The notes beneath the pieces were generated by a model, which saw only the letters and a program-made list of their open reading frames with translations, was not told where the DNA came from and searched no databases. 64,000 nucleotides of DNA from Zymobacter palmae (GTDB lineage Bacteria > Pseudomonadota > Gammaproteobacteria > Pseudomonadales > Halomonadaceae): assembly GCF_003610015.1 (NCBI RefSeq), contig NZ_AP018933.1:992001-1056000 (forward strand). The letters are read 5' to 3'. A program made the position numbers and the translations under genes. Numbering within the stretch: position 1 is the first letter of the stretch; every line of letters starts with the position of its first letter. Below are positions 1-64,000 of this stretch, one piece after another.

Positions 1-596
1 TTGACGAGCTGTCGATAGTGGTGGTCCAGTTCAGCGACGCGCTGTGCTAGCGCAGGGTCGCCGAGTGCTAGGCTATTGTCGATCACGTCGTCTGCCCGTG
101 CTAGGCGTTCAGTACGTGTCAGCTGCGCGTTTAGGATGGCCTCTATCTGAGCATCGCTGCTGTGGTCGCGCGCCTTGAGGCGCGTACGCTGAAGCGCTTC
201 GGGAATATCGATCACCAGCACGCGATCCACTTGCTGATCCAAGCCGGTTTCGAACAGTAGCGGAACTACAAGCAGGGTATAGGGTTCAGGCTGGCGGGCT
301 ACCTGCTCAAACATGCGCTGCCGGATAGCCGGATGCATAAGCGCTTCGACCCAGCGCCTTTCTGTGGGGTCCTCGAAAATGACGGTGCGTAGCGCAGCAC
401 GATCAAGTGTGCCATTAGGCAGTAAAAGATGCTGCCCATAGCGTTCGACTAGCTGGGCCAGCACCGGTTCACCCGGCGCGACGATGTCACGCGCTACCTG
501 ATCGGCATCGACGTGGCCGATACCATGGGCGTTGAATAAACGGGTAATGGTACTTTTACCGGAGGCAATACCACCCGTCAGGCCGATGATGAGCAT
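1..596 (-). CDS. coaE: Dephospho-CoA kinase, C-terminus cut by window edge
   Basis: CoaE phosphorylates the 3'-hydroxyl of dephospho-CoA, the last step of coenzyme A synthesis, in the cytosol. The reading frame opens at the ATG complementary to 594-596 and stays open to the first base (198 codons seen; the family is about 200 residues, so only a few are missing). The protein begins MLIIGLTGGIASGKST, a P-loop followed by the HVDAD motif typical of CoaE, and later has the PLLFE segment. It lies 48 bp downstream of the prepilin peptidase gene on the same strand, the usual pilBCD-coaE arrangement, so it is probably the last gene of that transcript. Confidence 0.93.
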   Translation of the reverse strand, partial: MLIIGLTGGIASGKSTITRLFNAHGIGHVDADQVARDIVAPGEPVLAQLVERYGQHLLLPNGTLDRAALRTVIFEDPTERRWVEALMHPAIRQRMFEQVARQPEPYTLLVVPLLFETGLDQQVDRVLVIDIPEALQRTRLKARDHSSDAQIEAILNAQLTRTERLARADDVIDNSLALGDPALAQRVAELDHHYRQLV

Positions 597-644
597 GACA
601 GATCCAAGGCTGAAGATGAGCTGCCGAGCGCGGCGTGCTCAACG

Positions 645-1271
645 TCAGATGAGTGGCGGAGCCCAGTGGCGCATCAGTAGCTGTTGAAGTAGCGCCGCGA
701 TGACCAGAAATGGGCCGAAAGGCAGTGTGGCTGCGCGCTGGTGATGGCGCCCTGTGGCAAGGCCAACGCTGGCCGCCATAAGGCATGCACATGATAGCAG
801 TAGCAGTAGGGTGTGGATACCCGACCATGCTCCCAGTGCCGCCAGCAGTTTCATATCGCCACCGCCAATGGCATGGCGCTTGTGCAGTGCCCACCAGCTC
901 TGGTCTATGCCGAATAGAATGAGGTAGCCCACGCATGCCCCAAGCAAAGCGTTTGACCAGTGGGGGTAACCAATCATCACAGCATGAAGCCCACCCGCTG
1001 CCAGCAAGGGCAGGGTGAGTGCATCCGGTAGTCGCCCCGTGCTTGCGTCTATCCAAGCCAGACGGCTGAACGCGGCGAAGGCCAGCGCCGTCATCCATGC
1101 CGTGGGCGAGCCGTGGCTGAGGCTCAGCAGTGCGTAGCGCAGCCCACCATCAAGCAGTAGCCCCATCAGCACGTAGGAGCGCTTCAATCGGTGCCGAAAG
1201 GGCCAAGCAATCACTATGCTGATAGCGGCCGACATCACCACGTCAAGCAGTAACACGGTTTCTGGACTCAT
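645..1271 (-). CDS. pilD: Prepilin peptidase, short form without methyltransferase domain
   Basis: This is an inner-membrane aspartyl protease (family A24) that cuts prepilin leader peptides after Gly. The two catalytic aspartates are visible at D75 (in IDASTGRLPDALTLP) and D139 (in GGGDMKLLAALG). The protein also ends with the usual LPFGPFL motif. At 208 residues it lacks the roughly 80-residue N-terminal cytoplasmic region with two CxxC pairs that carries N-methyltransferase activity in bifunctional PilD. It therefore either cleaves without methylating or relies on another enzyme. Its ATG overlaps the pilC stop (ATGA), indicating translational coupling. Known substrates would include the pilin encoded at 4086-4574. 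Confidence 0.9.
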   Translation of the reverse strand: MSPETVLLLDVVMSAAISIVIAWPFRHRLKRSYVLMGLLLDGGLRYALLSLSHGSPTAWMTALAFAAFSRLAWIDASTGRLPDALTLPLLAAGGLHAVMIGYPHWSNALLGACVGYLILFGIDQSWWALHKRHAIGGGDMKLLAALGAWSGIHTLLLLLSCACLMAASVGLATGRHHQRAATLPFGPFLVIAALLQQLLMRHWAPPLI

Positions 1272-2464
1272 ATCATCACATCTTTCATATCAAGAATGGG
1301 CAGGTACAGGCTCAGCATGAGCGTGCCGATGACAAGGCCCAAGCAGGACAACAGAATCGGTTCCAGCCATGCGGTCAACGTCTGTCGATAGTGCTCACTG
1401 CGCTGTGCTATCAGTTGACTGGCTTGTTCTAATACGTCGTCCATCTGACCTGTGTGCTCGGCAATCCGAAGGAGATGGATGACGTCTTTAGCAAACAACG
1501 GCCGAGAGCCGCTACGACATGAGCTTAGAACGTGACTGAGCGACGCTCCGGCAGCCAGCGCATGCTGAAGGTAATGAGTGAGTACATCCAAGGGCTGCTG
1601 CGACGCGGGCATCGCAAGCAGTGGTTGCTGACGACGCGTTTGGCGCATTAGCAAAAGCTGTTCTAACAGTGCGATGCCTAACCTGTGCCGCTGCAGCGTT
1701 GCGATAATGGGAAGATGGGCCGATATCCGTGCGATACGGGGGTGGTGACGGCAGCGCCAGCTGACGACTGCGAGCGCCACCAGCACCGCATAGGGCCATG
1801 CACGGGAAGTAAGCGCATGAGTTAGTGTGATGAGGCCACGGGTCAGCAGAGGTAGGGCATGGCCTGATTGCTGATACAGCTGGGCGAAACGAGGCACGAC
1901 CATCTTCATCATCAGCGTCAGTGTTCCCAGCCCCGCGACAATGAGCGTTAAGGGATAGCGCATCTGCTGACGGCAGCGTTGCAGCCAGTCATGTTGGCGC
2001 TGCCTGCGCTCGACCAGCTGCCGTAGTCCGTGGCCTAACACGCTTTCCTGTTCGGCAGCCGCTAGCAGGGTCAACTCTATCGACGGCATACGAGCGTGCG
2101 GTGTTGCCTTCAGAGCGCTGGTCAGCGACTCCCCCTGTGCCAGCGTGTGATGAACTTGAAGCGTCAGCAGTTGCGTAGCCGGTGAGGAGGACATCTCCGC
2201 CATCACCTGCAGGGCTTGTGGCAGGCCGATATCTGCGGCTAACAGTTGCTGAAGTTGCCTCATCCATTGGGTTAGCGCTGTGCTTGAACAGCAGGGTGTG
2301 CCGAGTGTTATGAAGCGTGTGACGATGATGGGAGCGATGCTCTGCTGATGCAGGCTGTCTCGCGCCTGTCGACGATCCGAGGCCTCAATGAGACCACGCT
2401 GTCGCTGTCCTTCTGCATCGATTCCCTGCCATTGCCAATAACGAGGTCGCCTAGTGGAGTACAT
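1268..2464 (-). CDS. pilC: Type IV pilus inner-membrane platform protein PilC
   Basis: PilC/GspF-family polytopic membrane protein that anchors the assembly ATPase. I see two repeated T2SSF domains, each followed by hydrophobic segments (around LTLIVAGLGTLTLMM and the C-terminal ILLSCLGLVIGTLMLSLYLP). The N-terminus WQWQGIDAEGQRQRGLIEA matches the soluble N-domain of the family. I chose the ATG at 2464 because GAGG lies 7 nt upstream; a longer frame to 2518 would overlap pilB heavily. With this start it is 398 residues, normal for the family, and overlaps the end of pilB by 14 bp. Its stop overlaps the pilD start. Confidence 0.9.
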   Translation of the reverse strand: MYSTRRPRYWQWQGIDAEGQRQRGLIEASDRRQARDSLHQQSIAPIIVTRFITLGTPCCSSTALTQWMRQLQQLLAADIGLPQALQVMAEMSSSPATQLLTLQVHHTLAQGESLTSALKATPHARMPSIELTLLAAAEQESVLGHGLRQLVERRQRQHDWLQRCRQQMRYPLTLIVAGLGTLTLMMKMVVPRFAQLYQQSGHALPLLTRGLITLTHALTSRAWPYAVLVALAVVSWRCRHHPRIARISAHLPIIATLQRHRLGIALLEQLLLMRQTRRQQPLLAMPASQQPLDVLTHYLQHALAAGASLSHVLSSCRSGSRPLFAKDVIHLLRIAEHTGQMDDVLEQASQLIAQRSEHYRQTLTAWLEPILLSCLGLVIGTLMLSLYLPILDMKDVMI

Positions 2465-3938
2465 TGAGCACCTCATCAAGGCTTGTTTGTCCCTCTGCAA
2501 GACAGCGCAGCGCGGCATCGCTCAGAGTGGAATCCGTGGGCGTCGCTAGCAGTGCCTGCGCCGATGCGATAGGGGTCGATGTCAGCAGCGCATTGCGAAG
2601 AGTGGTCGTCATCGGGACGACTTCAAACAGTGCCATTCGCCCTTGATACCCTTCTCGACATGCATTGCAGCCTGCCCCGGCACGGAAGAGCTCCATCTCT
2701 TTCAGGCAGGAGTGCCGTTGTAACAAGAGTGCTGGCGCGATATCGGGTTGACGGCAGGACGGGCACAGTCGACGTACAAGGCGTTGCGATACCACTAGGG
2801 TGACGGCGCTAGCCATATCGTGAAAGGGAATGCCTAATGCGTGCAGGCGGTTGAATGTTTCGGTGGCAGATCCTGTATGCAGCGTGGACAGCAGTAGGTG
2901 CCCAGTCTGTGCGGCCCGGATGGCCATACCGGCTGTTTCGCCATCGCGTATCTCACCTACCATCAGTACATCCGGGTCTTGACGTAACAGCGCCCGCAGG
3001 ATGGTGGCAAAGCTTAGGCCTTGTGCTGAATGCACCTGAATTTGGGTCAGTCCTTCTAGTCGTGCTTCCACGGGGTCCTCTACGCTGCACAGATTGAGCT
3101 GGTGGCGGTGTTCCAGTGCCATCAGCATGCGGTAGAGCGTCGATGTTTTGCCGCTGCCAGTTGGACCGGTAACCAGCACCATGCCGTGTCGGCCGAGGGC
3201 GTGGACTACCTGCGAATAATGGCAGGAGGAGAGGCCGATATCGGCTAGCTTCAGCAGCGACTGGCCGGCAGGAATGAAGCGCAGTACCACCTTTTCACCG
3301 TGCAGTGCCGGCAGCGTGCTGAGGCGCAGGTCAGCGTTGCGCCCATTCTCCAGCACCATGTGGAGCGCACCGTCCTGTGGTAAACGCGTTTGTGCGATAT
3401 CAAGGCCTGCCTGAAGCTTGAACTGACGGATCAGGCGCGTGCTGCGTTGGTGAGGCCAGTGCTCCACTGTATGCAGGCGCCCGTCAATGCGCAGCCGCAG
3501 TACGTGGCCTTCTGGTGCCGGGTCAATATGAATATCGGAGGCTGCCTGTGATGCCGCCTGCTGAACCAGCTGGCGCAACGCTTTCAGCGTGTCGTGATCC
3601 TGCTGTTCGTCATCTAGCGTCATGGCGGAAGGTGAGGGTGAATTCTGCAGCTGTGCTGCCAGTCGCCTTAGTCCTTCCGACAGTGTGTCGGGGGCGCACC
3701 AGTAAGCTTCGACTTGGCTGCCCGCGGCGAAGGCCAGAGTGTTCAGCGCGCGCAGGGCACTAATCGAGGCTACGGCAATGGCGGTCTTCTCGTTGCTATG
3801 GCTGAGCGGCAGGATGCCGTGGCGCTGCCAGTATTCGAGTGGTTGCGTCACGGCTGGCCAGTTTGTCGGCAACTCTGACTCCGACAGAAATGGCAGGCCG
3901 TGTAGATGTGCGAAGCGAGCTGGAGCGGATGAAGGCAT
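2451..3938 (-). CDS. pilB: Type IV pilus assembly ATPase PilB (short form)
   Basis: Cytoplasmic hexameric ATPase that powers pilus extension (GspE/PilB family). Walker A is GPTGSGKTST at about residues 258-267, and the Walker B region is DPDVLMVGEIRD at about 321-332. A zinc-binding tetracysteine is formed by C392, C395, C424 and C427. At 495 residues it is shorter than typical PilB (about 560) and closer to GspE/HofB; the N-terminal GspII_E_N domain is reduced. It is the first gene of the pilB-pilC-pilD-coaE run and is divergent from the pilin gene at 4086. No pilT retraction ATPase is present in this window. Confidence 0.92.
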   Translation of the reverse strand: MPSSAPARFAHLHGLPFLSESELPTNWPAVTQPLEYWQRHGILPLSHSNEKTAIAVASISALRALNTLAFAAGSQVEAYWCAPDTLSEGLRRLAAQLQNSPSPSAMTLDDEQQDHDTLKALRQLVQQAASQAASDIHIDPAPEGHVLRLRIDGRLHTVEHWPHQRSTRLIRQFKLQAGLDIAQTRLPQDGALHMVLENGRNADLRLSTLPALHGEKVVLRFIPAGQSLLKLADIGLSSCHYSQVVHALGRHGMVLVTGPTGSGKTSTLYRMLMALEHRHQLNLCSVEDPVEARLEGLTQIQVHSAQGLSFATILRALLRQDPDVLMVGEIRDGETAGMAIRAAQTGHLLLSTLHTGSATETFNRLHALGIPFHDMASAVTLVVSQRLVRRLCPSCRQPDIAPALLLQRHSCLKEMELFRAGAGCNACREGYQGRMALFEVVPMTTTLRNALLTSTPIASAQALLATPTDSTLSDAALRCLAEGQTSLDEVLNVLH

Positions 3939-4085
3939 GGCGTATTCCCGTAGCGGTTGGCTTACAGGATGGCGGCCTAAAAAAGAGAAAATTGACCTGC
4001 CCCAGAAATTTTTTACCGACTCAAGGTGCCAGTGGCACTGCCGCCATAGAGAGTGTCAACCACGCCTTATCGAGAGGACGTTACG

Positions 4086-4574
4086 ATGTCGGTATTCGCA
4101 CAATCTGAGGTTCATTCACGCTTGGCGCAGCGCCAAACCTCCAACGGCGAGCGCTTGTGGGCACAGAGCGGTTTTACTCTCATGGAGGTAATGGTGGTTA
4201 TGGCCATTATCGGTATCTTGGCGTCCATTGCGGTGCCCGCGTATCAGCGCTATACCGCGCAGGCGCATATCACCTCGGCAATGGGGAGTCTACGTAGCCA
4301 GCAGCTGGACGTTGAACAATTCATGATGAGTGGCGGTGGGTTGGCTCACTATGCGCTGGAAGAGACGAGCGCTGCCTACGGTGATATCACTCTCACGCTG
4401 GAAGGACAGCAGCCCGCCTTGCACTACCGCTTCAATGCCGATAGCGCAGCGGGGATAGGTGAGGGTAGCGAAGAGGCTGTGCTGCATATGGTACGCAAGA
4501 GCACGGGTGGCTGGGCGTGCAGAGCGGAGGGTATTACCTCCCGCCTAGTGCCCAGCGATTGTCATTCTTCGTGA
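4086..4574 (+). CDS. pilA: Type IV major pilin-like protein
   Basis: Secreted pilus subunit. The class III signal motif is clear: G29 followed by FTLMEVMVVMAIIGILA, with the conserved Glu at mature position 5. Two cysteines near the C-terminus (GWACRAEG and PSDCHSS) would form the D-region disulfide. I chose the ATG at 4086, preceded by GAGAGGA, which gives a 29-residue leader and a mature chain of about 133 residues. The leader is unusually long and hydrophilic; classical type IVa leaders are 5-10 residues. It is divergent from pilB, and its 3' end overlaps the convergent cation-efflux gene by 13 bp. It could also be a minor pilin or a competence pseudopilin. Confidence 0.85.
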   Translation: MSVFAQSEVHSRLAQRQTSNGERLWAQSGFTLMEVMVVMAIIGILASIAVPAYQRYTAQAHITSAMGSLRSQQLDVEQFMMSGGGLAHYALEETSAAYGDITLTLEGQQPALHYRFNADSAAGIGEGSEEAVLHMVRKSTGGWACRAEGITSRLVPSDCHSS

Positions 4575-5749
4575 GCAGGTAGGTGCTTTCCTGTGCAAGG
4601 TACGGCGGCATGCCAGATGTTCAGCTCGCCGCGCCATGGCAGGTCGGCCGTTAGGGAATAGGCCAGCTGCAGGGTTGCATCGTCAAACACTACATCGCAA
4701 GGGAGATAGAGATCGAGGTCGATATGGCGAGTCTGGTGGTCTCGATGTGCCTGATAGTGCAAGCTCATTTTTTGGCAATGAGGCCACCAGCTTTGGTCTT
4801 GCCACGCTTTGTCGAGCGCCGCCTTGACCTCCTTACGCAGGGGAAGATGCTGTGCGGCATGCTTGCTGAGGTGGTCATCTTCGACGTCTATATGGAAAGT
4901 AATGTCGCGGATCGTTGGATGGTCACGCCGAATGGCTGCCACAGCGGCATTGCCGATTTCATGTGCTTCCGAAGCGCTCAGATCGTCATCGACCAGTAGG
5001 TGGACATCGAGACAGATCATCGCCCCAACGTGACGGGCGCGCAGATCATGGATATCGCGCAGTTCGGAGACGGTCAGAGCGCTCTTACGTACCGAATCAA
5101 TTTCATCGTCGGACAGTGTCGTGTCGATCAGCTCGCGACTGGCCTGCCAGAGTGTTTCGGCGCCGATGCGACCGACAAGGAAGGACACCAATAGCGCGGC
5201 CAGTGGGTCCAGCCAGTGCAGCCCGAACAGACTGCCGATCAAGCCTATCAGGACGATAAGCGATGAAAGTGAATCGCTGCGGGAATGCCATGCGCTGGCT
5301 TCCAGCAGTTGCGAGCGTTGTTCGCGTGCGGTGCGAAGGGTCCAGTGGAAGATGGCTTCCTTGACCAGCAGGGCCAGAATGGTAACGCCCAGCGCCGCAT
5401 AGCCAATGGCACCATGCTGGGGAACGAACATGGCTTGCAGGCTATCCCAGCCGATGATGACGGCGATGGCAATCAGTAGGAAGCCCAAGGCAAGGCTGGC
5501 CATGGTTTCAATGCGGCCATGGCCATAAGGATGCTGTTTGTCTGGAGCCTGTCGACCGAAGTGCATGGCCACCATCACCATGAGATCGGTGAACAAATCG
5601 GCCAGAGAGTGAATGCCGTCTGCAACCAGTGCGCCAGAGGCGGTGAGACTACCCACGCCGATCTTGACCAGACCGAGTAAGCCATCGGCCACGGCCGTTA
5701 CAATGTTGATGCGCTGGGCCTGTTGAAGCTGCGTTCGAGAAGAGGTCAT
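4562..5749 (-). CDS. Cation diffusion facilitator family transporter (FieF-like)
   Basis: Inner-membrane proton-coupled divalent cation exporter of the CDF family. After an N-terminal TM, ADGIHSLADLFTDLMV carries the Asp/His metal site of TM2. HPYGHGRIETMASLALG is the TM3 signature, and WHSRSDSLSSL provides the second metal-site half in TM5. A cytoplasmic C-terminal domain of about 180 residues follows, longer than in E. coli FieF, with an extra segment after the dimer fold. With the start at 5749 it is 395 residues; alternative starts at 5794 or 5836 would add unmatched residues, and none has a strong ribosome-binding site. The substrate (Fe, Zn or Mn) cannot be told from sequence. Confidence 0.85.
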   Translation of the reverse strand: MTSSRTQLQQAQRINIVTAVADGLLGLVKIGVGSLTASGALVADGIHSLADLFTDLMVMVAMHFGRQAPDKQHPYGHGRIETMASLALGFLLIAIAVIIGWDSLQAMFVPQHGAIGYAALGVTILALLVKEAIFHWTLRTAREQRSQLLEASAWHSRSDSLSSLIVLIGLIGSLFGLHWLDPLAALLVSFLVGRIGAETLWQASRELIDTTLSDDEIDSVRKSALTVSELRDIHDLRARHVGAMICLDVHLLVDDDLSASEAHEIGNAAVAAIRRDHPTIRDITFHIDVEDDHLSKHAAQHLPLRKEVKAALDKAWQDQSWWPHCQKMSLHYQAHRDHQTRHIDLDLYLPCDVVFDDATLQLAYSLTADLPWRGELNIWHAAVPCTGKHLPAHEE

Positions 5750-5972
5750 GGCTATGGGCTTTTCCGGGTGCGAGTATCGAATGTCTTCTAGCATAGGGTG
5801 CGGTACAGAATAGTGCAGAGGATCAAACCACTGCACAACCGCTGTTTTATGTCAGGCTCGCATAAGGCTATGCAGCCGTTCATACTGTTGCCGTGCTGAG
5901 CGCTGTAGTGAGCAGCGACAGTCGTCATCTTCCTATCTGAGTGTAGGCGGCCTGAAGGCCGGTTTCTTTGCA

Positions 5973-7490
5973 ATGAGACCATGCAATATGCCCTCATCAC
6001 GATCACCGTTCGCAACGATGCGGCTCTTGCATCTGATCGACTTCATGCCAGTGCTGCGCATTCTGGCAATCTTGCTGTTCATCTTGGCTCTGGTCATGGC
6101 GATCCCTCTGATCGTACTGGCCATTGAGCAGGACCCGGATGTGCGCGCGTTCGCCACCTCCGAGGTCATCACGCTGAGCACCGTGGGCCTTGTGCTGTTC
6201 TGGACGCGCAATGCGCACATGGAACTGCGCCCGCGACAGATGTTCCTGCTGACCGTACTGAGCTGGGTAGTGTTCGCCGGCTTTGCCAGCCTGCCGATGA
6301 TTCTGGGGCAGCCGCGCCTTACTGTAGCGGATGCCGTTTTCGAGGCCGTGTCGGGCGTAACCAGCACGGGGGGGACTGTGCTGGTAGGCATTGAACACCT
6401 TTCCGTCGGCATCAAACTGTGGCGCGGGTTGCTGCAATGGATGGGAGGGATCGGGATTATCGTGATGGCGATCGCCATCTTGCCCTTTCTCAAGGTCGGT
6501 GGCATGCGGCTGTTTCATACCGAGTCTTCTGAGTGGTCGGATCAGGTCGCGCCGCGCGCGGGCACCGCTGCCAAAGCCATTGCCAGCATCTATATCGGCA
6601 GTACGCTGGCAGCGTTCATCACCTATCGGGTGCTGGGTATGACCTGGTTGGATGCCATCGTGCACGCTATGAGTTCGGTATCGACCGGAGGCTTCGCTAA
6701 TTACGACGACTCCTTCGGTGTGTACCAGAACCATCCCGCTATTCTATGGGCCTCTATGGTGTTCATGCTGACCAGTGCGCTGCCGTTCGTGATGTACATC
6801 CGTGTGCTTGGGCGTCGTTCTTGGCAGCCACTGTGGCGCGATCAGCAGGTGCGAGGCCTGTTCTGGCTGGTCACACTCACCTCGCTGAGCCTGACGCTTT
6901 ATCGCCTACATCAAGGGGCGACCGCAGGCTTTGGACGGGTGCTGACGGAAACGGCCTTTAATGTCGTGTCCGTGATTACGACGACAGGGTATTCTTCCAC
7001 CGATTACACCCTATGGGGTGCGCTAGCCGTCAACGTCTTCTTTTATCTGCTGTTTATCGGCGGGTGTTCGGGATCGACAACGGGGGGGATCAAAATCTTC
7101 CGCGTGCAGATCGGCTGGCTGATGTTGCGTAACCACCTGCGCCATCTGGTGCATGCCAATGGGGTGTTCGTGCAGCGCTACAATGGCCGCTTGCTGACCG
7201 ACGATATCGTGCGTGCCGTCATTGCATTTTCTTTCTTCTTCTCGCTGACCGTGGCGGTGATGTCGATTCTGATGTCGATGATGGATGTGGATTTGCTAAC
7301 CTCAATCAGTACCTCGGTGTCCTCGCTGGCCAATGTCGGCCCGGCGGTAGGGGGGCGTGTCGGTCCCGCGGGCAACTACCGTGACCTTCCTGATATGGCC
7401 AAGTGGCTGCTCAGTGTGGCGATGATTATGGGGCGACTTGAGATTTTGACGGTCATGGTGCTGCTGACGCCAGCGTTCTGGCGTAAGTGA
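5973..7490 (+). CDS. trkH: Trk potassium uptake channel subunit TrkH
   Basis: Polytopic membrane protein that, with cytosolic TrkA, imports K+. Four pore loops with the filter Gly are visible in order: SGVTSTGGTVL, SSVSTGGFANY, ITTTGYSSTDY and SSLANVGPAVGG. The length of 505 residues is slightly above the usual 480-485. The ATG at 5973 gives the longest form; ATG at 6018 (MRLLHLIDFMPVLRI) fits the family better, and neither has a clear ribosome-binding site. No trkA lies nearby. In halophilic relatives TrkH/TrkI transporters are central to osmoadaptation, which is consistent with the proposed host. It is divergent from the cation-efflux gene. Confidence 0.9.
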   Translation: MRPCNMPSSRSPFATMRLLHLIDFMPVLRILAILLFILALVMAIPLIVLAIEQDPDVRAFATSEVITLSTVGLVLFWTRNAHMELRPRQMFLLTVLSWVVFAGFASLPMILGQPRLTVADAVFEAVSGVTSTGGTVLVGIEHLSVGIKLWRGLLQWMGGIGIIVMAIAILPFLKVGGMRLFHTESSEWSDQVAPRAGTAAKAIASIYIGSTLAAFITYRVLGMTWLDAIVHAMSSVSTGGFANYDDSFGVYQNHPAILWASMVFMLTSALPFVMYIRVLGRRSWQPLWRDQQVRGLFWLVTLTSLSLTLYRLHQGATAGFGRVLTETAFNVVSVITTTGYSSTDYTLWGALAVNVFFYLLFIGGCSGSTTGGIKIFRVQIGWLMLRNHLRHLVHANGVFVQRYNGRLLTDDIVRAVIAFSFFFSLTVAVMSILMSMMDVDLLTSISTSVSSLANVGPAVGGRVGPAGNYRDLPDMAKWLLSVAMIMGRLEILTVMVLLTPAFWRK

Positions 7491-7612
7491 TGCCGTGTAT
7501 GTCCGCATGGTGTAGATGCGCTCTGCTATGCGAGGGAGGCTTGTGCTGTCGGGGGCATCCGCCCGTGCGCAGTTATTGTCGCCCGTGATAAAGAACGTTC
7601 ATTGTAAATAGA

Positions 7613-7646
7613 GAGAAAGGGCAGCCTAATCAGGCTGCCCTTTCTC
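7613..7646. terminator. Bidirectional terminator between trkH and the acyltransferase gene
   Basis: A perfect inverted repeat: GAGAAAGGGCAGCCT pairs with AGGCTGCCCTTTCTC around a TAAT loop. It is A/T-rich at both outer ends and sits between two convergent genes. Confidence 0.85.
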
Positions 7647-7692
7647 GTTTTTGCCTTGTACTCACCGTGTGTTCTACGGGGCATAAGGAGGA

Positions 7693-8868
7693 TTATTCTT
7701 CGATTAATCCTGCGCGGTTCAGCACCGGATTCGCATACTGCTGTAGCCACCAAGGACGCAGGTCTTCAGGCACTTCGGCCAGAGCGGCGTTAAAGCGTTG
7801 GCGATCATCCTCGGTGATTGCCGTCTCGTCGACCAGCTCATCGTGCCCACCCAGCATCTTTAGTGCCAGCATATGGGGCGGAAACAGCGTATAGCCCTCC
7901 AGTACTTGGCGGTCGATTTCCGCCGCAACCTCTTCGGCCGTTTCGAACGGATAGCCATCAGGACGTACGGACAGTGGGGTACCGAAATGCAGGCTGACGC
8001 GGCCTTTCTGCCCAGTGATGCCTGCAGCGATTGACTGCATGTCTTCCATGGACTGCTTTTCGTAGCTGCCATCCGTTTCGAGTGCTTGCAGTTCACGGGC
8101 TTTCATCAGTGCGCAGGGGTCGTACTCGTAGCTGATCGACACCGGTACGATGTTGAGTGCCTTGATGGTGCCGCCCAGAGGTTGCTTGCCCTGAGACATG
8201 CAGATCATCTTGATGATGCCCGGTTCGGTGCGGTCAATACCGTCCTTAGCGCGCCCCTGACGTTGAGCGATCCAGATGGAGTGCTTTTCATCTCTCAGCG
8301 AGTGCGCGATGTAATCGGACAGTAGGCGAAATGCTTGCAGCATCTCTCGCTTACCGCTGGAAGAGCGCGGCACGATGAAGCTCTTGTTGAGACGCATCAG
8401 GTCCGACGCAAAAGGGCGTTTCAGCAGGTTGTCGCCGATGGCGATCCTGACCGTGTCGCGACCCGAATGGTGCAGTGCCAAATTGAGAAAGGCGGGATCA
8501 AGTGAAATGTCGCGGTGGTTGCCGATGAACAGATAGGCATTGTCCGGGTCCAGATGAGCGGCCCCTTCCGTTTCGAAGCGCGTGACCGTTTTGGCGATCA
8601 TATCGTTCATATAATCGGCGATATGCTGCTGAAAATCGGCGATTGTCAGCGTGCCTTTCATACGTTTCTGAAGACCTTGACGGGTCAAAAAGCGGGCGAA
8701 GCACGGCAGGTGCTTCATCAGGCGCGGCAGTCGATAGCGCCCGACAAGGTTCAGAAACTCGCGGTCATGTGCCAGTCGGTCAAGTACGGCAACGACCTCA
8801 TCGTCTCGATAGGGGCGCAGCGAATCGAAGCGATCGGGTGTCGAAGTAGTGGTCATGGTGACGTTCAT
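7693..8868 (-). CDS. PlsC-family glycerolipid acyltransferase-like protein
   Basis: Predicted acyl-CoA/acyl-ACP acyltransferase acting in phospholipid or other glycerolipid acylation at the inner membrane. The NHRDISLD segment is the HxxxxD catalytic motif of the PlsC/LPLAT superfamily, and later blocks (FIVPRSSSGKR, IWIAQRQGRAKDGID) correspond to the substrate-binding motifs. At about 391 residues it is longer than PlsC itself (about 245), with roughly 130 residues ahead of the motif. It belongs to the longer 1-acylglycerol-3-phosphate acyltransferase-like group seen in Pseudomonas and Halomonas. Starts at 8868 and 8856 are both possible, and a TTG at 8895 is also open. It stands alone between a terminator and rdgC. 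Confidence 0.78.
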   Translation of the reverse strand: MNVTMTTTSTPDRFDSLRPYRDDEVVAVLDRLAHDREFLNLVGRYRLPRLMKHLPCFARFLTRQGLQKRMKGTLTIADFQQHIADYMNDMIAKTVTRFETEGAAHLDPDNAYLFIGNHRDISLDPAFLNLALHHSGRDTVRIAIGDNLLKRPFASDLMRLNKSFIVPRSSSGKREMLQAFRLLSDYIAHSLRDEKHSIWIAQRQGRAKDGIDRTEPGIIKMICMSQGKQPLGGTIKALNIVPVSISYEYDPCALMKARELQALETDGSYEKQSMEDMQSIAAGITGQKGRVSLHFGTPLSVRPDGYPFETAEEVAAEIDRQVLEGYTLFPPHMLALKMLGGHDELVDETAITEDDRQRFNAALAEVPEDLRPWWLQQYANPVLNRAGLIEE

Positions 8869-8956
8869 AAATGAATGAATGATAAATAACGGCAACTCAC
8901 CGATATAACCGAGCGTGGTGGTGGTACGGCACCGCCACCACGCATTAACAACAATA

Positions 8957-9883
8957 CTATACGGCCGTGGCGACGGCGGGGTCTTGTTCGCCGCCCAGCC
9001 AGCCGATGAGCTGCTGCACGGCCGATGTCAGCGCGCCTGCCATCAGGGCAAGGTCGGTGTCGATACGGAGGATGGGATCGCCATCATCGTCGGCATCGTT
9101 GGCTTCGTCTAACAGAGCATCGTCGAAGGCCAGCGATTTAAGCACGAGATCTTCCTGTAGCGTCAGCCCCAGTACGCCTTCGATCTGAATGGCAAGGCGG
9201 CTGGCTTGGCGTCCCGAAGCAATGGCCGTCTGGATTTCATCACCATCAAGATCCATTGCACGTGCCCGGATAATACCATCATCGTTGCCGCGCAGTTCGA
9301 TTTGGTCGCCGATGACCAGTGAATCGGGGCGTGAGGATGGGTCGGTCAACCAGTGCGTCATTGTGCGGGCGATCGGTTCGCGCACGGCCAGTGGTGTGAC
9401 CTTCAGTGAGCCCAGCGTCTGTCGCAGGGCATCCAGCACGCTTTCAGCACGTTTCGCTGACGCACAGTTGATGCCGATCAAACGGCTGCGCGTATCCCAC
9501 CACAGTTCGGTCACGGTCGTACGGGCAAAGGCCTGCGGCAGCAGTTCTTCGATCAGGGTCTCTTTGAGTGCCTGGCGTTCGCGGCGACGGGGCGGAAAGC
9601 CTTGCTTAGCTTCCAGTTCAGCACAGCGTTCTTCCAGTTCTTCCTTGATGACGCTGGAAGGCAGCAGGCGCTGCTGTTCGGCCAGTCGGATCAGACGGTG
9701 CCCCTGCACCTCGTGAACCAGCAAGTCACTGTTGCGGCCTGCTGGTGCGCTCCAGCCGTGACGACGCGCCTCATGCGGGCCGACGGGTTGGAAGCGATGG
9801 GCGGCCAGAGCGTCGCTCTGCTGCTCAAGAGGAAGAATGTCGGAATCGTGTACGCGATACAGATGAAGGTGCTTAAACCACAT
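8957..9883 (-). CDS. rdgC: Nucleoid/recombination-associated protein RdgC
   Basis: RdgC forms a ring-shaped dimer on double-stranded DNA and restrains RecA. The N-terminus MWFKHLHLYRVH is the family signature, followed by RFQPVGPHEARRHGW and the acidic/arginine region KQGFPPRRRERQALKE. At 308 residues it matches the usual 300-306. Its ATG at 9883 is the only sensible start. It is divergent from gyrA and separated from it by about 280 bp, which must hold both promoters. Confidence 0.93.
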   Translation of the reverse strand: MWFKHLHLYRVHDSDILPLEQQSDALAAHRFQPVGPHEARRHGWSAPAGRNSDLLVHEVQGHRLIRLAEQQRLLPSSVIKEELEERCAELEAKQGFPPRRRERQALKETLIEELLPQAFARTTVTELWWDTRSRLIGINCASAKRAESVLDALRQTLGSLKVTPLAVREPIARTMTHWLTDPSSRPDSLVIGDQIELRGNDDGIIRARAMDLDGDEIQTAIASGRQASRLAIQIEGVLGLTLQEDLVLKSLAFDDALLDEANDADDDGDPILRIDTDLALMAGALTSAVQQLIGWLGGEQDPAVATAV

Positions 9884-10162
9884 GGTCTCTCGTCCTAATC
9901 GGAAGTGGGCATTATGTCGGAAGTCCTTATCACCACGCCACTTCCTGGTGAGGGTGTGTGAATGCCGCGAGGTGTCGCGTGTCGATCATGCCTATCGTAG
10001 CTAAAACGTACTGATGACGCGTCAACACATCTCTATATGGTACACTGGTCGTCAATGATGAGGCGCGTGCCATGCGCCAAACCACAGCTGCGCCTGCAGT
10101 CGTCTGGCTGTATGCATGGACATGTGGTTAATGTGAAAGTCAACTTCAGGATTTAACGACTC

Positions 10163-12868
10163 ATGGGTGAGATCGCCAAAGAGGTTCTGCCAGTCAACAT
10201 CGAGGACGAACTGAAGCAGTCGTATCTCGACTACGCAATGAGCGTCATCATCGGGCGTGCACTTCCCGATGTACGAGACGGGCTCAAACCGGTTCACCGG
10301 CGCGTGCTGTACGCCATGCATGAGCTGAAGAACGATTGGAATCGTGCTTATCTGAAGTCCGCGCGTGTGGTTGGTGATGTTATCGGTAAATATCACCCGC
10401 ACGGCGACTCGGCCGTTTATGACACTATCGTCCGCATGGCACAGTCCTTCTCGATGCGCTACGTGCTGGTCGACGGGCAAGGGAACTTCGGTTCCATCGA
10501 CGGCGACAGTGCTGCGGCCATGCGTTATACCGAGGTGCGCATGGCGCGCATCGCGCACGAACTGCTGGCCGATCTTGAAAAGGATACCGTCGATTGGGTC
10601 GACAACTATGACGGTACGCAGCGCATTCCTGATGTGCTGCCAACGCGCATCCCCAACCTGCTGGTCAACGGTGCTGCAGGTATTGCTGTTGGGATGGCGA
10701 CCAATATCCCGCCGCATAACCTGACCGAAGTTATCAATGCCTGTCTGGCACTAATCGACGATGACAGTCTGACCGTCGATCAGTTGATGGAATACCTACC
10801 GGGGCCCGATTTTCCGACGGCCGGTATCATCAATGGTCGCGCCGGTATCCTCGACGCTTACCGCACCGGTCGCGGGCGTATCTATATGCGCGCACGTCAT
10901 ACCGTCGAGCACGATGACAAGACCGGTCGCGATCATATCATCGTGACCGAGCTGCCTTACCAGGTGAACAAGGCGCGCCTTATTGAGAAGATCGCCGAGC
11001 TGGTTAAGGATCGCAAGATCGAAGGTATCGCTGAACTGCGCGATGAGTCTGACAAGGACGGTCTGCGCGTCGTGATCGAGACCAAGCGTGGTGAATCCGG
11101 TGATGTCGTCGTCAACAATCTGTTCGCACAGACGCAGTTGGAGACGGTCTTCGGTATCAACATGGTGGCGCTGGATAATGGTCAGCCGAAGACACTCAAC
11201 CTGCGTCAGGTACTGGATGCCTTCGTGCGCCACCGCCGCGAAGTGGTCACGCGCCGTACGCTGTACGAACTCAACCGTGCACGCGAACGTGGGCATATTC
11301 TTGAAGGTCTGACGGTCGCGATCTCCAATATTGATGAGGTCATTGCCCTTATCAAGGCCTCTAACTCTTCTCAGGAAGCCAAGCAGAAGCTGGTCGACAC
11401 CGTATGGCAGCCGGGCCAAGTGCTCGAAATGCTCGACCGTGCGGGCGCCACTTCCTGCCGCCCCGACGATATTGAAGGTGAGTTTGGTCTGGCGACCGAT
11501 CGCTCTGGCTATCGTCTGACCGAAGCTCAGGCTCAGGCCATCCTCGAACTGCGCCTACACCGCTTGACTGGCCTCGAAACTGAAAAATTGCTCGAAGAAT
11601 ATCAGGGCATCCTCGAACGCATCGCCGAGCTGACCGAAATTCTCGAAGATCCGGACCGCCTGATGGAGGTGATCCGTACCGAACTGCGCACCGTGCGGGA
11701 ACAGTATGGTGACGAGCGTCGTACCGAGATTCTGGCTAGCCGTAGCGACCTGCGTACCGAAGACCTGATCGCCGAAGAAGACATGGTGGTCACGATCTCG
11801 CGTACCGGGTATGCCAAGACTCAGCCACTGTCCGACTATCAGGCTCAGCGTCGCGGTGGTCGAGGCAAGTCCGCTACCGCGATGAAGGATGAGGATGTCA
11901 TTGAACACCTGCGTGTGGCTTCGACACACGACACGCTGCTGATGTTCTCCGATCGTGGCAAGGTGTACTGGCTCAAATGCTATGAGCTGCCGCAGGCGAG
12001 CCGCGGTTCGCGAGGTCGCCCGCTGGTCAATCTGTTGCCGCTGGAAGACGATGAGTGCATCTCAGCCCTGCTGCCCGTGCGCGAGTACGCCGAAGACAGT
12101 TATATCTTCTTCGCGACGGCATTCGGTACGGTCAAACGCACTTCGCTTGAACAGTTCTCACGCCCACGCTCCAGTGGTCTGATCGCGCTGGCGCTGGAAG
12201 AGGGCGACCGCCTAGTCGGTGCTGCCATCACCAACGGCAACGACCATGTCATGCTGCTGTCCTCCAACGGCAAAGCAATTCGCTTCGAAGAGCAGGTTGT
12301 ACGCTCAATGGGACGTACGGCGCGCGGTGTCCGCGGCATGCGTCTTGCAGAAGGCGCGCGCGTCATCAGTCTGATCATTCCGTGTACGACTGAAATCGAT
12401 GCCAGTGCAGAAGTGGAAAGTGAAGATTATCAAGAGGTAACAGCTGACAACGATGTTCAGCAGTGTTATATCCTGACAGCTTCGGAAAACGGTTACGGCA
12501 AGCGTACGCGTCTCGAAGAATTCCCGCTGCGCGGACGCGGTGGTCAGGGTGTGATCGCCATGCAGACCTCCGAACGCAACGGTGAGATGGTAGCGGCCAT
12601 TCAAGTGGCCGATCAGGATGAGATGATGCTGATCACCGACCGCGGTACGCTGGTGCGTACACGTGTCAGTGAAGTGTCGTGCACGTCTCGTAACACACAG
12701 GGTGTCACTCTGATCCGTGTTGGCGAAGGTGAGCGTCTGGTGGCGAGTGTCCGCCTTGACGAGCCTTCCGATGATGAGCCCATGATTGAAGAAGAAGAGG
12801 GCGAACAGACCTCCGGTGAGGCTGATGAAAATCAGGCCGCTGACGGTGACGACACGACTGGAGCCTGA
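10163..12868 (+). CDS. gyrA: DNA gyrase subunit A
   Basis: Catalytic breakage-reunion subunit of DNA gyrase. The active-site tyrosine is Y122 ([11 protein letters not shown]), numbered as in E. coli. The quinolone-resistance region reads [11 protein letters not shown] with S83 and D87, the drug-sensitive state. The C-terminal domain has the GyrA box [11 protein letters not shown] that wraps DNA, and the protein ends in an acidic tail of about 35 residues. Length is 901 residues (E. coli 875). It begins the gyrA-serC-pheA-tyrA-aroA-cmk-rpsA cluster; serC follows after 37 bp. The promoter should lie in 9884-10162, which has TACACT at about 10037 but no convincing -35. Confidence 0.97.
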
Positions 12869-12905
12869 TGCCCCACAACAATGATGGTTGTTCGAGGAGC
12901 TCCCG

Positions 12906-13997
12906 ATGAGACATTACAACTTCAGTCCGGGCCCGGCGACATTGCCCGAGGCTGTACTGGAACAGGCACAGGAAGAACTGCTGGACTTTCACGGTCTGGG
13001 CGCTTCCGTCATGGAAATCAGCCATCGCGGCCCTGATTTCATGGCGTTGGCCGAGCAAGCAGAAGCCGATCTGCGTGAGCTGATGGGCATTCCTGACAAC
13101 TACCGTGTGCTGTTCCTGTCCGGGGGCGCCTCGACACAGTTCGCCAGCGCGCCGCTCAATCTGGCAGCGCAAGGGCGTCCCAACATCATTGATAGTGGTA
13201 TCTGGTCGTCTAAAGCGATCGACGAGGCTAAGCGCCTGACGGGTGTGCACGTTGCGGCGTCCACCAAGGACGGCAACTATGCGCGTGCGCCGCTGCAAGA
13301 CGAACTGGTGATCTCGGATGATGCGGCCTACCTGCACTACACCGATAACGAAACCATCGGTGGCGTGCAGTTCGACTACATTCCGCAGGCCATCATCGGT
13401 GGTCAGGACGTGCCGGTCATCTGTGACATGTCATCGTCCATCATGGGGCGTGAAATGGACGTGTCGAAGTTTGGCATGATCTACGCTGGCGCCCAGAAGA
13501 ACATTGGGCCGGCTGGCATCACGTTGGTGATCGTGCGCGATGACCTGCTAGCACGTGCGCCAAAGGCTGGCATTCCCACCATGCTTGACTATCGCACTAT
13601 GGTGAAGACCGATTCCATGTACAATACGCCACCAACCTTTGCGTGGTATTTGTGCGGTCTGGTCTTCCAGTGGATGAAACGTCAGGGTGGTATTCCGGCC
13701 ATCGCCGAGATCAATCAGCGCAAGGCAGCGAAGCTGTATGCCGCCATTGATAACAGCGACTTCTATTCCAACCCCGTGGAACTGCGTCATCGCTCCATCA
13801 CCAACGTGCCTTTCATTCTGGCGGACGAGTCGCTCAACGCGCGCTTCCTCGCCGAGTCGAAGGCCGCAGGGCTTCTCAATCTGAAGGGGCATCGTAGCGT
13901 CGGTGGCATGCGCGCCAGTCTGTACAACGCCATGCCTGAGGCGGGCGTCGATGCACTGGTGGACTTCATGAAGGCCTTCGAACGCGATCACGGATAA
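12906..13997 (+). CDS. serC: Phosphoserine aminotransferase
   Basis: PLP enzyme converting 3-phosphohydroxypyruvate to phosphoserine and serving in PLP synthesis. The N-terminus RHYNFSPGPATLPEAVLEQA is diagnostic. The PLP lysine is in the segment IYAGAQKNIGPAG. I chose the ATG at 12906 because GAGGAG lies 6-7 nt upstream; an upstream in-frame codon at 12888 would add six unmatched residues. Length is 363 residues, typical (E. coli 362). It is followed by pheA after 25 bp, a conserved link between serine and aromatic amino acid synthesis in gammaproteobacteria. Confidence 0.96.
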   Translation: MRHYNFSPGPATLPEAVLEQAQEELLDFHGLGASVMEISHRGPDFMALAEQAEADLRELMGIPDNYRVLFLSGGASTQFASAPLNLAAQGRPNIIDSGIWSSKAIDEAKRLTGVHVAASTKDGNYARAPLQDELVISDDAAYLHYTDNETIGGVQFDYIPQAIIGGQDVPVICDMSSSIMGREMDVSKFGMIYAGAQKNIGPAGITLVIVRDDLLARAPKAGIPTMLDYRTMVKTDSMYNTPPTFAWYLCGLVFQWMKRQGGIPAIAEINQRKAAKLYAAIDNSDFYSNPVELRHRSITNVPFILADESLNARFLAESKAAGLLNLKGHRSVGGMRASLYNAMPEAGVDALVDFMKAFERDHG

Positions 13998-14022
13998 CCG
14001 CATTACAAGGTAAGTACGCTCG

Positions 14023-15135
14023 ATGAATGAATCGAAGGATCTTGATCAGCAGAACGCGCTGTCGCTCGATGCATTGCGCAAACGCATCAATGCGGTCGAT
14101 AGCGAACTGCTGTCGCTGATCAGTGAACGTGCCCAGCTTGCTCAGCGTGTGGCCGAAGCCAAACTGGCGGAAGACCCCGATACGGTCTTCTATCGTCCCG
14201 AGCGCGAAGCTCAGGTCATGCGGCGCATTATGGCGCTCAATGAAGGTCCTCTGTCCGACGAAGAGATGGCTCGATTGTTTCGTGAGATCATGTCTTCCTG
14301 TCTGGCGCTTGAGCAGCCTATCAGCGTGGCCTATCTGGGGCCTAACGGCACCTACAGCCAGCAGGCGACGCTGAAGCACTTCGGTGGCGCCGTCGAAGGC
14401 GTTCCTGTCGCCACCATCCCCGATGTCTTCCGTCAGGTCGAAGCGGGGCAGGTCGCGTACGGGGTCGTCCCCGTTGAGAACTCCACCGAGGGTGCGATCA
14501 ACCAGACCTTCGATATGTTCGTTAGCTCCAATGTGCGGGTGTGCGGGGAAATCTTCCTGCCTATCCACAACAACCTCATCGGGCGTCGCGGGGCGCTCGA
14601 TGAGCCGATCGAACGAATTTATTCCCATTCGCAGCCGTTGGCACAGTGCCGCGGATGGCTTGCTGTGCACTATCCTCAGGCAGAGCTGATCGCCGTATCC
14701 TCCAATGCTGAAGCTGTACGACTGGCTGAGCAGGACAAAAACGGTGCCGCTATTGCAGGATCGCATGCGACCCACTATTTCGATGTCGATATCCTCGTGC
14801 GTAATATCGAGGATCTGGCCAGCAACGTGACGCATTTTCTGGTCATCGGGCGTGAGCCGGTGGGGCCGAGCGGCGATGACCGTACCCTGCTGCTGGCGTC
14901 CGTGCATAACCAGCCCGGCGCGCTCGAACGCTTGCTTGAGCCGTTGAGCCGCCACGGCATTGACATCACGCATCTAGAATCGCGTCCTTCGCGTGTCCAG
15001 CCTTGGCATTACGTCTTCTTTGTTGAAGTGAAAGGGCATTGTGAAGATGGCCCGCTGGCGCAGGCACTGGAAGAATACGAAGGCTCGATGATTGATGTCC
15101 GTGTTTTGGGTTCTTGGCCCGCAGCGGTTATCTAA
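14023..15135 (+). CDS. pheA: Bifunctional chorismate mutase / prephenate dehydratase
   Basis: P-protein that turns chorismate into prephenate and then phenylpyruvate, leading to phenylalanine. Residues about 15-100 form an AroQ chorismate mutase (LRKRINAVDSELLSLISERAQLA). Residues about 100-275 are the dehydratase (VAYLGPNGTYSQQATLKHF, PVENSTEGAINQTFD with the catalytic Thr region, and FLVIGR). The end is an ACT domain with the Phe-binding sequences PGALERLLEP and ESRPSR. Length 370 is usual. ATG at 14023 is clear. There is no leader peptide with Phe codons ahead of it, so E. coli-style attenuation is not seen. Confidence 0.96.
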   Translation: MNESKDLDQQNALSLDALRKRINAVDSELLSLISERAQLAQRVAEAKLAEDPDTVFYRPEREAQVMRRIMALNEGPLSDEEMARLFREIMSSCLALEQPISVAYLGPNGTYSQQATLKHFGGAVEGVPVATIPDVFRQVEAGQVAYGVVPVENSTEGAINQTFDMFVSSNVRVCGEIFLPIHNNLIGRRGALDEPIERIYSHSQPLAQCRGWLAVHYPQAELIAVSSNAEAVRLAEQDKNGAAIAGSHATHYFDVDILVRNIEDLASNVTHFLVIGREPVGPSGDDRTLLLASVHNQPGALERLLEPLSRHGIDITHLESRPSRVQPWHYVFFVEVKGHCEDGPLAQALEEYEGSMIDVRVLGSWPAAVI

Positions 15136-15209
15136 TTCTCCGATGAAGGCAGCGGCTCTATGGGTCGCTGCACCATTTCTTATCGTTTGCAGTGCCGCGA
15201 CGGCCGTGA

Positions 15210-16139
15210 ATGCAGATTGCAACAGGTATCGGTTACGTGAAGCAAAGGCCCACGCCCCAAGAGTCGGGCATCCTTATCCTTGGGGTAGGAATGATCGGAG
15301 GTTCTCTTGCCGCCGCATTGAAGCAGCAAGGCTATCCTGGCGTCATTCGCGGTAGCGATGTGCGTGAGGAAGAGCTGGTGCTGGGGCAGCAGATGGGGCT
15401 GATCGACAGTGGTGATACCGACCCTCTGACTCAGCTCGACGGCATTTCAATGATCGTTCTGTGTGTGCCGGTGATGGCGATCGGGCCGCTGATTGAGCGC
15501 CTAGCCCCTCATGTCGCCGACCGCGACATTGTCGTGACGGACGTGGGCAGCAGCAAAAGTGTCATCCGTGATGCAGTCGTCGCCTCCATGGGCTATTTGC
15601 CGTCGTGGCTGGTACTAGGACATCCCATTTCTGGGGCTGAGCATACCGGTGTGGCGGCAGCCGATCCCGAGCGCTATGTTGCGCACAAGGTGATCCTGAC
15701 GCCAGAACTGCAAACTGCCGAACGTTATGTCGAGCGCGTCGCAGCAGTGTGGGAAGCCGCCGGAGCCGAGGTGGTCACCATGTCGGTCGAGCGGCACGAC
15801 GATATTCTGGCGCGAACCAGCCATCTGCCCCATCTTTTGGCCTTTTCTCTGGTCGATACGCTAGCGCGTCAAGATGAAGGGCTTGATATTTTCCGCTACG
15901 CCGCGGGCGGCTTCCGCGACTTCACCCGTATCGCTGGGTCCGATCCAGTGATGTGGCGTGACATTTTCCTCGGTAACCGCGATGCCGTACTGAGCGCTTT
16001 GGACGACTTCGAGGCGGGCTTGGCGCGATTACGACGTGCCATAGAGGAGGGCGATGCCGAATCCCTCCATGCTATCTTTCAGTGCGCCAGTCAGGCGCGA
16101 CACCACTTTCAGACCCTGTTGAACCAGACTACTTCATGA
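15210..16139 (+). CDS. tyrA: Prephenate dehydrogenase
   Basis: NAD(P)-dependent enzyme for tyrosine synthesis. The Rossmann motif ILILGVGMIGGSLAAAL starts at about residue 22, TDVGSSKS follows at about 110, and the catalytic His lies in GHPISGAEHTGV. At 309 residues it is a stand-alone enzyme, not fused to chorismate mutase (as in E. coli) or to AroA (as in some pseudomonads). The start at 15210 has no good ribosome-binding site; a GTG at 15237 is an alternative. The hisC-type aminotransferase gene often found between pheA and tyrA in Pseudomonas is absent here. The stop overlaps the aroA start by 4 bp. Confidence 0.9.
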   Translation: MQIATGIGYVKQRPTPQESGILILGVGMIGGSLAAALKQQGYPGVIRGSDVREEELVLGQQMGLIDSGDTDPLTQLDGISMIVLCVPVMAIGPLIERLAPHVADRDIVVTDVGSSKSVIRDAVVASMGYLPSWLVLGHPISGAEHTGVAAADPERYVAHKVILTPELQTAERYVERVAAVWEAAGAEVVTMSVERHDDILARTSHLPHLLAFSLVDTLARQDEGLDIFRYAAGGFRDFTRIAGSDPVMWRDIFLGNRDAVLSALDDFEAGLARLRRAIEEGDAESLHAIFQCASQARHHFQTLLNQTTS

Positions 16140-17476
16140 GTGAGCAGACCATGACTCAGCACAATGTTCGTTATCTTGCCCATCAGGGCGGCAGTGTCCG
16201 TGGCCGCATCCGCGTGCCGGGCGATAAATCTATGTCGCACCGTTCCATCATGCTGGGCGCACTGGCTGAAGGTGTTACCGAAGTGGACGGTTTCCTTGAA
16301 GGCGAAGATAGTCTGGCTACGCTCAAGGCCTTCCGTGCCATGGGCGTACAGATTGAAGGGCCTGATAACGGGCATGTCACCATTCACGGTGTCGGCATGC
16401 ATGGTCTGAAAGCGCCGCAGGGCGACCTGTACCTGGGAAATGCCGGTACGGGGATGCGTCTTTTCTCTGGCCTGATGGCAGGGCAGGCGTTCGATAGCAC
16501 GCTGACAGGTGATGCTTCTCTGTCGAAGCGCCCAATGAACCGTGTCGCGGATCCGTTGCGCCTGATGGGTGCACGCATTGATACAGCAGACAAGGGGCGC
16601 CCGCCGTTGCACATTCACGGCGGTCAGCCGCTCAAAGGCATCTCCTATGACATGCCAATGGCCAGTGCCCAAGTGAAATCCTGCCTGCTATTGGCAGGCA
16701 TGTATGCTGAAGGCGAAACGCGTGTGACGGAGCCTGCACCGACGCGTGATCATACGGAGCGCATGCTCAATGGTTTCGGTTATGAAGTGCGTCGCGAAGG
16801 GGCTACGGCCATTATCCAAGGGGGCGGGCGTCTGACAGCGGGTGTGATTGACGTACCCGCAGACATCTCTTCGGCTGCTTTCTTCCTTGTTGCTGCATCC
16901 ATCACGCCGGGGGCTGATCTGGTGCTTGAGCATGTCGGGATCAACCCCACGCGTGTTGGCATCATCAATATTCTCAAGGCTATGGGGGCAGACCTCACCT
17001 TGTCTAACGAGCGCGAAGTGGGAGGCGAGCCGGTTGCCGACATCCACGTTCGCTACGCGCCGTTGAAAGGCATCGACATCGACGATGAGCAAGTGCCGTT
17101 AGCCATTGATGAATTCCCCGTGTTGTTCATCGCCGCAGCCAATGCCGAGGGCACAACCCGCCTGCGCAATGCTGCAGAGCTGCGCGTTAAGGAATCCGAC
17201 CGCATCCAAGCAATGGCTGACGGCCTGGCTGCCATCGGCGTTGAGCACACGGTCTATGATGACGGCATTGATGTTGTCGGTGGCACCTACCATGGCGGTC
17301 GTATCGACAGTCACGGTGATCACCGCATCGCTATGGCCTTTGCCGTTGCGGCACTGTGTGCCGAGGGTGATATCGACATTCTGGACTGTGCCAACGTGGC
17401 TACGTCCTTCCCGAACTTCAAAGCATTGGCTGATACCGTTGGCATGCGTCTGGATGTGATTGAGGAAACGGCATGA
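16136..17476 (+). CDS. aroA: 5-enolpyruvylshikimate-3-phosphate synthase
   Basis: Sixth step of the shikimate pathway, joining PEP to shikimate 3-phosphate. Visible motifs are RIRVPGDKSMSHR (PEP/S3P binding), LYLGNAGTGMRLFSG (here the class II-like NAGTGxR rather than NAGTAMR), and RVKESDRIQAMADGL near the C-terminal half. I chose ATG 16136, which overlaps the tyrA stop (ATGA), giving 446 residues; ATG 16151 is an alternative. NAGTG in place of NAGTA is associated with class II, naturally glyphosate-tolerant enzymes (family knowledge, not tested here). It overlaps cmk by 4 bp. Confidence 0.96.
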   Translation: MSEQTMTQHNVRYLAHQGGSVRGRIRVPGDKSMSHRSIMLGALAEGVTEVDGFLEGEDSLATLKAFRAMGVQIEGPDNGHVTIHGVGMHGLKAPQGDLYLGNAGTGMRLFSGLMAGQAFDSTLTGDASLSKRPMNRVADPLRLMGARIDTADKGRPPLHIHGGQPLKGISYDMPMASAQVKSCLLLAGMYAEGETRVTEPAPTRDHTERMLNGFGYEVRREGATAIIQGGGRLTAGVIDVPADISSAAFFLVAASITPGADLVLEHVGINPTRVGIINILKAMGADLTLSNEREVGGEPVADIHVRYAPLKGIDIDDEQVPLAIDEFPVLFIAAANAEGTTRLRNAAELRVKESDRIQAMADGLAAIGVEHTVYDDGIDVVGGTYHGGRIDSHGDHRIAMAFAVAALCAEGDIDILDCANVATSFPNFKALADTVGMRLDVIEETA

Positions 17477-18153
17477 ATGACGTGCCTGTAGTCACGCTGG
17501 ATGGCCCGGGCGGCGCAGGGAAGGGTACGATTTCCAGCATGCTGGCGGCCAACCATCGTTGGCACCTGCTGGATTCTGGCGCGCTGTATCGCCTGACGGC
17601 ACTGGCCGCACACAATCATGGTGTCGATGTTGCAGATGAAGCCGCTGTAGCGCATATCGCGGAAACGCTGGATGTTTGCTTTCTAACGGAGGCTGATACC
17701 TCGGTGAAGGTGATGCTGGAAGGTCAAGACGTCTCACATGCTATCCGTCAAGAAGCTATTGGCAATGCCGCATCGGTGGTCGCCAGCATTCCAGCAGTGC
17801 GCGATGCGCTCCTGCAACGTCAGCGCGATTTCGCTATTGGCCCGGGCTTAATCGCGGACGGCCGCGATATGGGGACAACCGTTTTCCCCGCCGCAGTGCT
17901 GAAGATATTCCTAACGGCTTCGGCCGAGGAGCGTGCTCGGCGGCGTATGAATCAGTTGCAGTTAGCGGGTATTTCTGCTAATTTTGGGAGTCTTTTAAGA
18001 GATATTCAGGTTCGTGACGAGCGCGATCAGAATCGCAGTGTTTCACCTCTGAAACCTGCAGACGATGCCATCGTGCTGGATACGACAGAACTGAGTATAC
18101 CGGACGTCGTCGCTCGCATCGAAGCTCTGCTGGATGAGCGGTTGAAGGCTTGA
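17473..18153 (+). CDS. cmk: Cytidylate kinase
   Basis: Phosphorylates CMP and dCMP with ATP. The P-loop VTLDGPGGAGKGTISSMLA occupies the N-terminus, followed by the NMP-binding LDSGALYR. The conserved DGRDMGTTVFPAAVLKIFLTASAEERARRR gives substrate and lid contacts. Length 226 residues is typical. The start overlaps the aroA stop (ATGA), so the two are probably translationally coupled. Next gene is rpsA, 233 bp on, as in most gammaproteobacteria. Confidence 0.96.
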   Translation: MNDVPVVTLDGPGGAGKGTISSMLAANHRWHLLDSGALYRLTALAAHNHGVDVADEAAVAHIAETLDVCFLTEADTSVKVMLEGQDVSHAIRQEAIGNAASVVASIPAVRDALLQRQRDFAIGPGLIADGRDMGTTVFPAAVLKIFLTASAEERARRRMNQLQLAGISANFGSLLRDIQVRDERDQNRSVSPLKPADDAIVLDTTELSIPDVVARIEALLDERLKA

Positions 18154-18345
18154 GTTTAGCGGTTCGATTCACGACGATGGTCGCTGTGCGCACGGTGGCC
18201 AGACGCCATATCCGGATGCTCTGGAAGTACGTCAACGAAGCGGTACGTCATCATTCATTCCAACGATGCGAACCGTTTCCAAACCGGCGGTAACGTCTCC
18301 AGAGTGCGTAGAATAGGCCCACGCTAGTCGGTGGTGTGGAGAAAA

Positions 18346-18360
18346 ACGGTCTTTGACCGT
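18346..18360 (+). promoter_or_regulatory. Small hairpin in the rpsA leader
   Basis: ACGGTC and GACCGT pair around TTT, ending 26 nt before the rpsA start codon, within the 233-bp cmk-rpsA gap. In E. coli the rpsA leader folds into hairpins through which S1 represses its own translation; this one could serve the same role, but only the inverted repeat itself is seen. Confidence 0.35.
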
Positions 18361-18386
18361 CATCACGTTGATCACGTAGGAATATC

Positions 18387-20063
18387 ATGAGCGAAAGCTT
18401 TGCTGAACTGTTTGAACAGTCTCTGAATGACATCAACATGGAGCCGGGCGCAATCGTCGAGGCTACAATCGTTGACATCGAAGGCGATTGGATCACCGTT
18501 AACGCGGGTCTGAAATCTGAAGGTCAGATCCCGGCGTCCCAGTTCAAGGACGAAAGCGGCCAACTGAACGTTAAAGTGGGCGACACTGTTAGCGTTGCAC
18601 TGGAAGCGGTCGAAGACGGCTTCGGTGAAACTCGCCTGTCACGCGAAAAAGCAAAACGCGCTGAAGCTTGGAAAGAGCTGGAAGCTGCATTCGAAGACGA
18701 CCAGATCGTCAAAGGCGTGATCAACGGTAAAGTCAAAGGCGGCTTCACCGTAGACGTTAACTCTATCCGTGCGTTCCTGCCGGGTTCTCTGGTTGACGTC
18801 CGTCCGGTGCGTGACACGACTCACCTCGAAAACAAAGAGCTGGACTTCAAAGTCATCAAGCTCGATCCGAAACGCAACAACGTTGTTGTTTCCCGTCGTG
18901 CCGTTCTCGAAGCTGAAAACAGCGCTGAACGTGAAGCTCTGCTGGCGACCCTGCAGGAAGGTCAGCAGATCAAAGGTATCGTCAAAAACCTCACAGACTA
19001 CGGTGCATTCGTTGATCTGGGCGGCGTTGACGGCCTGCTGCACATCACGGACATGGCATGGAAACGCATCAAGCATCCGTCTGAAATCGTTGCAGTAGGC
19101 GACGAAATCAACGTGAAAGTGCTGAAATTCGACCGCGAACGCAACCGCGTTTCTCTGGGTCTGAAACAGCTGGGTGAAGATCCGTGGGTCAACATCAAAG
19201 CGCGTTACCCGGAAAACACCAAGGTCAAAGCACGTGTCACTAATCTGACCGACTATGGCTGCTTCGCAGAGCTGGAAGAAGGTGTTGAAGGTCTGGTTCA
19301 CGTATCCGAAATGGATTGGACCAACAAAAACATCCATCCGTCCAAAGTCGTCAACGTTGGTGATGACGTCGAAGTTATGGTTCTGGATATCGACGAAGAA
19401 CGTCGTCGTATCTCTCTGGGTATCAAACAGTGCACTCAGAACCCGTGGGAAGAGTTCAACTCTACCTACAACAAAGGCGACCGCGTTTCCGGTACCATCA
19501 AGTCCATCACTGACTTCGGTATCTTCATCGGTCTGAAAGGCGGCATCGACGGTCTGGTTCACCTGTCTGACATCTCTTGGTCTGAAGCTGGTGAAGAAGC
19601 AGTTCGCAAATACCGCAAAGGTGACGAAGCTGAAGCCGTCATCCTGTCTATCGATCCGGAACGCGAACGTATCTCTCTCGGCATCAAACAGCTCGAGAGC
19701 GACCCGGTTGCTGAGTTCCTGGCCGTCAACGACAAAGGCGCTATCGTTTCCGGTCGCGTTGTTGAAGTTGAGCCGAAACAGGCACTGGTCGAACTGGCTA
19801 CTGACGTCGTCGCTATCCTGAAAACAAGCGAAATCAGCGAAGAGCGCATCGAAGATGCGACTACTGAGCTGAAAGAAGGCGACGCTGTTGAAGCACGCAT
19901 CGTCAACGTTGATCGCAAAACGCGTACCATCAACCTGTCTATCCGTGCGAAAGACCAGGCTGAAACTCGTAAAGCGATGAACACGCTGCGCGAAGAAGAA
20001 CCGGAAGTTGCTGGTCCGACCACCATCGGTGATCTGATCAAGCAGCAGCTCAACCAGGACTGA
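18387..20063 (+). CDS. rpsA: 30S ribosomal protein S1
   Basis: mRNA-binding ribosomal protein required for initiation on most messages. Six S1/OB repeats can be followed (for example [64 protein letters not shown]). Length 558 residues matches E. coli (557). Codon use is much more biased than in its neighbours, as expected for a highly expressed gene, and this bias creates a long spurious open frame on the opposite strand. AGGA lies upstream of the ATG at 18387. A terminator follows at 20093. The usual next gene, ihfB, is not here but at 29720-30016 on the other strand. Confidence 0.97.
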
Positions 20064-20092
20064 TCTGATCAGCTCTGAGTGAGACCGCTGTG

Positions 20093-20121
20093 AATTGCCC
20101 GGGCCTTGTGCTCGGGCAATT
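20093..20121 (+). terminator. rpsA terminator
   Basis: AATTGCCCG pairs with CGGGCAATT around an 11-nt loop (GGCCTTGTGCT), followed by TTCGTTT. It lies 30 bp after the rpsA stop. Confidence 0.75.
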
Positions 20122-20209
20122 TCGTTTGAAGCCTTGTCTTTTATAGCAAGAGGTTGAGCAGGAAAACGTGCCGGAAATGGTTGACGGCAGTTGCGGGCAA
20201 CATCATGCT

Positions 20210-20641
20210 GCTCCACGCTCCACGCTCCACGCTCCACGCTCCACGCTCCACGCTCCACGCTCCACGCTCCACGCTCCACGCTCCACGCTCCACGCTCCAC
20301 GCTCCACGCTCCACGCTCCACGCTCCACGCTCCACGCTCCACGCTCCACGCTCCACGCTCCACGCTCCACGCTCCACGCTCCACGCTCCACGCTCCACGC
20401 TCCACGCTCCACGCTCCACGCTCCACGCTCCACGCTCCACGCTCCACGCTCCACGCTCCACGCTCCACGCTCCACGCTCCACGCTCCACGCTCCACGCTC
20501 CACGCTCCACGCTCCACGCTCCACGCTCCACGCTCCACGCTCCACGCTCCACGCTCCACGCTCCACGCTCCACGCTCCACGCTCCACGCTCCACGCTCCA
20601 CGCTCCACGCTCCACGCTCCACGCTCCACGCTCCACGCTCC
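20210..20641. repeat. Perfect 7-bp tandem array, about 61 units of CTCCACG
   Basis: From 20211 to 20637 the unit CTCCACG repeats 61 times with no substitution or slip, with a partial unit at each side. The array begins 89 bp after the rpsA terminator and ends 412 bp before brnQ. Since 7 is not a multiple of 3, every frame on both strands is open through the array (a 7-residue repeat LHAPRST on plus, VERGAWS on minus), so overlapping open frames there are not evidence of a gene. The top strand is C-rich and the bottom strand has GG every 7 nt. Such perfect homogeneity implies recent slippage or unequal-crossover expansion, and copy number is probably variable between isolates. Confidence 0.97.
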
Positions 20642-21052
20642 CGTGATAGCAAGAGCAAGATATTAGTGCAGGCTGCTGCATAATAGTGCGCCGACCCAAG
20701 AGAGGGTGGGAGTGATCGCAATTCTCACGGTTGGGTGATGCAAAATAAGCGTGGTTGTATCTTTCTGGAATATGTCGGAGGAAGGGGAAATCAGATGACG
20801 CTTTTTCTTTACCATGGCTTCATGATAAATGCGTGGTTATAGGGTATATGCGCAACCTGATGCCAACACAACGGGCATTCCAGAAGGATGTACCATAGAC
20901 GACGTTTATGTGGGTTTTTAGTGCTGTAAATCCTTTTTTGTTGGTAGCGAAATGCTTATGGTGCCTATATTTTACAATCATCTGCTGTTCGCTTATCATG
21001 TCGTACAATCTGAAACACCTCAAAGTACCGCATGTGCAAGGATTCATTCTCC
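20642..21052. other. Gene-free, AT-richer spacer before brnQ
   Basis: About 410 bp with no credible coding frame, no clear terminator and no promoter that I can place with confidence. It is noticeably AT-richer than the flanking genes and presumably contains the brnQ promoter. The base-composition change starts right at the end of the repeat array. Confidence 0.5.
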
Positions 21053-22435
21053 ATGAAAAAGTTAAACGGCCGAGACTTATTAGCGTTGGGATTTATGACG
21101 CTAGCATTGTTTCTCGGAGCCGGTAATATCATCTATCCGCCCCTTTTCGGTTTGCAGCAGGGAGACAATACTTGGTATTTCGCCTGTGGCTTCTTGCTGA
21201 CAGCTGTTGGCTTGCCTGTCCTAACCATAGTGGCGCTGGCGCGCGTCAACGGCACCATTCAGGTGCTGAGTCATCCTATTGGGCGGTTCTGTAGCGTACT
21301 GTTTGCCGTTGTCTGCTATCTCGCGGTCGGGCCGCTGTTTGCGACGCCACGTACCGCCACGGTTTCCTATGAAATCGGTATTCAGCCGTTTCTGTCCGAA
21401 TCCCTGCTGGGAAGCCGTTGGCCGCTCGCTCTCTATTCGATCTGTTATTTCCTTGTCACTATGGTGGTGTCGTTCTATCCGGGACGCCTGCTGGATACGG
21501 TAGGCAAGGTGCTGGCACCCGTAAAGGTCATCGCCATTTTGTTCCTCGGCGGAAGCGCATTTGTGATGAGTGCCTATCTTGTGCATTCCGGCGCTAGTAT
21601 CAGTGCTAATGACAGCCGTTTCAGTATCGTTAGCTCGGGTATCAGTAACGGTTATCTGACAATGGATACGTTGGGTGCGCTGGTATTTGGCATTGTCATC
21701 GTGCGTGCAATTCAGTCTCGAGGCGTAACGGACAAGGGGTTGGTGACGCGCTATGCCATTATGGCCGGTCTGATGGCAGGGCTGGGGTTGGCTATCATCT
21801 ATATCATGCTGTTTCAGCTGGGCATCGACAGTCAGCACATAGCAATGGGCGCCGATACTGGGGCCAAAGTGTTGAGCGCATACGTAAAAGACGTATTTGG
21901 CATCGTCGGTAATTTCATTCTGGCGTTCCTGATTATCATCGCCTGCTTGGTCACGTCCGTTGGGCTGACTTGTGCGTGTGGCGAGTACTTTGGTCGCTTG
22001 CTTAACAAATCTGAGAAAATGATCACGGTGCTGTTGGTTGTCTTCTCGATGGTCGTCTCCAACTTGGGTCTCAAAGAGCTCATTAAGTTCTCCGAGCCGC
22101 TACTGTACGGTCTTGGCCCCATTTGCGTCGTCTTGGTGCTGCTGAGCCTTGGCAACAGCTTCTGGCACAACCGTCGCCTTGTGATCGTTCCGAGCATGAT
22201 TGTGGCACTGATATTTGGTATTGCGCAGGCGTTGCGTGCAATCGATTGGAGTGCATCTATCTTTGTAGATACAGGTCTGGATAAGATGCCTCAGGTGCTG
22301 AAGATGAGTCTGGGGCACTGGCCGTTATACGATCATCAGCTGGAATGGGTACTGCCTATTACCGTGGTTGCGGTGGTATCGATCATCATCGATGTCTTAG
22401 TAAGGCCCGCTTCTACGGATAACTTCATAAGATAA
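21053..22435 (+). CDS. brnQ: Branched-chain amino acid transporter BrnQ
   Basis: Sodium-coupled leucine/isoleucine/valine uptake carrier with about 12 membrane segments (LIVCS family). The N-terminus LNGRDLLALGFMTLALFLG and GAGNIIYPPLFGLQQG is the family signature, and GPLFATPRTATVSYEIG is the second conserved block. ATG 21053 is preceded by AAGGA; an upstream in-frame codon at 21032 is less likely. Length 460 residues, slightly longer than E. coli BrnQ (439). A TetR-family gene follows on the same strand after 134 bp and may regulate it. Confidence 0.93.
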   Translation: MKKLNGRDLLALGFMTLALFLGAGNIIYPPLFGLQQGDNTWYFACGFLLTAVGLPVLTIVALARVNGTIQVLSHPIGRFCSVLFAVVCYLAVGPLFATPRTATVSYEIGIQPFLSESLLGSRWPLALYSICYFLVTMVVSFYPGRLLDTVGKVLAPVKVIAILFLGGSAFVMSAYLVHSGASISANDSRFSIVSSGISNGYLTMDTLGALVFGIVIVRAIQSRGVTDKGLVTRYAIMAGLMAGLGLAIIYIMLFQLGIDSQHIAMGADTGAKVLSAYVKDVFGIVGNFILAFLIIIACLVTSVGLTCACGEYFGRLLNKSEKMITVLLVVFSMVVSNLGLKELIKFSEPLLYGLGPICVVLVLLSLGNSFWHNRRLVIVPSMIVALIFGIAQALRAIDWSASIFVDTGLDKMPQVLKMSLGHWPLYDHQLEWVLPITVVAVVSIIIDVLVRPASTDNFIR

Positions 22436-22569
22436 AGAATATCTTGTCAAATTTAATTCACCACGGGGCCTTATGGCCCCGTTATCATATGTGAACAATG
22501 ATATTCTTCCCTCTGTTGTGTATGGCCGTCGCCATATCTGGCAGAGGCCTTGATGAAAAAGAGGGACTA

Positions 22570-23151
22570 ATGACGTCACTATCGAAAGCGGGGCGTAAAC
22601 GTAGCGACAAAGCCCGACAGGCTATATTGAAGGCCACATTGGCACTACTGGATGAAAAGGGGTTTAGTGGCTTGGCTGTCGAAGCGGTGGCTGCGCGTGC
22701 AGGCGTGGGCAAAGCTACGATCTACCGTTGGTGGAAAAGCAAGGCTGCGTTGGCCATGGAAGCCTTTATGGAGGGGGTATCTGACGAGGTCTCGTTTACA
22801 CCCTCGGAGTCGGCGTGTGAAGACATTCGGGATCAGCTCATCAAGATTGTGGCGCTCTATCACGGGCATGCGGGGCGCATCTTGTGTGAAGTTGTCGCCT
22901 TGGGCCAGAACGAGCCGGATGTGCTGACATCTCTAGAAACAGAATATCTGGATCGGCGGCGTGAAAAGGTGAATGGGCTGCTGGACCGCGCTATCGCTCA
23001 AAAGGAGATCCGGCCGGATATCGACAAGGATGTTGTGGTGGAGGCGCTATATGCACCGATCTTTTGCAAGATGCTGATGCGGTTGCGGCGCTTCGACAAG
23101 GAATACATCAGTGCACACTTCGACCTCGTCATGCAGGCCATTCGCCTCTGA
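22570..23151 (+). CDS. TetR/AcrR family transcriptional regulator
   Basis: One-component repressor or activator with an unknown ligand. The N-terminal helix-turn-helix is clear (FSGLAVEAVAARAGVGKATIYRWWKSKAAL, about residues 28-57). The remaining 130 residues form the ligand-binding/dimer domain. I chose ATG 22570, preceded by AGAGGG at 5-6 nt; the frame is open further upstream to 22498 but those residues look like non-coding sequence. Length 193 residues is typical. It follows brnQ codirectionally, so control of brnQ is plausible but not shown. A strong terminator follows. Confidence 0.85.
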   Translation: MTSLSKAGRKRSDKARQAILKATLALLDEKGFSGLAVEAVAARAGVGKATIYRWWKSKAALAMEAFMEGVSDEVSFTPSESACEDIRDQLIKIVALYHGHAGRILCEVVALGQNEPDVLTSLETEYLDRRREKVNGLLDRAIAQKEIRPDIDKDVVVEALYAPIFCKMLMRLRRFDKEYISAHFDLVMQAIRL

Positions 23152-23182
23152 GTGATGTGTTCTGTCCACTCACAGTAGGTAT

Positions 23183-23210
23183 AGCGGCGTCCATTTGGGA
23201 CGCCGCTTTT
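23183..23210. terminator. Terminator between the tetR-family gene and trmJ
   Basis: AGCGGCGTCC pairs perfectly with GGACGCCGCT around ATTTG, followed by TTTCG on the plus strand. It lies between convergent genes, 4 bp from the trmJ stop. Confidence 0.8.
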
Positions 23211-23214
23211 CGTT

Positions 23215-23949
23215 TCAGCGGGAGGACAGGGCCTTGATCATGCCCATCAGCATTGATAGCTCTCGCTGCGATAGGTCGGCGCGCTGGAAGATGTTGCGCA
23301 GCTTTTCTTGGGTGTGAGCGTGAGGTTGGTTGAAGAAACCGGCGGTCTGAAGCGCATCGTCCAGCTGAGCGCAGAAGTGGTCAAACTGAGCGCGCGGTGG
23401 GCGTGGTTCATCGTGGCTGTCATGTGCTTGGCTGAGCGTCGGGAAATGGTCCGGTGCTGCACGGCGTGCGGCATTGCGCAGCTCGTATGTACACAGCTGG
23501 ACAGCCTGTGACACGTTGAGTACTGGATGCTCAGGGTTAGTGGGTAGCGAGAGCTGGTGTGTACAGTGCTGAAGCTCTTCGTTGGTCAAGCCGAAACGCT
23601 CGCGACCAAATACAAGAGCAACCTTGCCGTGGCGAGCGCGAGCCACGGCTTCCTTCGCCATGTCGTCGCCTTCATCGAAGTGCGGCAGTGGCATGTTGCG
23701 CAGACGGGCACTGGCACCAATAACGCATACACAGTCAGCAACGGCATCTTCCAGTGTGGCGTGCACGATCGCTCGATCAAGTATGTCGCTGGCACCCGTT
23801 GCCATACGAATGGCTTCATCATCAGGAAAGCAGCGGGGCGCAATGAGATGAAGATCCGAAAGACCCATGGTCTTCATGGCGCGAGCCGTTGCTCCGATGT
23901 TGCCGGGATGATAGGTCTGAACCAAGATGATGCGAATATTGTCGAGCAT
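23215..23949 (-). CDS. trmJ: tRNA (cytidine/uridine-2'-O-)-methyltransferase TrmJ
   Basis: SPOUT-class methyltransferase that 2'-O-methylates position 32 of several tRNAs using SAM. The N-terminus IRIILVQTYHPGNIGATARAMKTMG is the catalytic Asn/Arg block. The knot motifs VALVFGRERFGLTNEEL and SLPTNPEHPVLNVSQAVQ form the SAM pocket. Length 244 residues is normal (E. coli 246). The gene stands alone; in many relatives it precedes suhB or iscR, which are not present here. Confidence 0.93.
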   Translation of the reverse strand: MLDNIRIILVQTYHPGNIGATARAMKTMGLSDLHLIAPRCFPDDEAIRMATGASDILDRAIVHATLEDAVADCVCVIGASARLRNMPLPHFDEGDDMAKEAVARARHGKVALVFGRERFGLTNEELQHCTHQLSLPTNPEHPVLNVSQAVQLCTYELRNAARRAAPDHFPTLSQAHDSHDEPRPPRAQFDHFCAQLDDALQTAGFFNQPHAHTQEKLRNIFQRADLSQRELSMLMGMIKALSSR

Positions 23950-24031
23950 GAAAGTAACCGCTGATGGGAGTGGCGTGGCTGCTTAGTGTACAGGGAGCGT
24001 TAGTATACAGGGCTGGTGCGCAATGGTAATG

Positions 24032-24064
24032 AAAAAGCCCCCGTACCTTGGGGTACGAGGGCTT
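24032..24064 (-). terminator. groEL terminator
   Basis: On the minus strand the hairpin AAGCCC..GTACC / GGTAC..GGGCTT is followed by a T run. It lies 37 bp beyond the groEL stop and is the expected end of the groESL transcript. Confidence 0.8.
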
Positions 24065-24101
24065 CGTTCGTCAGCGGAAGCTGAAGAATGAGGTAGCGGG
24101 A

Positions 24102-25742
<1,641 letters not shown>

Positions 25743-25794
25743 TCAATAATCAAGTCACAAACGGTTATGACGGAAATGACACGGCACCGTCAGA

Positions 25795-26088
25795 TCAGTC
25801 TTCGAGCACACCCAGAATGTCGGTTTCGCTCATGATCAGCAGTTCTTCGCCGTCAATTTTCTGTTTCTTGACGTGGTAGCCTTCATCGAAGACCACAACA
25901 TCACCAGGTTTGACGTCGAGCGGACGTACTTCACCGCTTTCGAGAATGCGGCCATTACCCACGGCAATCACTTCGCCACGTGTCGGCTTTTCCTGTGCAC
26001 TGCCAGGCAGGACGATACCGCCAGCTGTTTTCTGTTCTTCTTCTACACGGCGAACGACGACGCGCTCGTGCAAAGGACGGATCTTCAT
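25795..26088 (-). CDS. groES: Co-chaperonin GroES
   Basis: Heptameric lid of the GroEL chamber. [29 protein letters not shown] carries the start of the mobile loop, which contacts GroEL. Length 97 residues is exact for the family. It is the first gene of the groES-groEL operon, behind a sigma-32-type promoter at 26223-26251 with a leader of about 130 nt. Confidence 0.98.
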
Positions 26089-26170
26089 GGATTGTGTTCT
26101 CCTGAGTCACTTGATTGTCGATCTTGAAGGTCAGAAGACAAGAAAATGGGGATTCATCTGACCGCCAGAC

Positions 26171-26191
26171 AGAACCGACAGCGTCGGTTCT
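26171..26191 (-). promoter_or_regulatory. Hairpin in the groESL 5' leader
   Basis: AGAACCGAC and GTCGGTTCT pair perfectly around 3 nt, between the predicted heat-shock promoter and groES. It does not match the CIRCE operator. It could stabilise the message or influence translation; function is not known. Confidence 0.5.
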
Positions 26192-26222
26192 GATCGAAAC
26201 CCTGATGAGTGGTTCGTCTCAC

Positions 26223-26251
26223 TAGATAAGGCCGCTCTTTCGCTTTTCAAG
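26223..26251 (-). promoter_or_regulatory. Sigma-32 type heat-shock promoter for groESL
   Basis: On the minus strand CTTGAA (26251-26246) is followed after 14 nt by CCTTATCTA (26231-26223). This matches the RpoH consensus CTTGAA - N11-16 - CCCCATNTA well. It points toward groES with a predicted leader of about 130 nt. Confidence 0.7.
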
Positions 26252-26315
26252 AGTACGGGCCGAAAATTTTTTACTTCTGTCACAGTAGACTGCTGCTATG
26301 CCCTTCAGCATTAGC

Positions 26316-26765
26316 TCAATGCTGGCGGGGTTCATCATCGCGGCGCGTATCGCGTTCAATATATTCGCCTTCGATGATGTTTCCTTCGTGTGAACGCGTT
26401 GTTGAGGCTTCGCCTTCATACGTGTGACCGGTAGTACCCGAGCGACGGCCGCGGCGCAGCAGCGTAGGCAACACCATAGCGAGGCCAAGTACGTCGCTGA
26501 TCGGCCCCGGCAGGATCATCAGCAGACCGCCTAGCAGGAACGCACTATTGCGCATGATGCCGCCGAGCGACTGCTGCCCTTCTGCGAGGCTGGTCTGCAT
26601 GTCCTGCAACGTTTGCCGACCTTCCTTGCGCATGAGCTGAACGCCACAGATGCCGCTACCGATGATGAGGGCAAGTGTGGCAATGGCGCCGAAGGAAGAG
26701 GCAAATAGAATCAGCGCCACGAAATCTATGATGATGTAGACGCCCAGTATCGTTCGAATAGGCAT
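26316..26765 (-). CDS. fxsA: FxsA family membrane protein
   Basis: Small inner-membrane protein. In E. coli its overproduction relieves F-plasmid exclusion of phage T7 by sequestering PifA; its native role is unclear. The pattern is an N-terminal pair of hydrophobic helices (ILGVYIIIDFVALILFASSFG), a charged linker around residues 45-65, then AFLLGGLLMILPGPISDVLGLAMVLP, the family's conserved block. Length 149 residues. It sits immediately upstream of groESL on the same strand, a conserved neighbourhood in gammaproteobacteria. Confidence 0.9.
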   Translation of the reverse strand: MPIRTILGVYIIIDFVALILFASSFGAIATLALIIGSGICGVQLMRKEGRQTLQDMQTSLAEGQQSLGGIMRNSAFLLGGLLMILPGPISDVLGLAMVLPTLLRRGRRSGTTGHTYEGEASTTRSHEGNIIEGEYIERDTRRDDEPRQH

Positions 26766-26950
26766 GGGATCTCCCAGATGAAATGCCGTGAGTTAAGGAT
26801 ATGGGCGCCTTCCGATCGCAATTCAATGGCGGGGCCACGATTGAGCTACAGGGTGGCTTCAGGAAGCAGGCCTATATCAGAGCATAGCGCAACAGTATGA
26901 AGGGCTATGACTTCATCTGTATATATAGACGCTGTATCCGTCAGGAAGTG

Positions 26951-27256
26951 CTATGGACGATGAAAGCTCAGCCGCTGTCCGAGGGCGTCTGCCAGCCTCT
27001 GGCCGATGCCCTTAACGCGGGTCAGGTCGCGGGCATCAATGAAGGTGCCGTGCTGCTGACGTTCTGCGACGATAGCCGCCGCCTTGCGCGGGCCTAGCCC
27101 TTTAAGTGTTTGTAGATCGTCGGCGCTGGCATGGTTGGCATCAATCACGCGCTGTTCGGTGGGCGTGTCAGAGGGTGCACAAGGTGTCTCGGCTTCAGCG
27201 GACAGAGTGAAACTCAGCAGCAACAGCAATGCAATGATAGGGCGTGGCATAGGCAT
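26951..27256 (-). CDS. ComEA-like helix-hairpin-helix DNA-binding protein
   Basis: Small exported protein with a helix-hairpin-helix pair, likely a periplasmic DNA receptor for uptake during transformation. The N-terminus PRPIIALLLLLSFTLSAEA is a signal peptide. Residues from about 40 on (LQTLKGLGPRKAAAIV and LTRVKGIGQRLADAL) form two HhH motifs. I chose ATG 27256 because GGAG lies 7 nt upstream, giving 101 residues; an upstream frame to 27409 would bury the signal peptide. With the pil genes at 0.6-4.6 kb it suggests a DNA-uptake capacity, but no comEC or comF is in this window. Confidence 0.85.
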   Translation of the reverse strand: MPMPRPIIALLLLLSFTLSAEAETPCAPSDTPTEQRVIDANHASADDLQTLKGLGPRKAAAIVAERQQHGTFIDARDLTRVKGIGQRLADALGQRLSFHRP

Positions 27257-27429
27257 ACCCGTTCTCCGATGATGGTGAAAATCCACGGTGCCTACGGATA
27301 GCGGTATCCCAAGGAGCGCCTTGAGGGTTCTGGGGAGCGTCTCAACTTTGCCATCCAGCGTGCGAGACGGTATAAGAACGGGCACCTGCACTGCTGCGAG
27401 TGCTTCCATTCATGACTGAGGGAATGTTC

Positions 27430-28137
27430 ATGCAGAAACCCATTATTGTCGCGCTAGACCATGATCGGCTGGATGATGCCTTGGCAACGAGCGATCTGAT
27501 CGATCCTGCGCTGTGCCGAGTAAAGGTAGGCAAGGAGCTGTTCACGTCTGCGGGGCCGGCTGCCGTCAATGCCTTGCATCAGCGTGGTTTCGATGTCTTC
27601 CTCGACCTCAAGTTTCACGACATTCCCAACACCGTTGCCAAGGCCGTACTGGCAGCGGCGGATCTCGGCGTTTGGATGGTGAACGTCCATGCAAGTGGTG
27701 GCGAGGCGATGATGGCGCATGCCGCCAGTGCACTGGCACAGCGCAACCTGCCGACCAAGCTGATCGCGGTTACCGTATTGACCAGCATGTCGGAATCTGA
27801 TCTGAAACAGGTCGGTGTCGATAGCGGCATCGATGCGCAGGTGCTGCGATTGGCGACGCTGGCGCAGCGCGCAGGCCTAGACGGCGTTGTCTGTTCGGCG
27901 CGTGAGTCAGCAGCGCTGCGAGAAGCGCTAGGAGATGAGTTCCTGAAGGTGACCCCGGGTATTCGCCCAAGCTTTGCGGCGGTAGATGATCAACAGCGGA
28001 TCACAACGCCTGCAGAAGCGCTGACCAATGGCAGTACGCATCTGGTGATTGGGCGTCCCATCACGCGCGCCAAGACGCCGCGCGAGGCGTTGGCGCTGAT
28101 TCAGCGAGAAGTGGAAGGGGTCTTGAGTACGCGCTGA
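27430..28137 (+). CDS. pyrF: Orotidine 5'-phosphate decarboxylase
   Basis: Final step of UMP synthesis. The substrate loop [16 protein letters not shown] contains the catalytic Lys-Asp pair, VVCSARES is the next conserved block, and TPGIRP and VIGRPIT close the phosphate site. I chose ATG 27430 with GAGGGA upstream; the result is 235 residues, standard. Its 3' end overlaps the end of lapB on the opposite strand by 37 bp. In most gammaproteobacteria pyrF follows lapB in the same direction, so this orientation is unusual. Confidence 0.95.
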
Positions 28138-29369
28138 GCCGGAGTTTCACGCTGGGCCACGGCCGGGTCGACGCTATCGCGCGGCTTGATAGTGGCCCAG
28201 CGTTTGCATTTGGGGCAATGCCAGTAAAGGTGCGTATAGAGCGTGCCGCATTTCTCGCAGCGAAAGCGTGGTGTATGCGCGTCAAGGCGTTGAAGATGAT
28301 CGTGAAGCTGACGAAGCATGTTAGCTGCGCGCTCATTGTTTGGGGCCGACAGTTCAAGCATGGCCTGTCGTGAACGCAGCAAGGCCAGAAAACCGATGCC
28401 TCTCAAGTGAGGCTGTTGCTGCTGGAGCGCGTCGAGCTGTGCCGCTACGGTAGTGATGCCTTCTCTGGCGATGCCCAGCTCTGCTCGCTTGATGACTGCC
28501 TCCATGCTGTGCGTGGCTTGGATCTGATCATCCAGAAAGCGCATCAGCCCTTGCTCATCGTCGAGCAATCGGAATGCTGCAATGGCGCGTTCGATGATGA
28601 TCGGTGCGAAGTCGGGAGACTGGGTGGCAAGGCGCTCCAGCATCTTGATTTCATCACGATAGCGCTGTTGGCGGTGGTAGTGTTCTGCCTGAAGCCAATA
28701 GGCGCGGACGCACTGCGCGTCAATGGACAGCGCCTTCTTGAGATGACGGCGCGCTGCACGGTCATCGTGGCGTCGGAAGTCTTGCTCCGCCAGTTCGCAG
28801 TGCCAGTGAGCAGCTGCGCAACGCAGATCCTCTTGGCGGGCCAGCAGCGATGACGGAACCAGATCAAGTGCCTGCTGCCATTCGCGTTCCTGCTCGTACA
28901 GCTGGATCAGCAGTTCCCGCGAAGCACCGCGAATATCGCTGTGCTGGGAAGTATCCACGAGTGGGCGCAGCAGGTTTTCCGCGCGATCAAGCACACCAAG
29001 GTGCATAAAATCGCGCGCGAGCTCAAGCTGCACCTGATCGTTCTGGCGGTCGTTTAGTGCCGGACGGGCCAGCAGATTCTGGTGCAGGCGTGCAGCGCGG
29101 TCGGCCTCGCCACGCATGCGGAAGAGGTTGCCCAGTGTGATGTGGGTATCAATGGTGTCACTGCTGACCTCTAAGGTCTCGACGAAAGAATCCAGCGAAC
29201 GGTCGGAGTGTTCGTTCAGCAGATAGTTGAGGCTGGCCAAATAGTCGCGCGACAGCGCGGGCGGAGCCTCAGCCGCATCGTCTCCCTTGGAAGGCTTGCT
29301 CAGGCGTCCAAGCAGCCATCCAATGGCAATAGCGACGAACAGCACGATAAGGATCAGCAGATTCTGCAT
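28101..29369 (-). CDS. lapB: Lipopolysaccharide assembly protein LapB (YciM)
   Basis: Inner-membrane TPR protein that recruits FtsH to degrade LpxC and so sets LPS output. An N-terminal anchor ([18 protein letters not shown]) is followed by multiple TPR units between about residues 70 and 360. A C-terminal rubredoxin-like zinc knuckle follows ([18 protein letters not shown]). Length 422 residues (E. coli 389). It starts one base after the lapA stop. The last 37 bp overlap pyrF, which points toward it. Confidence 0.93.
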
Positions 29370-29370
29370 G

Positions 29371-29676
29371 TCACTGCGTTCCTTGCGGAGACTGAGCAGA
29401 GTGAGTGGACTGAGACGCTGTCCGGGGCGACGTCTGGCGACGCAGGCGTGCCAGACGTCGATGGAGGCGAAAACAATGGCCTCCCATGGTCAATATTCCG
29501 ATGACCACGCCGATGCCGAGTGAGAGCAGAAGCCACAGCGCCAGTGAGGCAGGGGGCAGGGTGACCCACAGCAGGTCAAGCGGTACCTGGTACTGGTTGT
29601 GCAGTGCAAAGCATGCACCGACCACAAGCAGTACCAGGGTGATAAGGCCTAAAGCGAGGCGTTTGAACCAGCGCAT
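29371..29676 (-). CDS. lapA: LapA family membrane protein (DUF1049)
   Basis: Small inner-membrane partner of LapB in LPS assembly. Two membrane helices are evident (LALGLITLVLLVVGACFAL and LALWLLLSLGIGVVIGIL) with the family's HNQYQVPLDLL loop between them and a basic tail. Length 101 residues. It is directly upstream of lapB (1 bp gap) and 43 bp after ihfB, a conserved trio. Confidence 0.9.
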   Translation of the reverse strand: MRWFKRLALGLITLVLLVVGACFALHNQYQVPLDLLWVTLPPASLALWLLLSLGIGVVIGILTMGGHCFRLHRRLARLRRQTSPRTASQSTHSAQSPQGTQ

Positions 29677-29719
29677 GCACGTCTCCCATGGTCAAGGGTG
29701 TTGGTCGAAGCCTATAAGC

Positions 29720-30016
29720 TTAGTAGCCCAACGTGCGGCTGGCGTTAACCTGTTCTCGCAGTTCCTTGCCGGGCTTGAAGTGCGGGACGTGCTTGCCTTC
29801 GAGCGGTACCGGATCGCCTGTTTTGGGGTTGCGGCCGACGCGGGGTTCACGGTAGTGCAGCGAGAAGCTGCCGAAGCCGCGAATTTCGACGCGACCACCT
29901 TCCGCAAGCATGTCGGTGATGTCATCCAGAATCTGTCGTACCGCGCTTTCAACGTCGCGCAGCGCCAGATGTGGGTGGCGATTGGCAATTTGTTCGATCA
30001 GTTCGGACTTGGTCAT
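29720..30016 (-). CDS. ihfB: Integration host factor subunit beta
   Basis: HU-family DNA-bending protein that pairs with Ihf[18 protein letters not shown] starts the protein. [23 protein letters not shown] is the minor-groove arm with the intercalating Pro. I chose ATG 30016; the frame extends to 30037 without support. Length 98 residues (E. coli 94). ihfB normally lies just downstream of rpsA; here it is about 10 kb away and faces the opposite strand. Confidence 0.95.
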
Positions 30017-30239
30017 GAATGTACTCTCTATGCGCAAAATCCCTAATTACTTGTATCTATTGTATTAGTGCGTAAAGGGCTGTCTTGCAACCTTTTCGGA
30101 TTCAGCATAGCTGCGCCCTAGGACAATGACAATCTTCACAAAGCAATGAAATACATTTGATACAAGCCCCTATGAGGCGTGAGCTATGGTCGCCTCGCCA
30201 TCATCCATGATCACCTTGCAGCAAGGGGAAACTTCATTG

Positions 30240-30686
30240 ATGCCCAATGCCTTTGACCAGCCTGTAATCATAAGGTTGCAGCGCTCGCAGTGCCAATGGA
30301 TGCTTGCTGCACTCGTCATGATCGCAGCCATTCTGCTTGGCCTCTGGTGGCGCGTACAGCCTCATTTGCTGTTGCCGTTTACGGTCATGATCGCTTGCCT
30401 CCAAGGGCAGCGTTGCGTCCTGCCGCTGCTGAAATACCATCGCCACCAGTGGTGGCTGTTCCAGGGGGCTCAGTGGCAGCTCGTCGCCCTTAAGCCTTGT
30501 TATATCGGTAGCTGGCTGATGAGCATGACGGTTGAAAACAGAAATATCATCGTCTGGCCCGACAGCTGTACGCCCCGTGAGCAGTGGTATCTGCGCCGTG
30601 CGTTGCTGGCCCGTCAGCGCGCTCGGTTGCAAGAAGAGCCCGCTCCCTCTCTGTGGCGGCGCTTATGTTGCTGGATTCTAGGCTAA
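30240..30686 (+). CDS. YgfX-like inner-membrane protein (tentative)
   Basis: I see two adjacent hydrophobic helices (QWMLAALVMIAAILLGLWW and HLLLPFTVMIACLQG), then a soluble part with WWLFQGAQWQLVALKP and NIIVWPDSCTPREQWYLRRALLAR. This layout and the WPDS...LRR end resemble the YgfX/CptA family, whose E. coli member pairs with SdhE and was proposed as a toxin acting on cytoskeletal proteins. The assignment is by pattern only. No sdhE is adjacent, which is unlike the usual context. Starts at 30186, 30207 and 30240 are open; AAGGGG precedes 30240 at a long spacing. Confidence 0.5.
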   Translation: MPNAFDQPVIIRLQRSQCQWMLAALVMIAAILLGLWWRVQPHLLLPFTVMIACLQGQRCVLPLLKYHRHQWWLFQGAQWQLVALKPCYIGSWLMSMTVENRNIIVWPDSCTPREQWYLRRALLARQRARLQEEPAPSLWRRLCCWILG

Positions 30687-30987
30687 ATCTACACCGTATT
30701 ATATCTGATACGGCGCGTTTCTATACGACTCGTTCCCATCCTATAAAAGAATATAGCGAAGGTGAAGCGGGATACGCATGGTGGCGTTGTATGGAAAGAA
30801 AAGTGGAGTAAGTAAGAGATAGACATCGAATACACTCAATGCGCTGGAGTGCTAGCGTGCTTTTGCCCTTTGCACGAAAAACGGCGGCCGAGCCTAAGGG
30901 TAGTGCCTTGCGGCGGAGAGTGGACAGTCGATGAAAAAAGCCCCTGCACAAGCAAGGGCCGGTATGAAATAGCGCTGCGGGGTGCGT
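30687..30987. other. Gene-free spacer between the YgfX-like gene and the FUSC gene
   Basis: About 300 bp. Apart from the minus-strand terminator at 30934-30959 I see no coding frame or motif of note. Confidence 0.5.
30934..30959 (-). terminator. Terminator of the FUSC-family gene
   Basis: On the minus strand GCCCTTGC and GCAGGGGC pair (one G-T) around TTGT, followed by six T. It lies about 30 bp past the stop of the gene at 30988. Confidence 0.75.
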
Positions 30988-32130
30988 TCAGTCGCTCAGT
31001 ACGTAGCCGTGGCTCGCGCGCTTGCGCAGGCGTCGGCTGGGTAGGCGTTGAATGTTGGACAGCGTGGTCACCAGCGCCGATGTCTGCTGCGAAAGCTCTC
31101 TGTTCAGCCACAGATAGCCACTGGGGCTGAACAGGGCCTTGCCCGAATCACTTTGCGCATTAAGCGCAGTATCCGCATAGGGCTGAAGGTCGAAGTTGTC
31201 CATGTCGATCTTGATCGGTTGGCCTGTGCGGATTTCATAAGCCAGTGTGCTTAGTGCGCCCGCCAGCTTACGCTGCTGTTCGCGCAGGCCTGATAGACCT
31301 TCGATCAGATCGTGCCCGTCACGCGTGTCCCAGTGGGTTTCGATCAGTAGTTCGACGGTCGAGATCATACGGCGCTGCAGTGACAGGATATCGCTGAAGG
31401 TGCCTCGCTTTACGCGGCCTTCACGGTGTACGGCTTCGATCAACGCGCGCTGCTTGACCAAGCGTGTTCCCGCTTCTTTCATCAGTTTCGAAGTGTAGTC
31501 GGGGTCGTAGGCGCCGGTGCGGGTATGAATGCGATACACCCGCGATAGGCGGTCGAGGTTGCCTGCCAGCATGAAGCGCATCACATCGGTCGCTTTCTGG
31601 GGCTGGATAATGATCGAGGTCAGGATAGCCGCGCTGGTGCCGATAAGCACGTTGCAGGAGCGCCATACCGCGACAGAGGTATCCAGCGTTCCATCCCCCA
31701 GCACCATTACGATGGTGATGTTAAACATCGATACGCTATAGCTGTAGCGGGATGAAAACGAGAGGTAGCTGGCAATACCGACGGAGGCCACCATCAGCAG
31801 CGGCAGAAAATGGAAGTCCTGCAGAAACGGCAGTGGGGCGTTGGGAAAGTGGACTTCGCGAAGAAAGGGGATTTGGAGTGCGATGATGCCGAATAGCCCG
31901 CCGATGATGGTGCCGGCCAGTCGTTGCAGCCCTTTTTCGACGACACCGCCGATATGCGGTAACCCCCCCATGACCATGACGACGCTGACCAATGCCCAGC
32001 TGCCGTGTTCAAGGTGGAACAGCATGATGATGGACAAGGTAATCAGCATGGCCACGCAGCCTCTCACGGTATGGATGAGCTGGCGGTGACGATAAGTGAA
32101 GAATGGATCCAGAAATGGCAGTGATCGCAT
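30988..32130 (-). CDS. FUSC-family (aromatic acid exporter-like) membrane protein
   Basis: Predicted inner-membrane transporter of the FUSC/ArAE superfamily, whose members export hydroxylated aromatic acids or related compounds. About six hydrophobic helices occupy the first 170 residues (TVRGCVAMLITLSIIML, GLQRLAGTIIGGLFGIIAL and others). A soluble, helix-rich half follows with coiled-coil tendency. With ATG 32130 it is 380 residues; the frame runs up to 32286, but the added residues lack hydrophobic or conserved character. No clear ribosome-binding site precedes 32130. It stands as a single-gene unit. The substrate is unknown. Confidence 0.75.
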   Translation of the reverse strand: MRSLPFLDPFFTYRHRQLIHTVRGCVAMLITLSIIMLFHLEHGSWALVSVVMVMGGLPHIGGVVEKGLQRLAGTIIGGLFGIIALQIPFLREVHFPNAPLPFLQDFHFLPLLMVASVGIASYLSFSSRYSYSVSMFNITIVMVLGDGTLDTSVAVWRSCNVLIGTSAAILTSIIIQPQKATDVMRFMLAGNLDRLSRVYRIHTRTGAYDPDYTSKLMKEAGTRLVKQRALIEAVHREGRVKRGTFSDILSLQRRMISTVELLIETHWDTRDGHDLIEGLSGLREQQRKLAGALSTLAYEIRTGQPIKIDMDNFDLQPYADTALNAQSDSGKALFSPSGYLWLNRELSQQTSALVTTLSNIQRLPSRRLRKRASHGYVLSD

Positions 32131-32341
32131 AGTGATGTGATCTAGCTTCGCAAGAGTGGATGAACGACGGGAATTAGGGATCTCATCGGCCGATGGCGGG
32201 CAGGCTGAAGCACCGTCGCGGGCATTATACGCACCGCGGATCATAAACCCAGGGGGCGATGATGTCGCATGGCGGCGATCAGGCATGCAGGAGCCCGAGC
32301 ATACGCTTGCCGGGCCTTATTCGCACTACTGATGTTATGTA

Positions 32342-33274
32342 TTATCGGAAGTCTTCGGTCGACACGTGCCAATGGAGCCCCGCGGCGGACAGTGTCGCCA
32401 TTGCGCCATACGGCCAGGCATGATTGATAGGGTGGTGCCCGAACGGCAGCTGATGGTGTAGCGGAATGTTTAGTGGTGCCAGCCATTCTGCCAGCGCAGC
32501 GTGGCTGCTGGTGGTAGCCTCGCCTTGTCGCGTGAAGCTGCCAAGGCATACGCCACTGAGCCAGCGAGTGTCCAGCGAAGACAGTAGCTGGTGGAAGCAG
32601 CGCTCAATGCGGTAATCGGCTTCGCCCACTTCCTCGAGCATTAGCAGTGTTGGGCGCTCCAGTACCATTGCCCCCGGCGTTCCGCACAGACTGGCCAGTG
32701 TGACCAGGTTGCCACCGCGCAGTTGTCCGCTCACGGTCATTTCCGGTCCTGCAAAGCGTACCGTTTCCATATGGCCTTCGGTGTGCGCATGCACATGTTG
32801 CAATGACCGCATCGACTGCCAACGTGCATCGGTTTCTTCGGGAGGCCAAGGGGATACGAGTGCCAGCTCCGTGGCAACGGGGGCGTGGATAGCGGGTAAC
32901 CCATGGCGGTAGAACGCTTCCAGCAGTACGGTTACGTCGGAATAACCCACCAGCGCGCGCTCGGGGTGACGGGCAATGCGTGTCCAGTCGATGAGCGGCA
33001 GAAGATGGTCGGCGCCGTAGCCACCGCGCAAGCACCACACGATGTCGGCGTCATCGCGCTCGAAGGCTTTGTGAAGATCATCCACGCGCTGTTCTGCCGT
33101 GCCGGCCAGATAGCGATGTCGGTCCAGCACATGCTGACCAGAGACGACTGTTGCCCCTAGCTGGCCCAGACGTTGCAGAGTCAAGGTATAGCGCTCCTCA
33201 TCGACGGCACCTGATGGGGCGATCAGCGCAACGCGAAGAGATGCACGCTCAGGGGAAGAAAAAAACGTGTGCAT
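32342..33274 (-). CDS. ldcA: LD-carboxypeptidase (muramoyltetrapeptide carboxypeptidase)
   Basis: Family S66 serine peptidase that removes the terminal D-Ala from recycled murein tetrapeptides in the cytosol. The nucleophile is S112 in LVGYSDVTVLLEA, after CLRGGYGADHLLPLIDW. The Glu and His of the triad fall in LEEVGEADYRIERCF and LPFGHHPINHAWPYG. ATG 33274 has AGGAG at about 10 nt; a TTG at 33298 is also in frame. Length 310 residues is typical (E. coli 304). Confidence 0.93.
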   Translation of the reverse strand: MHTFFSSPERASLRVALIAPSGAVDEERYTLTLQRLGQLGATVVSGQHVLDRHRYLAGTAEQRVDDLHKAFERDDADIVWCLRGGYGADHLLPLIDWTRIARHPERALVGYSDVTVLLEAFYRHGLPAIHAPVATELALVSPWPPEETDARWQSMRSLQHVHAHTEGHMETVRFAGPEMTVSGQLRGGNLVTLASLCGTPGAMVLERPTLLMLEEVGEADYRIERCFHQLLSSLDTRWLSGVCLGSFTRQGEATTSSHAALAEWLAPLNIPLHHQLPFGHHPINHAWPYGAMATLSAAGLHWHVSTEDFR

Positions 33275-33457
33275 TGTTATGATGCTCCTGAGGAACAATA
33301 GGGAGTAGGGTAGAAGTCCTGCGTCTGATAGGCTGGTGGTTATCCCGCCTGCCGCTGACCGCGCGGGCTTTACCGTACGAGCGCACTGTATAGGTGAATA
33401 GTGCCGCGAAACGGTTTATGAATACAGTCTATGGGCACCTTGATGTCAGGAGAGTTC

Positions 33458-33709
33458 ATGTCAGATCACGCTTCTTCTTATCACGATGAACGTCCACGTA
33501 CGACGGTTGTCACGGACAGCGACCGCGTTGCGGTGCTGCAGGTGGCCGTGGTGGCACTGTCCGAGCTGCTGCGTCAGCAGTCTGCTGAAATGCAAGGGCG
33601 TTGGGTGAACTGCCTGCAGCAGACGCGCGATATGCCTGAGAATCTGCCGTTGTCGCCCGCCTTTGATGAGCTGTTGGCGCTGGTCGACCATGTGCAACGT
33701 GATGAATAA
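33458..33709 (+). CDS. Small hypothetical protein, 83 residues
   Basis: I do not recognise this gene. ATG 33458 follows CAGGAG at a good distance, supporting real translation. The product is acidic with a helical segment DRVAVLQVAVVALSELLRQQ and has no signal peptide or membrane segment. It lies between ldcA (divergent) and pgsA (same strand, 148 bp downstream). It could be a small regulatory or adaptor protein, but nothing in the sequence shows this. Confidence 0.6.
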   Translation: MSDHASSYHDERPRTTVVTDSDRVAVLQVAVVALSELLRQQSAEMQGRWVNCLQQTRDMPENLPLSPAFDELLALVDHVQRDE

Positions 33710-33857
33710 GTGGACTTCATTGCTCGACCGCGATGACCCTGTTTTCATAAAATGAGTATATGCTTTCCGGAGCGTGTCACGATGATGTGGTGAGCCGTAT
33801 GCCAACGGTAAGCCGATCTTTCCTCCACTCCTGTGCTGCAAGGACGCCTGTTCGACC

Positions 33858-34406
33858 ATGAATATTCCGAATATCCTCACGCTGATCCGGATCGTGTTCA
33901 TCCCATTGCTGGTGGTGAGCTATTACCTGCCGGGTGCATGGAGTTATTCCATTGCAGCCTTCCTTTTCGGTGCCGCTTCGGTAACGGATTGGTTTGACGG
34001 CTTTCTGGCGCGTCGCTGGAATCAGAGTACCCCCTTCGGTGCTTTCCTTGATCCCGTGGCCGACAAGCTGATCGTGGCCATTGCGTTGGGACTGCTGATC
34101 GAGCGCTATCATGTGGCATGGATGACACTGCCGGCGTTGGTTATTATCGGGCGCGAAATCGTCATTTCCGCACTGCGTGAATGGATGGCCGAACTCGGCA
34201 AACGTGCCAGTGTGGCGGTATCCTATATCGGTAAACTGAAAACGACCCTGCAGATGTTCTCTATCTTCGTGCTGCTCGGTACGGCACCTTATACGGCCTA
34301 CAACATCGTGGGCATCGTCATGCTGTATGCAGCAGCACTGCTGACGCTGTGGTCGATGATCAACTATCTGCGTGCCGCATGGCCTGAGCTGACCCGCGAA
34401 ATGTAA
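33858..34406 (+). CDS. pgsA: CDP-diacylglycerol-glycerol-3-phosphate 3-phosphatidyltransferase
   Basis: Makes phosphatidylglycerophosphate, the committed step to anionic phospholipids, in the inner membrane. The CDP-alcohol phosphotransferase motif D-G-x2-A-R-x8-G-x3-D-x3-D is seen as [27 protein letters not shown]. Length 182 residues is exact for the family. In E. coli and many relatives uvrC-pgsA-glyW-cysT-leuZ are contiguous; here pgsA keeps tRNA-Gly but uvrC is 12 kb away on the other strand. Confidence 0.96.
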
Positions 34407-34417
34407 TCCCGGTATCG

Positions 34418-34439
34418 ACCCCTGTTCTTCTGCAGGGGT
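34418..34439 (+). terminator. Hairpin after pgsA, weak terminator
   Basis: ACCCCTG pairs with CAGGGGT around TTCTTCTG, 12 bp after the pgsA stop. There is no long T run, so it may be a processing or attenuating hairpin; its last base touches the tRNA-Gly -35 box. Confidence 0.45.
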
Positions 34440-34466
34440 TGACAGATTGCCGTTGAGGGCTATAAT
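34439..34466 (+). promoter_or_regulatory. Strong sigma-70 promoter of tRNA-Gly
   Basis: TTGACA at 34439-34444 and TATAAT at 34461-34466, both perfect consensus, are separated by 16 nt and end 15 nt before the tRNA. Confidence 0.85.
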
Positions 34467-34481
34467 TGCTTTCGAAATCAA

Positions 34482-34557
34482 GCGGGAATAGCTCAGTTGG
34501 TAGAGCGCCACCTTGCCAAGGTGGAGGTCGCGAGTTCGAGCCTCGTTTCCCGCTCCA
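34482..34557 (+). tRNA. glyW: tRNA-Gly (anticodon GCC)
   Basis: A 76-nt cloverleaf with acceptor arms GCGGGAA / TTCCCGC, anticodon loop CTTGCCAAG with GCC, a T-arm containing GTTCGAG, and an encoded CCA end at 34555-34557. Confidence 0.97.
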
Positions 34558-34584
34558 GAATTGAAGGGTCACTCACTGATCCGT

Positions 34585-34613
34585 AAAAAAGAGCCTCTAG
34601 GGGCTCTTTTTTT
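34585..34613 (+). terminator. Terminator of tRNA-Gly
   Basis: AAAAAAGAGCC pairs with GGCTCTTTTTT around a 6-nt loop, with an uninterrupted T run. It ends the pgsA/tRNA-Gly unit and marks the left edge of the accessory block. Confidence 0.88.
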
Positions 34614-34816
34614 ATACCTCGATATTTTCCTTTCTGATGTCTGTTTTGCCCACAACATTGACGGCTGATGATGGCTCGCGTCTTAACAGCAAAAGGCGTA
34701 TGGGCTGAGGCGGCCGTCGTACGGCATCCCACAGACTTTCGCGCAATGCCTGACCATCGCGTCAGATAGGGGGCTAGCGTTCACGCCTTTTTTCTAATCA
34801 AGCTGGCGTGTATTAA

Positions 34817-34936
34817 GAGCGTGTTTCATAACCCCCATACCCATGTCATTGAGGAGATTGCAAACCACAAAGCTGCGGTAAAAGCCGTTTATTTTAGAAA
34901 GGGCAACAGCCATTACTCAGGTTATGAAATAGCCTC
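34817..34936. mobile_element. MITE-like element with 16-bp terminal inverted repeats
   Basis: Left end GAGCGTGTTTCATAAC (34817-34832) and right end GTTATGAAATAGCCTC (34921-34936) are inverted copies matching at 13 of 16 positions. Both are flanked by TAA (34814-34816 and 34937-34939), a likely 3-bp target-site duplication. GAG-starting ends and a TNA duplication are features of the IS1031-type branch of the IS5 family (general knowledge). The 120-bp element is too short to encode a transposase. The surrounding 34614-35165 has no gene; the rest of that spacer shows nothing else I can name. Confidence 0.65.
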
Positions 34937-35165
34937 TAAGCTAGCTTGATGTTCCTCCGTTTCAGTACCCCACTGTGGCTGAATTCTATGCTCTACTGGG
35001 TTACACCTCCGGCCAATGTGTTCACGGCTATCCCGCTGTTCATGCGGTATCGCTATTTTATTACCAAATACGTTAAGTAATAATCCTTCATATGAACGGT
35101 TTGAAGGGCGGGGTGTCCCACCTCAGGCGATGTTAACGGTCATTAAGGTAAAGGAAGATAATGAT

Positions 35166-36221
35166 ATGGACATGCTGCGAGTAGGCGTTATCGGGTTCGG
35201 GTATGCGACCAAAACCTTTCATGTACCTTTGATTTTGGCAACGGAAGGGCTGGCACTGGCCGCCATTTCGACGAGCCGTCCGGATGATGTGGCCGCCGTG
35301 CTGCCGGATGTGCCCTGTGTGGACTCTCCTGAAGCACTGCTGGCGCTGCCTGATATCGACATCATCGTCATTCCTACGCCTAACGATACCCATTTCCCGC
35401 TGGCCAAGCAGGCGATGGAAAGTGGTCATCATGTCGTGGTCGATAAGCCTTTTGCGCTGTCGGTAGCGGAGGCGAGCACTCTGATGGCGCTGGCAAAAGA
35501 AAAAGGGGTTGTGCTGTCGGTATTCCATAATCGTCGCTGGGACAGCGATTTTATGACGCTGCGCAAGGCGATCGACGAAGGACACCTCGGCACCGTCACA
35601 GAGGCAGAGCTGCGTTACGATCGCTATCGACCGGAAGTCCGGCAGCGCTGGCGTGAACAGAACGTGCCGGGCGGTGGTCTCTGGTACGATCTGGGGCCGC
35701 ATCTACTCGATCAGGCCGTGCAGCTTTTTGGTATGCCCGATGCCATTCAGGCCGATATTGCCTCGCTGCGCCCGGGTGGTCTGAGCGATGACCATGCGCA
35801 GGCGACGCTGTTTTATCCGCAGCGTCGCATAACGTTGCATGCGTCGATGCTAGTGGCCACCGAAACGCCGCACTATACCGTGAATGGCACGCACGGTGGC
35901 TATGTCAAATATGGTCTGGACGTGCAAGAAGACCAGCTGAAGGCGGGCATGCAGCCCGGTGATGATCAATGGGGCGTCGATCCTCGGCCGGCGTTACTGC
36001 TGACGCGTAACGAACAGGGCGATCTTGATGAGCGTGCCTATGCATCTGTGCCTGGTGATTACCGCTGCTACTATCGCCAGTTCCGTGATGCAGTGCTTGG
36101 AAGAGGGGATAATCCTGTGACACCAGAACAGGCGCTGCGCATCATTCATCTGATCGAGCAGGGCATTGCTTCATCGCAGTCTGGAGCGCGGATTGTCATC
36201 AAAAATATACCGTTATCTTGA
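35166..36221 (+). CDS. ydgJ: Gfo/Idh/MocA family oxidoreductase (YdgJ-like)
   Basis: NAD(P)-dependent sugar or polyol dehydrogenase. The Rossmann segment RVGVIGFGYATKTFHVPLI is at the N-terminus. VIPTPNDTHFPLAKQAMESG and HHVVVDKPFALS give the conserved E/DKP motif, and SVFHNRRWDSDF and GGGLWYDLGPHLLDQA form the active-site His/Asp region. It resembles E. coli YdgJ closely along its length (351 versus about 346 residues); related enzymes act on scyllo-inositol, but the substrate here is unknown. AAGGAAG precedes the ATG at 35166. It is the first gene after the MITE and is convergent with the ABC gene. Confidence 0.85.
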   Translation: MDMLRVGVIGFGYATKTFHVPLILATEGLALAAISTSRPDDVAAVLPDVPCVDSPEALLALPDIDIIVIPTPNDTHFPLAKQAMESGHHVVVDKPFALSVAEASTLMALAKEKGVVLSVFHNRRWDSDFMTLRKAIDEGHLGTVTEAELRYDRYRPEVRQRWREQNVPGGGLWYDLGPHLLDQAVQLFGMPDAIQADIASLRPGGLSDDHAQATLFYPQRRITLHASMLVATETPHYTVNGTHGGYVKYGLDVQEDQLKAGMQPGDDQWGVDPRPALLLTRNEQGDLDERAYASVPGDYRCYYRQFRDAVLGRGDNPVTPEQALRIIHLIEQGIASSQSGARIVIKNIPLS

Positions 36222-36290
36222 ATGCTGCTCCTGATGTCTTTTTATGCATGTGAAAACATCGGTGGGTCACTGCGTAGCGAAGGATGTATG

Positions 36291-36324
36291 AAAAAGGGTG
36301 GCGTCGATGACGCCACCCTTTTTC
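36291..36324. terminator. Bidirectional terminator between the oxidoreductase and ABC genes
   Basis: AAAAAGGGTGGCGTC and GACGCCACCCTTTTT form a long perfect stem around GAT-type loop bases; both sides end in A/T runs. Confidence 0.88.
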
Positions 36325-36351
36325 TGTAATGACGTTTGTGAACTCGGGGTT

Positions 36352-38103
36352 TCAGGCTTCCTGACAGCTAGCGCTGTAAGCGTCGATATCCTGATGCGTC
36401 GAAGGCAAATCGACGACCATGCTGTGCAGCGAGCGCAGTGCGGCGTGATGTGCCACGCTCAGCAGCGTGACGTCGGGCAGTGCGTCCAGCACCAGTGTGT
36501 ACATTTCCCACTCGGCACGAGCATCCAGTGCGGATGTCGCTTCATCCAAGAACAGGTAGTCCGGCCGAGTGAAGAGCGCTCGAGCGAAGGCTAGGCGTTG
36601 CTGCTCGCCCGGTGACAGCTGCTTGCTCCAGTCTGCAGAAGTATTGAGGCCGTGAATATAGTGGCTTAGGCCGACGCGATAGAGCAGGGCGGCTCCTTCT
36701 TCATCGCTGAGACTGGTATGCAGCTTGGGATAGATCAAGGCATCCTTGAGCGTGCCTTCGGCGATGTAGCTTTTCTGCGGAAGGAACAGCATGTTCTCTT
36801 GGCGTGGAAGGCGCACCGTACCGCTGCCGTAGGGCCATAGTTGCGCCAGCGTGCGTAGAATGGTGCTCTTGCCGCCGCCGGAAGGCCCTTGCAGCAGGCA
36901 GCGCTGTCCTTTCTTGATCACCAGCCTGTCAATGTGATTGATGGGTGTGCCATCCGGGCGATTGAGCTGCACATCAAGCAGTTGCAGGCTGCCATCCGTG
37001 GAGGGGCGATAGTTGAATGTGCTTTCAATGGGCATGGACAGCTGAGCCTCAAATTCGCGCAAACGCAGGAGAGTGGCGCGAACAATGGCCAAGTCTTCGT
37101 AGTTATAGACGAACCACGACAATGATGATCGAAGGCGTGCGCAGGCCATGTTCAGCTGCATCACATCGCCTAGTGATATCAGATTGTTGAAGTAGCTGGG
37201 CAGGGTGAATACATAGGAATAGTAGTTCCCAGCCTGCATGTAGACCGTTTCCGTCAGCGTACGGCGGCGCGAGAAGCGCATCAGTTCTCGCCAGTTCCGA
37301 TAAATAGCGCTGAAATGCTGGAGCGCGCGTCGCTTTTCGTGCTGATGACCACGATAGAAGGCGATCTGCTCGGCATTGTCCCGAATATTGAACAGCGAAT
37401 GGCGGAAATCCGCTTCATGTCGTTGGCGCTGATAGTCGATGCCGACCATGGGCTTGACCAGCTTCTCCATGATCAACGAGCCGAACAGCACAAAAAGCAC
37501 GGTGCAAATGATCAGTAGGCCGCGGAACGTGAATGGCTCACCAACGAAAAAGTAGTACACGAGCACCTTGGAAATTATCCATAGCTTAATGCCGTAGATA
37601 AAGATATTGGCGAGGTTCTTTACCAGCCCAATCCCCAGTCCGACCACCTTCTCCACCAGTATTGAAACGTCCTCAGCCACACGTTGGTCGGGGTTATCGC
37701 TCAGCCTGTTTAGGCTGCTTGACTGCCCCATGCTGTGATAGGCCGGACTGTGTAACCAGCGTTGCATGTAGTCGCGGGTAACCCAGTTGCGCCACTCCAT
37801 TTGCAGCCACTGCTGGAAGTAGGTCGCAAAGCTGGAAGAAGGGATGAAGATGGCCAGAATCAGCAGCCCCTGCAGCGTGATAGGCATTAGGGCGGCGGCG
37901 TTGCGGTCACCCACGGCGTCGAAGAATATCTTCTGCCAATCAGTGATTTCGTTGATGCTGTAGAGGTAGACCGAGGTTGTGGCTACTAGCATCGCCAGCA
38001 GCAGCCAGCCGAACAGGCTGTCGCGGCTGATCCAGTAACGCGTCAGCAAGGCTGTCGTTGAAGGGGCACCAGGAGGCGCCTTTTTCGTATGAGACGTTGC
38101 CAT
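36352..38103 (-). CDS. ABC transporter, fused permease and ATPase, SbmA/YddA type
   Basis: Inner-membrane half-transporter with an ABC_membrane_2-type domain (about residues 20-330) fused to an ATPase (about 370-570). Walker A is LLQGPSGGGKST, the signature is LSPGEQQRLAFARA, and Walker B is DYLFLDEATSALD. The membrane half resembles YddA and BacA/SbmA relatives, which carry peptides or very-long-chain lipids, and differs from exporters such as MsbA. Length 583 residues. It is divergent from a TonB-dependent siderophore receptor, and YddA-like genes are often found beside such receptors, so a role in moving a siderophore or its parts is plausible but unproven. Confidence 0.85.
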   Translation of the reverse strand: MATSHTKKAPPGAPSTTALLTRYWISRDSLFGWLLLAMLVATTSVYLYSINEITDWQKIFFDAVGDRNAAALMPITLQGLLILAIFIPSSSFATYFQQWLQMEWRNWVTRDYMQRWLHSPAYHSMGQSSSLNRLSDNPDQRVAEDVSILVEKVVGLGIGLVKNLANIFIYGIKLWIISKVLVYYFFVGEPFTFRGLLIICTVLFVLFGSLIMEKLVKPMVGIDYQRQRHEADFRHSLFNIRDNAEQIAFYRGHQHEKRRALQHFSAIYRNWRELMRFSRRRTLTETVYMQAGNYYSYVFTLPSYFNNLISLGDVMQLNMACARLRSSLSWFVYNYEDLAIVRATLLRLREFEAQLSMPIESTFNYRPSTDGSLQLLDVQLNRPDGTPINHIDRLVIKKGQRCLLQGPSGGGKSTILRTLAQLWPYGSGTVRLPRQENMLFLPQKSYIAEGTLKDALIYPKLHTSLSDEEGAALLYRVGLSHYIHGLNTSADWSKQLSPGEQQRLAFARALFTRPDYLFLDEATSALDARAEWEMYTLVLDALPDVTLLSVAHHAALRSLHSMVVDLPSTHQDIDAYSASCQEA

Positions 38104-38563
38104 TCAACGTGCTCCCTGACAGAGAATTGATGAAAACATATTACTATTTTATAACGCCATTACGGATATCGTTATTTCTATTTAAAAAGGTAATAACGTA
38201 TTACTGAAATATAATAGGCGTCCGCATGGAAAGTGATATTCATTGTGCCTATGATCACTAGACATAAGCAAGCCCGGCACAACGAAGACGGTTGTGCATG
38301 TAAACAGGGAAGGGGATGGCTGATTCAAGCACTTGGCATGGGTGAGACGCATCATGTGAAGTTTACACGTGATAGAGGATAAGGCTCGTTAAGATTCACC
38401 GCGGTAACCATATAACGTGTAGTGGTAAGAATATTGTGTTATGCGCTCAATAGGGGTAGTCTAGCCTTGTTGAGAATGTTTATCAATTGGCTTTGCAGAT
38501 CACTCTTCTTTCCCCTGAAGTAGAAATGATGCGAGCCCTACTGTATTCAGGAATTGCCAACGT
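38104..38563. other. Divergent control region between the ABC and siderophore receptor genes
   Basis: About 460 bp, AT-rich near the ABC gene (38130-38215). It contains a good Fur box at 38471-38485 near the receptor start. A weaker Fur-like match at 38234-38248 could serve the ABC side but is well short of consensus. No coding frame is evident. Confidence 0.6.
38471..38485. promoter_or_regulatory. Fur box ahead of the TonB-dependent receptor
   Basis: TGAGAAT-G-TTTATCA matches the 7-1-7 Fur consensus TGATAAT-N-ATTATCA at 12 of 14 informative positions. It lies about 80 bp before the receptor start, as expected for iron repression. Confidence 0.65.
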
Positions 38564-40912
38564 ATGAATGCTCACCCCTCCCAGCACAAGCGTCCATCCC
38601 GCCTTTCTGCTTCTGACAGCGGCTCAGGCAGTTCCCCTTTTGCGGGAATGACCTTCAAAGTGCTGACATGGGGGGTGACCTCAATGCTTTCGCTGTGTGC
38701 CACTCAGAGCATGGCCGCAACGGCATCCACCAGCAATAGCGACACTCATGCCGAAACGACCAATAGCAGCGAACTGCCCACCGTCAATGTTGTGTCTACG
38801 GCACTAAGCGACACAACGGAAGGCACTGGGCTATGGACAACAGGCACAACGACCAGTTCGATTCGCCTGCCAATGTCCGTTCGTGAAACGCCACAGTCTG
38901 TCAGCGTGATTACCGACCAGCGCATGAAAGACCGCAACATGACATCGCTTGAAGATGTTATGCGCGATGTCACAGGGGTCAACGTGATGACGGATACAGG
39001 GGGGCGCTATCACTTCGAATCGCGCGGTTTTGCCATTCAGAACGTACAGCAAGACGGCGCTAACTCATTGCCGGGGTCGCCGTCGGGCAACATCTATCGT
39101 TCAGCGATCGATATGCCTGATATGGCCATCTACGACCATGTCGAAGTGCTGCGTGGTGCATCTGGCCTATTGCAAGGGAACGGCACCCCCGGTGGTTCCG
39201 TAAACCTGGTACGCAAGCGCCCCACCGATACGTTCCAGGCATCCACCTCTATGACCGTAGGGTCACATGGGCTGCGCCGTAACGAGGCTGATATGTCAGG
39301 GCCTATCGGCTTACAGGGTCGTCTGAAAGGGCGGGCGGTGATCGTCAATGAAGATCGGGGCTCGGACAAGTCCGATGTTGACAGTGATCTGAGCGGTTTC
39401 TTCGGCACGCTTGAATACGATCTGGATGACCATACTCGCGTGGATGTCGGTCTTTATCGTCAGCGCTCACACAAGACACCAGATATCTATGGAGTGCCAC
39501 TGAGTAGCACTGGACAGGATCTGGGCCTTTCTCGTTCGACGTTCTTAGGGGCCGACTGGAACGCAGCACAGTATGATCGTCTTGATCTGTTCACCAGCGT
39601 TACCCATGATTTCGATAATGGTTGGACGACCAAAGGTACGCTGAATTTCACTCGCTCGCGTGCGGACAGTAAAGGTGCCAATGCGTTTGGAGCCGTTGAT
39701 GCCGATACGGGTTATCGTGTTGCTGAATCCACCCTATACGATGGGGCGTCTCAGTACCATAACACGGCCGATCAGACGGCTTTCAATTTCAATGCGACAG
39801 GGCCTTTCCAGTTGTTGGGGCGCCAACATGAGCTTGTGTTGGGTGCTGATATCAAAACAGATTCGTCCTATAACGTGACGAAGCTGAAAACATATAAATC
39901 GACCAATCCCGCTGATGTGTCGGCTGACAACGGCCTATCAGCAAGCGTTTTCGACTGGAATTCTGGCGCGATTCCTGAGCCTAATTGGGCCAGCATCTCG
40001 GCCTCACTTAACGTCCACTACCTCCAGCGCCAGCAGGCCATCTATGCGGCAAGCCGTTTCTCGCTTACGGATGATGTGAAGTTTATCGTAGGTGGTCGTT
40101 TGACCGAATATGATATCTATACGCTTGACCGCGATGACCACACCTCTACTCGTAATCGATGGCATGGTGTGACCACTCCGTATGCAGGACTGACATGGGA
40201 TTTCATGCCCAACTGGACAGCCTATGCCAGTTACACCAGCATTTTCCAACCTCAGACAGCTACCGATGCCAATGGGAAAATGCTTGATCCTATCGAAGGT
40301 AATGGGTACGAAACCGGGGTCAAAGGTAGCCTGTTCAATGGCGCGCTAGACGGCAGCATTGCTTTGTTCCGTATCGATCAGGAAAATCGTGCGGTTACCG
40401 CTGTAAATACGTCGGGCTGCAAAGATCCGAACTCCTGTTATGAGGCTTCGGGACTGGTGCGTAGCCAAGGTATTGAACTTGAGCTGGCAGGTTCGCCGCT
40501 AAATGGGCTGCGACTGGGTGGGGGCTATACCTACAACGATATACGCTATGAAGAAAGTGAAGGGCGATACACTAAAGGCGACCGTGGCAACAGCTATACG
40601 CCGCGTAATATCCTGCGCCTATACAGCCAGTATCAGCTGCCGGGAGAATGGGGCCAGTGGAGCATCGGTGCTGGCATGTCGACCCAGAGCGATACAGTTT
40701 CTGCTAAGCCGTACAATATCAAACAGGGTGGTTATACCTTGTTCAATGCGTCCATCGGCTATCGCTACAATGAGCACTTCGATATAGCACTCATCGGTAA
40801 CAACCTAACGGATAAACGCTACTACGAGGCGTATAACAACCGCTCGAAGTACGCCAACAACTTCTATGGCGATTCTCGTAACGTTGCACTGCGCGCTACG
40901 CTTAGATACTGA
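38564..40912 (+). CDS. TonB-dependent siderophore receptor
   Basis: Outer-membrane gated barrel importing a ferric siderophore. A signal peptide with an unusually long N-region precedes VLTWGVTSMLSLCATQSMAATA. The plug domain starts at about residue 90 (VRETPQSVSVITDQRMKDRNM, then SLEDVMRDVTGVNVM and FESRGFAIQNVQQDG), of the FhuE/FpvA-like siderophore class. The C-terminus ends NVALRATLRY, the expected terminal aromatic of a barrel. An extracellular loop has CKDPNSC. There is no N-terminal STN domain, so it probably does not signal through a FecR-type anti-sigma. Length 782 residues. A Fur box lies upstream; tonB starts 26 bp downstream. Confidence 0.94.
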   Translation: MNAHPSQHKRPSRLSASDSGSGSSPFAGMTFKVLTWGVTSMLSLCATQSMAATASTSNSDTHAETTNSSELPTVNVVSTALSDTTEGTGLWTTGTTTSSIRLPMSVRETPQSVSVITDQRMKDRNMTSLEDVMRDVTGVNVMTDTGGRYHFESRGFAIQNVQQDGANSLPGSPSGNIYRSAIDMPDMAIYDHVEVLRGASGLLQGNGTPGGSVNLVRKRPTDTFQASTSMTVGSHGLRRNEADMSGPIGLQGRLKGRAVIVNEDRGSDKSDVDSDLSGFFGTLEYDLDDHTRVDVGLYRQRSHKTPDIYGVPLSSTGQDLGLSRSTFLGADWNAAQYDRLDLFTSVTHDFDNGWTTKGTLNFTRSRADSKGANAFGAVDADTGYRVAESTLYDGASQYHNTADQTAFNFNATGPFQLLGRQHELVLGADIKTDSSYNVTKLKTYKSTNPADVSADNGLSASVFDWNSGAIPEPNWASISASLNVHYLQRQQAIYAASRFSLTDDVKFIVGGRLTEYDIYTLDRDDHTSTRNRWHGVTTPYAGLTWDFMPNWTAYASYTSIFQPQTATDANGKMLDPIEGNGYETGVKGSLFNGALDGSIALFRIDQENRAVTAVNTSGCKDPNSCYEASGLVRSQGIELELAGSPLNGLRLGGGYTYNDIRYEESEGRYTKGDRGNSYTPRNILRLYSQYQLPGEWGQWSIGAGMSTQSDTVSAKPYNIKQGGYTLFNASIGYRYNEHFDIALIGNNLTDKRYYEAYNNRSKYANNFYGDSRNVALRATLRY

Positions 40913-40938
40913 TATGCACTTTGCTTCTTGGGGGCTTC

Positions 40939-41757
40939 ATGCGTAATCATCGGACGTCTCATTCTGTCAGCCCGTCAGATGCGGTGCTGAGAATGTCATC
41001 GCCCAAGCGTGCGTTCGGCATGAAAACAATGATCATCGTGGTGGTGGCTTGTCTGCATGCGGTGGGGCTGTATTGGGCGCTGATGCATACCATGAACGTC
41101 ATCAATATCCCTGATCAGCAGCCGTCGGCGATCACCTTCGAGCTGAGTGCCCCCGCTGCGCCCAAAGCGGAGGCGCCCGGGCCGGTTTCGGTTCAGCCCG
41201 CGGTGCCTGCCGCGCCGCTTGTGCCCGAGCAGAAGCCTGCTAAGCCTGAAACGCCGCCGCGGCCTGTTGAACCCAAGAAGAAACCTGTAGAGAAGAAGCC
41301 TGTCGAAAAGCCTAAGCCGGTGAAGTCTGCGCCTGTCAAGACGCAGACGGCTCCCTCTGAGCCTGCTCCTGCCGCACCTTCTACTCCGACGGCGCCAGCT
41401 GCCACTCAGACCTCTGACGCGAGGGGCGGCGGCGCGGCAGCGGCACCTGCTGGCACGGGGGCTCAGCAAGCGGCTACTGTCCCGGCTCAGGTCGGGCGTT
41501 TCCAAGCGAATAACCCAAATCCGAAATACCCTATGCAGGCACGTCGCCGGCATATGGAAGGACTGGTGGTGCTGACGGTGCGTGTCAACGAGGAGGGGCG
41601 AGTCGTTGATGCGCGTGTTAAGTCGTCCAGCGGGCACGATCTGCTGGATGACAGTGCACTCGAAACGGTACGCCAGTGGCAATTCGAACCGGGGCGTCAG
41701 GGCAGCAGCACGACGGCCAGCTGGACGGATGTGCGCATCAATTTCCGCTTGAACTGA
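40939..41757 (+). CDS. tonB: Energy transducer TonB
   Basis: Couples proton-motive force from ExbBD to outer-membrane receptors. An N-terminal anchor (MIIVVVACLHAVGLYWALMH) is followed by a Pro/Lys/Glu-rich periplasmic spacer between about residues 60 and 155 (EPKKKPVEKKPVEKPKPVK). The globular C-terminal domain contains YPMQARRRHMEGLVVLTVRV and VRQWQFEP. I chose ATG 40939 (272 residues); a TTG at 40921 is in frame. It lies right behind the siderophore receptor and ahead of exbB-exbD, so the set is probably one iron-regulated operon. Confidence 0.93.
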   Translation: MRNHRTSHSVSPSDAVLRMSSPKRAFGMKTMIIVVVACLHAVGLYWALMHTMNVINIPDQQPSAITFELSAPAAPKAEAPGPVSVQPAVPAAPLVPEQKPAKPETPPRPVEPKKKPVEKKPVEKPKPVKSAPVKTQTAPSEPAPAAPSTPTAPAATQTSDARGGGAAAAPAGTGAQQAATVPAQVGRFQANNPNPKYPMQARRRHMEGLVVLTVRVNEEGRVVDARVKSSSGHDLLDDSALETVRQWQFEPGRQGSSTTASWTDVRINFRLN

Positions 41758-41809
41758 GTGGCTGTCTGGCCGCAGTGATCGCAATCAATGATTCTGGAAG
41801 GGACACGAC

Positions 41810-42433
41810 ATGACGCAATTCTCTGTTGAACAGTATGCCATTGGTATCCTGATTCTGTTCTCCGTAGTGACATGGGCGCTGGCGCTTATCAAGGCCGGTG
41901 TGCTGTTGAAGGCGCGTCGACAGAACGCGGCGGTCATCGACGCTTGGTCAAGGGACGGCAAGGCGACAGCTCATCGCGACGGCAACAGTGCTTGTGCGCA
42001 CCTGTTGGCCGCAGCTCAGGATGTTGTGGCGCAATCCGGTGAAGGTGATGACGCGCGTGAGCGTTTGGAACGCGTCCTGCACCAGCAGGTGCGTATCGAA
42101 CGACGTGGACTGGAACGCTGGCTGCCCGTGCTAGGGTCCGTGGCCTCAACGTCCCCCTTCATCGGGCTGTTCGGTACTGTGTGGGGCATCATGTCAGCAC
42201 TGAAAGGCATTGGTATCGCGGGTACGGCCAGCCTAGACACGGTTGCCGGGCCAGTAGGGAGTGCCTTGATCGCTACCGGTATTGGTATTGCCGTAGCGGT
42301 GCCTGCCGTACTGTTCTATAACGGTTTGCTGCGTTTGGTGCGCGCCGAAGTGCACCGCTGGGAAGATTTTGCCTTCCTTCTGTTCGATCAGGCACAGCGC
42401 AACGATATCGACGGTTCAGCGGCACGCCGCTAG
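41810..42433 (+). CDS. exbB: Biopolymer transport protein ExbB
   Basis: Pentameric inner-membrane motor subunit with ExbD. Three membrane segments are seen: YAIGILILFSVVTWALALI, PVLGSVASTSPFIGLFGTVWGIM and GPVGSALIATGIGIAVAVPAVLFYN, the last two holding the family signature. Length 207 residues. It is placed between tonB (52 bp) and exbD (33 bp). Confidence 0.95.
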   Translation: MTQFSVEQYAIGILILFSVVTWALALIKAGVLLKARRQNAAVIDAWSRDGKATAHRDGNSACAHLLAAAQDVVAQSGEGDDARERLERVLHQQVRIERRGLERWLPVLGSVASTSPFIGLFGTVWGIMSALKGIGIAGTASLDTVAGPVGSALIATGIGIAVAVPAVLFYNGLLRLVRAEVHRWEDFAFLLFDQAQRNDIDGSAARR

Positions 42434-42466
42434 AAACGCACGATTTGACGAGCAGGAGAACATGCC

Positions 42467-42874
42467 ATGCGTTTCCACGATAGTGAAGACGGCGAAAGCA
42501 CCCTGAATGACATCAACGTCACACCGTTGGTCGATATCATGCTGGTGTTGCTGGTGATCTTTATTGTAACGGCGCCGCTGCTGACCAATACGATCCCGGT
42601 CAATCTGCCCAAAACCGATACGGTTGATAATGTTGCAGCACCGATTACCCCACTAGTGATCAACGTGGACCAGCAGGGCAAGATTACTCTGGATGATCGC
42701 ACCGTTGCACTAGAGCAGCTTCAACAGCAGCTGAGCGACGCGGCGGCCAGCCGCAAGGAGCCCCAGGTGCAGCTTCAAGCTGATGAAAGCGTCAATTACG
42801 GTACTGTTGCCAAAGTGATGGCCATCATTGAGCGGGCGGGCATCACACGCCTATCGGTCATGACCGAGCGCTAG
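42467..42874 (+). CDS. exbD: Biopolymer transport protein ExbD
   Basis: Single-pass motor subunit with the proton-carrying aspartate: the segment INVTPLVDIMLVLLVIFIVTAPLL has the conserved Asp in its PLVDIML core. The periplasmic part of about 85 residues ends in the usual VMAIIERAGITRLSVMTE. Length 135 residues. It is the last gene of the receptor-tonB-exbB-exbD set and lies about 50 bp before the tRNA-Cys promoter, marking the right edge of the accessory block. Confidence 0.95.
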   Translation: MRFHDSEDGESTLNDINVTPLVDIMLVLLVIFIVTAPLLTNTIPVNLPKTDTVDNVAAPITPLVINVDQQGKITLDDRTVALEQLQQQLSDAAASRKEPQVQLQADESVNYGTVAKVMAIIERAGITRLSVMTER

Positions 42875-42927
42875 GCAGAAGGCTCTCGGCCCTGCATGAT
42901 TTTCCTACGCTTTCCGTGCGTAAGGAC

Positions 42928-42956
42928 TTGCGCCGAGAGCTGCTCTGGTGCATAAT
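42928..42956 (+). promoter_or_regulatory. Candidate promoter for tRNA-Cys/tRNA-Leu
   Basis: TTGCGC and CATAAT separated by 17 nt, about 60 nt before the tRNA-Cys. It would let these tRNAs be transcribed independently of pgsA. Confidence 0.45.
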
Positions 42957-43017
42957 GCACAGCGTCAGTCAGGGCACGTTTTCTGGCAGACGGCGCTTTA
43001 ATAGCGCATATGGATAT

Positions 43018-43091
43018 GGCTGGATGGCAGAGTGGTCATGCAGCGGACTGCAACTCCGTGTACGCCGGTTCGATTCCGACTCCAGCCTCCA
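43018..43091 (+). tRNA. cysT: tRNA-Cys (anticodon GCA)
   Basis: A 74-nt cloverleaf: acceptor GGCTGGA / TCCAGCC, anticodon arm GCGGA-CTGCAAC-TCCGT with GCA, T-arm GGTTCGATTCC, encoded CCA at 43089-43091. Confidence 0.96.
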
Positions 43092-43137
43092 TTTCCTTCA
43101 TAGTATTTCCCCCTTGCAGTATCCTGCGTATCTATAA

Positions 43138-43224
43138 GCCCGAATGGCGAAATTGGTAGACGCAAGAGACTTAAAATCTCTCGCCCGTTAGGGCGTGCCG
43201 GTTCGATCCCGGCTTCGGGCACCA
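43138..43224 (+). tRNA. leuZ: tRNA-Leu (anticodon TAA)
   Basis: An 87-nt class II tRNA with acceptor GCCCGAA / TTCGGGC, anticodon stem GAGA..TCTC with TAA, a long variable arm CGCCCGTTAGGGCG, and encoded CCA. It follows tRNA-Cys after 46 bp as in the E. coli glyW-cysT-leuZ cluster. Confidence 0.96.
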
Positions 43225-43976
43225 GTCCCATCAATGGGTTACCATTTCCTTCCTTGTATTACCGTTACCTTAGTCACAATTTGGCCGCCTTCCTATTTTA
43301 TGGCTTCATGGCGTGTCATTGCTATGGTCTCTTAATATCTGCTTTTTAGCTGATGGAATACTTATTCCTCGCTGTATATATTCGTAGCGGTATTTTTGCT
43401 GGTGTAAAAGCGGATTTATCTGCCGTTGGTCTTGTTGTGATCGTATCTGAAGATGATAATGAAACGCCAACCTGCCAACCTGCCAACCTGCCAACCTGCC
43501 AACCTGCCAACCTGCCAACCTGCCAACCTGCCAACCTGCCAACCTGCCAACCTGCCAACCTGCCAACCTGCCAACCTGCCAACCTGCCAACCTGCCAACC
43601 TGCCAACCTGCCAACCTGCCAACCTGCCAACCTGCCAACCTGCCATGTTCTCGTTGATTCTTGACCTTTCGCTCGCTAATTCGGTATCGGAGAGTGTGAA
43701 TTAAAAAGGTCTACGGTGATTTCAAGCGTGTTTTATATCCGAGTATTTAATTTAGATATTAACCTGATGATTAAATACTCTTGATTGCAATCATTATTAC
43801 TGCCCTTTCAATGATATACCGAGGTTAAAACTGTAAACGGCGTGTGTGGAATTAGCTGTCGTTTTTTATATATGATGCCTGTCCTCCTTGGTTGCCCGAT
43901 GAACAGGTGTTGCTATGTCTGATGCTCTCTCTGTAATGCACGTTGCTCAATGCCACTTGGCTGCGGAGGGTGCGCG
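43225..43976. other. Gene-free region holding an 8-bp tandem array
   Basis: About 750 bp between tRNA-Leu and mntP. It is AT-rich on both sides of the array at 43466-43645. No terminator after tRNA-Leu, no yybP-ykoY riboswitch and no MntR-like palindrome are evident before mntP. Confidence 0.5.
43466..43645. repeat. Perfect 8-bp tandem array, 22 units of GCCAACCT
   Basis: From 43466 to 43641 GCCAACCT repeats 22 times without change, followed by GCCA. All frames on both strands are open through it (QPANLPTC on plus, GWQVGRLA on minus), so the overlapping open frames are not evidence of genes. The bottom strand is a continuous run of GG-TT-GG-CA, with pairs of G every four bases. The unit differs from the 7-bp array at 20210, but both are C-rich on the plus strand, perfect, and intergenic. 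Confidence 0.97.
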
Positions 43977-44555
43977 ATGAGTTTTGTGGCGCTGTTGCTT
44001 GTCGGGCTGGCTATGTCGGCAGATGCGTTTGCTGCTGCCATTGGGCGTGGGGTGGCCTTGCGTTCACCTAGCCTTCTTCAGGCCTTCAAGATTGGATTGG
44101 TGTTTGCGTCAGTCGAGGTCATTACGCCACTGATTGGATGGATGATCGGGCGTACGGCGCTGCCTTACATCTCAGCCTGGGATCATTGGGTGGCCTTTCT
44201 GCTGCTGTTGGGCTTGGGGGTCAATATGGTGCGTCAGGCCGTGTTCTGCAGGAATGAGGACGAGGATGGTGCCGATGCACCCGTTGCGGAAAGAAGCGGT
44301 CGTTTCGATATTTCGCTGATCCTGCTGGCCTTTGCCACTAGTATTGATGCCTTGGCCATGGGGGTAAGTCTCTCGCTACTGTCTGTCAGTATCGTTGAGG
44401 CGGCGGCGGTGATTGGTTGCTGCACGCTGGCGATGGCGACGATCGGTGTGTTGCTCGGCAATTTTCTCGGGCGCTGTGGCGGTCGGCTCGTTGAAGTGTT
44501 AGGGGGAGTACTGCTGATCGGAATGGGCTTTCATATCCTGATGACCCATATATAG
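43977..44555 (+). CDS. mntP: Manganese efflux pump MntP
   Basis: Six-helix inner-membrane Mn(II) exporter. The first helix has VGLAMSADAFAAAIGRGVAL with the conserved Asp, and the fourth has LAFATSIDALAMGVSLSLL with the matching Asp, the internal duplication of the family. ATG 43977 follows CGGAGGG at a good distance; an earlier frame to 43950 is unlikely. Length 192 residues (E. coli 188). A terminator follows. Confidence 0.93.
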   Translation: MSFVALLLVGLAMSADAFAAAIGRGVALRSPSLLQAFKIGLVFASVEVITPLIGWMIGRTALPYISAWDHWVAFLLLLGLGVNMVRQAVFCRNEDEDGADAPVAERSGRFDISLILLAFATSIDALAMGVSLSLLSVSIVEAAAVIGCCTLAMATIGVLLGNFLGRCGGRLVEVLGGVLLIGMGFHILMTHI

Positions 44556-44601
44556 GGTGAGGCGCTTTTCAGCGCTCACGCCTGCATTGAATAATCATTA
44601 C

Positions 44602-44628
44602 AAGCCCGGCTGCCATGCTGGGCTTTTT
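44602..44628 (+). terminator. mntP terminator
   Basis: AAGCCCGGC pairs with GCTGGGCTT (one G-T) around TGCCAT, followed by a T run. Confidence 0.8.
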
Positions 44629-44689
44629 TGTGCGTTTCATTCCGTGATGCTGACGTGATGTTGGAGCAGTCTTATACGGCGTCTGTCTC

Positions 44690-45292
44690 TTAGTGCTCGT
44701 GTGTGGCGGTGTTTGCCGAGGCGGACGATGGCAGGGTGGCGGATGGTTCGCGATCCGTAGGCAGAACATCATCGTGAGGGCGTGTGTTGTTGGGCGTATC
44801 CGTTCCCGGCAGGGTATGCAGATCGTCGAGCGCTTCCTTGCCATTGACGTTGTCGAATTGGCCGTGAGCCTCGCCGATGCGAACGGTGATAGGGCGGTCA
44901 CTGGTGATCAGATCGTACAGGTAATCGGTGTCTTCGGCGCTATGCGGCCTGTAGAGGCGCGAATGCCCTTCGCAGCGCGACTCTGCTGCCAGTGTTTTCT
45001 GATTGAGTTCCAGTGTGCCATCGGCTTGCCACAGTGACGTGTCGACTTCGCTGCTGTGCTGACAGCGCTTGTCGTGTCGAAGTGCAATCACGGTTTCGGC
45101 AGGCGAGGACGGGTCAAGCGACAGCGTGCGCATGTGCAGCACCATATCGGCATCCGTTGTGGCAGCAACGGCCATATAGTGCTGGTCATCGACAGGGAAC
45201 CAGTCTTCGTCAGCATATGAAGTGTCGGTGTCATCTGCGGCAGCATTGATCGACAGGATAAGCAGAACGATGGCCGCAAGACGATAGGTCAT
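44690..45292 (-). CDS. Hypothetical exported protein, about 200 residues
   Basis: I do not recognise this protein. MTYRLAAIVLLILSINAAADD at the chosen start (45292) is a signal peptide. The mature part is acidic, with DEDWFPVDDQHYMAVAATTD and two cysteines (KRCQHSSEV and SRCEGHSRL) that may pair. It ends in a low-complexity Thr/Ser/Pro tail. The start is uncertain: ATG 45313 is also in frame, and the frame is open to 45412. It is convergent with mntP and has no operon partners. A periplasmic location is inferred. Confidence 0.65.
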   Translation of the reverse strand: MTYRLAAIVLLILSINAAADDTDTSYADEDWFPVDDQHYMAVAATTDADMVLHMRTLSLDPSSPAETVIALRHDKRCQHSSEVDTSLWQADGTLELNQKTLAAESRCEGHSRLYRPHSAEDTDYLYDLITSDRPITVRIGEAHGQFDNVNGKEALDDLHTLPGTDTPNNTRPHDDVLPTDREPSATLPSSASANTATHEH

Positions 45293-46012
45293 CAGGGGGA
45301 GTGCTCCGTGCATTGCACAATAAGGTCCGTGTCTATGTCTTCTAGTCTGCTTGCTCTGCTTTCTCAAGCCATTCGGGAAAAAATAAAGCCGCCAGGCGCT
45401 CGACGGGCCCATTGCCTAGCGAGAAGAATTGCGTGAGCAATGTGGAAGAAGGCAATTGATAGGCACTCCGTAGGAATATATAGGGGCAGGTGCGCTGATT
45501 GCGCATTTTTGTGCGGATAATTGTAATTGGGTGGCGTCGGTATCTTTTTTTATGTAACGAGTGTGTCTGGTGTGCATCATAACCGTAAGAATGAAGAGCG
45601 ACAGTTGCTTTCAATGCGTTACTAGAGGCATGGCGCTATGACGAATGACGCTGCGCATAGGCGTTCTAGGTAATGCCTTTAAGGACAGGTGAGGAAATGG
45701 GAGAAACGGTCGATGTATAAGGTGTCCATAAGAAACACGTGCTGAGCGATGAGGGGTGTGGCCGCAAACGTGGCGTATATCAGCCTTATCCTTGAGTGCC
45801 ATGCGAATCATGTTCTTGGGGCGAGGCATGAAGGGGCGTATGGAGTGTGCTGCGCGCGTGTTCTAAGGAAGGCCACCTTGGCGAGCCTTGATTGAATGGG
45901 GGGGTTAAGGTGCGCAGAAGTGCATGATCGGAAATCATATCAGCATGAAGTAAGCGGTTTCTGGCGGGGAAAGAAGAGAGATCACGTAGATGATCATCCT
46001 TTGCAGGGGGGA
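45293..46012. other. Gene-free stretch upstream of the stacked hairpins
   Basis: About 720 bp with only short, unconvincing open frames. A small TGCGC/GCGCA hairpin followed by five T lies at 45491-45510 on the plus strand. The stretch could hold a plus-strand non-coding RNA that ends at the terminators at 46041-46113, but I recognise no RNA family. Confidence 0.4.
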
Positions 46013-46113
46013 ATGGCACCGTGCAGAGTGCCATCATCGATTAGGCCCTCGTTCGAGGGCCTGTTCTTATTCATGTGAAGACCGCAGTGCTTTTGAAGCC
46101 GCGGTCTTTTTTT
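46013..46113 (+). terminator. Three stacked hairpins, two terminator-like on the plus strand
   Basis: Hairpin A: ATGGCAC/GTGCCAT at 46013-46034. Hairpin B: AGGCCCTCG/CGAGGGCCT at 46043-46062, followed by GTTCTTATT. Hairpin C: AAGACCGC/GCGGTCTT at 46078-46108, followed by a run of seven T. The T run of C reads in the plus direction, away from uvrC's own transcription; uvrC ends at 46121 on minus. They may still help stop uvrC transcription, but as drawn they serve a plus-strand transcript of unknown origin. Confidence 0.6.
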
Positions 46114-46120
46114 GTGCGTC

Positions 46121-47980
46121 CTAGCCATTGAGTGCTTGATAGATAGTGTTCGCCAAGGGGCGACTGATACCGGGAACATTGGCAATATCGTCCAGACTGG
46201 CCTTGCGAATGCCCTGCAGTCCACCGAAGTAGCGCAGTAATGCCTGGCGGCGTTTGGGGCCGATGCCTGCAATGCCTTCCAGCGACGACGTTCGGCGCTG
46301 CTTATCGCGCTTGCGTCGGTGGCCGGTAATGGCGAAGCGGTGCGACTCATCGCGGATATGCTGTACCAAGTGCAGGGCAGGTTCGGTGCCTTCCAATGTT
46401 ACCGTCTGGTCAGTGGTCTCCAAGAACAGGGTCTCCAGCCCGGGCTTGCGCGTTGTGCCTTTTGCCACCCCAAGCAACGTCATGCGGTTGGATATCGCCA
46501 GTTCTTCCAGCACTTCGCGGGCCATATTGAGCTGTCCTTTGCCGCCATCCACGATCAATACGTCGGGAAACGTCTGGTCTTCATCGCGCAAACGGGTATA
46601 GCGGCGCGTTAGGGCTTGGCGCATGGCAGCATAGTCGTCGCCGGGTGCCACACCGTTGATGTTGAAGCGGCGGTACTCAGATGTATTGGGCCCCATGTCG
46701 CTGTCAAACACTACGCAAGAGGCGACGGTGGCTTCGCCGTGGCTGTGGCTTATGTCAAAGCACTCCAGCCGTTTGGGGGTTTCCGCTAGCCCCAGTGCTT
46801 CGCGCAGCGCAATAAAGCGTTGCCGGATCTGTTTCTGGTTCGACAGCGTTGATGCCAGATGCTGCTCGGCGTTGGTCTGGGCCAAGCGTACCCACTGCGC
46901 ACGATGCCCGCGCACTTGGCTGGTTACGCGAATATGCCGCTCTGCATAGTGCGAAAGCGCTTCTTCAATAAGGGCCTGATCTTCCAGTGTCACGTTGACC
47001 AGTACCTCGGCAGGTACTCGCTGTTCTAGCCCCAAATAGTACTGACTGATGAACTCGCCCATCAGGGCTTCGCTCGGCAGATCTAGTCCATTGTCTGGTG
47101 TGAAGTGGCGTGTACCGAGCACACGCCCGTCGCGAATGCTCAGCAGCGTAATGCAGAGCCCGCCGGGCTGTTCGATATAGGCGAATACGTCAGCGTTGCC
47201 GTGCTGCATATCGACAGACTGGTGGCTCTGTAGGCTGCGCAGCTGCTGGATCTGGTCGCGGATAAAGGCTGCTTTTTCGAAGGCCAGCGATGAGGCAGCG
47301 GCTTCCATCTCATGGCTGAGGCGTATGGCAACCTGTTCACTGCGGCCTTCAAGGCATTGGGTCGCGTGTTCGAGCTGTTGCTGATAGTCGTGCTCGTCGA
47401 TATAGCCCACGCAAGGGGCCGTACAGCGGCTGATCTGGTACTGCAAGCATGGTCGTTCTCGATGGGAGAATTCGCTGTCCTCGCAGTTGCGGATGCGAAA
47501 GATCTTTTGCATAAGCTGAAGCGTGTCGCGCACAGCAACCGAGCTAGGGTATGGGCCATAGTAGCGTCCGTCGTTGCGCGGTCGCCGAACGCGGCGCATC
47601 TCCAGCTTGGGAAATGCATGTCGAGTGTTTGCGAAGACATAGGGGTAGGACTTGTCGTCGCGCATCAGGATATTGTAAGGCGGGCGCTCTTTCTTAATCA
47701 GCGTTTGCTCAAGCAGCAGCGCTTCGGTTTCGGTGTGAGTCACCGTTACCTGGATGTCGGCGATATGGGACACTAACGCGCGCGTCTTGGTGTTGAGGCC
47801 CGTACTGCGAAAATAGCTCGACAGGCGCGCCTTTAAGCGGCGTGCTTTGCCTACATAAAGAATGTCGCCCTTGGCGTCATACATACGGTAGACGCCAGGT
47901 GCTTCCGAGACGCTGCGCAGAAAAGCGCGCGCGTCGAAACGAGTGTTCGTCGGGTCGTTTGTAGACACACGAGGTACCAT
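46121..47980 (-). CDS. uvrC: Excinuclease ABC subunit C
   Basis: Makes the dual incisions around bulky DNA lesions with UvrB. The GIY-YIG nuclease at the N-terminus (GVYRMYDAKGDILYVGKARRL) makes the 3' cut. A UvrB-interacting UVR motif lies around residues 200-240. An RNase H-like nuclease follows (ECFDISHSHGEATVASCVVF, DVLIVDGGKGQL), and two HhH motifs close the protein (LEGIAGIGPKRRQALLRYFGG, IANVPGISRPLANTIYQ). Length 619 residues (E. coli 610). It is not followed by pgsA as in most relatives; no gacA/uvrY precedes it. Confidence 0.96.
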   Translation of the reverse strand: MVPRVSTNDPTNTRFDARAFLRSVSEAPGVYRMYDAKGDILYVGKARRLKARLSSYFRSTGLNTKTRALVSHIADIQVTVTHTETEALLLEQTLIKKERPPYNILMRDDKSYPYVFANTRHAFPKLEMRRVRRPRNDGRYYGPYPSSVAVRDTLQLMQKIFRIRNCEDSEFSHRERPCLQYQISRCTAPCVGYIDEHDYQQQLEHATQCLEGRSEQVAIRLSHEMEAAASSLAFEKAAFIRDQIQQLRSLQSHQSVDMQHGNADVFAYIEQPGGLCITLLSIRDGRVLGTRHFTPDNGLDLPSEALMGEFISQYYLGLEQRVPAEVLVNVTLEDQALIEEALSHYAERHIRVTSQVRGHRAQWVRLAQTNAEQHLASTLSNQKQIRQRFIALREALGLAETPKRLECFDISHSHGEATVASCVVFDSDMGPNTSEYRRFNINGVAPGDDYAAMRQALTRRYTRLRDEDQTFPDVLIVDGGKGQLNMAREVLEELAISNRMTLLGVAKGTTRKPGLETLFLETTDQTVTLEGTEPALHLVQHIRDESHRFAITGHRRKRDKQRRTSSLEGIAGIGPKRRQALLRYFGGLQGIRKASLDDIANVPGISRPLANTIYQALNG

Positions 47981-48155
47981 GAATGCGGAGCCGGTCGAAA
48001 ATCGTTCGAACGGTTCGAGGCCGAATAGAAATAGAAGCGCTAAGGCAAAAACGGGAGGCGAGATCGTTGCGGCTATCTGCCTTGATCACATACGCCTTAA
48101 TATCGTCCCACAATGGGGGCATTCCGTGAACAGTGCAAGGCGATAAGGGAAAGTG

Positions 48156-48184
48156 TTGACTTTCATCTTACATCTCAATAGAAT
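48156..48184 (+). promoter_or_regulatory. Promoter of tRNA-Ala
   Basis: TTGACT and TAGAAT separated by 17 nt, ending 14 nt before the tRNA gene. Confidence 0.75.
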
Positions 48185-48198
48185 GCGCAGCGTGGTCT

Positions 48199-48274
48199 GG
48201 GGCCTTAGCTCAGTTGGTAGAGCGCAACGCTGGCAGCGTTGAGGTCATCGGTTCGAACCCGTTAGGCTCCACCA
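48199..48274 (+). tRNA. tRNA-Ala (anticodon GGC)
   Basis: A 76-nt cloverleaf: acceptor GGGGCCT / AGGCTCC (one G-T), anticodon loop CTGGCAG with GGC, T-arm GGTTCGAACCC, encoded CCA at 48272-48274. Confidence 0.96.
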
Positions 48275-48288
48275 GATCTTCTACTTTG

Positions 48289-48324
48289 AATTCCGCTACC
48301 CATATTGGTAGACGGAATTTTTTT
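48289..48324 (+). terminator. tRNA-Ala terminator
   Basis: AATTCCG-CTACC pairs with GGTAG-A-CGGAATT around CATATT and runs into seven T. The following 300 bp up to grxD (48325-48632) show no gene or motif I can name beyond a pyrimidine-rich stretch. Confidence 0.78.
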
Positions 48325-48632
48325 GTATCTGTAGTTTCTCTCCTTTTTCCTTCCTTGCCCCATGACTTTCTTATTGTCGGATGGCGTGGCCGCTTATTCT
48401 CTTTACCTCCCCTTACCCCTTTCGAGTGTTCTATCTACGCTATAGCATGATCTTATCGAGCGCTGCCGCTTTCCGGTGAAGTGGTCGTGCCCGTTATAGC
48501 CAAATCTGATGGGCATCATGAAGTGCGTTCATGGTCTGTGCGCTGGTATGAGTAGGCGAGGCATGCGTACAATAGTGGTAAGTCGTGCAGCGATGCACAT
48601 CGATTCCCGTTCACGAACAGAGGACCGATCTC

Positions 48633-48974
48633 ATGAGCGAGACGCTCGATACCATCAAGCAGCAAATCAACGACAACACGATCTTGCTGTACATGAAAGG
48701 CACGCCGCAGTTCCCGCAGTGCGGTTTCTCTGCTCAGGCGGTTCAGGCGCTGATTAACTGTGGCGAGCGCTTTGCCTTCGTCAACATTCTGGAAAATCCG
48801 GATATCCGTGCTGAACTGCCGAAATACGCCAACTGGCCGACGTTCCCGCAGCTGTGGGTCAACGGCGAGCTAATCGGTGGCTGCGATATCATCGTTGAAA
48901 TGTACCAGAGCGGTGAGTTGGCAACGTTGCTGAAGGAAGCGGCGGCCAATGATGACGCTGAGAAAAATGCCTGA
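48633..48974 (+). CDS. grxD: Monothiol glutaredoxin Grx4
   Basis: CGFS-type glutaredoxin that binds a bridging [2Fe-2S] cluster with glutathione and hands it on in Fe-S assembly. The active site CGFS is in MKGTPQFPQCGFSAQAVQ, with WPTFPQLWVNGELIGGCDI forming the GSH-binding side. ATG 48633 follows AGAGGA at about 8 nt; the longer frame to 48585 is unlikely. Length 113 residues (E. coli 115). Single-gene unit with its own terminator. Confidence 0.95.
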   Translation: MSETLDTIKQQINDNTILLYMKGTPQFPQCGFSAQAVQALINCGERFAFVNILENPDIRAELPKYANWPTFPQLWVNGELIGGCDIIVEMYQSGELATLLKEAAANDDAEKNA

Positions 48975-48996
48975 GCGTATCTGTCGTACATAGTGA

Positions 48997-49030
48997 CAAA
49001 AAAGCCGCTCGATGATGAGCGGCTTTTTTG
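48997..49030. terminator. Terminator between grxD and rnt
   Basis: CAAAAAAGCCGCTC pairs with GAGCGGCTTTTTTG around GATGAT. Symmetric, so it can serve both convergent genes. Confidence 0.9.
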
Positions 49031-49085
49031 TGGCTGAACGTACGTCCAGCGAGCAATTGGCAACAGTGCTGTAGCGGGTATCCGC

Positions 49086-49769
49086 TCAGTAGAGGTTGTC
49101 ATCGTCGTGAGCATCGATGCCCTGTTCGCGGCAGGCAAGGTTCCAGCCGCCCAGATCGCGGTAACGGTTGACCATGGCGCAGAAAAGGTCAGCTGTACGT
49201 TCCGTGTCGTAGCAGGCCGCGTGTGCTTGCTCATTATCGAACGCGATTCCGGCCGCTTCGCATGCTTTGGCCAATACGGTCTGGCCATATACAAAACCGC
49301 CGAGCGTGGCCGTATCGAAGCTGGAAAACGGATGGAACGGATTACGCTTGATACCGCTACGCGCGATGGCGGCGTTTAGAAACTGATGGTCGAAGGCCGA
49401 GTTGTGGCCGACTAAGATGGCGCGGCTGCAACCGTGGGACTTGATGGCCTTGCGTACCATGCTGAACAGCTCACTCAGTGCCTTTTCTTCCGTGATGGCA
49501 GCGCTCTGGCGCAGTGCACTGTCCAAGCGTATGCCGGTAAAGGCCAAGGCCGACTCCGACACGTTAGCACCTTCGAACGGGGTGATATGTGCGCTGTACG
49601 TGGTGTCAGGCAGCAGCTGTCCCGTGGCGTCCATGGTGATCAGCGTTGCACCAATTTCCAGCAGGGCATCGGTCGATGGGTTGAAGCCGCCCGTTTCAAC
49701 GTCAATCACGACGGGAAGATAGCCGCGAAAGCGCTGGCTCATCTGGCGGGCCACGTTGGCATCGGTCAT
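49086..49769 (-). CDS. rnt: Ribonuclease T
   Basis: DEDDh 3'-5' exonuclease that trims tRNA and other stable RNA ends. Exo I is VIDVETGGFNPSTDALLEIG, Exo II lies in ILVGHNSAFDHQFLNAA, and Exo III is HAACYDTERTADLF with the catalytic His and Asp. I chose ATG 49769, which has AAGGGA at about 8 nt; the frame to 49796 is less likely. Length 227 residues (E. coli 215). Confidence 0.94.
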   Translation of the reverse strand: MTDANVARQMSQRFRGYLPVVIDVETGGFNPSTDALLEIGATLITMDATGQLLPDTTYSAHITPFEGANVSESALAFTGIRLDSALRQSAAITEEKALSELFSMVRKAIKSHGCSRAILVGHNSAFDHQFLNAAIARSGIKRNPFHPFSSFDTATLGGFVYGQTVLAKACEAAGIAFDNEQAHAACYDTERTADLFCAMVNRYRDLGGWNLACREQGIDAHDDDNLY

Positions 49770-50011
49770 GCAGGTATCCCTTGCATCAGAGGTCATCCGC
49801 GGATGGCCTTCATGAGTAAGAAAGACATGCCTTTAAGAGGCAAGTGGTCGCGATTGTATCAGATTGGGCGCGATTCGTCCTCGGTGGTGTACGATAGGTC
49901 ATACATGACGATATACTGCGGTATCAGCAATTTCATATGCATAGTGCGGAGATAACCGCCTATGGCGTACGCTGGCTGTACCACGATCAGTACAAACAAA
50001 AGGAGATGAGC

Positions 50012-51232
50012 ATGTCCGACGTGAAGAAGGTGGTGCTGGCCTACTCGGGTGGGCTGGATACTTCCGTGATCGCCAAATGGCTTCAGGAAACCTACAACTG
50101 TGAAGTCGTGACGTTCACGGCCGATCTGGGTCAGGGTGAAGAAGTCGAACCGGCACGAGAAAAGGCACGTCAGCTGGGCATCAAGGAAATCTACATTGAA
50201 GATCTGCGCGAAACCTTCGTGCGTGACTATGTATTCCCGATGTTCCGTGCCAACACCATCTATGAAGGTGAGTACCTGCTGGGTACTTCCATCGCACGTC
50301 CGCTCATCGCTCGACGATTGGTTGAAATCGCCAATGAAACCGGTGCCGATGCCATCGCACACGGTGCTACCGGTAAAGGTAACGACCAGGTGCGTTTCGA
50401 GCTGGGCGCTTATGCGCTCAAACCGGGTATCAAGGTCATCGCGCCGTGGCGTGAATGGGATCTCAACTCCCGTGAAAAACTGATGGCCTACTGTGAAGAG
50501 CACAACATCCCAGTAGACTACGCTAAGAACAAGAAAAAATCCCCGTACTCGATGGATGCCAACCTGCTGCACATCTCCTATGAGGGCGGCATGCTGGAAG
50601 ACCCGTGGGCCGAAGCGGAAGATGACATGTGGCGTTGGAGTGTCAGCCCCGAGCAGGCTCCGGATGCTCCGACCTACCTCGAAATCACCTACCGCAACGG
50701 TGATCCGGTTGCGCTGGATGGCAAGGAACTGGCACCGCACGAGCTGCTGGCCGAACTGAACCGTCTGGGTGGCGAAAACGGTATCGGTCGTCTGGATATC
50801 GTCGAGAACCGCTATGTAGGCATGAAATCCCGTGGGTGCTACGAAACCCCAGGGGGCACCATCATGCTGAAAGCGCACCGCGCTATCGAATCCATCACGC
50901 TGGACCGCGAAGCGGCTCACTTGAAGGATGGTCTGATGCCGAAGTACGCGGAAATCGTGTACAACGGTTACTGGTGGTCTCCGGAACGCCACATGTTGCA
51001 GGCCGCCATCGACGAAACGCAGAGCGTCGTCAACGGTGTGGTTCGCGTTAAGCTGTACAAAGGCAGTGTAACGGTTGTTGGTCGTAAGTCCGATGACTCC
51101 CTGTTCGATGCATCTATTGCAACGTTTGAAGATGATGCGGGTGCATACGATCAGAAAGATGCTCATGGGTTCATTCGCTTGAACTCACTGCGTCTGCGTA
51201 TTGCCGCTTCTAAAGGTCGTCACGAAGTCTGA
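50012..51232 (+). CDS. argG: Argininosuccinate synthase
   Basis: Joins citrulline and aspartate using ATP in arginine synthesis. The P-loop-like [18 protein letters not shown] is at the N-terminus. [17 protein letters not shown] binds aspartate/citrulline, and [17 protein letters not shown] is the conserved central block. ATG 50012 has AAGGAG exactly 7 nt upstream; ATG 50006 and an open frame to 49937 are less likely. Length 406 residues, the short (non-E. coli) class of the enzyme. Strong codon bias gives a long spurious frame on the opposite strand. A strong terminator follows. Confidence 0.97.
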
Positions 51233-51254
51233 TCTTTAGGTGGATACTATTGAG

Positions 51255-51286
51255 AATCGGCGCCTCATGCGGGCGCCGATTTTTTT
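51255..51286 (+). terminator. argG terminator
   Basis: AATCGGCGCC pairs perfectly with GGCGCCGATT around TCATGCG, followed by T run. Confidence 0.9.
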
Positions 51287-51478
51287 ATGGAGAACCTAGG
51301 GTGATCGTCTTGCCGTGCTGGCCGTATGTCCGGTCGCCTTCTCGCGATGATCACTATGCTGATATTTCTGAATGAGCGTGCTCTACGCTTGAGTTAGACC
51401 GTAGAAGGGATTGCGCGCGGTGAAAAATGCACACAGTATCGTGGCAATAACTTGTCATGCCCATAGGAGGGAAGCGCT

Positions 51479-51772
51479 ATGTTGAAGTGGTTGAAACGCA
51501 TTCTGGGCGGGACGGAATCGGCTGCGGGAAGCAAGAAACCGCAGGAAGCCGAGCCGCTGCGCTATCAGGGGTGCGATATCGTGGCGGCCCCCGTTGAACA
51601 GAATGGTCAGTATCGTATTAGCGGTACCATCCGGCAGCCGCCTGAGGAAGATGGTGATCTGTCGATTCCTTTTGATCGTGCGGACACCTTTCCTGATCGT
51701 GAAACGGCAATACGTATGACGCAGCTCAAGGCGCGTCAGTTTATCGACGAACAGGAAACACCTCTGTTCTAA
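51479..51772 (+). CDS. HlyU-family protein
   Basis: Small cytosolic protein that matches the HlyU family as I remember it: LRYQGCDIVAAPVEQNGQYRISGTIR, then FDRADTFPDRETAIRMTQLKARQFIDEQ. Members are annotated as transcriptional activators by name, but this short family (about 95 residues) has no helix-turn-helix and its function is poorly known. The N-terminus MLKWLKRILGG is amphipathic. AGGAGGG precedes the ATG. Single-gene unit with a terminator at 51793. Confidence 0.75.
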   Translation: MLKWLKRILGGTESAAGSKKPQEAEPLRYQGCDIVAAPVEQNGQYRISGTIRQPPEEDGDLSIPFDRADTFPDRETAIRMTQLKARQFIDEQETPLF

Positions 51773-51792
51773 ATGTATTGCGTAGATGAAAT

Positions 51793-51820
51793 AGAAAAGG
51801 GACGCGAGCGTCCCTTTTCT
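51793..51820. terminator. Terminator between the HlyU-like gene and nth
   Basis: AGAAAAGGGACG pairs perfectly with CGTCCCTTTTCT around CGAG. Symmetric, so usable in both directions. Confidence 0.88.
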
Positions 51821-51976
51821 ATTTTCTATGGGGGCTATTCGTTGGCGCGCGGTAAAGGTGAGGATGAAAGACTGCGAGCATGCACTACTGCTGAGAGGCG
51901 CTCATAAATGGGTGAGGCTATCAGCGCATATCAATGAATGGCGGTTCTGTTCAGAGTGAGCTTGTATGCGTAGCGG

Positions 51977-52624
51977 TCAAGCCGTAGCGGGCTCGGTTTT
52001 GTCCTTGAATTCGCACAGGTCTTCAATGATGCAGCTGCCACAGCGAGGCTTGCGGGCCACGCAGGTATAGCGACCGTGCAGTATTAGCCAGTGATGCGCA
52101 TCTAGCTTGAACTCGTCTGGCACGACCTTCAGCAGTTTCTGTTCCACTTCATTGACGTTCTTACCCGGCGCTAACCCGGTGCGATTGGAGACGCGAAAGA
52201 TATGCGTATCGACAGCAATCGTGGGTTCGCCGAATGCGGTGTTGAGGATTACGTTGGCTGTCTTGCGCCCCACGCCCGGCAACGCTTCGAGTGCCGCGCG
52301 TGAACGGGGTACTTCACCTTGATGGTGCTCAAGCAGTTGCTCGCAGAGTGCAACGATATGCTTGGCCTTGTTGTTGTAGAGGCCGAGCGTGCGAATGTGC
52401 TCTTTGATGCCGTCCAGTCCAAGCGCCAGCATGGTCTGCGGTGTGTTGGCTGCCGCAAACAGCGTGCGCGTGGCTTTGTTGACGCCGACATCCGTGGACT
52501 GTGCCGACAGCAGGACAGCAATCAGCAGCTCAAAAGGATCGTCGTTCCACACCAGCTCTGTCGTGGGGCGCGGGTTGGCATCCCGCAAACGAACGAATAT
52601 CTCGTGGCGTGTGGCCTTGTTCAT
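51977..52624 (-). CDS. nth: Endonuclease III
   Basis: DNA glycosylase/AP lyase for oxidised pyrimidines. The helix-hairpin-helix LEALPGVGRKTANVILNTAFG carries the catalytic Lys, with the catalytic Asp in IAVDTHIFRVSNR. The [4Fe-4S] cysteines are spaced C-x6-C-x2-C-x5-C in CVARKPRCGSCIIEDLC. Length 215 residues. It lies 80 bp after rnfB in the same direction, preserving the rnf-nth neighbourhood seen in E. coli and Pseudomonas. Confidence 0.96.
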   Translation of the reverse strand: MNKATRHEIFVRLRDANPRPTTELVWNDDPFELLIAVLLSAQSTDVGVNKATRTLFAAANTPQTMLALGLDGIKEHIRTLGLYNNKAKHIVALCEQLLEHHQGEVPRSRAALEALPGVGRKTANVILNTAFGEPTIAVDTHIFRVSNRTGLAPGKNVNEVEQKLLKVVPDEFKLDAHHWLILHGRYTCVARKPRCGSCIIEDLCEFKDKTEPATA

Positions 52625-52704
52625 AACGGCGGTCGCATAGTGAAAGGGTGTGATGGATTCGCGGTGCAGTATAGGCGAAGCCTAATACCGTTCGCATACG
52701 TCGG

Positions 52705-53619
52705 TCAGGTCGGATCGAGTGCTTGGCGCGCGCGTTCCAGCTGATGCTGTGCGCGTTCCAGCTGTTCTTGGGCTGCCGCTACTTCCATTGGTCCTTCTTG
52801 GCGCTGGCAATGAGCCAGATGCCGTTCAGCACGGCGCAGCGTGTCTTCAGCTGCTGCGAGGGCAATGCGTTGAGAGCGGGCCTGCTGAACGACAGGTGTG
52901 ACCGGGCGGGCGGCTGTCTGACCCCCTAGAGCTTGTAACTGTGCTTCGAGCTGGGGACGAAGAGAATCATCCCGCTTCATGCGGGCCAGCTTTATCTTCA
53001 AGCGACGGCGCAGAGCTGCGTCATCGGTAGGTGTGCTCGCTGCTGGTGATGTCGGGGTGGCGATGCGCTGGTGGCGGCGCGTACGGCGGCGTTCCAGCGC
53101 TTCCGCTTCCCACTGGGCGATACGGGCGATATGTGCCTGATGACGTTGGCGTCCCTGTGTGGCGCGGTGGGCCAGCCAAGCATGCTGTTCTTGCTCGGCG
53201 TGTGCGGCCAGCCAGCCAGGATGTGGGACCATGCTGATGCAGTCTACCGGGCATGGCATAACGCACAGCTCACATCCAGTGCATTCGTCGCGCAGGATGC
53301 TGTGCATCTGCTTGGGTGCCCCAAGGATGGCATCAACTGGACAGGCCTTGATGCACTTGGTGCAGCCAATGCAGATGTCTTCGTCGATAACGGCAAGCAG
53401 GGGCGATTCAGCGGGCTGAGCAAGTGGCAGGGGGGCTTTGTCCAGCAGAGTAGCCAGTGCATCGGCAGTCCGCTGCCCCCCAGGGGGGCAGCGGTTGATC
53501 GCTTCACCATCAACGATGGCCTTGGCATACGGCAGACAGCCTGGATGCCCGCACTTGCCGCACTGTGTCTGCGGCAGAAGCGCGTCGATCTGATCAGCGG
53601 TGATGTGTGACGCCTGCAT
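52705..53619 (-). CDS. rnfB: RnfB-like ferredoxin, orphan and soluble
   Basis: Iron-sulfur protein related to subunit B of the Rnf/Rsx redox complex. The four-Cys domain is C20, C23, C28 and C44 ([15 protein letters not shown] and RCPPGG). Two ferredoxin clusters follow: C83/C86/C89/C93 and C113/C116/C119/C123. The usual N-terminal membrane anchor is absent; the protein starts nearly at the [10 protein letters not shown] block. The C-terminal 160 residues are Arg/Ala/Gln-rich and likely coiled coil. No rnfA, C, D, G or E lies nearby; metG is 2 bp away and nth follows. It may act as a stand-alone electron carrier. Confidence 0.88.
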
Positions 53620-53621
53620 GC

Positions 53622-55664
53622 TTAGCTGACTCGCTGACCCGGCTGTGCGCCGCAGTCCGGTGATAGCAGGTACAAGCCGTCATCGTTGCCCGTCGCTAGC
53701 ACCATGCCTTCCGATACGCCGAAGCGCATCTTGCGCGGTGCCAAGTTAGCGACCATCACAGTCAGGCGGCCGATCAGTTGTTCAGGCTCGTAGTGCCCGC
53801 GAATACCAGAGAAGACGTTGCGGGTTTCGCCACCGAGATCCAATGTCAGTTGCAGCAGCTTCTTGGAACCCTCTACATAGCCAGCATTCGCAATGCGAGC
53901 GATGCGCAGATCGACCTTAAAGAAATCGTCGATGGTGATTTCATCGGCAATGGGTTCCATCGCCGCGGCAGCTGTCTCGGCTTTGGCATCTTGGCCACCG
54001 TTGCGGATCTGCTGCTCTTCTGCCAGTACTTCCTTGGACGCATCAAGCATCTGCTCGATGGCTTTGGGGTCTACGCGCTGAGCCAGCGGCTTGAACGGTG
54101 CGATGGCGTGATCAATCAGCGGTTGAAGGCGGCTGTCCCAGCTGAGGGAATCCACTTGAAGGAAGGCCTGTGCCTTGGTCGCCATGGCAGGCAAGATCGG
54201 GTAGAGGTAGGTCATCAGCTGGCGGAACAGGTTGATACCAGTTGAGCAAATATCCAGTACTTCCTGTTCTTTGCCTTCCTGCTTGGCCAGTGCCCACGGT
54301 GCTTTGTCGGCAATGTAGGTGTTGGCATCATCAGCCAGTGCCATGATCTGGCGAACGCCTTGGTTGAACTCGCGTGCTTCGAAGGCAGCGGCAATATCAT
54401 CCCCAGCGTCAATGAAGCGCTGCAGCAGTTCGGGTTCAGTAACCGTGCTAGATAGGCGACCGCCTGCCTTCTTGATAAAGCCTGCACAGCGGCTCGCGAT
54501 ATTGACCACTTTGCCGACCACGTCGGAGTTCACGCGCGTCACGAAGTCTTCAAGGTTGAGGTCAAGGTCTTCAACGCGGGAGTTCAGCTTGGCGGCGAAG
54601 TAGTAGCGCAGGTATTCCGGTTCAAGGAACTGCGCATAGGTATCGGCCTTGATGAAGGTGCCGCGAGATTTGGACATCTTGGCACCGTTCACGGTCACGA
54701 AACCGTGGCAGTTGATGCCTGTTGGCAGGCGCATGTTGGCGCCTTTCAGCATCGACGGCCAGAACAGCGCGTGGAAGTAAACGATATCCTTACCGATGAA
54801 GTGATACAGCTCGGCATCCGCATTCGGGCCCCAGTAGCTATCAAAATCTAAGCCTTCACGATCAGCGAGCTGCTTGAAGCTGGTGACGTAGCCGATAGGG
54901 GCGTCGACCCAGACATAGAAGAATTTGTTTGGCGCATCCGGAATCTCGAAGCCGAAGTAGGGCGCATCACGCGAAATGTCCCATTCTTTCAGGCCGTTTT
55001 CGAACCATTCTTGCAGTTTATTGGCGATTTGCGGCTGGACGGTGCCGGACTGCAACCACTCCTGCAGGAACTCTTTGAAGTCCGGCAGTTTGAAGAAATA
55101 GTGAGTCGACGTGCGCAGTTCCGGTGTGGCACCAGAAATGGCCGACACCGGATTGATCAGTTCTGCTGGCGTATAGGTTGTGCCGCATGCTTCGCAGTTG
55201 TCGCCGTACTGGTCGGGCGTATGGCATTTCGGGCAGGTGCCCTTGATGAAGCGATCGGCCAGAAACAGCCCTTTTTCAGGGTCGTACATCTGTTCGATGT
55301 CGCGCGTGGCGATATGGCCTGCGTCGCGCAGACGACGATAGATTTCGCCGCTGAAATGGCGGTTCTCATCGGAGTTGGTTGAGCTGTAGTTGTCGAAGTG
55401 CACACCGAATTTAGCGAAGTCAGCTTGGTGGGCTTCGTTTACGCGTGCGATCAGCTCTTCCGGAGTGATGCCTTCCTGCTCGGCACGCAACATGATGGCC
55501 GTACCGTGCGCATCGTCAGCGCAAACGTAGTGGCACTCATGACCGCGGCTTTTCTGGAAGCGAACCCACATGTCGGTCTGGATGTACTCGAGCAAGTGCC
55601 CTAGGTGGATATCTCCATTGGCGTAAGGAAGCGCGCTGGTAACCAGAATCTTGCGTCTTGACAT
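53622..55664 (-). CDS. metG: Methionyl-tRNA synthetase
   Basis: Charges initiator and elongator tRNA-Met. [18 protein letters not shown] holds the HIGH-type motif. A zinc knuckle ([18 protein letters not shown]) follows at about residue 145. KMSKS is present in [16 protein letters not shown]-terminal tRNA-binding (EMAP/Trbp111-like) domain begins near residue 575 ([20 protein letters not shown]). Length 680 residues (E. coli 677). It is divergent from apbC, a conserved pair. Confidence 0.97.
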
Positions 55665-56154
55665 GGGGTGTGGCCTCGAACATTTGAAGTTGTCTGCACT
55701 GCCATGCCCTGCGGTAATCAGTGCTCAGGTACGTTGGTGCATGTGCAGACAGCGGCAGAATTCGGGATGATGAAGTGAAACGTCGCAATCATCCAATACT
55801 GATAGAATCGTACATTCTAACGCGTTAACCCGCATTTCGGTATGGGGTGCGCGGTGGGAACGCCAATAAAAACACCACTTTTTCTGAGGGTGTCATTATC
55901 GCGTGCGAGCTAGCCGCAGGCCTGCGATCGGAGCATGGCATTGCAGATTAAGCCAGAGTGTTGTTGTGGGGTAATGACGCGTGTCGTTGTAAAGTAGAGG
56001 AAGTGAAACGTCTGCGTGATTGGATGTGTTTCGATGCAGAAAAAAGGCGAGTCGTGCTGTTACCAAGCTGAACGGGAAGAGGGTGAGTCCTTGGTGCCTT
56101 GGTGAGAGCGGCCGCGCTTATGCCACTGAATGAATAAAGAAAAGGAGCAGGTCG
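55665..56154. other. Divergent spacer between metG and apbC
   Basis: About 490 bp with no credible coding frame. It must hold the promoters of metG and apbC. I cannot place a confident -35/-10 pair, T-box-like element or terminator in it. Confidence 0.5.
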
Positions 56155-56958
56155 ATGGCGAATACGGTCGGGCATATCATTGCCGTTGCATCGGGCAAGG
56201 GCGGGGTCGGCAAATCGACGGTGACGGCGAATCTGGCGTTGGCCATGGCGGCGCGGGGCAAGCGAGTGGGTGTGCTCGATGCCGATATCTATGGTCCGAG
56301 TCAGGCACATATGCTGGGTGTCGATCCACAGACGCGCCCGGACATGATCGATGACAAGACCATGCGCCCCGTTGATGCGCATGGTCTTCGGGTAATGTCG
56401 ATCGCCTTTTTAGTTGACGTGACCACGCCGATGGTGTGGCGCGGACCGATGGCCTCAACGGCTTTTCAGCAGCTCTACAATCAGACGCAGTGGGGCGAAC
56501 TGGACTATTTGTTCATTGATATGCCGCCCGGCACGGGAGACATACAGCTGACGCTGGCACAGAAAGTCCCCGTGTCCGGTGCCGTCATCGTGACCACGCC
56601 GCAGGATATCGCGCTGCTGGATGCTGAGCGAGGAATCGAGATGTTCCGCAAGGTGCATGTGCCGGTGTTGGGAATTGTTGAAAATATGAGTTTTCATACC
56701 TGCTCATGCTGTGGGCACCAAGAAGCTATTTTTGGTGAAGGGGGCGGTCAGCGCATTGCCGAGCGTTACAACGCACCGGTCCTCGGCCGCCTACCATTGG
56801 CGCTGTCGGTCCGTGAGCAGATGGATAAAGGCGTGCCGCCCGTCATCGCTGCACCGGATCAGCCTGCCGCTCAGCACTTCGCCTCGATCGTGGCGCAGCT
56901 GGATGAGGCATGTCAGGCCCAGCCGGAAGCCTCAGGTCCCACCATTGGCTTCAGCTGA
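56155..56958 (+). CDS. apbC: Iron-sulfur cluster carrier ApbC/Mrp
   Basis: P-loop ATPase that carries and transfers Fe-S clusters. The deviant Walker A is ASGKGGVGKSTVTANLA, VLDADIYGPSQ follows, and LDYLFIDMPPGTGDIQLT is Walker B. The cluster-binding pair is in FHTCSCCGHQEAIFG. At 267 residues it lacks the N-terminal MIP18/DUF59 domain of longer Mrp proteins. AAAGGAG precedes the ATG. dcd follows in the same direction after 114 bp. Confidence 0.94.
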   Translation: MANTVGHIIAVASGKGGVGKSTVTANLALAMAARGKRVGVLDADIYGPSQAHMLGVDPQTRPDMIDDKTMRPVDAHGLRVMSIAFLVDVTTPMVWRGPMASTAFQQLYNQTQWGELDYLFIDMPPGTGDIQLTLAQKVPVSGAVIVTTPQDIALLDAERGIEMFRKVHVPVLGIVENMSFHTCSCCGHQEAIFGEGGGQRIAERYNAPVLGRLPLALSVREQMDKGVPPVIAAPDQPAAQHFASIVAQLDEACQAQPEASGPTIGFS

Positions 56959-57072
56959 TGCGGGCGCTGATAATGTGGTGATGGGGAAAGTCTGGTATCC
57001 TCGCGCACAAGCACAGACGGCTGGCCATAGCGGTCAGTCATGACTTCACAGATTGACAGGTAGGCGCAGCGC

Positions 57073-57642
57073 ATGAGTATCAAATCGGACCACTGGATTC
57101 GTCGAATGGCACGCGACCACGGCATGATCGAGCCTTTCGAAGCCGATCAGGTCCGTAACGCTGAAGACGGGCAGCGCGTCATTTCCTATGGCACCTCCAG
57201 CTATGGCTATGACGTCCGCTGTGCAAACGAATTCAAGGTGTTCACTAACATCTTCTCTGCGACCGTTGACCCTAAGAACTTCGATGATCGCAGCTTCGTA
57301 GACGTGACGGGCGACGTCTGCATTATTCCGCCGAACTCGTTTGCGCTGGCACGTACGGTGGAATATTTCCGCATCCCGCGCAGCGTTCTGACGGTATGCT
57401 TGGGTAAATCCACATACGCGCGCTGCGGCATCATCGTTAACGTCACGCCGTTGGAACCTGAGTGGGAAGGGCACGTGACGCTGGAATTTTCCAACACCAC
57501 TAACCTGCCCGCGAAGATCTATGCCAACGAAGGCGTGGCGCAGATGCTGTTCTTTGAATCCGACGAAATCTGCGATGTGTCCTACGGCGATCGCAACGGT
57601 AAATACCAAGGCCAGCGTGGCGTCACTCTGCCGCGTACCTGA
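57073..57642 (+). CDS. dcd: dCTP deaminase
   Basis: Converts dCTP to dUTP for thymidylate synthesis. [21 protein letters not shown] is the N-terminus. The active-site segments [34 protein letters not shown] and [13 protein letters not shown] are present, including the catalytic Ser/Arg and Glu regions. Length 189 residues (E. coli 193). The apbC-dcd order is conserved in gammaproteobacteria. A terminator follows. Confidence 0.96.
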
Positions 57643-57706
57643 TCGCGCGCGACTCCGCTAAGGCGAGCACGACCGGCTGCGCCGACATAGTGCTGTTTGT
57701 GAATGG

Positions 57707-57740
57707 AAAAGCACCAACCGTTAAGGTTGGTGCTTTTTTT
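57707..57740 (+). terminator. dcd terminator
   Basis: AAAAGCACCAACC pairs perfectly with GGTTGGTGCTTTT around GTTAA, with a T run. The remaining 200 bp before the next gene show nothing else identifiable. Confidence 0.9.
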
Positions 57741-57958
57741 ATGCGCTGTGCACAAACGAAGAGTTTTATCGTAGCGATGATGTTCAGAACGCCTTGATGT
57801 GGAGTGCGGTGAACGATCGGATGTTTAATGTGTCGGGCCATGGCACTGCCTGAGAGCTCCTAGGCTATGGCGTAATAACGCATCAATGGCGTCATCTAAC
57901 TGTCATCGATCGGTGACTATAGTGGGCGCAACATATTGAAGGCAAAAGGAGATAGGCA

Positions 57959-59101
57959 GTGAAGATCATGCAGTGGTTCGCCGGTAGTGCGTTAGCGGTG
58001 CTCTTTTCCGTACCGTTAGCGTCAGGAATGGAGGGGGCGACGCAGATCCGTATGCCTTGTCCGATGGGAGATTGTTCGGCAGGTGTCTCTCTGAACTATA
58101 TCGGTGAGTATTCGTTACCGTGGGATACTCAATTTGATGGTATTCCCTTCGGAGGGATATCGGGGCTGGATTTCGATCCCGCAACGGGCCACTACTTGGC
58201 CATCAGCGATGACCGATCGCAGAAGGCTCCCGCGCGTATCTATGAGCTGGCCATCGACATTCAGCCTGGACAGATACGGCGCGTTGATGTGGTACGCACC
58301 ATCACGCTTAAGGATCGCAATGGACAGCCTTTCGCCGCAGGCAGTGTCGATCCGGAATCGGTCCGGCGTGGGCCGAACAACCAGCTCTACTGGACGAGTG
58401 AAGGCAGTGCGCGTGCAGGCTTGCCGTCCGTGGTGCGTGTTGCCGACAATAATGGCGCTTGGGTCAAAGAGTTTTCAGTGCCGGAAGGTTTTGCGCCCAC
58501 AGCGGACAGGCAGAGTGGCATTCGTGACAACCTCGCATTTGAGGGGCTTGCCGTACTGCCTTCCGGCGACTTGATCGCGGGGATGGAAACGTCGCTGCGC
58601 CAAGATGGATCGATCGCGCGGCTGACGTCTGGCAGCTTAGCCCGATTCGTGCGCTACGATGCTCGCAGTGGCCAACCGACGGCGGCCTATACCTATCCTG
58701 TTTCACCGGTGCCGCAGCCTGCACTACGTTCTCCATATTCCAACGATAATGGCGTGTCGGAAGTGGTGGCACTCGACGATCATCGTCTGTTGGTTATTGA
58801 GCGCAGCTTTGCCAGTGGCTATGGGGCGACCATTAAGGTTTTTATGGCGGATATCGCCGGCGCGACCGATGTACTGCATCTGTCATCGTTGGCGAACACC
58901 AATCAACGCATCACGCCGATACGCAAGAGCCAGTTGATCGATTTTCGTGCGATGGGACTTGTGCCTGACAATATCGAAAGCGTTGCTCTGGGGCGTGCCG
59001 CCGATGGCAGCGAGGTACTTGTCTTTGCGTCAGATGACAACTTTAGCGTGCATCAAAAAAACCAGTTCTTCGCATTCAAGATTGAGCAACGACCGCATTG
59101 A
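57959..59101 (+). CDS. Exported esterase-like / phytase-like protein (PF13449 type)
   Basis: Secreted protein of the phytase-like beta-propeller family; activity on phosphate esters is proposed for the family but not established. A signal peptide (FAGSALAVLFSVPLASGM) is followed by blocks typical of the family: FGGISGLDFDPATGHYLAISDDRS, VDPESVRRGPNNQLYWTSEG and NLAFEGLAVLPSGDLIAGMET. The start is probably GTG 57959, since AAGGAG lies 8 nt upstream while the ATG at 57968 would be 17 nt away. Length 380 residues. Alone between dcd and purN. Confidence 0.82.
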   Translation: MKIMQWFAGSALAVLFSVPLASGMEGATQIRMPCPMGDCSAGVSLNYIGEYSLPWDTQFDGIPFGGISGLDFDPATGHYLAISDDRSQKAPARIYELAIDIQPGQIRRVDVVRTITLKDRNGQPFAAGSVDPESVRRGPNNQLYWTSEGSARAGLPSVVRVADNNGAWVKEFSVPEGFAPTADRQSGIRDNLAFEGLAVLPSGDLIAGMETSLRQDGSIARLTSGSLARFVRYDARSGQPTAAYTYPVSPVPQPALRSPYSNDNGVSEVVALDDHRLLVIERSFASGYGATIKVFMADIAGATDVLHLSSLANTNQRITPIRKSQLIDFRAMGLVPDNIESVALGRAADGSEVLVFASDDNFSVHQKNQFFAFKIEQRPH

Positions 59102-59170
59102 TAGATCCAGACGACTACCCTGCCACTGTGCAGGGTAGTCGGCACGCACCTCTATACTATTCTCGCCCTA

Positions 59171-59887
59171 TTATTCGCCGTTGAGTTCTTCTTCGGCGTC
59201 TTCGTTTGATAGGCGAAGCCCGGTCGGTGGCAGCAGGATGCCGTCCAGCTCGGCTCCCTGTGCCCCCAGTTTTAGGCGTCCTTCTAGGAACCAGCGAATG
59301 GCGATCGGGTAGATCAGTTCTTCGCGAGCCAGCACTTTCTCTGCCAGCGTTTCCGCTGTGTCATCGCTGGCCACCTTGGCCACGGCCTGAATGATGAGCG
59401 GTCCCGTATTCAGCCCTTCGATGACGAAATGCACGCTGGCACCGTGCTCCTGTAGACCTTCATCCAGTGCACGCTGGTGCGTGTGACGCCCCACCAGTGC
59501 GGGCAGCAGCGATGGGTGACAGTTCAGCAATCGTCCGTTGAAGCGGCTGGTGAATATTGGGCTGAAGATGTGCCAGAAGCCATCAAGCACTACTAGGTCT
59601 GGGGCATGGCGTTCGATCGTTTTTATCAGTGCGCCATCATAAGCTGTCGGCGTGTCGTATTCATCACGGGGCAGTATGGCAACGTCGATACCTGCCGCAT
59701 GAGCCTTTTCCGTGCCGGCAGTATCGGTGCGATCGGCAATGACGGCGACCAGTTCGCCCCCCAACTCATCGTGAGACTGAGCCTCGATCAGCGCTTCCAG
59801 CCGGTTGCCTTCGCCTGACAGCAGCGCGACGATGCGGCGGGGCGGCACTTGTTCGGGAGTGAAGCCTGAGTCGGTTTTGTCGTCCAT
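59171..59887 (-). CDS. purN: Phosphoribosylglycinamide formyltransferase-like protein, catalytic Asp replaced
   Basis: PurN transfers a formyl group to GAR in purine synthesis. The fold is clear: LLSGEGNRLEALIEA, LDGFWHIFSPIFTSRFNGRLLNCHPSLLP with N122 and H124 (equivalent to E. coli N106 and H108), and GRHTHQRALDEGLQEHGASVHFV. The third catalytic residue, D144 of E. coli (ELDGGP), is N160 here (GLNTGP). The N-terminal loop SGEGNR also departs from SGNGSN. I chose ATG 59887 with AGGAG upstream (238 residues). purM, its usual partner next to hda, is absent. It may be a repurposed paralogue or an impaired enzyme. Confidence 0.82.
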   Translation of the reverse strand: MDDKTDSGFTPEQVPPRRIVALLSGEGNRLEALIEAQSHDELGGELVAVIADRTDTAGTEKAHAAGIDVAILPRDEYDTPTAYDGALIKTIERHAPDLVVLDGFWHIFSPIFTSRFNGRLLNCHPSLLPALVGRHTHQRALDEGLQEHGASVHFVIEGLNTGPLIIQAVAKVASDDTAETLAEKVLAREELIYPIAIRWFLEGRLKLGAQGAELDGILLPPTGLRLSNEDAEEELNGE

Positions 59888-60188
59888 GGGAAAGCTCCTG
59901 ACGTGGTCGAAAAAGCAGTAATGACTGGCAAGTGCGGCAACCCGAAAGGGAAGGCTTGGCGTCAGTATGGCCTCACCGCGTGAACAATGAGGTATGATAA
60001 TGACATGACAAGGTGTGCCGTTCATGACCAGCAAGAATAGAGGGGCCGCATTGTAGCACCATCCGCGGCCATTATAGAGTCGCCAATGGGCATGGATACG
60101 AGCACACCAGGGACGGAGTGACAGGCAGGACGGCCTCGTTCACGACCGGGGATGACCCTTTAAGGGGAAACAGGTTTCAGGAGAAGCA

Positions 60189-60881
60189 ATGCCGTGGCAA
60201 TTGCCGTTGGGCGTGGGTATCCATGATGACGCAACGTTTGCCAGTTTTCTGCCGGGAGATAATGCTGGCGCTATCGCTGCACTGAAACTTCAGCTGCAGC
60301 GTGCGGACGAACCGTTGGTCTATCTGTGGGGCAATGAAGAGACGGGGCGTAGCCACCTGTTGCAGGCGGCATGTCACGATGCCAGCGATCAAGGCATGCG
60401 TTCTCTCTATGTGCCGCTTCAGCAGCTGGGTCACTTTCCGCCGCTGATGCTAGAGGATACTGAGCACCTTGATTTACTGGCGCTGGACGACATTGACGTC
60501 GTGATGGGGCGAAAGCGCTGGGAAGAAGGGTTGTTTCACTGCTTTAATCGCATGCGTGATGCGGGTAAGCGCATGGTCGTCAGTGCGCCGTGCGCGCCGC
60601 GCCAGCTGGATGTCAAACTGCCTGATCTAGCATCCCGCTTGGGATGGGGCATGACGTTTCACCTCAGCCCACCGACAGATGAGCAGCGGCGCGATGCCTT
60701 GATTCTGCGAGCAGCGATGCGGGGCATGCAGCTCCCTCACGAGGTGGCGCGCTACATCCTGCATCGTGGCCCGCGGCGGCTGTCAGAACTGTTTGAAGTT
60801 CTTGATCGGCTGGACATGGCCTCGTTGTCGGCTAAGCGCAAGCTGACTATTCCCTTCGTGCGCGAAGCACTGGAGTGGTAG
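60189..60881 (+). CDS. hda: DnaA regulatory inactivator Hda
   Basis: AAA+ protein that, bound to the sliding clamp, stimulates ATP hydrolysis by DnaA. The N-terminal PWQLPLGV carries a clamp-binding QLxLxL-like motif. YLWGNEETGRSHLLQAA is the P-loop, HLDLLALDDIDVV is Walker B, and LASRLGWGMTFHL is the sensor/arginine-finger region. Length 230 residues. CAGGAG precedes the ATG. It is divergent from purN with a 301-bp gap (59888-60188) in which I see no other feature; purM normally sits between them in relatives. Confidence 0.92.
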   Translation: MPWQLPLGVGIHDDATFASFLPGDNAGAIAALKLQLQRADEPLVYLWGNEETGRSHLLQAACHDASDQGMRSLYVPLQQLGHFPPLMLEDTEHLDLLALDDIDVVMGRKRWEEGLFHCFNRMRDAGKRMVVSAPCAPRQLDVKLPDLASRLGWGMTFHLSPPTDEQRRDALILRAAMRGMQLPHEVARYILHRGPRRLSELFEVLDRLDMASLSAKRKLTIPFVREALEW

Positions 60882-60923
60882 CGAGGCGCTTCATACCATG
60901 CCATATAGATCACCGGTGTAGTG

Positions 60924-61346
60924 CTATTCGCCTTGAAGCGTCAGCACTAGCGTCCGACGTCCTCCGTGATTGCGATGTTCGCACAGGTAGATTCCCTGCC
61001 ATGTTCCGAGGTTGAGGCGTCCTGCAGAGACCGGAATCTGTACGCTAGGTCCTAACAGGCTGCTTTTCAGGTGAGCGGGCATGTCATCGCTGCCTTCGTA
61101 GGTATGGCGATAGTAAGGCTCGTTTTCAGGCACCGCATGGTTGAAAAAGCTTTCAAAATCGACCCGTACCGTCGGATCGGCATTTTCGTTAATCGTCAGC
61201 GATGCTGATGTATGCTTGATGAACGCGTGAAGCAGACCCACATTGATCTGGCGCAGTTCTGCGCTCAGTGCATGCTCTATTTCATCCGTAATGAGATGAA
61301 AGCCTCTGCGAAAAGGGGAAAGTCGGAGTTCTTTTTGTAGCCACAT
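60924..61346 (-). CDS. yjbQ: YjbQ family (UPF0047) protein
   Basis: Small protein of the secondary thiamine-phosphate synthase/UPF0047 family, whose physiological role is unsettled. The hallmark [17 protein letters not shown] (His and Asn/Glu site) is followed by [17 protein letters not shown], and [19 protein letters not shown] closes the site. Length 140 residues is exact for the family. It is convergent with hda. Confidence 0.92.
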
Positions 61347-61749
61347 GTAGATGACGTTCCTTCACGTGCTCTTTGTAGGTAGTGGTTCTTTCCAATGCTT
61401 TGTTCACAAAAGCATGATGGTGCACGTCAACGATTACAAGCTGCTGTACTCGTTGATTAGCGTGCCTGCTAATTTTAGCTGAGTCTTATCTCGCCTTAAG
61501 TTTTTTCTTTTCTTTATCGAATTGCCTTTCGTTCGCATTATTTCTCCGCTATATCTACCCTCCTATCAGGGGCCGGTCTCATGGCGCAATAAGGGGCTAT
61601 TGAGATAGAGGCTGGCGCACCGTGGGTGATTGCGAGACAGATTCGTTCCCCATCCTTCTATGTCAACGCGGCGGTGCCGAAGTCATATGGCGGCATCGCA
61701 CCCGTGGATATATGCATACTCTCTATGAGATGGAGGTGGGACTGGTTTA
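61347..61749. other. Long leader region ahead of the ornithine decarboxylase gene
   Basis: About 400 bp, AT-rich at 61430-61560. It contains a 22-codon open frame (61660-61728) ending 21 bp before the decarboxylase start, but without a ribosome-binding site. I cannot place a promoter with confidence. Regulation by pH or polyamine would be expected for this enzyme class, but is not shown by the sequence. Confidence 0.45.
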
Positions 61750-63906
61750 ATGAAACCATTGAAGATCGCTGCTAATGCAACCGTGGCCTGTCGTCTGATA
61801 ACCGATCGTCCAATTGTGGCGCTAGGCCAGACAGATTTTACCGATGTGGGCGCTGTCGTTTTGACGCGCCAAGAACTGGATACCGGAATTCTGAGCGTAT
61901 TGCAGCGCACAGGATTTGGTGTCCCCGCATTTATTGTTCGTGATGAACATGATGCCAGTGATGCATTGCCGGAAGGATGTGCTTGGCTGGCGCTTGATGA
62001 ACCAGCGCACAGCGACAAGCTTGAGCAGTCCATCAAGCATTACCGTCGACATCTGCTTCCGCCGTTCTTCGATACCCTTAGCCGTTATGTTGGCTTGGGT
62101 AACTCGTCATTTGCCTGTCCGGGCCATCAAGGTGGGCGTTTCTTTCTGCGCCATCCTGCTGGACGGCTGTTCCACGATTTTTATGGTGAGCACCTGTTTC
62201 GCTCCGACATCTGTAATGCCGATGTCCGGCTAGGCGATCTCTTAATTCATGAAGGTGCTGCATTGGAAGCGCAGCAGTATGCAGCCAAGGTGTTCAATGC
62301 CGATCAAACATTTTTTGTCCTTAATGGCACGTCTGCGGCCAACAAGGTCGTCACCAATGCGTTATTAGCTCCCGGTGATTTAGTGCTGTTTGATCGCAAT
62401 AACCACAAGTCCGTTCACCATGGTGCCCTGATCCAAGCAGGAGCAACTCCTATCTATCTGGAAACGGCACGTAATCCGTATGGCTTTATCGGTGGGATTG
62501 ATGACAAGGCCCTCAATGAAGCGAATCTGCGTGGCAAGATCCGTAGCGTTGCCCCCGGCCGCGAGACATCGGCCCGGCCGTTTCGCTTGGCTGTCATTCA
62601 ACTGGCAACGTATGACGGTACACTGTACAACGCGCAGCAGATTGTTCGACGCATAGGTCACCTGTGCGATTACATCCTGTTTGATTCAGCGTGGGCGGGT
62701 TACGAGCAGTTCATCGACATCTTGTCGGACTGTTCGCCGCTACTGTTGACGTTGACGCCTGATGATCCGGGAATCATCGTGACGCAGTCCGTGCATAAAC
62801 AGCTGGCGGGTTTTTCGCAGGCCTCGCAGATCCATAAGAAAGATGCCCATATCAAAGGGCAGGTGCGCTATTGCAATCACCGCCAGTTCAATAATGCCTT
62901 CATGCTGCACGCGTCAACCAGTCCTTTTTACCCGATATTCGCTGCGCTGGAGGTCAACGCTCGTATTCACGATGGCGGCGCAGGCACACCGCTATGGCAT
63001 GAGTGCATGCGGCTTGGTATTGATATTCGCAAAGCGCTGCGCACGCGCTGTACGCAGATTCGGCCGTTCATTCCTGATGCGATAGATGGGCGCCCATGGG
63101 AGAGCTATCCCACCGAGCAGATTGTGCATGATGGTCGATTTTTTGCGTGTGCGGCAAAGGCTAAATGGCATGCATTCGAAGGATACGGTGATAGGCAGTA
63201 CCTTATCGACCCCTGTAAGCTGTTATTAACCACGCCGGGCGTGGATGCGGCAACGGGCCAGTACGCTGATTTTGGCGTGCCTGCTACGTTGCTGGCGCAC
63301 TATCTGCGTGTTCAGGGCATCATCCCTGAGAAGAGTGATTTGTACTCAATCCTCTTTTTGCTGACGCCTGCTGAAGATGCCGCAAAGATGCAGCATCTGG
63401 TGGAGGTATTGGTTTCCTTCGAACGGCACCTAGAGGCTGACTCTCCTCTGTCAGAGGTGCTGCCTCATCTTTATGAGCGATACCGTGAGCGCTATTGCGG
63501 TTACACCTTGCGTCAGCTGTGTCAGGAAATGCACGATATCAATGTGCGGCATGACATGAAGGCGTTGCAGAAGGCAATGTTCCGTGCGGAATCGATGCCT
63601 GAGGTGGTTATGCTTCCGCAGCAGGCCAATCATGCGTTGGTGCGTGGTGATGTCGAACTGCTGCCACTAGCAGCTGTGCGCGGGCGCGTGGCAGCAGAAG
63701 GGGCATTGCCTTATCCGCCGGGCATTTTGTGTGTTGTGCCAGGTGAGGCATGGAGCGATGCTGCATGGACCTATTTCATGGCACTTGAGCAGCTAGTGAA
63801 AACGCTGCCGGGGTTCGCGCCAGAATTGCAGGGCGTGAAAATTATGCAAAGCGCTACCGATGATACGTCCCAACTGATGGCGTATGTGGTGCGTGAGTCC
63901 GCATAG
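61750..63906 (+). CDS. speF: Ornithine decarboxylase (SpeC/SpeF type)
   Basis: PLP enzyme turning ornithine into putrescine. It closely follows E. coli SpeC/SpeF over its full 718 residues. The N-terminal wing domain has IVALGQTDFTDVGAVVL. The PLP-binding core contains FACPGHQGGRFF, FVLNGTSAANKVV and LFDRNNHKSVHHG. The PLP lysine is K350 in VTQSVHKQLAGFSQ, and the C-terminal domain ends with GALPYPPGILCVVPGE. GGAGGTGG lies upstream of the ATG. No potE antiporter follows within the window, so biosynthetic (SpeC) versus acid-inducible (SpeF) use cannot be decided. A terminator follows. Confidence 0.93.
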   Translation: MKPLKIAANATVACRLITDRPIVALGQTDFTDVGAVVLTRQELDTGILSVLQRTGFGVPAFIVRDEHDASDALPEGCAWLALDEPAHSDKLEQSIKHYRRHLLPPFFDTLSRYVGLGNSSFACPGHQGGRFFLRHPAGRLFHDFYGEHLFRSDICNADVRLGDLLIHEGAALEAQQYAAKVFNADQTFFVLNGTSAANKVVTNALLAPGDLVLFDRNNHKSVHHGALIQAGATPIYLETARNPYGFIGGIDDKALNEANLRGKIRSVAPGRETSARPFRLAVIQLATYDGTLYNAQQIVRRIGHLCDYILFDSAWAGYEQFIDILSDCSPLLLTLTPDDPGIIVTQSVHKQLAGFSQASQIHKKDAHIKGQVRYCNHRQFNNAFMLHASTSPFYPIFAALEVNARIHDGGAGTPLWHECMRLGIDIRKALRTRCTQIRPFIPDAIDGRPWESYPTEQIVHDGRFFACAAKAKWHAFEGYGDRQYLIDPCKLLLTTPGVDAATGQYADFGVPATLLAHYLRVQGIIPEKSDLYSILFLLTPAEDAAKMQHLVEVLVSFERHLEADSPLSEVLPHLYERYRERYCGYTLRQLCQEMHDINVRHDMKALQKAMFRAESMPEVVMLPQQANHALVRGDVELLPLAAVRGRVAAEGALPYPPGILCVVPGEAWSDAAWTYFMALEQLVKTLPGFAPELQGVKIMQSATDDTSQLMAYVVRESA

Positions 63907-63940
63907 TTACTGATGAATTTTATGCAGTACAGGTAAGTGA

Positions 63941-63961
63941 TGCCCGACCGAGTGTCGGGCA
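63941..63961 (+). terminator. Ornithine decarboxylase terminator
   Basis: TGCCCGAC pairs with GTCGGGCA around CGAGT, followed by TCGTTCGTTTTG. Confidence 0.7.
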
Positions 63962-64000
63962 TCGTTCGTTTTGAATTTGCAAAGCATTTCTAAGCTGCCT

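Follow-up and report, generated by a model that had tools for sequence, protein, structure and literature searches.

Long perfect arrays of 7-8-bp units have been known from bacteria for years without an accepted origin. The closest described class is the long simple sequence repeats (LSSRs) of prokaryotes, in which a unit of 1-11 bp forms a run longer than chance would give; as relayed in PMC4679880, Mrazek et al. (2007) reported units of 5-11 bp, with heptamers commonest and multiples of three favored in coding regions. As far as that second-hand account characterizes LSSRs, the arrays of Zymobacter palmae resemble them in unit size, heptamer excess (32 of 64 tracts), greater-than-expected length (22.5 perfect copies at the locus described here; 50 arrays in 2.02 Mb), and multiple-of-three units in coding regions (four of the five arrays within called genes). 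They differ in that tens of very long perfect arrays occur in a small genome, are oriented relative to the replication fork, and abut promoter-like elements. The Xanthomonas/Nostoc repeats (PMC4692102) are likewise mostly intergenic arrays of G-rich heptamers for which quadruplexes have been considered. There, one unit with G3 tracts (GGGAATC or GGGGA(C/T)T) is scattered as many short copies that favor neither the leading nor the lagging strand, whereas in Z. palmae the units differ at nearly all sampled loci and the long arrays show a strong strand preference (39:8). The TAACTGA repeats of marine Beggiatoaceae are also direct repeats of a heptamer that lie between genes and close to gene starts, but they comprise one unit at many loci, with few copies each, upstream of start codons (PMC4679880). 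The hyper-mutable tandem repeats of Acetobacter pasteurianus are similarly unstable arrays in a fermentation bacterium, with few loci reported (mentioned in PMC4686929). The nearest published parallel is found in Bacillus subtilis, where indels arising from replication-transcription conflict cluster at the promoter and at the 5' half of a co-directional gene (Sankar et al. 2016; PMC10710837, PMC7451550); these indels were demonstrated in a reporter gene and not as long perfect arrays. The available portions of this literature contain no statement of a promoter-edge or fork rule for arrays.

The window, a 64,000-nt stretch of the Z. palmae chromosome, contains one such array in the 752-bp gap between a tRNA-Leu gene and mntP, whose start codon is uncertain (43950 or 43977) (Table 1). 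The original prediction had described 22 perfect copies of an 8-bp unit, and the 180-bp tract indeed consists of 22 full GCCAACCT copies and a terminal GCCA, with 100% match and zero indels (TRF score 360). In a genome-wide search, runs of at least three tandem GCCAACCT copies were absent from the rest of the genome. The second perfect array announced for the same 64 kb is the GCTCCAC array, which has a branched-chain amino acid transporter gene on one side and, on the other, a gene whose translation resembles ribosomal protein S1; both arrays were correctly placed between genes and described as C-rich on the plus strand. Apart from the GCTCCAC array, the window holds no other array with a unit of 5-12 bp, at least 2.4 copies, and at least 18 bp, so the GCCAACCT array is not a product of chance. 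Because no reading frame of the array units contains a stop codon, both window arrays are traversed on both strands by long spurious ORFs (18639-20699 on the minus strand; 20141-20683 and 43306-43704 each on both strands), and automatic annotation may list them as proteins. A riboswitch 5' of mntP was considered and rejected, with zero Rfam hits at the gathering threshold.

Table 1. Arrays, neighboring genes, and promoter-like elements. Positions refer to the window, or to the chromosome where prefixed C1.
Feature	Position	Strand	Remarks
GCCAACCT tandem array, 22.5 copies, perfect	43466..43645	+	C-rich on leading-sense (+) strand
tRNA-Leu gene	43138..43224	+	Upstream of GCCAACCT array
mntP, putative manganese efflux pump	43977..44555	+	Pfam PF02659, E 2e-43; downstream of GCCAACCT array
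-35-like hexamer TTGTTG	43432..43437	+	17-bp spacer 43438-43454
-10-like hexamer GATAAT	43455..43460	+	Ends 5 nt before array; combined score 9.3 bits
GCTCCAC array, 61.7 copies	20210..20641	+	Same kind as GCCAACCT array
Promoter-like element TTGACG-17 bp-CATGCT	20181..20209	+	8.5 bits; directly before GCTCCAC array
Compound array (TGGCTGT)n-(TGGCAGG)n	C1:1969566-1969795	+	Flanks unrelated to those of second copy
Compound array (TGGCTGT)n-(TGGCAGG)n	C1:2164951-2165080	+	Same order and register as C1:1969566

The window arrays belong to a much larger set. Stretches of 20 kb taken about every 50 kb, and then two further sets, covered 2.02 Mb (67%) of the 3.02-Mb chromosome and contained 50 loci with an array of 35 bp or more, amounting to 9.1 kb of array sequence, with copy numbers as in the public assembly of this one genome. 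Extrapolation from the 67% sample gives about 75 arrays for the whole chromosome. Among the 64 tracts, the heptamers are followed by periods of 8 bp (11 tracts), 6 bp (8), and 9 bp (6). TRF returned 52 arrays of period 4-13, of which 42 were perfect and the remainder 97-99%; no decayed array was found among the sampled stretches, which implies fast turnover or very young arrays. In raw counts, the sampled origin-proximal regions C1:1-190000 and C1:2820000-3023483 are nearly array-free (first array at 190107, last at 2809719), and the interval from 0.75 to 1.25 Mb is array-dense (16 in 344 kb). The original prediction had proposed a mechanism favoring short arrays across the genome over the spread of a single sequence, and had named a scan returning just two arrays with no shared bias as the contrary outcome. 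That outcome did not occur: the scan, run on 67% of the chromosome, found 50 arrays with a common bias relative to the replication strands. Its description of the units as unrelated holds for most units across the genome; a few appear at several sites.

Origin and terminus were placed from dnaA (C1:16) and a dif-like site with 3 mismatches (C1:1469252), both in agreement with the switch in GC skew. In 39 of the 50 arrays the nascent lagging strand is the G-rich one; in eight the relation is reversed, and three are neutral (p = 3e-6). The first sample gave 23 of 29; the rule was then fixed before new stretches were read, and these gave 16 versus 2. The bias was also seen for units that are not a multiple of three (33 versus 4). 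In the leading sense, the arrays contain 20% G and 42% C, compared with 27% G and 23% C in surrounding noncoding DNA, and their strand bias runs opposite to the noncoding GC skew of the chromosome. Transcription of neighboring genes was rejected as the source of the bias: in a hand count over the first two samples, at loci with both neighbor genes in the same direction, the C-rich strand was the coding strand at 8:8, and agreement with replication was 12:4. Structure is predicted to be similarly one-sided. For the GCCAACCT array, the predicted RNA folding energy over 130 nt is -4.5 kcal/mol in the leading sense and -58 kcal/mol on the other strand, and the predicted DNA folding energies per 100 nt are 0 and -13 kcal/mol, respectively. 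Over all arrays, the more structured strand is predicted to be the nascent lagging strand in 28 and the lagging template in nine. Lagging-strand structure is known to be mutagenic in E. coli, as reportedly shown by Trinh and Sinden (1991). A hairpin located in the lagging template favors deletion, so arrays in the observed orientation are those expected to last. The strand rule and the structural asymmetry, taken by themselves, need nothing beyond ordinary slippage and orientation-dependent stability, with no role for transcription and with arrays starting anywhere in noncoding DNA; heptamer-rich arrays are, moreover, known from many bacteria, according to the summary of Mrazek (2007) in PMC4679880.

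Quadruplexes offer another way of linking strand and repeat. The bottom strand of the GCCAACCT array reads AGGTTGGC in tandem, the GG-TT-GG-CA series of the original prediction, and its GGTTGG pairs with short connecting loops are like those of the thrombin aptamer. Such GG tracts with TT and CA loops could form a chain of two-tier G-quadruplexes serving as a functional or mutagenic element, and a loose two-tier pattern (loops up to 7 nt allowed) occurs on the nascent lagging strand in 36 of the 50 arrays. Three tiers are possible on that strand in just nine of 50, however, the G4Hunter-type score of the GCCAACCT array is 0.88, several arrays lack any GG, and an imperfect hairpin is predicted for the G-rich strand. 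Quadruplexes may therefore form in some arrays and are not common to all; as a common cause they are unsupported, and a quadruplex chain with such a role at the GCCAACCT locus is very unlikely.

The starts of the arrays follow a second rule. Read in the leading sense, arrays start 0-8 nt past a sigma70-like element, and a listing of the flanks displays TTG about 31 nt before, and an A...T hexamer just before, most of them; at the GCCAACCT array the order is TTGTTG-N17-GATAAT-gaaac-array. With an author-made sigma70 matrix whose weights come from general knowledge, the mean score was 6.5 bits on the leading-sense side, 2.9 at the other array end (p = 1.6e-7, paired), and 2.8 at random intergenic sites (p = 8e-14). 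Sites of at least 5 bits were present at 34/50, 9/50, and ~20%, respectively. A prior-free motif search returned cTTGca and, after a gap that is mostly 17-18 or 20 bp long, cATnAT, with the array starting 0-2 nt past its end. TTG was present at -36 to -26 in 32 of the 50 arrays, compared with 8-13 in shifted windows. The motif trained on the first sample scored the remaining 21 arrays above random (p = 7e-5), a cross-validation and not a blind test, since all flanks had been inspected before the split. A strict consensus promoter scan reported nothing at either window array, so each promoter-like site is weak evidence when taken alone. As a group, the array starts carry a sigma70-like promoter element above background, as judged from -35 and -10 hexamers at 15-19 bp spacing; the single site at the GCCAACCT array is moderate. 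This promoter-edge rule is a new finding that was absent from the first reading of the window. Two-copy duplications of 6-9 bp, the expected first step of array formation, had no clear promoter association.

Under slippage without transcription, the promoter-like flank would be a by-product, for example of AT-rich, easily melted sites. Melting alone does not, however, predict an element of two blocks spaced by ~17 bp, present on one side and ending 0-2 nt before the array, and GC-neutral arrays and some of the eight that violate the strand rule still bear it on the leading-sense side. Slippage alone is a possible but somewhat unlikely account. The best explanation, with a probability of roughly 45%, is that the arrays are young, hypermutable, perfect short-unit repeats that were seeded at transcription-start bubbles co-oriented with the fork, grew by slippage, and were kept by orientation-dependent survival. 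The first duplication of 6-9 bp would arise where a transcription-start bubble or an RNA polymerase in the act of initiation encounters a co-directional fork, and replication slippage would then enlarge it. Strand structure would set both orientation and survival: with the unstructured C-rich strand as lagging template and the structure-prone G-rich strand as nascent lagging strand, gain would exceed loss and the array would persist, while arrays in the other orientation would tend to be lost. Finally, arrays would be retained chiefly at sites on which no gene relies, for instance between convergent genes, and within reading frames almost solely if the unit length is a multiple of three. What the data establish directly is that the arrays exist, are perfect, and take this orientation and position; their birth, growth, and selective loss are inferred. 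With dozens of arrays obeying the fork-direction and promoter-edge rules, their origin becomes directly testable, and they offer a natural system in which to study how repeats grow in an orientation-dependent manner, the process that underlies repeat-expansion disease.

The gene context of the arrays is consistent with their removal by selection near genes. Using author-made gene calls, which are based on codon usage, give ~74% coding, and miss some genes, gaps between convergent genes were enriched (17 of 41 arrays versus 148 of 884 expected; p = 2.5e-4) and those between divergent genes avoided (2 of 41 versus 193 of 884; p = 0.006). Five arrays fall within called genes: in four the unit measures 6, 9, or 12 bp, and the remaining one lies in a low-scoring call. 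Two in-frame arrays give repeat-bearing proteins, one with 27.6 copies of the 12-bp GAAGCTGAAACA (C1:509888-510218) and the other with a chain of four 9-bp units (C1:2053650-2054015). Many arrays follow closely on the downstream side of a co-directional gene and face a convergent one, an arrangement that could also reflect selected transcription control, in which C-rich, G-poor, unstructured array RNA would serve as a Rho loading site, terminating or silencing transcription that comes from the adjacent promoter or the upstream gene. The leading-sense composition and the predicted lack of structure on the plus strand of the GCCAACCT array fit Rho loading. It is nevertheless distinctly unlikely, given that the arrays are not conserved in relatives, that the unit differs between nearly all arrays, that Rho loading does not call for perfect repetition, and that arrays also occur inside genes and in head-on regions.

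A narrower version of the seeding model places array birth at the initial transcribing complex, with the bubble DNA duplicated during synthesis of the first 6-9 nt of RNA as a co-directional fork passes. Duplication of the DNA in the initial bubble would make the unit length that of the bubble or of the short RNA. Units of 6-9 bp are similar in length to early transcripts and to the RNA-DNA hybrid, and a tie between them is offered as a suggestion only. This version is unlikely, if less so than Rho loading. If it were true, the chromosome would preserve a legible history of co-directional conflicts, and the bacterial preference for 7-bp repeats would stem from RNA polymerase and not, as a published suggestion has it, from the stretch of DNA contacting DNA polymerase.

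Several observations count against the seeding explanation, among them the weakness of single promoter-like sites, the missing clear promoter signal at two-copy duplications, and the eight arrays that violate the strand rule. In addition, the same compound array, (TGCCACC)n-(CAGCCAA)n in the leading sense, occurs at two unrelated loci in the same order and register, which independent slippage does not explain. TGCCACC (TGGCAGG on the plus strand) is also found at a third locus, C1:1885791. Three heptamers recur at 2-3 loci, and five matching heptamer pairs between loci were seen where 0.5 were expected. From these sequence coincidences, some copying between arrays seems to occur. They would also suit templated synthesis or copying by an enzyme that targets promoter bubbles, be it a telomerase-like reverse transcriptase, a transposon, or array RNA or single-stranded DNA acting in trans. 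The genome has no PF00078 match for a reverse transcriptase, however, nearly all other units differ, and the compound-array loci have no shared flank or element end; array formation by such an enzyme is thus highly improbable, more so even than a quadruplex chain. A loss of repair function was also rejected. MutS, RecJ, ExoI, ExoVII, the PolA 5' nuclease domain, and SbcD are all present, so there is no simple repair loss among the known replication and repair genes. The ExoVII large subunit (C1:1927455-1928504) has an enlarged, coiled-coil-like middle part with many Q, H, R, and L residues, a feature shared with two relatives. The second replicon, C2 (5,060 bp), has no near relative among 72,556 plasmids; a short stretch of it matches MobA-type mobilization genes from enterobacterial plasmids.

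Eleven relatives (seven single-contig genomes and four drafts, in which arrays may collapse) were sampled over ~0.8 Mb, and their longest array with a 6-9-bp unit was 59 bp. With almost no arrays in these relatives, the phenomenon is special to the Z. palmae lineage among the genomes sampled. An orthologous GCCAACCT array was not found in relatives, where essentially the tRNA pair alone aligns. The GCCAACCT octamer is also present in nine contigs of other species. Pantoea sp. AS-PWVM4 (51 bp) and Pantoea sp. SOD02 (83 bp) carry the same octamer array 6 nt after TTG(T/G)TA-N17-TAC(T/C)CT, and because their flanks look homologous the two count as one case. A MAG of the Abditibacteriales contains a different, degenerate octamer repeat region, with long interleaved runs of the related octamers AACGTTCC, AACGTGCC, and AACCTGCC.
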